In this document: in pieces, positions 1 through 12,535 of the stretch
How the letters are laid out: the number at the start of each line of letters is the position of its first letter
Numbering within the stretch: the first letter of the stretch is position 1
Source: Candidatus Fermentibacterota bacterium
GTDB lineage: Bacteria > JAFGKV01
Direction: 5' to 3'
DNA: 12,535 nt
Assembly (NCBI GenBank): GCA_030620115.1
Contig: JAUXFG010000114.1
Span: 1 to 12,535 of the forward strand
The notes under the pieces: generated by a model
The model's input: only the letters and a program-made list of their open reading frames with translations
Databases searched by the model: none
What the model was told of the DNA's origin: nothing
Program-made: the position numbers and the translations under genes

Positions 1-459
1 CACCCACTGTTCTGCGGCAGAAAGACAAGAGAGCGCCTTTTCGAGTTCGTCTCGATTGCAGAGATCAGCCAGCAAGGCGTCAGCCGCGTTTATGTACGAA
101 TAGTGTGAGCCGCCGGGGTTCGCCGGACGATCAACTGATACAGGCAGATTTTGAACGTGCGTCTGATGCCTGCAATGGCTGACGAAGAGATTCCTCGTAA
201 GGCAAATGAGCCATCTTCGAAACCTCGCTTCAGAACTGAACGAAGCCGTCCGAAGACGATGAGCCTTGTTCTCCATCAACTTCACGAGGAGATCGCCAAT
301 AATGTCTTCAGCGAGATCGTGCGTTGCTCCTCCTGCTCGCAGCATCTTGTATAGGAGGGGCGTGATGGTCTCGAACAACAGACGCCAGGCATCACTTGAC
401 CCTGCGATGCAATCGTCGATCAATGCGAGCAGATTGTCCGGTGGGCAGCTTTGCGACAC
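1..459 (-). CDS. ECF-type RNA polymerase sigma factor (partial, C-terminus beyond left edge)
   Basis: An open minus-strand frame runs from an in-frame stop at 718-720 to base 1 without interruption. From the GTG at 459 it encodes 153 residues. Residues about 8-98 look like sigma region 2: a helix with DNLLALIDDCIAG, then DAWRLLFETI, the acidic AEDIIGDLLVKLME segment that would contact core polymerase, and RFRRWLICLTRNLFVSHCRH, which fits the region 2.3/2.4 promoter-melting and -10 recognition helices. After a linker, residues 137-153 (DELEKALSCLSAAEQWV) match the first helix of region 4; the rest lies outside the window. GTG at 459 is chosen because GGAG sits 7 bases upstream and the protein then starts just before the first conserved helix. 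The upstream ATG at 618 would add an unlikely Pro/Ile-rich leader translated from repeat DNA. Such factors direct transcription of a specific regulon. No anti-sigma gene is visible, and the target genes are unknown. Confidence 0.8.
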   Translation of the reverse strand, partial: MSQSCPPDNLLALIDDCIAGSSDAWRLLFETITPLLYKMLRAGGATHDLAEDIIGDLLVKLMENKAHRLRTASFSSEARFRRWLICLTRNLFVSHCRHQTHVQNLPVSVDRPANPGGSHYSYINAADALLADLCNRDELEKALSCLSAAEQWV

Positions 460-466
460 GTTCAGA

Positions 467-470
467 CTCC
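467..470 (-). promoter_or_regulatory. Shine-Dalgarno GGAG that fixes the sigma factor GTG start
   Basis: On the minus strand GGAG is followed by seven bases and then GTG at 459-457. No comparable site precedes the other in-frame starts at 618, 573 and 561. Confidence 0.55.
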
Positions 471-570
471 AGGTCGAGGCGATTGAGATCCCGGAATATA
501 CGACAAGATTAGGTAGCTGGCCAGGGGGAGAAGGACACACGGGACATGGAAGGTCTCTCATCCACAGCAT

Positions 571-690
571 CATCGGGATCGGAATCGGGATCAGCCACAC
601 CGCGCCTTTCGACTTCATCAAACATCCAGATTCTCGTGAATGAGGAGCATGTGATCGTTCCTCAATTCGATTCCGATGCCGATTCCGATG
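571..690. repeat. Inverted arrays of GATTCCGAT-type hexamers
   Basis: Bases 571-594 read on the minus strand, and bases 667-690 read on the plus strand, are both runs of degenerate GAT(T/C/G)CC hexamers. They match at 19 of 24 positions and so form an imperfect inverted repeat separated by 72 bases. The arms lie upstream of the sigma factor start, in what may be its leader or promoter. They could be simple-sequence expansion, or the stem of a large hairpin. Confidence 0.5.
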
Positions 691-818
691 GAGGATGAAG
701 ACATTGGACCTCTTGTGTCACCGTATCGAGCATCAACGGCCATGACGGAGCATCGAAGATCCGACAACCGGCGGATGGCCCTCCATCATCCTCACTTCGA
801 AGTTGGATGTTGAATGTT

Positions 819-834
819 TCCGCCAGCTGGCGGA
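819..834. repeat. 16-bp perfect palindrome
   Basis: TCCGCCAGCTGGCGGA equals its own reverse complement. A close relative (TCCGCCGCCTGGCGGA, 2 mismatches) occurs at 12383-12398 inside the repeat element after the helicase, so it is probably part of a dispersed repeat and not a local operator. Confidence 0.55.
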
Positions 835-879
835 TTGGACGTTTGGACAAAGCGAATCCGATCTTCTCCTTCATGTCTC

Positions 880-972
880 GCCCTGTCAGGGCTGAGGGCA
901 TTTTGTTACCCTGCCCCAGGGTTACGCCCTATCGGGCTTGCCCTGGGCTGGTATGTGAAGCCCCTTCGGGGC
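880..972. repeat. Cluster of three G/C-rich hairpins, probable dispersed palindromic element
   Basis: Three stem-loops follow one another. The first is 880-892 (GCCCT/AGGGC, loop GTC). The second has outer arms CCCAGGG at 915-921 and CCCTGGG at 941-947 enclosing an inner stem GCCC/GGGC at 926-937. The third is 960-972 (GCCCC/GGGGC, loop TTC). No T-run follows any of them, so a simple intrinsic terminator is unlikely. The nested structure resembles REP/BIME-type intergenic repeats, but no second copy and no REP-associated transposase gene is present in the window. Confidence 0.5.
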
Positions 973-1131
973 ATACTGGCAGCTCATTACCAGAACATCA
1001 AAGCGTTGGGTTTCGTTTCAAATTGCCCCCGGTGTTAAGTGTGTCCGAGTGACAGATTTGAAAAAGGGGGAGAAGGTCGGAAGCGCGGTCCCGGGATAAG
1101 CTGCGAATCAAGACAAGAACGCATGCTGCAT

Positions 1132-1165
1132 AATCTCTAGTAAATCCATGGATTTACTAGAGATT
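1132..1165. repeat. 34-bp perfect palindrome centred on CATG
   Basis: The left arm AATCTCTAGTAAATCCA (1132-1148) is exactly the reverse complement of 1149-1165, with no loop bases. The flanks at 1131 and 1166 no longer pair. It is A/T-rich, unlike the surrounding G/C hairpins. It could be a dimeric protein-binding site, a cruciform, or the product of a short palindromic mobile element. It has no evident gene within 270 bases on either side. Confidence 0.7.
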
Positions 1166-1317
1166 TATGAAAGGCGCGGCGGGGAATGCAGAATCAACAA
1201 TCTGTAATCAGAAAGAAGACGACGACGGATGAACACACGACTCGGCAAGGGGTGCTGAGCGTCACGCATCAATGTGTTCTGGTTCGGGCCATTCGAGAGC
1301 CTGGAATGACGGGAATA

Positions 1318-1352
1318 AGGGTTCGCGCAGAAATAGGTTCGCAGTCTTGGCC
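1318..1352 (+). repeat. Dispersed 33-bp repeat, copy 1
   Basis: Bases 1319-1351 match the reverse complement of 12484-12516 at 30 of 33 positions. The inner 16 bases at 1323-1338 recur exactly at 2527-2542. The first 18 bases, from AGGGTTCGCG, recur exactly at 12299-12316. This copy lies about 95 bases before the first gene of the toxin-antitoxin-like pair. Confidence 0.65.
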
Positions 1353-1445
1353 TTGACTGATATTGGTCTCGAGCACTAAGCTGATGGTGTAGCGCGGAGT
1401 TTCACAAATCTTGATTCCAGATTCAGTAGGGAGTCGGCGGACGTT

Positions 1446-1679
1446 ATGCAAGCTTATACGCGTCAAAAGAGGCAACCCAACGATGACATTCGCGAGGACA
1501 TCACTCGGCTCATCGCTGAGAATAGGCAACGGTGCCTATGGTTCCTTGCCGGTGACCTTGATCTCTCAAGCACAGACGCTCTCTTGATGATCTTGAGGTA
1601 TCTCGAACGATACGGAGACCGAAGTGTATATATAGAGGCACGTCATCTTGCACAATCAATCCGTGATGTGAGGTCATAA
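1446..1679 (+). CDS. Small 77-aa protein of unknown function, upstream partner of AbiEii-like nucleotidyltransferase
   Basis: This is a short soluble protein of 77 residues with no signal peptide or membrane segment. The N-terminal third is charged (RQKRQPNDDIREDITRLIAEN). It is followed by a Cys-Leu-Trp-Phe-Leu segment at residues 30-34 and then two likely helices (STDALLMILRYLERYGDRS and EARHLAQSIRDV). The stop codon is separated by one base from the GTG of the next gene, so the two are probably translated together. GGCGGA ends about 4 bases before the ATG and could serve as ribosome-binding site. Position and size suggest an antitoxin or accessory protein for the downstream nucleotidyltransferase, but it does not resemble the winged-helix AbiEi antitoxin. 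I do not recognise a named family with certainty, and the antitoxin role is inference from context. Confidence 0.65.
   Translation: MQAYTRQKRQPNDDIREDITRLIAENRQRCLWFLAGDLDLSSTDALLMILRYLERYGDRSVYIEARHLAQSIRDVRS
1670..1673 (+). promoter_or_regulatory. Shine-Dalgarno GAGG for the nucleotidyltransferase, inside the upstream gene
   Basis: GAGG lies within the last codons of the 77-aa gene, 7 bases before the GTG at 1681. This supports the GTG start and translational coupling. Confidence 0.5.
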
Positions 1680-1680
1680 C

Positions 1681-2493
1681 GTGGGTCTCACGAACTATCA
1701 ACGCGGCATCTGTCGCCTCATTGCGACAAACAGAAAAAAGAACGACTGCGCCTATGTGGCCGGAGGCGTGGCATTGAACATGTTGATTGATGGGCCCAGA
1801 ATCTCCATGGACATCGATCTGTTTCATGATACTGAAGAGGCTCTTGCCCGGATGTGGGATGCCGATCGCCAGCTCTTGGCGACAGAAGGCTACCAGATCG
1901 AGATCGTGCGCGAGAGGCCCTCGTTCGTGGAAGCCGTGGTCAGAAAAGGCGGAGAAGGTGTGCTGATGCAGTGGACACGCGACAGCGCCTTCCGTTTCTT
2001 TCCACTTCTCTGGCACGCTGAGTTAGGATTGACAATGCATCCTTTCGACCTGGCGACAAACAAGGTACTTGCTCTTGTCGGCAGACTCGAAGTGCGGGAT
2101 TGGATAGACCTAATCCAATGCCATCACAAGATTCAGCGGCTTGGCTACCTTATCTGGGCTGCCTGTGGAAAGGACCCAGGATTCAGCCCTGGGCGCATTC
2201 TGCACGAGGCGAGGAGATCCTCTCACTATTCCGCAGCTGAGGTTGCGCAGTTGGCTTTTGGTGGCTCTACTCCCGATGTGAAGGATCTGAGTAGAGACTG
2301 GCACGGCATGCTGAGCGAAGCTGAGCAGATAATCGACTCATTGCCGCCCGAGCAGGCTGGCAGGTGTGTTCTTGATTCTGAAGGAAAGCTGTATCAAAGT
2401 GATATCGCTTCGCTGGGGCAGTCGCTGCAAGAGGACACCGTCTTTTTTCACGAAGGAAGCATCAGAGGTGCTTTCCCTGAGTTCTTGGAATAG
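1681..2493 (+). CDS. AbiEii/AbiGii-type nucleotidyltransferase (toxin family)
   Basis: The 270-residue protein has the layout of the AbiEii nucleotidyltransferase toxins. The nucleotide-binding motif is AYVAGGVALNML (residues 24-35, Gly28-Gly29), followed by SMDIDLFHD with the likely metal-binding Asp44 and Asp46. A second conserved block, HPFDLATNKVLALVGRLEVRDWIDLI (residues 120-145), carries the Asp/Lys and Arg-Asp motif typical of the family. The C-terminal 100 residues are less conserved and probably helical. The GTG start at 1681 has GAGG at 1670-1673, 7 bases away, and begins one base after the preceding stop. In known AbiE-type systems such enzymes transfer nucleotides to RNA or tRNA and halt growth unless restrained, often as phage defence. 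Here no AbiEi gene is next to it. The pair lies between 16-bp direct repeats, which suggests a mobile module. Substrate and toxicity cannot be told from sequence. Confidence 0.8.
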   Translation: MGLTNYQRGICRLIATNRKKNDCAYVAGGVALNMLIDGPRISMDIDLFHDTEEALARMWDADRQLLATEGYQIEIVRERPSFVEAVVRKGGEGVLMQWTRDSAFRFFPLLWHAELGLTMHPFDLATNKVLALVGRLEVRDWIDLIQCHHKIQRLGYLIWAACGKDPGFSPGRILHEARRSSHYSAAEVAQLAFGGSTPDVKDLSRDWHGMLSEAEQIIDSLPPEQAGRCVLDSEGKLYQSDIASLGQSLQEDTVFFHEGSIRGAFPEFLE

Positions 2494-2526
2494 AAAAGTG
2501 CATCAAGGGAACAAGGATGTGAGAGC

Positions 2527-2542
2527 TCGCGCAGAAATAGGT
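2527..2542 (+). repeat. Dispersed repeat, copy 2 (16-bp core)
   Basis: TCGCGCAGAAATAGGT is identical to 1323-1338 and in the same orientation. The similarity stops on both sides of the 16 bases. It lies in the short gap between the convergent ends of the nucleotidyltransferase and the minus-strand operon. No terminator hairpin was recognised in that gap. Confidence 0.6.
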
Positions 2543-2549
2543 ATGGGTT

Positions 2550-3620
2550 TCAGGGCATGGAAGCCATAAGGTCAAGGAGAAGACGCTGATCCCGGCCGGA
2601 ATCAAGGCTCTCCACGGCGAGGAATTCCCCTTTCACTGCTGCGTAGACTGTATCTCCATTCTTCTCGGAGGAAAGCAGGATGATTCCCTTGTCCCGTGTG
2701 GTGGATACGTGGCCCAGCTTTGACATCAGATTTGTTGCCGCGGCCTTCGCCTCGCGTTGGTTCGTCATCCGGCAGAGAAGGATCTCGTTGGTTGTGGTCG
2801 TTCGGTGAGGGGAACTTGCGGCTGCGGTGATCCTCGCTGGATCACGGAATACGTAGCGCCACATCTGTTCGGGTCTGATGCCGCTTTCAGACTCAAAACC
2901 AGAGAGCAACAGTGCATTGACCTGATGCCAGCCTATGTACACGATCCCTGAATTCCGGGAAGGCTGAGTCCAAGGCGGGGGTCTTGAGTCGACCTGGGAC
3001 CTGGTGAGCACAAAAGGAGGTTCTCCTTCTGGCGCAAACCTGTCAGGAATGACACCTGACAACATGAAATTCTCCAGAAAGGCATGGACCGCGGCGGCAA
3101 CACCTGCCGGCGTCCTGCTGGAGAGACGTATCATCCATGTCCAGTCCGTGAACTGAGTACCCTCATGATGTGCCTTGTCCTCAAGCTCCACGTTGAATGG
3201 GTTCCTGCCCGGCTCCACAACGCCGACCCTGTCTCCGGGGAGATCGCCGACCCCAAAAAAGAAAAGACCCCGCACTGGGAATCTGCCTCCCTGTTGCTCT
3301 TTGCTTCGAGACCAGAGGCTGGGAAACTCGACCAAAAGACGATTCCCCGTGAACGTGCCCACCACAATCAGGTTCAGAGAACCGGCATGTTCCCTATGAT
3401 CCATGATCCAGTTGTCATCCACTACCATGGCGCCACTGGCGCCCGATGCCAGGGAAAGCTTCTGAGCGGCCGCGCGTTCCATGTCGGATGCATTATGGGA
3501 TACCACGATTCTTGTCTCGGGGCCTAACCAATGAAGGAGCGGATGAGCGGCCGGAGCACACCACATGCAGGCACAGAAAAGGGGCGGCAACATGCACCGG
3601 CCGATTTTGGAAATCATCAT
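2550..3620 (-). CDS. Secreted protein of unknown function, third gene of the hydrolase operon
   Basis: The 356-residue product starts with an export signal: MMISKIGRC, then a hydrophobic Leu/Phe/Cys/Trp stretch to about residue 24, ending near APAA. Residues about 35-90 (ETRIVVSHNASDMERAAAQKLSLASGA, then LNLIVVGT) look like a small alpha/beta domain. That pattern is loosely similar to the non-catalytic N-terminal domains of some secreted glycosidases, but no enzyme motif is seen. Residues 115-185 contain FFFGVGDLPGDRVGVVEPGRNPF and a WMIRLSSRTPAGVAAAVHAFL helix. The C-terminal part (275-350) looks alpha/beta and ends at the stop. The ATG at 3620 overlaps the TGA of the upstream gene by four bases and is preceded by GAGGGGG, which decides it over the in-frame start at 3881 deep inside the neighbour. 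It probably works with the two upstream secreted enzymes. I do not recognise the family. Confidence 0.75.
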   Translation of the reverse strand: MMISKIGRCMLPPLFCACMWCAPAAHPLLHWLGPETRIVVSHNASDMERAAAQKLSLASGASGAMVVDDNWIMDHREHAGSLNLIVVGTFTGNRLLVEFPSLWSRSKEQQGGRFPVRGLFFFGVGDLPGDRVGVVEPGRNPFNVELEDKAHHEGTQFTDWTWMIRLSSRTPAGVAAAVHAFLENFMLSGVIPDRFAPEGEPPFVLTRSQVDSRPPPWTQPSRNSGIVYIGWHQVNALLLSGFESESGIRPEQMWRYVFRDPARITAAASSPHRTTTTNEILLCRMTNQREAKAAATNLMSKLGHVSTTRDKGIILLSSEKNGDTVYAAVKGEFLAVESLDSGRDQRLLLDLMASMP

Positions 3621-6600
3621 GATGCCCCCTCGATGAGGATTATGCGCGCTCCCGTAGGGCATGCGGGGATGTGTAATCTGAATCCTTTCGCCATTTGCTC
3701 GATCCTCAGTGTTTTCGCCTCGAACAGCTCTATGGCCCGAGTCGGGTGAAGAGGGGAGAAGAGCTCCAGAGAGATCGGTCTCGAGGCGCCTTCCGTGTCT
3801 TCCACGATGAGCACCAAATCGGTGCCGCGCTCGAACGCATACCATGCCACACCTTTGGGGGCCGTCACCCGGAAACGGCACCTCTTCTGAAGCTCGGCGG
3901 CAAACTCCGAAAGCTGCGCATACTCCTCAGGACTTCCCTCATCCCAGAACGGACCCCGCACATTGCCCCGTCGCAGGACCGGCACCGTACCGCTGGAAAG
4001 CTGCCGGACCGGGATTCCCGTGTACTGCGAGAGGGTCAAATCGGAGAGGCCGCATCCAACAAGGCCGATGGTCACGCCCTGGCGCAGGCATTCCGAAAGC
4101 GCCTGCTGCTCACGTTCATGTAGTCGACCGGGCACTGGCACGATGAGGCCATCCAGGAGCGTATGCTTGTTTAGAAGATCGAGGCGTGCCAGGGCCGAGA
4201 TAGGGAGCCCCGTTTCCCGAAGCATGCTGAAGAGCCGGGCCTGATCCCCGATGATGACTTGGTCTTCCCCTGGCTCCGGAAACCTGGGGCCCACGGCGGC
4301 CAGGGCAAAGCCGCGCGGTCGCTGGGGTCGAACGGCCTCGGCCAGCGCATAGAGCTGCTCCAAGATCCACCAGTCCTCTGCGAACGCCACATGCCCCCCC
4401 CTGATTCCTCTGCTGCAGAGGGGGAGCCATGTTTCCCAGCCCCCCAACCACGAAACGCCACCGCCGTTGGGATAGTCGAACACCGGAATCCATGAGCCTT
4501 CGGGCCCGGCCACCATCATCCAGAAGGCATCTGCGTTCTGTCTCCGGATCCGTTCAGCCTTGCTGATTCGTTCCGGGCCGTCACCCCCGAGCATCTCCAT
4601 ATGGAAATGCCCCACCTTTGCCGCGGGCGCCAATGCCTTTCCAAGACACACCAGATAGGTGGCCGCGCGAAAATCTCTCCCCGCGCGTACGTTCCATGCA
4701 TCCATGGATGAGATATCGAATACTGCCTGCCACCGGGAAGCGAAGCGCTCAATTTCGGGGATCTTCAAGAGCGTCGGGAGTTGGGGTAGATCGAACTGAT
4801 CGGTGACTTGAGACGCAGGGGAGGGAGCTTGCAGCTCTTTCTTGAAGATCTCGTGGGCTGGCAGAGCGATTTCGGTAGCCACGAAGAATCGCCAATAGGG
4901 ATCCAGCGCCCCTTGCGCCAATCGCGCAAGGCTATCAATGGACACACCGGCAAAATCCATTCCGAATTCTTGCTCCATCCAGGGCACAAAGAGATCCAGA
5001 TGCTGGGGATGCACGGCAGCCGCGGGCCATACCACGCCGTTGAAGCCATCCACCAGGGAAGCGCTCACGATCATCCGTTCCCCTGTCCACACATGGCGAC
5101 TGAGATCTCTGATGGCGGGAGCCAACCACTCCCGGTAATGAATCCCATTGGGCAGAAACGTGAAGGGATTGGGATGGAAGTTGCACCACGGTTGTCCTGG
5201 CCAGCTGTGGTAGAACGGCCCCCAGGCAAGCCCCTTGACAGGATCAGCGGCAAGGTTCTCCCGCGCGAATTCCACGGCGTTCATATGCGGGAAAAGCGTG
5301 CCAAGAACCTGCACGCCCTTGTGCTTATCCCAGATGACGTTGCGGAAGCCGTCATTCTTGCCTTGTACTATGAAGCTCCTGGATGCAAAAGCGCCGTTGA
5401 GTGTGGCCTCGGCCCGATACACTCCAAAACTGTCATGAGGCACGAATTCCCATGTGTCAATGCCCCATGGCCATGGTGCTTTTCTGGCCGATTTCGGCGT
5501 CAGAGACCTTGGGGTTCCGGTGCGAAGCTCCTGCAGCCGGAGTTCCGGATGTTTGTCTTCGCCGGGAGCCCATCGTTCGACATACAGGGTGGCCTTCTCT
5601 CCCGGCAGGAAGAGAGGGTATTGGGATGCTGGTGACCAACCGGAAGGAAATGTATGATCGCGGAATCTCGGCCATGTGGCCGGCTCCCGGGGAGGGGTTC
5701 GAAGCTGCACCGGCGTGTGCCACACGTGCAGGGTTGGCCCGGGGCGCTCAATGCGTTTTTCCGCCCAGGCGAGGCACCGGCTTCCCGAGGATGAGAGCAC
5801 TGCCAGCTCCAGCCAGAGGAACTCATGCTCAGCCGCACGGTAAACCATCATCTCTTGTGGATCAGGCCATGGGATGAGAAGGGGGAACGTTTTTTTCGGT
5901 GAGGTGATGATTGGCATCTCAATAGTGGAGATGAGGCTTCGCTGCCAGTCCCTGAACCGGGCGCGGACCAAAAGCGAAGACGCTCCGGCGGGATCAGGAT
6001 GAATCCTGATGGAAACGCCCTCTTCTCCCGGCACAAAATCTCCGGGCAGGAAACGCTCGTCTACCGAGATTTCTCGCGCCATCCATGCGATAAGCTGTGA
6101 CGAATCCTCACACAAGAATCGTTGCTTGCTGGCCTGCACATCGCTCCAATCCAAGGCGCGAGGGTTGTGCCATTCCAGCATGTCGGCAACGGACGCTACT
6201 TTGCTTCTTCCTACTCGTTTCATGGCCACCGCGGGAGATCCGTCCTCCCAAGACCAGAGCACCGTCTCCAGGGCCTCGCGGGCGGACGGCCGGTGAAACG
6301 GCTGCGCCAGCCTGAAGCCTGTACTTGTGACAAGAATAGCTTTGTCGCCGAAATGGACCAGGGGAATCGAGGCGCCGGCCATGCCCCAGATCCCGACGCG
6401 GACCTTGCCCGCTCCTGCCGCAGGTATCACTGTCCACGATCCATCGGCGCAGGGCTTTCCATATCGATCATCAGCCCAGAGTGCCCTTACGGCTCCAAAA
6501 CGCTCCCCATCGATACATATCTGGGATTCACGGAGGTCCGGTGGAAGCGGAACCGTGTGCACCCAAGGCCCCGCATGCTCGAGCCGGCGTTGCCAGGTCT

Positions 6601-8074
6601 CGTCATCAGACAATGGAATCGGCGGAGGATAGCGTGATGAAGCTGGTTCCCATGGATCTGGCGATGGCCGGGTTTGGAAGATCTCAGGAGCAGTCACCAA
6701 GACTGATTTCCCGGAAAAAAGCGCGCTGTCCAGGGCTGCCACGGCGGTTGGACTTGCCTCGCCTATAACAAAGAGATCAGCCTCGTGATCTTCAACTGGT
6801 TCCAAACCCATGCGGATCATCTTGCCCCACGGGAGCCGCCCGCATCCCCAGATTTTCGCCAGCGGGGGATCCGAAGTTCCCCTTGTTTGGGAGAGCCGTT
6901 GCACCATGGTCTCCAGAAGGGCCCTGGCCTCAGGTTGGAGGAAGAGCCCTGGTGACGCACACGCAAGAACCTCTCCGGCGCCAAAGGAACACCGCGTCAG
7001 GAGCGGTGAGCCCCGGGGATCATTGGCCTTGATGAGTACTCCATGGCCGGACGCCAATGGGGAAAGGTTCCATCGCGATGTCTCTTGCGTTCCAGGGCGG
7101 GCAAATCTCGGATGCATGGGGAGGTCGATGCCTGCGTTGAGTTCCACTGGAGGTGAAGCCTCGAGACCCAGACCGGCAGTGCTCGAGTCAGTGGGCACGG
7201 GACGCACCATTCCCACCGAAGAGTAGGGGAAGCCAAGGAATGTGGGGAGGATCTCCTCGATGGGGAGCTCGATCCAGTGTTTTACGTCGTCATGGAAGAG
7301 CACCAGGAGCCCGCCCCCCCTGCGCACATATTCTGCCAGGGAGAAGGCCGCCTGCCGAGAGAGCAGCAGCCGGGAGGAGAGCATGATCATATCATACTGG
7401 GAGAGGAGGTCAGTGGCCTCTGGGAGAGCAACCGAAAGATCAGTTTCACCCACGAGCCCCGCGCGTCCGGGATCGCCCGCATGAGGAGGATTGGTGACCC
7501 GAACCTGCAGATCATTCCTGCCGGGGAGAAGGTGCTCCAGCGCTACCTGCACGTCGCCCCAGTTGCCCCCGCCCCGGCCAAGATAGATGCCATTCACATA
7601 GACGGCCAGCGAGTCCTCCATCTTTCTAAACACCATGGCCGGCGGGAGCGGCGAGCCGGCCTGCCAATCGAAGCTTCGTCGGTACCACGCCACTCCTTCA
7701 TATCGTTGCCCGAGGTAATGCCAGCTTCGCCCCACTTCTATCGATTGCCACCCCGCCGTCTCGTTGGAAAAGGCCCAGCCCTTGATCTCCCCATCCGCAG
7801 CGGGGTCTTTTCGCCACTCCCACGTATTTGTCCACGAGGGCTGACCGGAGAGCGTGGCGGCATGTATGCCCAGGGAGGTGAAGACGGAATCAATGGCCTC
7901 GGCAGGATTGCCCGGGGGCTCGAGAAGGAGAAGGGAGTGGCCTGAGAGGTCGGATCGGGGGGCCGTGGTGACGCGGAGAGACTGGTTATCCTGATCCGAT
8001 GCACCACCGCACACGAGCAGGACGCTCACCAATAGGAGTGCCCGGGACACAATACGCATGGCCCGTCCGATCAC
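3617..8074 (-). CDS. Giant secreted multidomain glycosidase-like protein
   Basis: The 1485-residue protein begins with a signal peptide (MRIVSRALLLVSVLLVCGGAS, to about residue 26). Residues about 85-215 form a GH2-like sugar-binding jelly roll: GVAWYRRSFDW, then LAVYVNGIYLGRGGGNWGD and the LLPGRNDLQVRVTN strand. Residues 222-400 contain a class I amidotransferase-like fold (YDMIMLSS, LAEYVRRGGGLLVLF, SFGAGEVL). Residues about 410-900 are mostly beta-type with no family recognised. Residues about 915-1250 (FPHMNAVEFAREN, WGPFYHSWPGQPW, IVSASLVDGFNGVVWP, GVSIDS, GHFHMEMLGGDG, FAEDWWILEQLYAL) look like a TIM-barrel glycosidase domain. A second amidotransferase-like segment follows at 1270-1355, as in GH42-type architectures, then a C-terminal beta region. 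No catalytic acid pair can be assigned, so activity is inference. The GTG at 8074 overlaps the sulfatase stop by four bases; ATG at 8059 is an equally possible start. It is the middle gene of a three-gene operon. Confidence 0.8.
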   Translation of the reverse strand: MIGRAMRIVSRALLLVSVLLVCGGASDQDNQSLRVTTAPRSDLSGHSLLLLEPPGNPAEAIDSVFTSLGIHAATLSGQPSWTNTWEWRKDPAADGEIKGWAFSNETAGWQSIEVGRSWHYLGQRYEGVAWYRRSFDWQAGSPLPPAMVFRKMEDSLAVYVNGIYLGRGGGNWGDVQVALEHLLPGRNDLQVRVTNPPHAGDPGRAGLVGETDLSVALPEATDLLSQYDMIMLSSRLLLSRQAAFSLAEYVRRGGGLLVLFHDDVKHWIELPIEEILPTFLGFPYSSVGMVRPVPTDSSTAGLGLEASPPVELNAGIDLPMHPRFARPGTQETSRWNLSPLASGHGVLIKANDPRGSPLLTRCSFGAGEVLACASPGLFLQPEARALLETMVQRLSQTRGTSDPPLAKIWGCGRLPWGKMIRMGLEPVEDHEADLFVIGEASPTAVAALDSALFSGKSVLVTAPEIFQTRPSPDPWEPASSRYPPPIPLSDDETWQRRLEHAGPWVHTVPLPPDLRESQICIDGERFGAVRALWADDRYGKPCADGSWTVIPAAGAGKVRVGIWGMAGASIPLVHFGDKAILVTSTGFRLAQPFHRPSAREALETVLWSWEDGSPAVAMKRVGRSKVASVADMLEWHNPRALDWSDVQASKQRFLCEDSSQLIAWMAREISVDERFLPGDFVPGEEGVSIRIHPDPAGASSLLVRARFRDWQRSLISTIEMPIITSPKKTFPLLIPWPDPQEMMVYRAAEHEFLWLELAVLSSSGSRCLAWAEKRIERPGPTLHVWHTPVQLRTPPREPATWPRFRDHTFPSGWSPASQYPLFLPGEKATLYVERWAPGEDKHPELRLQELRTGTPRSLTPKSARKAPWPWGIDTWEFVPHDSFGVYRAEATLNGAFASRSFIVQGKNDGFRNVIWDKHKGVQVLGTLFPHMNAVEFARENLAADPVKGLAWGPFYHSWPGQPWCNFHPNPFTFLPNGIHYREWLAPAIRDLSRHVWTGERMIVSASLVDGFNGVVWPAAAVHPQHLDLFVPWMEQEFGMDFAGVSIDSLARLAQGALDPYWRFFVATEIALPAHEIFKKELQAPSPASQVTDQFDLPQLPTLLKIPEIERFASRWQAVFDISSMDAWNVRAGRDFRAATYLVCLGKALAPAAKVGHFHMEMLGGDGPERISKAERIRRQNADAFWMMVAGPEGSWIPVFDYPNGGGVSWLGGWETWLPLCSRGIRGGHVAFAEDWWILEQLYALAEAVRPQRPRGFALAAVGPRFPEPGEDQVIIGDQARLFSMLRETGLPISALARLDLLNKHTLLDGLIVPVPGRLHEREQQALSECLRQGVTIGLVGCGLSDLTLSQYTGIPVRQLSSGTVPVLRRGNVRGPFWDEGSPEEYAQLSEFAAELQKRCRFRVTAPKGVAWYAFERGTDLVLIVEDTEGASRPISLELFSPLHPTRAIELFEAKTLRIEQMAKGFRLHIPACPTGARIILIEGAS

Positions 8075-9747
8075 GACGAAGACTCAGGTTCCAGGTTAAA
8101 TGTGATCCATCCGGTTGCAAGCTTAGGGCGCCCGGCAGGCAATACCCGGAACTGCCACGGATTGTAGCGCACGAGAGTACCCCAGAACGCCGGGCTGAAG
8201 GGGCCGAAACTCACGCCCTCTGGCGTGGAAACAATGGTTCCCTCCACATGATACGGCCCAGTCCCCACATTGTACTCGATCTCATATTGCCCGCGACCCG
8301 GGGTGTTGAGTCTCACGCCAAGGCGGCCGCCAGTGCCGGCAAAGCTCAAGCTTTCTCCAGATGTCGGGCTCAGCACCACCGGTTTTTCAGGATGCCAGGG
8401 AAGCGTATCAGTCCGGGTCCAAAGCGGCTGGGTGTACAGTGAGAGACAATCTACCAACCATTGACTCAAGAGCGCCTCCATGCTATCGGCCACGGCATTG
8501 TTTGCTTCGCTGACGTCGGTCATTTCCATAGGATCGGTCTTGATGTGGTAGAGCCAACGCTGGGCGCCGCTCTTCTCGGTATCGCGCTTGATGAGCTTCC
8601 ACGTGGGAGTGCGGATGGCTCTCAAGTGGATGCCTTGCATCTCGCGGGTTGCCTGATACCCCCCCAACACGGAGGAGATGAACACCGTGCGTTGATCTAT
8701 CGCATCCCCTTTCAGTGCCGCCGCCAGAGATCTGCCCTGCACGTCCTCGGGGATGGAGATGTCAAGAAGATCGAACAATGTGGGCATGATATCCACGATC
8801 TGGACCTGTTCCTCCACCTTGCCTCCCGGCAGAATTACTCCGGGCCACGAGGCCACGAGGGGAATCCGCAACGTCTCGTCAAAAAGGCTGCTGGTCATTG
8901 CGGTGCTGGCGTGCCCCACGGCCCCATGGTCGAGCAGCTCTTCGCCATGGTCAGCCGAGATGATGATCAGGGTATTCGCATCCACTCCAAGCGCGCGGAG
9001 CTTCCCTAACAGGGGTCGCAAGAAGGTGATGTCGAATTGTGCGAGCTCCCCATCGTACAGCCCGCATATCCACCCGGTATCTGACTCTGCATATTGAATA
9101 GATCCTGGAGGCAATAGCAAGGAGCTCCGCACTTTTTCATAGCGCTGGTACGCATCCGGCTCGGAGGGGGGCGCGCCATCAGGCATGAAGAGCGTATCGA
9201 ATGGCGGAGATGGGTCATAGGGCTGGTGGAGATCCCGATAATGGTAGTAGAGGAGGAAAGGCTGTTCTTTTCCACCGAACTCATCGAGCCATCGGAACAG
9301 GATATCATGACCCGCAGTCAAGAAATCCTGCTTCTGGGGAAAGTCCTGAAAACCGAGATTCTGATAGTTCGGTGCGCCGATGAGATAGCAGATATCAGGC
9401 GCCGTGTATCCCGCGTTCACCAACTCCCCCGCCATGGTGGGGACCCCGGGAGTCAAGTTCTTCTCCCTGGTGGTGATCCCGTGCGCAGGTTCATGCCGGC
9501 CTGTGAGCAGCGAAAGGAGTCCGGGAGATGTCCATGCGGCCGAGCTGAAGGCATTGGTAAAGATGGTTCCCGAAGCGGCGAGGCTATCCAATGTAGGTGA
9601 AACAGGCTTCTCATACCCGTAGCAGCCTAGGTGATCCGGGCGCAGGGCGTCAATAGTGATCACAATGATGTTCGGTTGTCTCGTCGCCATGGTGCTTGAT
9701 GCGAATAACATACTCACGAGAACAGTGACAAGAAGGGTGGTTTTCAA
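8071..9747 (-). CDS. Secreted sulfatase-fold hydrolase with Thr at the nucleophile position
   Basis: The product is 558 residues. Residues 1-21 form a signal peptide cleaved after TMA. The alkaline phosphatase/sulfatase fold follows: NIIVITIDALRPDHLGCYGY (metal ligand Asp33), then WTSPGLLSLLTGR (72-84). In classical sulfatases that segment reads C/S-x-P-S-R; here the nucleophile position is Thr73, and the Ser and Arg are Gly76 and Leu77. HYRDLHQPY (169-177, likely catalytic His174) and SADHGEELLDHG (metal ligands Asp266, His267) are intact, as is the PTWKLIK stretch near 381. Residues 455-558 form a C-terminal beta-sandwich-like extension. The start is TTG at 9747, because GGAGG lies 6 bases upstream and the hydrophobic signal follows directly; an in-frame start at 10044 would overlap the divergent gene. 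First gene of the operon. A sulfatase, phosphodiesterase or phosphotransferase role is possible; the Thr favours non-formylglycine chemistry. Confidence 0.87.
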   Translation of the reverse strand: MKTTLLVTVLVSMLFASSTMATRQPNIIVITIDALRPDHLGCYGYEKPVSPTLDSLAASGTIFTNAFSSAAWTSPGLLSLLTGRHEPAHGITTREKNLTPGVPTMAGELVNAGYTAPDICYLIGAPNYQNLGFQDFPQKQDFLTAGHDILFRWLDEFGGKEQPFLLYYHYRDLHQPYDPSPPFDTLFMPDGAPPSEPDAYQRYEKVRSSLLLPPGSIQYAESDTGWICGLYDGELAQFDITFLRPLLGKLRALGVDANTLIIISADHGEELLDHGAVGHASTAMTSSLFDETLRIPLVASWPGVILPGGKVEEQVQIVDIMPTLFDLLDISIPEDVQGRSLAAALKGDAIDQRTVFISSVLGGYQATREMQGIHLRAIRTPTWKLIKRDTEKSGAQRWLYHIKTDPMEMTDVSEANNAVADSMEALLSQWLVDCLSLYTQPLWTRTDTLPWHPEKPVVLSPTSGESLSFAGTGGRLGVRLNTPGRGQYEIEYNVGTGPYHVEGTIVSTPEGVSFGPFSPAFWGTLVRYNPWQFRVLPAGRPKLATGWITFNLEPESSS

Positions 9748-9753
9748 GATCTT

Positions 9754-9758
9754 CCTCC
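9754..9758 (-). promoter_or_regulatory. Shine-Dalgarno GGAGG that fixes the TTG start of the sulfatase-like gene
   Basis: On the minus strand GGAGG is followed by AAGATC and then TTG at 9747-9745, which opens directly into a signal peptide. Confidence 0.7.
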
Positions 9759-9831
9759 GCTGATTGATCAGATGGAAACCTCGGAAGCTGGGCCGGGGTT
9801 TGCCAGCAGTGAAATGTATAAGAATCAGAAT

Positions 9832-9850
9832 GTTCGGGTCTTGCCCGAAC
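9832..9850. promoter_or_regulatory. Inverted repeat in the divergent promoter region
   Basis: GTTCGGG (9832-9838) and CCCGAAC (9844-9850) are perfect arms around a 5-base loop. The site lies midway in the 127-bp spacer between the minus-strand hydrolase operon and the plus-strand metallopeptidase, so it could be an operator acting on either side or a leader hairpin. No convincing -10/-35 pair was recognised. There is no T-run, so a terminator is unlikely. Confidence 0.4.
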
Positions 9851-9863
9851 TCTTGAACACCAT

Positions 9864-9869
9864 AGGAGG
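9864..9869 (+). promoter_or_regulatory. Shine-Dalgarno AGGAGG for the zinc metallopeptidase
   Basis: AGGAGG is followed by five bases and then ATG at 9875. It is one of the strongest ribosome-binding sites in the window and decides the start. Confidence 0.7.
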
Positions 9870-9874
9870 AGATT

Positions 9875-10555
9875 ATGTTCTTCTGGGATCCGACTTTTTT
9901 TATTCTGATTCCCGCCATGATTCTCGCAATGTACGCGCAGAACAAGGTGAAGACCACATTCGCTGCAATGTCGCGGGTTCCCACCAGGCGTCGGCTCACC
10001 GGAGCCGAAGTAGCCTCGCGAATACTAAAGATGAATGGACTCACTGAGGTGGTCGTTGAGCCGCAGCCCGGCCGGCTTACCGATCATTATGACCCCAGAA
10101 CCAAGCGTGTCCGTCTCTCGGAGCCGGTCTATAGCGGCCGGTCGGTAGCAGCGTTGGGGGTTGCAGCCCACGAAGTTGGGCATGCATTACAGGACAAGGG
10201 CGGCTATCTCCCCTTGAAGTTCCGTCATGGGCTTCTTGGTCCCGCACAACTAGGCAGCACGCTTGCATGGCCGTTGGCGATTTTCGGGCTCATACTTGGC
10301 AGCCCAAAACTGCTCGATATCGGCATCCTGCTTTTCTCCGGGGTGGTTCTATTCCATGTCGTTACGCTCCCGGTGGAATTGAATGCCTCCAGCAGAGCCC
10401 TGGCCCATCTATCCAAGTCTGGGATCCTCGCCGGCGATGAGATCCCTGGTGCACGCAAGGTGCTCAATGCCGCCGCTCTGACCTATCTCGCCGCCGCTGC
10501 GGTCGCCATGGCAAATCTGTTACGACTGCTCATTCTCCGGGGATCACGTGATTGA
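9875..10555 (+). CDS. YugP-type membrane zinc metallopeptidase
   Basis: The 226-residue protein matches the neutral zinc metallopeptidase family typified by Bacillus YugP, including its usual length of about 225-230. Residues 4-20 form an N-terminal membrane helix. LTGAEVASRILKMNGL and DHYDPRTKRVRLSEPVYSGRSVAALGVAAHEVGHALQ follow. The zinc site is HEVGH (His99, Glu100, His103), with Glu168 in LPVELNASSRAL as the likely third ligand. Hydrophobic segments at about 126-141, 147-165 and 200-221 anchor it in the membrane, and the tail ends with basic residues. The family is conserved but its substrates are poorly known; a membrane-protein quality role is often assumed. It is transcribed away from the hydrolase operon, so a functional link with that operon is not implied. 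Confidence 0.92.
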   Translation: MFFWDPTFFILIPAMILAMYAQNKVKTTFAAMSRVPTRRRLTGAEVASRILKMNGLTEVVVEPQPGRLTDHYDPRTKRVRLSEPVYSGRSVAALGVAAHEVGHALQDKGGYLPLKFRHGLLGPAQLGSTLAWPLAIFGLILGSPKLLDIGILLFSGVVLFHVVTLPVELNASSRALAHLSKSGILAGDEIPGARKVLNAAALTYLAAAAVAMANLLRLLILRGSRD

Positions 10556-10836
10556 CCCCGCACTTCTCACTAACTTTCGTCTCCAGTCCCGCGGCGGACG
10601 CGGGATCGGTGAGAAGCTCGGGCTAGTCGCCAAAGGCGTCGTTCGGTTCTGACAGAGCCGGCGTGCAGGGCGCCAGCCAGTGGGATTCGTCTTGTCATTC
10701 GTTACTTGGGCCAACAGATTCAATGCGTGATCGCAGTAGCGATTGCCAGTATTCACATCTTTGACTCCATTGCAACCCGCAATTCGATGCGTGGAACACC
10801 GCCAATTGGCAAGAAAGAGCATGAATCGAGATTCAC
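10556..10836. other. Spacer before the helicase gene with one stem-loop
   Basis: No gene is supported in these 281 bases. A 7-bp stem (TCCCGCG at 10587-10593, CGCGGGA at 10599-10605, loop GCGGA) lies 32 bases after the metallopeptidase stop. It may slow or end transcription but has no T-run. A TTGACT at 10761-10766 could be a -35 box for the helicase, but no good -10 follows at standard spacing. A 10-bp palindrome GCCAATTGGC sits at 10801-10810. Confidence 0.5.
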
Positions 10837-12300
10837 GTGACTCAGTCCAACAATCGCAACATTGATGAACCACACAATCCATTTCCGGATGTTACGCTAG
10901 AACAGCTGCCTCAGCGCTTGCGTGACGCCGCTGCTCACGCGGGCTGGAAAACCCTCATGCCCGTTCAGGCCCGGGCCATCCCGTGCTTGCTCGATGCCCG
11001 GGACATGATGATCCAGGCCCGCACCGGTAGCGGCAAAACCGGCGCGTTTATTTTGCCCATGCTGGAGCGGCTCGACCCGGCCAACAACTACTGTCAGGCG
11101 CTTATTCTGGTCCCCACACGCGAGCTGGCCCGGCAAGTATCGCGGGAGGCCGAAATGCTATGCAACGCCGCAGGCTTCCGCACTGTTGCGGTATACGGTG
11201 GCGTTGGCTATGGGGCACAATTGGATGCGTTCCGAGAAGGCGCGCATATCGTCGTCGGCACGCCGGGACGCGTGCTCGATCATCTGCTCAACGGCACGTT
11301 CTCACTTCGTCATCTTGAGATGCTGATTTTCGACGAAGCTGATCGCATGTTATCAATGGGCTTCTACCCTGACATGAGACAGGTGCAGCGCTACCTACCC
11401 GCCCGCACCATCAATAGCTGTATGTTTTCTGCTACTTTCCCGGCCACCGTCATGCACACCGCACGAGAGTTTATTCACGAACCGGAATTCCTTACCCTCA
11501 GCGGCGATCATGTCCACGTCACCGACACGGAGCATGTTTTCTACATTGTCCCCGGCATGGACAAGGATCGCAGTCTCGTTCGCATCATCGAAATCGAAAA
11601 CCCGGCATCGGTCATCATCTTCTGCAACACGAAAGTCGAAGTGCACTACGTTTCGGTGGTACTGCAACGATTCGGATATGACGCGGATGAGTTGAGCGCC
11701 AATCTCTCGCAAAATGATCGCGAACGGGTTTTGGAGCGTGTTCGCAAAGGGACCCTTCGGTTTCTTGTGGCGACCGACGTTGCCGCGCGAGGACTGGATA
11801 TCCCCGAACTCTCCCACGTGATTCTGTACGAAATGCCTGAAGACATCGAGGGCTACATCCACCGCGCCGGGCGTACGGGCCGCGCAGGCGTGGCTGGAGT
11901 TGCGATTTCATTGGTGAGTGGAATAGAGAAGTTTGCTCTCGACCGCATAGCCAAACACTACGGTATTGACCTGCAAGAGCGACCATTGCCCACCAAAGCT
12001 GATGTTGAGGCGATTGTTGCGGAACGGGTAACGATCATGCTGGAAGCTCGGTTGCGCGAGCGTGCCAAATTGAAAACTGAGCGCAGTCAACGATTTGTGC
12101 CGCTCGCCCGCAGATTAGCCCAAAATGATGACGAGGCTGCTATCATCACGATGCTATTAGACGACTATTACCAGCAGATGCTCCATGCACCCTTACCTCA
12201 GCCTTCGAAGGCATCCGCTGAACAGGACAAATCGGGTCCAGATCGCACTCACCGCCGTCGGAAATCCCGAAGACCACGGAGAAGCCGGGATCGGACTTAG
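10837..12300 (+). CDS. DEAD-box ATP-dependent RNA helicase
   Basis: All the superfamily 2 DEAD-box motifs are present in the 487-residue product. They are the Q motif region (Phe16 to Gln44, PVQARAIP), motif I ARTGSGKT (61-68), Ia PTRELA (93-98), GG (121-122), Ib TPGR (142-145), II DEAD (166-169), III SAT (198-200), IV IIFCNTK (260-266), V ATDVAARGLDI (312-322) and VI HRAGRTGR (342-349). The two RecA-like domains end near residue 375. A helical extension (about 385-450) and an Arg/Lys-rich tail from about 466 to the end follow and may bind RNA. Such enzymes unwind short RNA duplexes in ribosome assembly, RNA decay or cold response. The start is GTG at 10837 with only a weak upstream purine stretch; no in-frame ATG exists until residue 41, within the Q motif. 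The last base of the stop codon is the first base of a repeat element, so the extreme C-terminus could have been altered by insertion. Confidence 0.94.
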   Translation: MTQSNNRNIDEPHNPFPDVTLEQLPQRLRDAAAHAGWKTLMPVQARAIPCLLDARDMMIQARTGSGKTGAFILPMLERLDPANNYCQALILVPTRELARQVSREAEMLCNAAGFRTVAVYGGVGYGAQLDAFREGAHIVVGTPGRVLDHLLNGTFSLRHLEMLIFDEADRMLSMGFYPDMRQVQRYLPARTINSCMFSATFPATVMHTAREFIHEPEFLTLSGDHVHVTDTEHVFYIVPGMDKDRSLVRIIEIENPASVIIFCNTKVEVHYVSVVLQRFGYDADELSANLSQNDRERVLERVRKGTLRFLVATDVAARGLDIPELSHVILYEMPEDIEGYIHRAGRTGRAGVAGVAISLVSGIEKFALDRIAKHYGIDLQERPLPTKADVEAIVAERVTIMLEARLRERAKLKTERSQRFVPLARRLAQNDDEAAIITMLLDDYYQQMLHAPLPQPSKASAEQDKSGPDRTHRRRKSRRPRRSRDRT

Positions 12301-12517
12301 GGTTCGCGCAGAAATAACTTCACATTTTGACATCCCATCTTCACCACATCTATTGGCCTCGTCTCCGTCGCGAAATCCTCGATCCGCCGCCTGGCGGACG
12401 GGGCCTCCCGTCTACGCCAAGGCTCCGCCGTGGCAAGCCGGTTTCGCTCCCTCGGTGAGACCAATTCTGCGGCAAATCTGTGCGCCAAGAATGCGAACCT
12501 ATTCTTGCGCGAACCCC
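12300..12517. mobile_element. MITE-like repeat element with imperfect terminal inverted repeats
   Basis: The left end (12300-12328, starting GGGTTCGCGCAGAAATAAC) is an imperfect inverted copy of the right end (12516-12488 on the minus strand, starting GGGTTCGCGCAAGAATAGG). The right end also matches the repeat at 1319-1351 at 30 of 33 positions. The interior holds a hairpin TCCGCC/GGCGGA at 12383-12398, related to the palindrome at 819-834, and no supportable gene. The element is about 218 bp, lacks a transposase, and would need one supplied in trans. Its ends abut the helicase stop and the next ribosome-binding site. Target-site duplication was not clear. Confidence 0.5.
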
Positions 12518-12525
12518 AAGGAGGA
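12518..12525 (+). promoter_or_regulatory. Shine-Dalgarno AAGGAGGA for the gene beyond the right edge
   Basis: AAGGAGGA is followed by TCA and then ATG at 12529. This is strong evidence for a translation start at the window edge. Confidence 0.55.
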
Positions 12526-12528
12526 TCA

Positions 12529-12535
12529 ATGCGGA
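12529..12535 (+). CDS. First codons of a downstream gene (cut by window edge)
   Basis: Only ATG CGG and one further base are visible, so no function can be given. The start is supported by the preceding AAGGAGGA. The gene reads in the same direction as the helicase and may once have been directly downstream of it, before the repeat element entered the gap. Confidence 0.45.

Follow-up and report, generated by a model that had tools for sequence, protein, structure and literature searches.

An exported three-gene locus with sulfatase-fold, glycosidase-like, and unclassified products in a Fermentibacterota lineage

Three adjoining genes in a Candidatus Fermentibacterota genome encode a sulfatase-fold protein with a Thr-type active site (A), a large glycosidase-like protein (B), and a protein without a sequence family (C), and each of the three genomes examined from the phylum has these genes once, in one and the same order. 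As a whole, the trio is read here, tentatively and with somewhat less than even confidence, as a lineage-restricted exported glycan-processing module directed at the cell envelope. Judged by sequence, B and C appear to lie outside every described family, and within the reach of these tools the trio is undescribed as a set, though its parts are recognizable. Should B be active, it would be a candidate for a new glycoside hydrolase (GH) family, and the trio offers a concrete system in which to study surface-glycan processing in an uncultured lineage.

Layout and distribution of the trio

The window analyzed is the whole of a 12,535-nucleotide contig (C34) from a 4.1 Mb MAG that is 98% complete. 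It contains the trio, confirmed as three minus-strand genes, and three annotated neighbors:

1681-2493: neighboring AbiEii-like nucleotidyltransferase (9.5e-10)
2550-3620, minus strand: gene C, exported protein of 356 amino acids without a sequence family
2559-2783, minus strand: C residues 280-354, tentative DcrB/PsbP-like alpha/beta domain
3075-3521, minus strand: C residues 34-182, alpha/beta domain of S-layer-anchor or GH67/GH115 N-terminal type, from structural matches of a model
3617-8074, minus strand: gene B, exported multidomain protein of 1485 amino acids, glycosidase-like
3620-4309, minus strand: B residues 1256-1485, amidotransferase-like (GH42 "trimerisation"-type) domain and C-terminal beta domain
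4310-5359, minus strand: B residues 906-1255, core with the highest conservation, probably a TIM barrel that would contain the active site
6080-6865, minus strand: B residues 404-665, second amidotransferase-like segment (tentative)
6881-7405, minus strand: B residues 224-398, first amidotransferase-like segment
7421-7825, minus strand: B residues 84-218, GH2-type jelly-roll (sugar-binding) domain
8071-9747, minus strand: gene A, exported sulfatase-fold (PF00884) protein of 558 amino acids
9517-9531, minus strand: A residues 73-77, nucleophile motif TSPGL replacing [CS]xPxR, from alignments
9875-10555: neighboring neutral zinc metallopeptidase
10837-12300: neighboring DEAD-box helicase

The sequence-only reading had described the genes as one set, joined by two 4-base overlaps and with an export signal on each product, and this description holds. 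The junctions are GTGA between A and B (8074-8071) and ATGA between B and C (3620-3617), and the trio, which looks co-transcribed and presumably is, stays together in all three genomes. By eye, A begins with the signal-peptide-like MKTTLLVTVLVSMLFASSTMA, B with MRIVSRALLLVSVLLVCGG, and C with a hydrophobic stretch up to CAPAA that is likewise signal-peptide-like. The start codon of A is TTG at 9747, with a GGAGG-type ribosome site immediately upstream. The signal region of B ends in a Cys in all three orthologues, and from this residue B may be a lipoprotein.

The two relatives (G001 and G002) are the public MAG records JALOPK010000139.1 and JAFGKV010000148.1, labeled Eisenbacteria and Fermentibacteria; the family named JAFGKV01 has been assigned to Fermentibacterota (PMC10504277). 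Compared with the window, protein identity in the relatives is 58 and 57% for A, 49 and 47% for B, and 37 and 39% for C, and conservation of the orthologues in two genera rules out chance open reading frames. A and B remain tightly coupled in the relatives, but the exact 4-base overlaps are not conserved: G002 keeps GTGA at A/B, while in G001 the A/B junction is TAATG (1 base) and the B/C junction ATGAGTAA (8 bases). In G002 it is uncertain where C starts, and there the gene runs off contig C141 and has its end at the edge of contig C321, across which it is likely continuous. The flanking genes differ between the window and the relatives, so the trio, nowhere scattered, is the unit common to all three genomes; that it always occurs together is a small-sample statement, since the co-occurrence sample is three genomes only.

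A search of 383 other genomes with profiles of B and C gave no credible match. The sole outside match, of G098 to the B profile (0.006), was dismissed as chance because that sequence reads as an aldehyde ferredoxin oxidoreductase-like protein. A degenerate-pattern scan of GTDB genomes with two short motifs returned the two relatives and no others, the viral contigs searched gave no relatives, and plasmids gave a match to the B jelly roll alone (31% identity) and none to C.

The three encoded proteins

Protein A had been called a sulfatase-fold enzyme with a likely interest in sulfated glycans; the fold stands (PF00884 5.8e-33, SGSH_C 1.1e-17), but the sulfatase motif is missing and the direction towards sulfated glycans is unsupported. 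The S1 formylglycine sulfatases (PF00884) have the same fold and metal-ligand motifs as A, but have [CS]xPxR where A has TSPGL and its orthologues TSPAL and TSASL, with Thr at the nucleophile position and Leu in place of Arg in all three. Since A lacks this formylglycine (FGly) motif and has Thr in place of Cys/Ser, the name sulfatase should not be applied to it; all three genomes do have formylglycine-generating-enzyme family genes, but A is without their target motif. Thr73, Asp33, Asp266, and His267 are invariant in the three orthologues, and this nucleophile and metal-ligand set is comparable to that of LtaS, EptA, and YejM, Thr-type metalloenzymes of the alkaline phosphatase superfamily, in which Thr is the nucleophile (LtaS and EptA) or is conserved (YejM) (PMC7576196). 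However, A carries a signal peptide and lacks an N-terminal membrane domain, and its bit scores are far below the cut-offs of these families (EptA 22.5 against 561, YejM 20.9 against 825, LtaS 13.9 against 970). From the Thr that stands in for the sulfatase motif, and the Thr nucleophile of LtaS and EptA, A is predicted to be a Thr-dependent phosphoesterase or phosphotransferase, hydrolysis and transfer being covered alike, and its substrate would be a phosphate.

Thr is common at this position. In the PF00884 seed, 30 of the 59 sequences carry it, and the SulfAtlas authors do not count uncharacterized Thr-motif proteins as functional sulfatases without experiment (PMC5066984). The genome of the window, G001, and G002 each have 17-24 sulfatase-fold matches (loci L001-L008 and L033-L054), and among the 28 readable paralogues from these genomes (L001 was truncated) 27 have Thr and one has the sulfatase motif (L039, CSPFR). 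This is an annotation trap: nearly all of the "sulfatases" read here have Thr rather than the Cys or Ser that formylglycine requires, so they give no ground for inferring the degradation of sulfated glycans.

Protein B as a whole matches no Pfam or NCBIfam family over the cut-off, and a PDB profile search with residues 777-1485 gave chance matches only; profile searches thus leave it outside the characterized glycosidase families, in agreement with the sequence-only reading. The GH2-like jelly roll noted there is supported, with its profile (A1) matching the sialate O-acetylesterase 9ega at 1.8e-8 and GH2 enzymes at 2.5e-5; in Pfam there is a sub-threshold match to BetaGal_ABD2 at 0.0055-0.02. 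The immunoglobulin-like and TIM-barrel domains of GH2 were unmatched in B by profiles at E up to 10. Both amidotransferase-like segments also find support, the first from sequence pattern and from a weak match of the G001 orthologue to the amidotransferase-like DUF4350 (0.017), and the second, which has no family match, tentatively from sequence pattern.

In the core of B (906-1255), 59% of residues are invariant among the three species, compared with 31-40% in the preceding domains and 21-47% in the following ones, and the invariant acidic residues include D1009, E1068, D1092, D1125, E1160, and E1246. An AlphaFold2 model of residues 777-1485, made from a three-row alignment, has a pLDDT of 48 overall, mostly 25-40 in the core and mostly 50-85 in the last ~230 residues. 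Foldseek matched this tail to GH167 (2.5e-7), GH151 (8.4e-7), and GH42 (Gan42B, 5.9e-6), and it aligns with the GH151 enzyme 6tvk at Z 10.2 over 220 residues (rmsd 3.6); the GH151 and GH167 alignments cover the tail alone. Since such a tail follows a TIM barrel in GH42, GH151, and GH167 enzymes, the core is probably a TIM barrel. The barrel that had been placed at 900-1260 is therefore kept as a candidate by its position, but gains nothing from the low-confidence core of the model or from hhalign, where core probabilities against GH42-type groups were under 2% and near the sulfatase control. GH42 and GH42M sequence profiles had no match in B at E up to 10, all three genomes lacked a PF08532 match, and when 30 GH42M-containing proteins were searched by hmmsearch with the C-terminal profile of B, the outcome was a weak match to the tail alone (L074, 0.0023). 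B is like the GH42, GH151, and GH167 enzymes in having an amidotransferase-like domain and then a beta domain after a core of ~350 residues, but it is about twice as long, has an additional N-terminal jelly roll and two more amidotransferase-like segments, has no sequence match to GH42, and resembles GH151 and GH167 structurally and in the tail only. By this architecture B would be catalytic, although it could be a catalytically dead scaffold.

Protein C, for which the sequence-only reading recognized no family, matches none in Pfam or NCBIfam, and a PDB profile search gave chance matches only; the fold likenesses come from a model of low overall confidence (56), good at 34-100, poor at 102-130, and moderate after. 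The best match of the N-terminal domain is to the Methanococcus voltae S-layer anchoring domain 9fsa (Z 10.6, 114 residues, 20% identity), which is the dimerizing anchor region of the S-layer protein (PMC11410804), followed by GH115 (Z 8.8), GH67 (Z 8.5), and BcsB (Z 8.2). In this moderate-confidence part of the model C shares a fold with these proteins, but it has no sequence-profile match to them and adds the DcrB/PsbP-like C-terminal domain, which matches 3v7b (Z 8.4), DcrB 6e8a (Z 6.7), and PsbP 2xb3 (Z 5.5). C may bind glycans.

Possible roles of the trio

In the favored envelope-directed module, B would be a large glycoside hydrolase or transglycosidase of several domains, its architecture akin to that of GH42, GH151, and GH167 enzymes, with a core that cleaves or rearranges glycosidic bonds and a jelly roll and amidotransferase-like domains that position the polymer or mediate oligomerization. 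The Thr nucleophile and metal site of A would remove a phosphate-type substituent from the glycan of B or transfer it, and C would bind glycan or tether the set to the surface through its S-layer-anchor/GH67-N-like domain. The substrate would be one of the cell's own envelope or surface polymers. A more specific proposal is possible but on balance doubtful: that B founds a new GH family, and that a Thr-type phosphoesterase and a protein resembling an S-layer anchor join it in an undescribed envelope glycan-remodeling system of one lineage that acts on a phosphate-substituted polymer.

If the trio were instead a small polysaccharide-utilization locus without SusCD, degrading a decorated environmental polysaccharide (plant, algal, or microbial) for uptake, then its exported GH-like and esterase-like enzymes would fit that role, and the many sulfatase-fold proteins of each genome could serve the same purpose. 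This nutritional role is considered unlikely, as no transporter, SusC/D pair, regulator, or further CAZyme adjoins the operon in the window or in the two relatives, and a single copy retained in three of three genomes is unlike the variable utilization loci. For the same reasons a polymer of the cell's own envelope is likelier than a variable food polysaccharide, and the envelope role is where the evidence leans. Less probable still is a part in surface-layer assembly, with B as a giant structural or adhesive protein built from inactive glycosidase-derived domains, C as an envelope anchor, and A modifying the anchor polymer. The best structural match of C is consistent with such a role, as are the size, multidomain build, and possible lipid attachment of B. 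However, S-layer proteins usually diverge fast, while the putative catalytic core is the most conserved part of B and holds many invariant acids, and the domain of C is found in GH67 and GH115 enzymes too. That A is a genuine sulfatase, and that the trio desulfates and cleaves sulfated glycans, is highly improbable: the Pfam matches of A and the formylglycine-generating-enzyme family genes agree with it, but Thr for Cys/Ser and Leu for Arg in every orthologue, together with the standing of Thr-motif proteins in SulfAtlas, argue against it.

Sequences around the operon

Beyond gene C, both relatives (L013 709-2645 and L088 2789-4669) have a tRNA-Leu(CAA) on the opposite strand, then a small open reading frame for a membrane protein, and then an SGNH hydrolase; the two hydrolases have membrane segments and are 62% identical to each other. 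All three of these features are absent beside the operon in the window. The SGNH hydrolase was rejected as a fourth member of the set, as its homologue in the genome of the window is on another contig (C266), where the open frame contains one TGA. At the edge of the window, positions 1-621 hold a partial ECF sigma-factor-like gene (sigma-70 region 2, 1.6e-4).

The window also carries a dispersed repeat built around TTCGCGCAGAAATA, at 1312-1343, 2516-2547, and 12289-12326 with 12490-12527 (inverted), and one copy is directly downstream of gene C. With up to one mismatch allowed, the genome has 73 copies of the repeat, compared with 0 for the reversed control; several are in facing pairs about 130-200 bp apart, and the repeat resembles a MITE- or REP-like element.

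Follow-up and report, generated by a model that had tools for sequence, protein, structure and literature searches.

A secreted sulfatase-like protein with threonine at the formylglycine position, probably a phosphate-ester enzyme

Introduction

What does a sulfatase-like enzyme do when the residue that should become formylglycine is a threonine? This question is raised by a gene in the 12,535-nt stretch of Candidatus Fermentibacterota DNA analysed here (the window). Its product matches the sulfatase family PF00884, and a first-pass annotation of the sequence described a threonine that replaces the usual cysteine or serine. Such residues are no novelty in this family: as early as 2016, the SulfAtlas authors pointed out that Thr is found in 30 out of 59 Pfam seed sequences of PF00884, that Thr cannot yield formylglycine, and that its conversion has never been shown (PMC5066984). 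Here, we ask whether the threonine is truly the nucleophile, how common it is in the genome and in the family, and which chemistry the site as a whole suggests.

Results

Gene, export signal and overall fold

The enzyme of 558 aa is encoded on the minus strand at 8071-9747, with a TTG start at 9747 that is preceded by GGAGG and the stop end of the gene at 8071. A longer reading from a GTG at 10044 was discarded, as it would run into the divergently oriented gene at 9875 and begin with an N-terminus without a signal peptide. The protein starts with an N-terminal signal peptide of approximately residues 1-21 (9685-9747, minus strand; cleavage site placed by eye), the sole hydrophobic stretch in the sequence, and is by this feature an exported or secreted protein.

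The PF00884 match is clear (115 bits against a curated cut-off of 25) and, together with the fold, places the protein in the alkaline phosphatase superfamily. A match to SGSH_C lies towards the C-terminus, and the protein ends in a beta domain (8074-8394, minus strand), which we describe as fibronectin-III-like at weak confidence: the fold search returned just weak Fn3/Ig-like matches, and the best of them, with Z 7.5, falls short of the value at which a merely common arrangement is excluded.

The AlphaFold model (mean pLDDT 92.7) aligns to solved sulfatase-type members with Z scores of 33-41 in a VIA-align search. Overall fold and length are shared, in this range, with formylglycine sulfatases (SulfAtlas S1) as well as with phosphonate monoester hydrolases (S1_0). 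Neither EptA nor LtaS structures are among the 50 best fold matches listed, an absence that speaks against neither of them. Each of the best-matching solved structures belongs to a formylglycine-type enzyme, in most cases a true sulfatase, and the fold is thus no argument for phosphate rather than sulfate.

The active site

The nucleophile motif, WTSPGLLSLLTGR, comprises residues 72-84 (9496-9534, minus strand) and includes Thr73 (codon ACA, 9529-9531), the predicted nucleophile. In sequence alignments with PDB entries, Thr73 faces the Ser or Cys of known sulfatases, and in a profile alignment it faces S136 of E. coli AslA, C52 of YidJ, T282 of the phosphoethanolamine transferase EptA and T302 of YejM/LapC. 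The alignment is validated by YejM/LapC, whose published active-site residues D268, T302, N403 and R451 (PMC7576196) land exactly on query columns 33, 73, 174 and 267. No Cys or Ser could be found in the nucleophile position of this alignment, so that only Thr73 remains, in agreement with the first-pass annotation. Leu77 is aligned with R140 of AslA and R56 of YidJ; it thus occupies the column of the CxPxR arginine, which had been described as lost, and an Arg four residues past the nucleophile is absent. The protein also lacks the Cys or Ser on which formylglycine-dependent sulfatases of S1 rely. Threonine is invariant across the 12 closest homologues (12 out of 12), which excludes chance as the origin of the site.

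The remaining residues are equally well defined on the minus strand. The predicted metal ligands are Asp33 (9649-9651) and the pair Asp266-His267 (8947-8952). His174 (9226-9228) is an active-site histidine that aligns with H385 of EptA and is invariant in Thr-type relatives, and His279 (8911-8913) follows His267 by 12 residues. The residue numbers given earlier for D33, T73, P75, G76, L77, H174, D266 and H267 all proved to be right, as did the claim that the ligands and His174 are kept, and their columns match the EptA set. The EptA-type histidine H279 was missing from that list.

With H279 included, the query carries the complete E/D-T-H-D-H-H set of EptA: E244, T282, H385, D455, H456 and H468 correspond to D33, T73, H174, D266, H267 and H279, in the same order and with near-identical spacing. 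The distance of 12 residues from H267 to H279 recurs between H456 and H468 in EptA and between H466 and H478 in MCR-1, likewise a phosphoethanolamine transferase, and the first ligand precedes the Thr by 40 residues in the query and by 39 in MCR-1. Crystals of MCR-1, EptC and LptA show a phosphate on the homologous Thr, and the T285A mutation abolishes the function of MCR-1 (PMC5031297). EptA differs in its N-terminal membrane domain and in other substrate-binding parts, whereas the query has a signal peptide in place of an N-terminal transmembrane domain, is secreted and soluble, and carries an SGSH_C-like subdomain and the extra beta domain.

The likeness to Thr-nucleophile phosphotransferases, which had been proposed with LtaS as the model, is thus strengthened by H279, while LtaS itself is not the best reference: the nearest active-site match is EptA, and the fold is nearer to soluble sulfatases. 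The phosphoglycerol transferase LtaS shares the Thr nucleophile and the D-H metal pair, as judged from published residues quoted in PMC7576196 and not from a direct alignment here, but has Glu at position 33 and is anchored by a membrane domain that the query does not have. Formylglycine sulfatases and phosphonate monoester hydrolases share positions D33, H174 and D266 with the query; the query differs from them in having no Cys or Ser, no CxPxR Arg, His instead of Lys at position 279, and His267 where most of them have Asn.

Threonine is the normal state of a large clade

The site is readable in 23 sulfatase-family proteins of the host genome: it is Thr in 22 of them and Arg in one, while Cys and Ser do not occur. 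The exception (L027, G000:C255:12619-13437) shows GGFG in place of DHG and is, from its sequence, probably a dead enzyme. This degenerate paralogue is what would make one consider that the window enzyme, too, has lost its catalytic activity and that its Thr is a neutral change in a former sulfatase; Thr73 and every metal ligand are kept across phyla, however, and we regard this reading as very improbable.

Beyond this genome, a survey of 80 further PF00884 genes from other genomes, whose places were drawn from E-value-ranked lists and not at random, comprises 48 Thr, 29 Cys and 3 Ser proteins; two of its rows (L196 and L197, QSCTAGRASFMTG) had first been scored as Thr and were re-read by hand as Cys shifted by one column. 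The CxPxR Arg is present in all 29 Cys proteins and in none of the 48 Thr proteins, and the second metal pair is D-H in 48 out of 48 Thr proteins, while Cys proteins mostly have D-N. A survey of related loci, in which the site could be read for 103 relatives (97 Thr, 1 Ser and 5 Cys; the five Cys proteins are neighbouring true sulfatases), is biased towards DHGEE proteins by its search pattern, and for this reason we rely on the 80-gene survey.

A tree of 212 sequences separates the carriers of the CxPxR arginine from all others by a clean split (36 out of 36, no intruder, support 0.996). The query, with its Thr nucleophile and D..DH ligands and without the CxPxR Arg, falls inside the separate clade of uncharacterised Thr-type PF00884 proteins, from which its own subclade is distinguished by WT..GL, an invariant GHAST and the C-terminal beta domain. 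At column 279, 91% of the Thr-type proteins have His in place of the sulfatase Lys, and formylglycine enzymes have Lys or are variable. The Thr type has already been noticed as a large group across many bacterial phyla, and the window enzyme is an ordinary member of it. Hence, the earlier view of the Thr as a peculiarity of one enzyme does not hold, and the word "replaces" is misleading, since Thr is the normal state of the clade. Literature searches revealed no characterised soluble Thr-type enzyme, and literature and structure searches together revealed neither an assayed activity nor a solved structure for a member of this soluble branch.

Maturation enzymes

That the enzyme works independently of a formylglycine maturase, as had been suggested, follows from the chemistry of Thr (PMC5066984). 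The six FGE-like genes (PF03781) in the host genome were counted against our preferred explanation. A search for the FGE cysteine motif gave no hit in them and equally none in genomes rich in Cys sulfatases, so that the motif says nothing about genuine FGE here. No anSME above the cut-off was found in the genome; the best match has 47 bits, far under the cut-off of 349 bits. As the genome is devoid of any Cys or Ser sulfatase, the maturase question is moot for the PF00884 family here.

Gene neighbourhood

Downstream, a 1485-aa secreted protein is encoded at 3617-8074 on the minus strand, and its GTG start overlaps the stop of the enzyme gene. It matches no Pfam or NCBIfam family and gives just weak beta-galactosidase-type jelly-roll signals; no glycosidase family could be assigned to it. 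Two family-level relatives carry the enzyme at 59% identity with the same neighbours: a zinc-peptidase gene in divergent orientation, the 1485-aa protein with its overlapping start (47-49% identical) and the ORF that follows. Among 241 genomes, the 1485-aa protein occurs in these three alone. This ORF (2550-3881, minus strand) has no Pfam match, extends into the 3' end of the gene for the 1485-aa protein and keeps its location in both relatives; its true start is probably nearer to 3617. Further along, a homologue of AbiEii-type nucleotidyltransferase toxins is encoded at 1681-2493 on the plus strand (39 bits).

Outside the family, the five nearest homologues (L052-L056) stem from Latescibacterota, Gemmatimonadota and one further bacterial MAG. 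Their enzymes carry 5-6 C-terminal hydrophobic segments, which in L054 match VanZ. A gene for an O-antigen ligase (Wzy_C-TPR) lies directly downstream in L053-L056 and three genes downstream in L052, and the same model found none in the other loci searched. This adjacency hints at surface-glycan chemistry for the subclade L052-L056, and it bears on the window enzyme indirectly. At L049 (10241-13850), a more distant homologue adjoins a VanZ-like gene and a gene whose product has a GH123 catalytic domain.

Discussion

Implementing these observations, we consider it likely that the window enzyme, as a secreted member of the Thr-type branch of PF00884, acts as a phosphodiesterase or phosphotransferase with one metal and a phospho-threonine, and works without formylglycine; the label "sulfatase" is then probably a misnomer for a phosphate-ester enzyme. 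D33, D266 and H267 would bind a single divalent metal that activates Thr73 as an alkoxide, which in turn would attack the phosphorus centre of a presumably glycan- or lipid-linked substrate, held or protonated by H174 and H279. The resulting phospho-Thr intermediate at Thr73 could be resolved by water, as in a phosphodiesterase or phosphatase, or by a sugar hydroxyl, as in a transferase; formylglycine and its maturase would play no part. The missing membrane anchor makes us lean slightly towards hydrolysis.

The same Thr could also be thought to form a sulfo-enzyme intermediate, with a sulfate ester as the physiological substrate. This would be in agreement with an overall fold nearest to carbohydrate sulfatases, with the C-terminal SGSH_C match, and with the neighbouring giant secreted protein and its weak beta-galactosidase-type domain. 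It is difficult to reconcile with the His that most Thr-type proteins carry for the sulfatase Lys at position 279, and with a nucleophile and metal set that are those of phosphotransferases. The SulfAtlas authors, moreover, ask for experimental support before a protein of this type is accepted as a functional sulfatase or given that name (PMC5066984). We therefore judge a Thr-dependent sulfatase to be improbable.

To our knowledge, no Thr-type sulfatase has been described.

Within the preferred phospho-threonine reading, a narrower version would see the enzyme as an EptA/OpgB-like transferase that places phospho-substituents on surface glycans, together with polysaccharide assembly and ligation. 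The hydrophobic segments of L052-L056 with their downstream O-antigen-ligase gene and the glycosyltransferases that adjoin L053, L054 and L061 speak for this version. The window protein, however, has no membrane segment beyond its signal peptide, the neighbours of its gene are different, and the loci L052-L056 are related to each other and do not represent five independent events. Altogether, this version seems possible but rather doubtful.

From a biological point of view, one may speculate, at still lower confidence, that the soluble Thr-type "sulfatases" form a large, phylum-wide clade of phospho-enzymes with an EptA site that edit extracellular glycans, and that the nearest subclade, with its O-antigen ligase and VanZ-like membrane part, adds or removes a phospho-substituent during surface polysaccharide assembly. 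PF00884 matches alone would credit genomes such as this one with about two dozen "sulfatases", none of which has a formylglycine site, so that the degradation of sulfated polysaccharides would be over-predicted from such matches. If the phospho-enzyme reading is true, a very common and uncharacterised group of enzymes would become accessible to assays with standard phosphodiester substrates.
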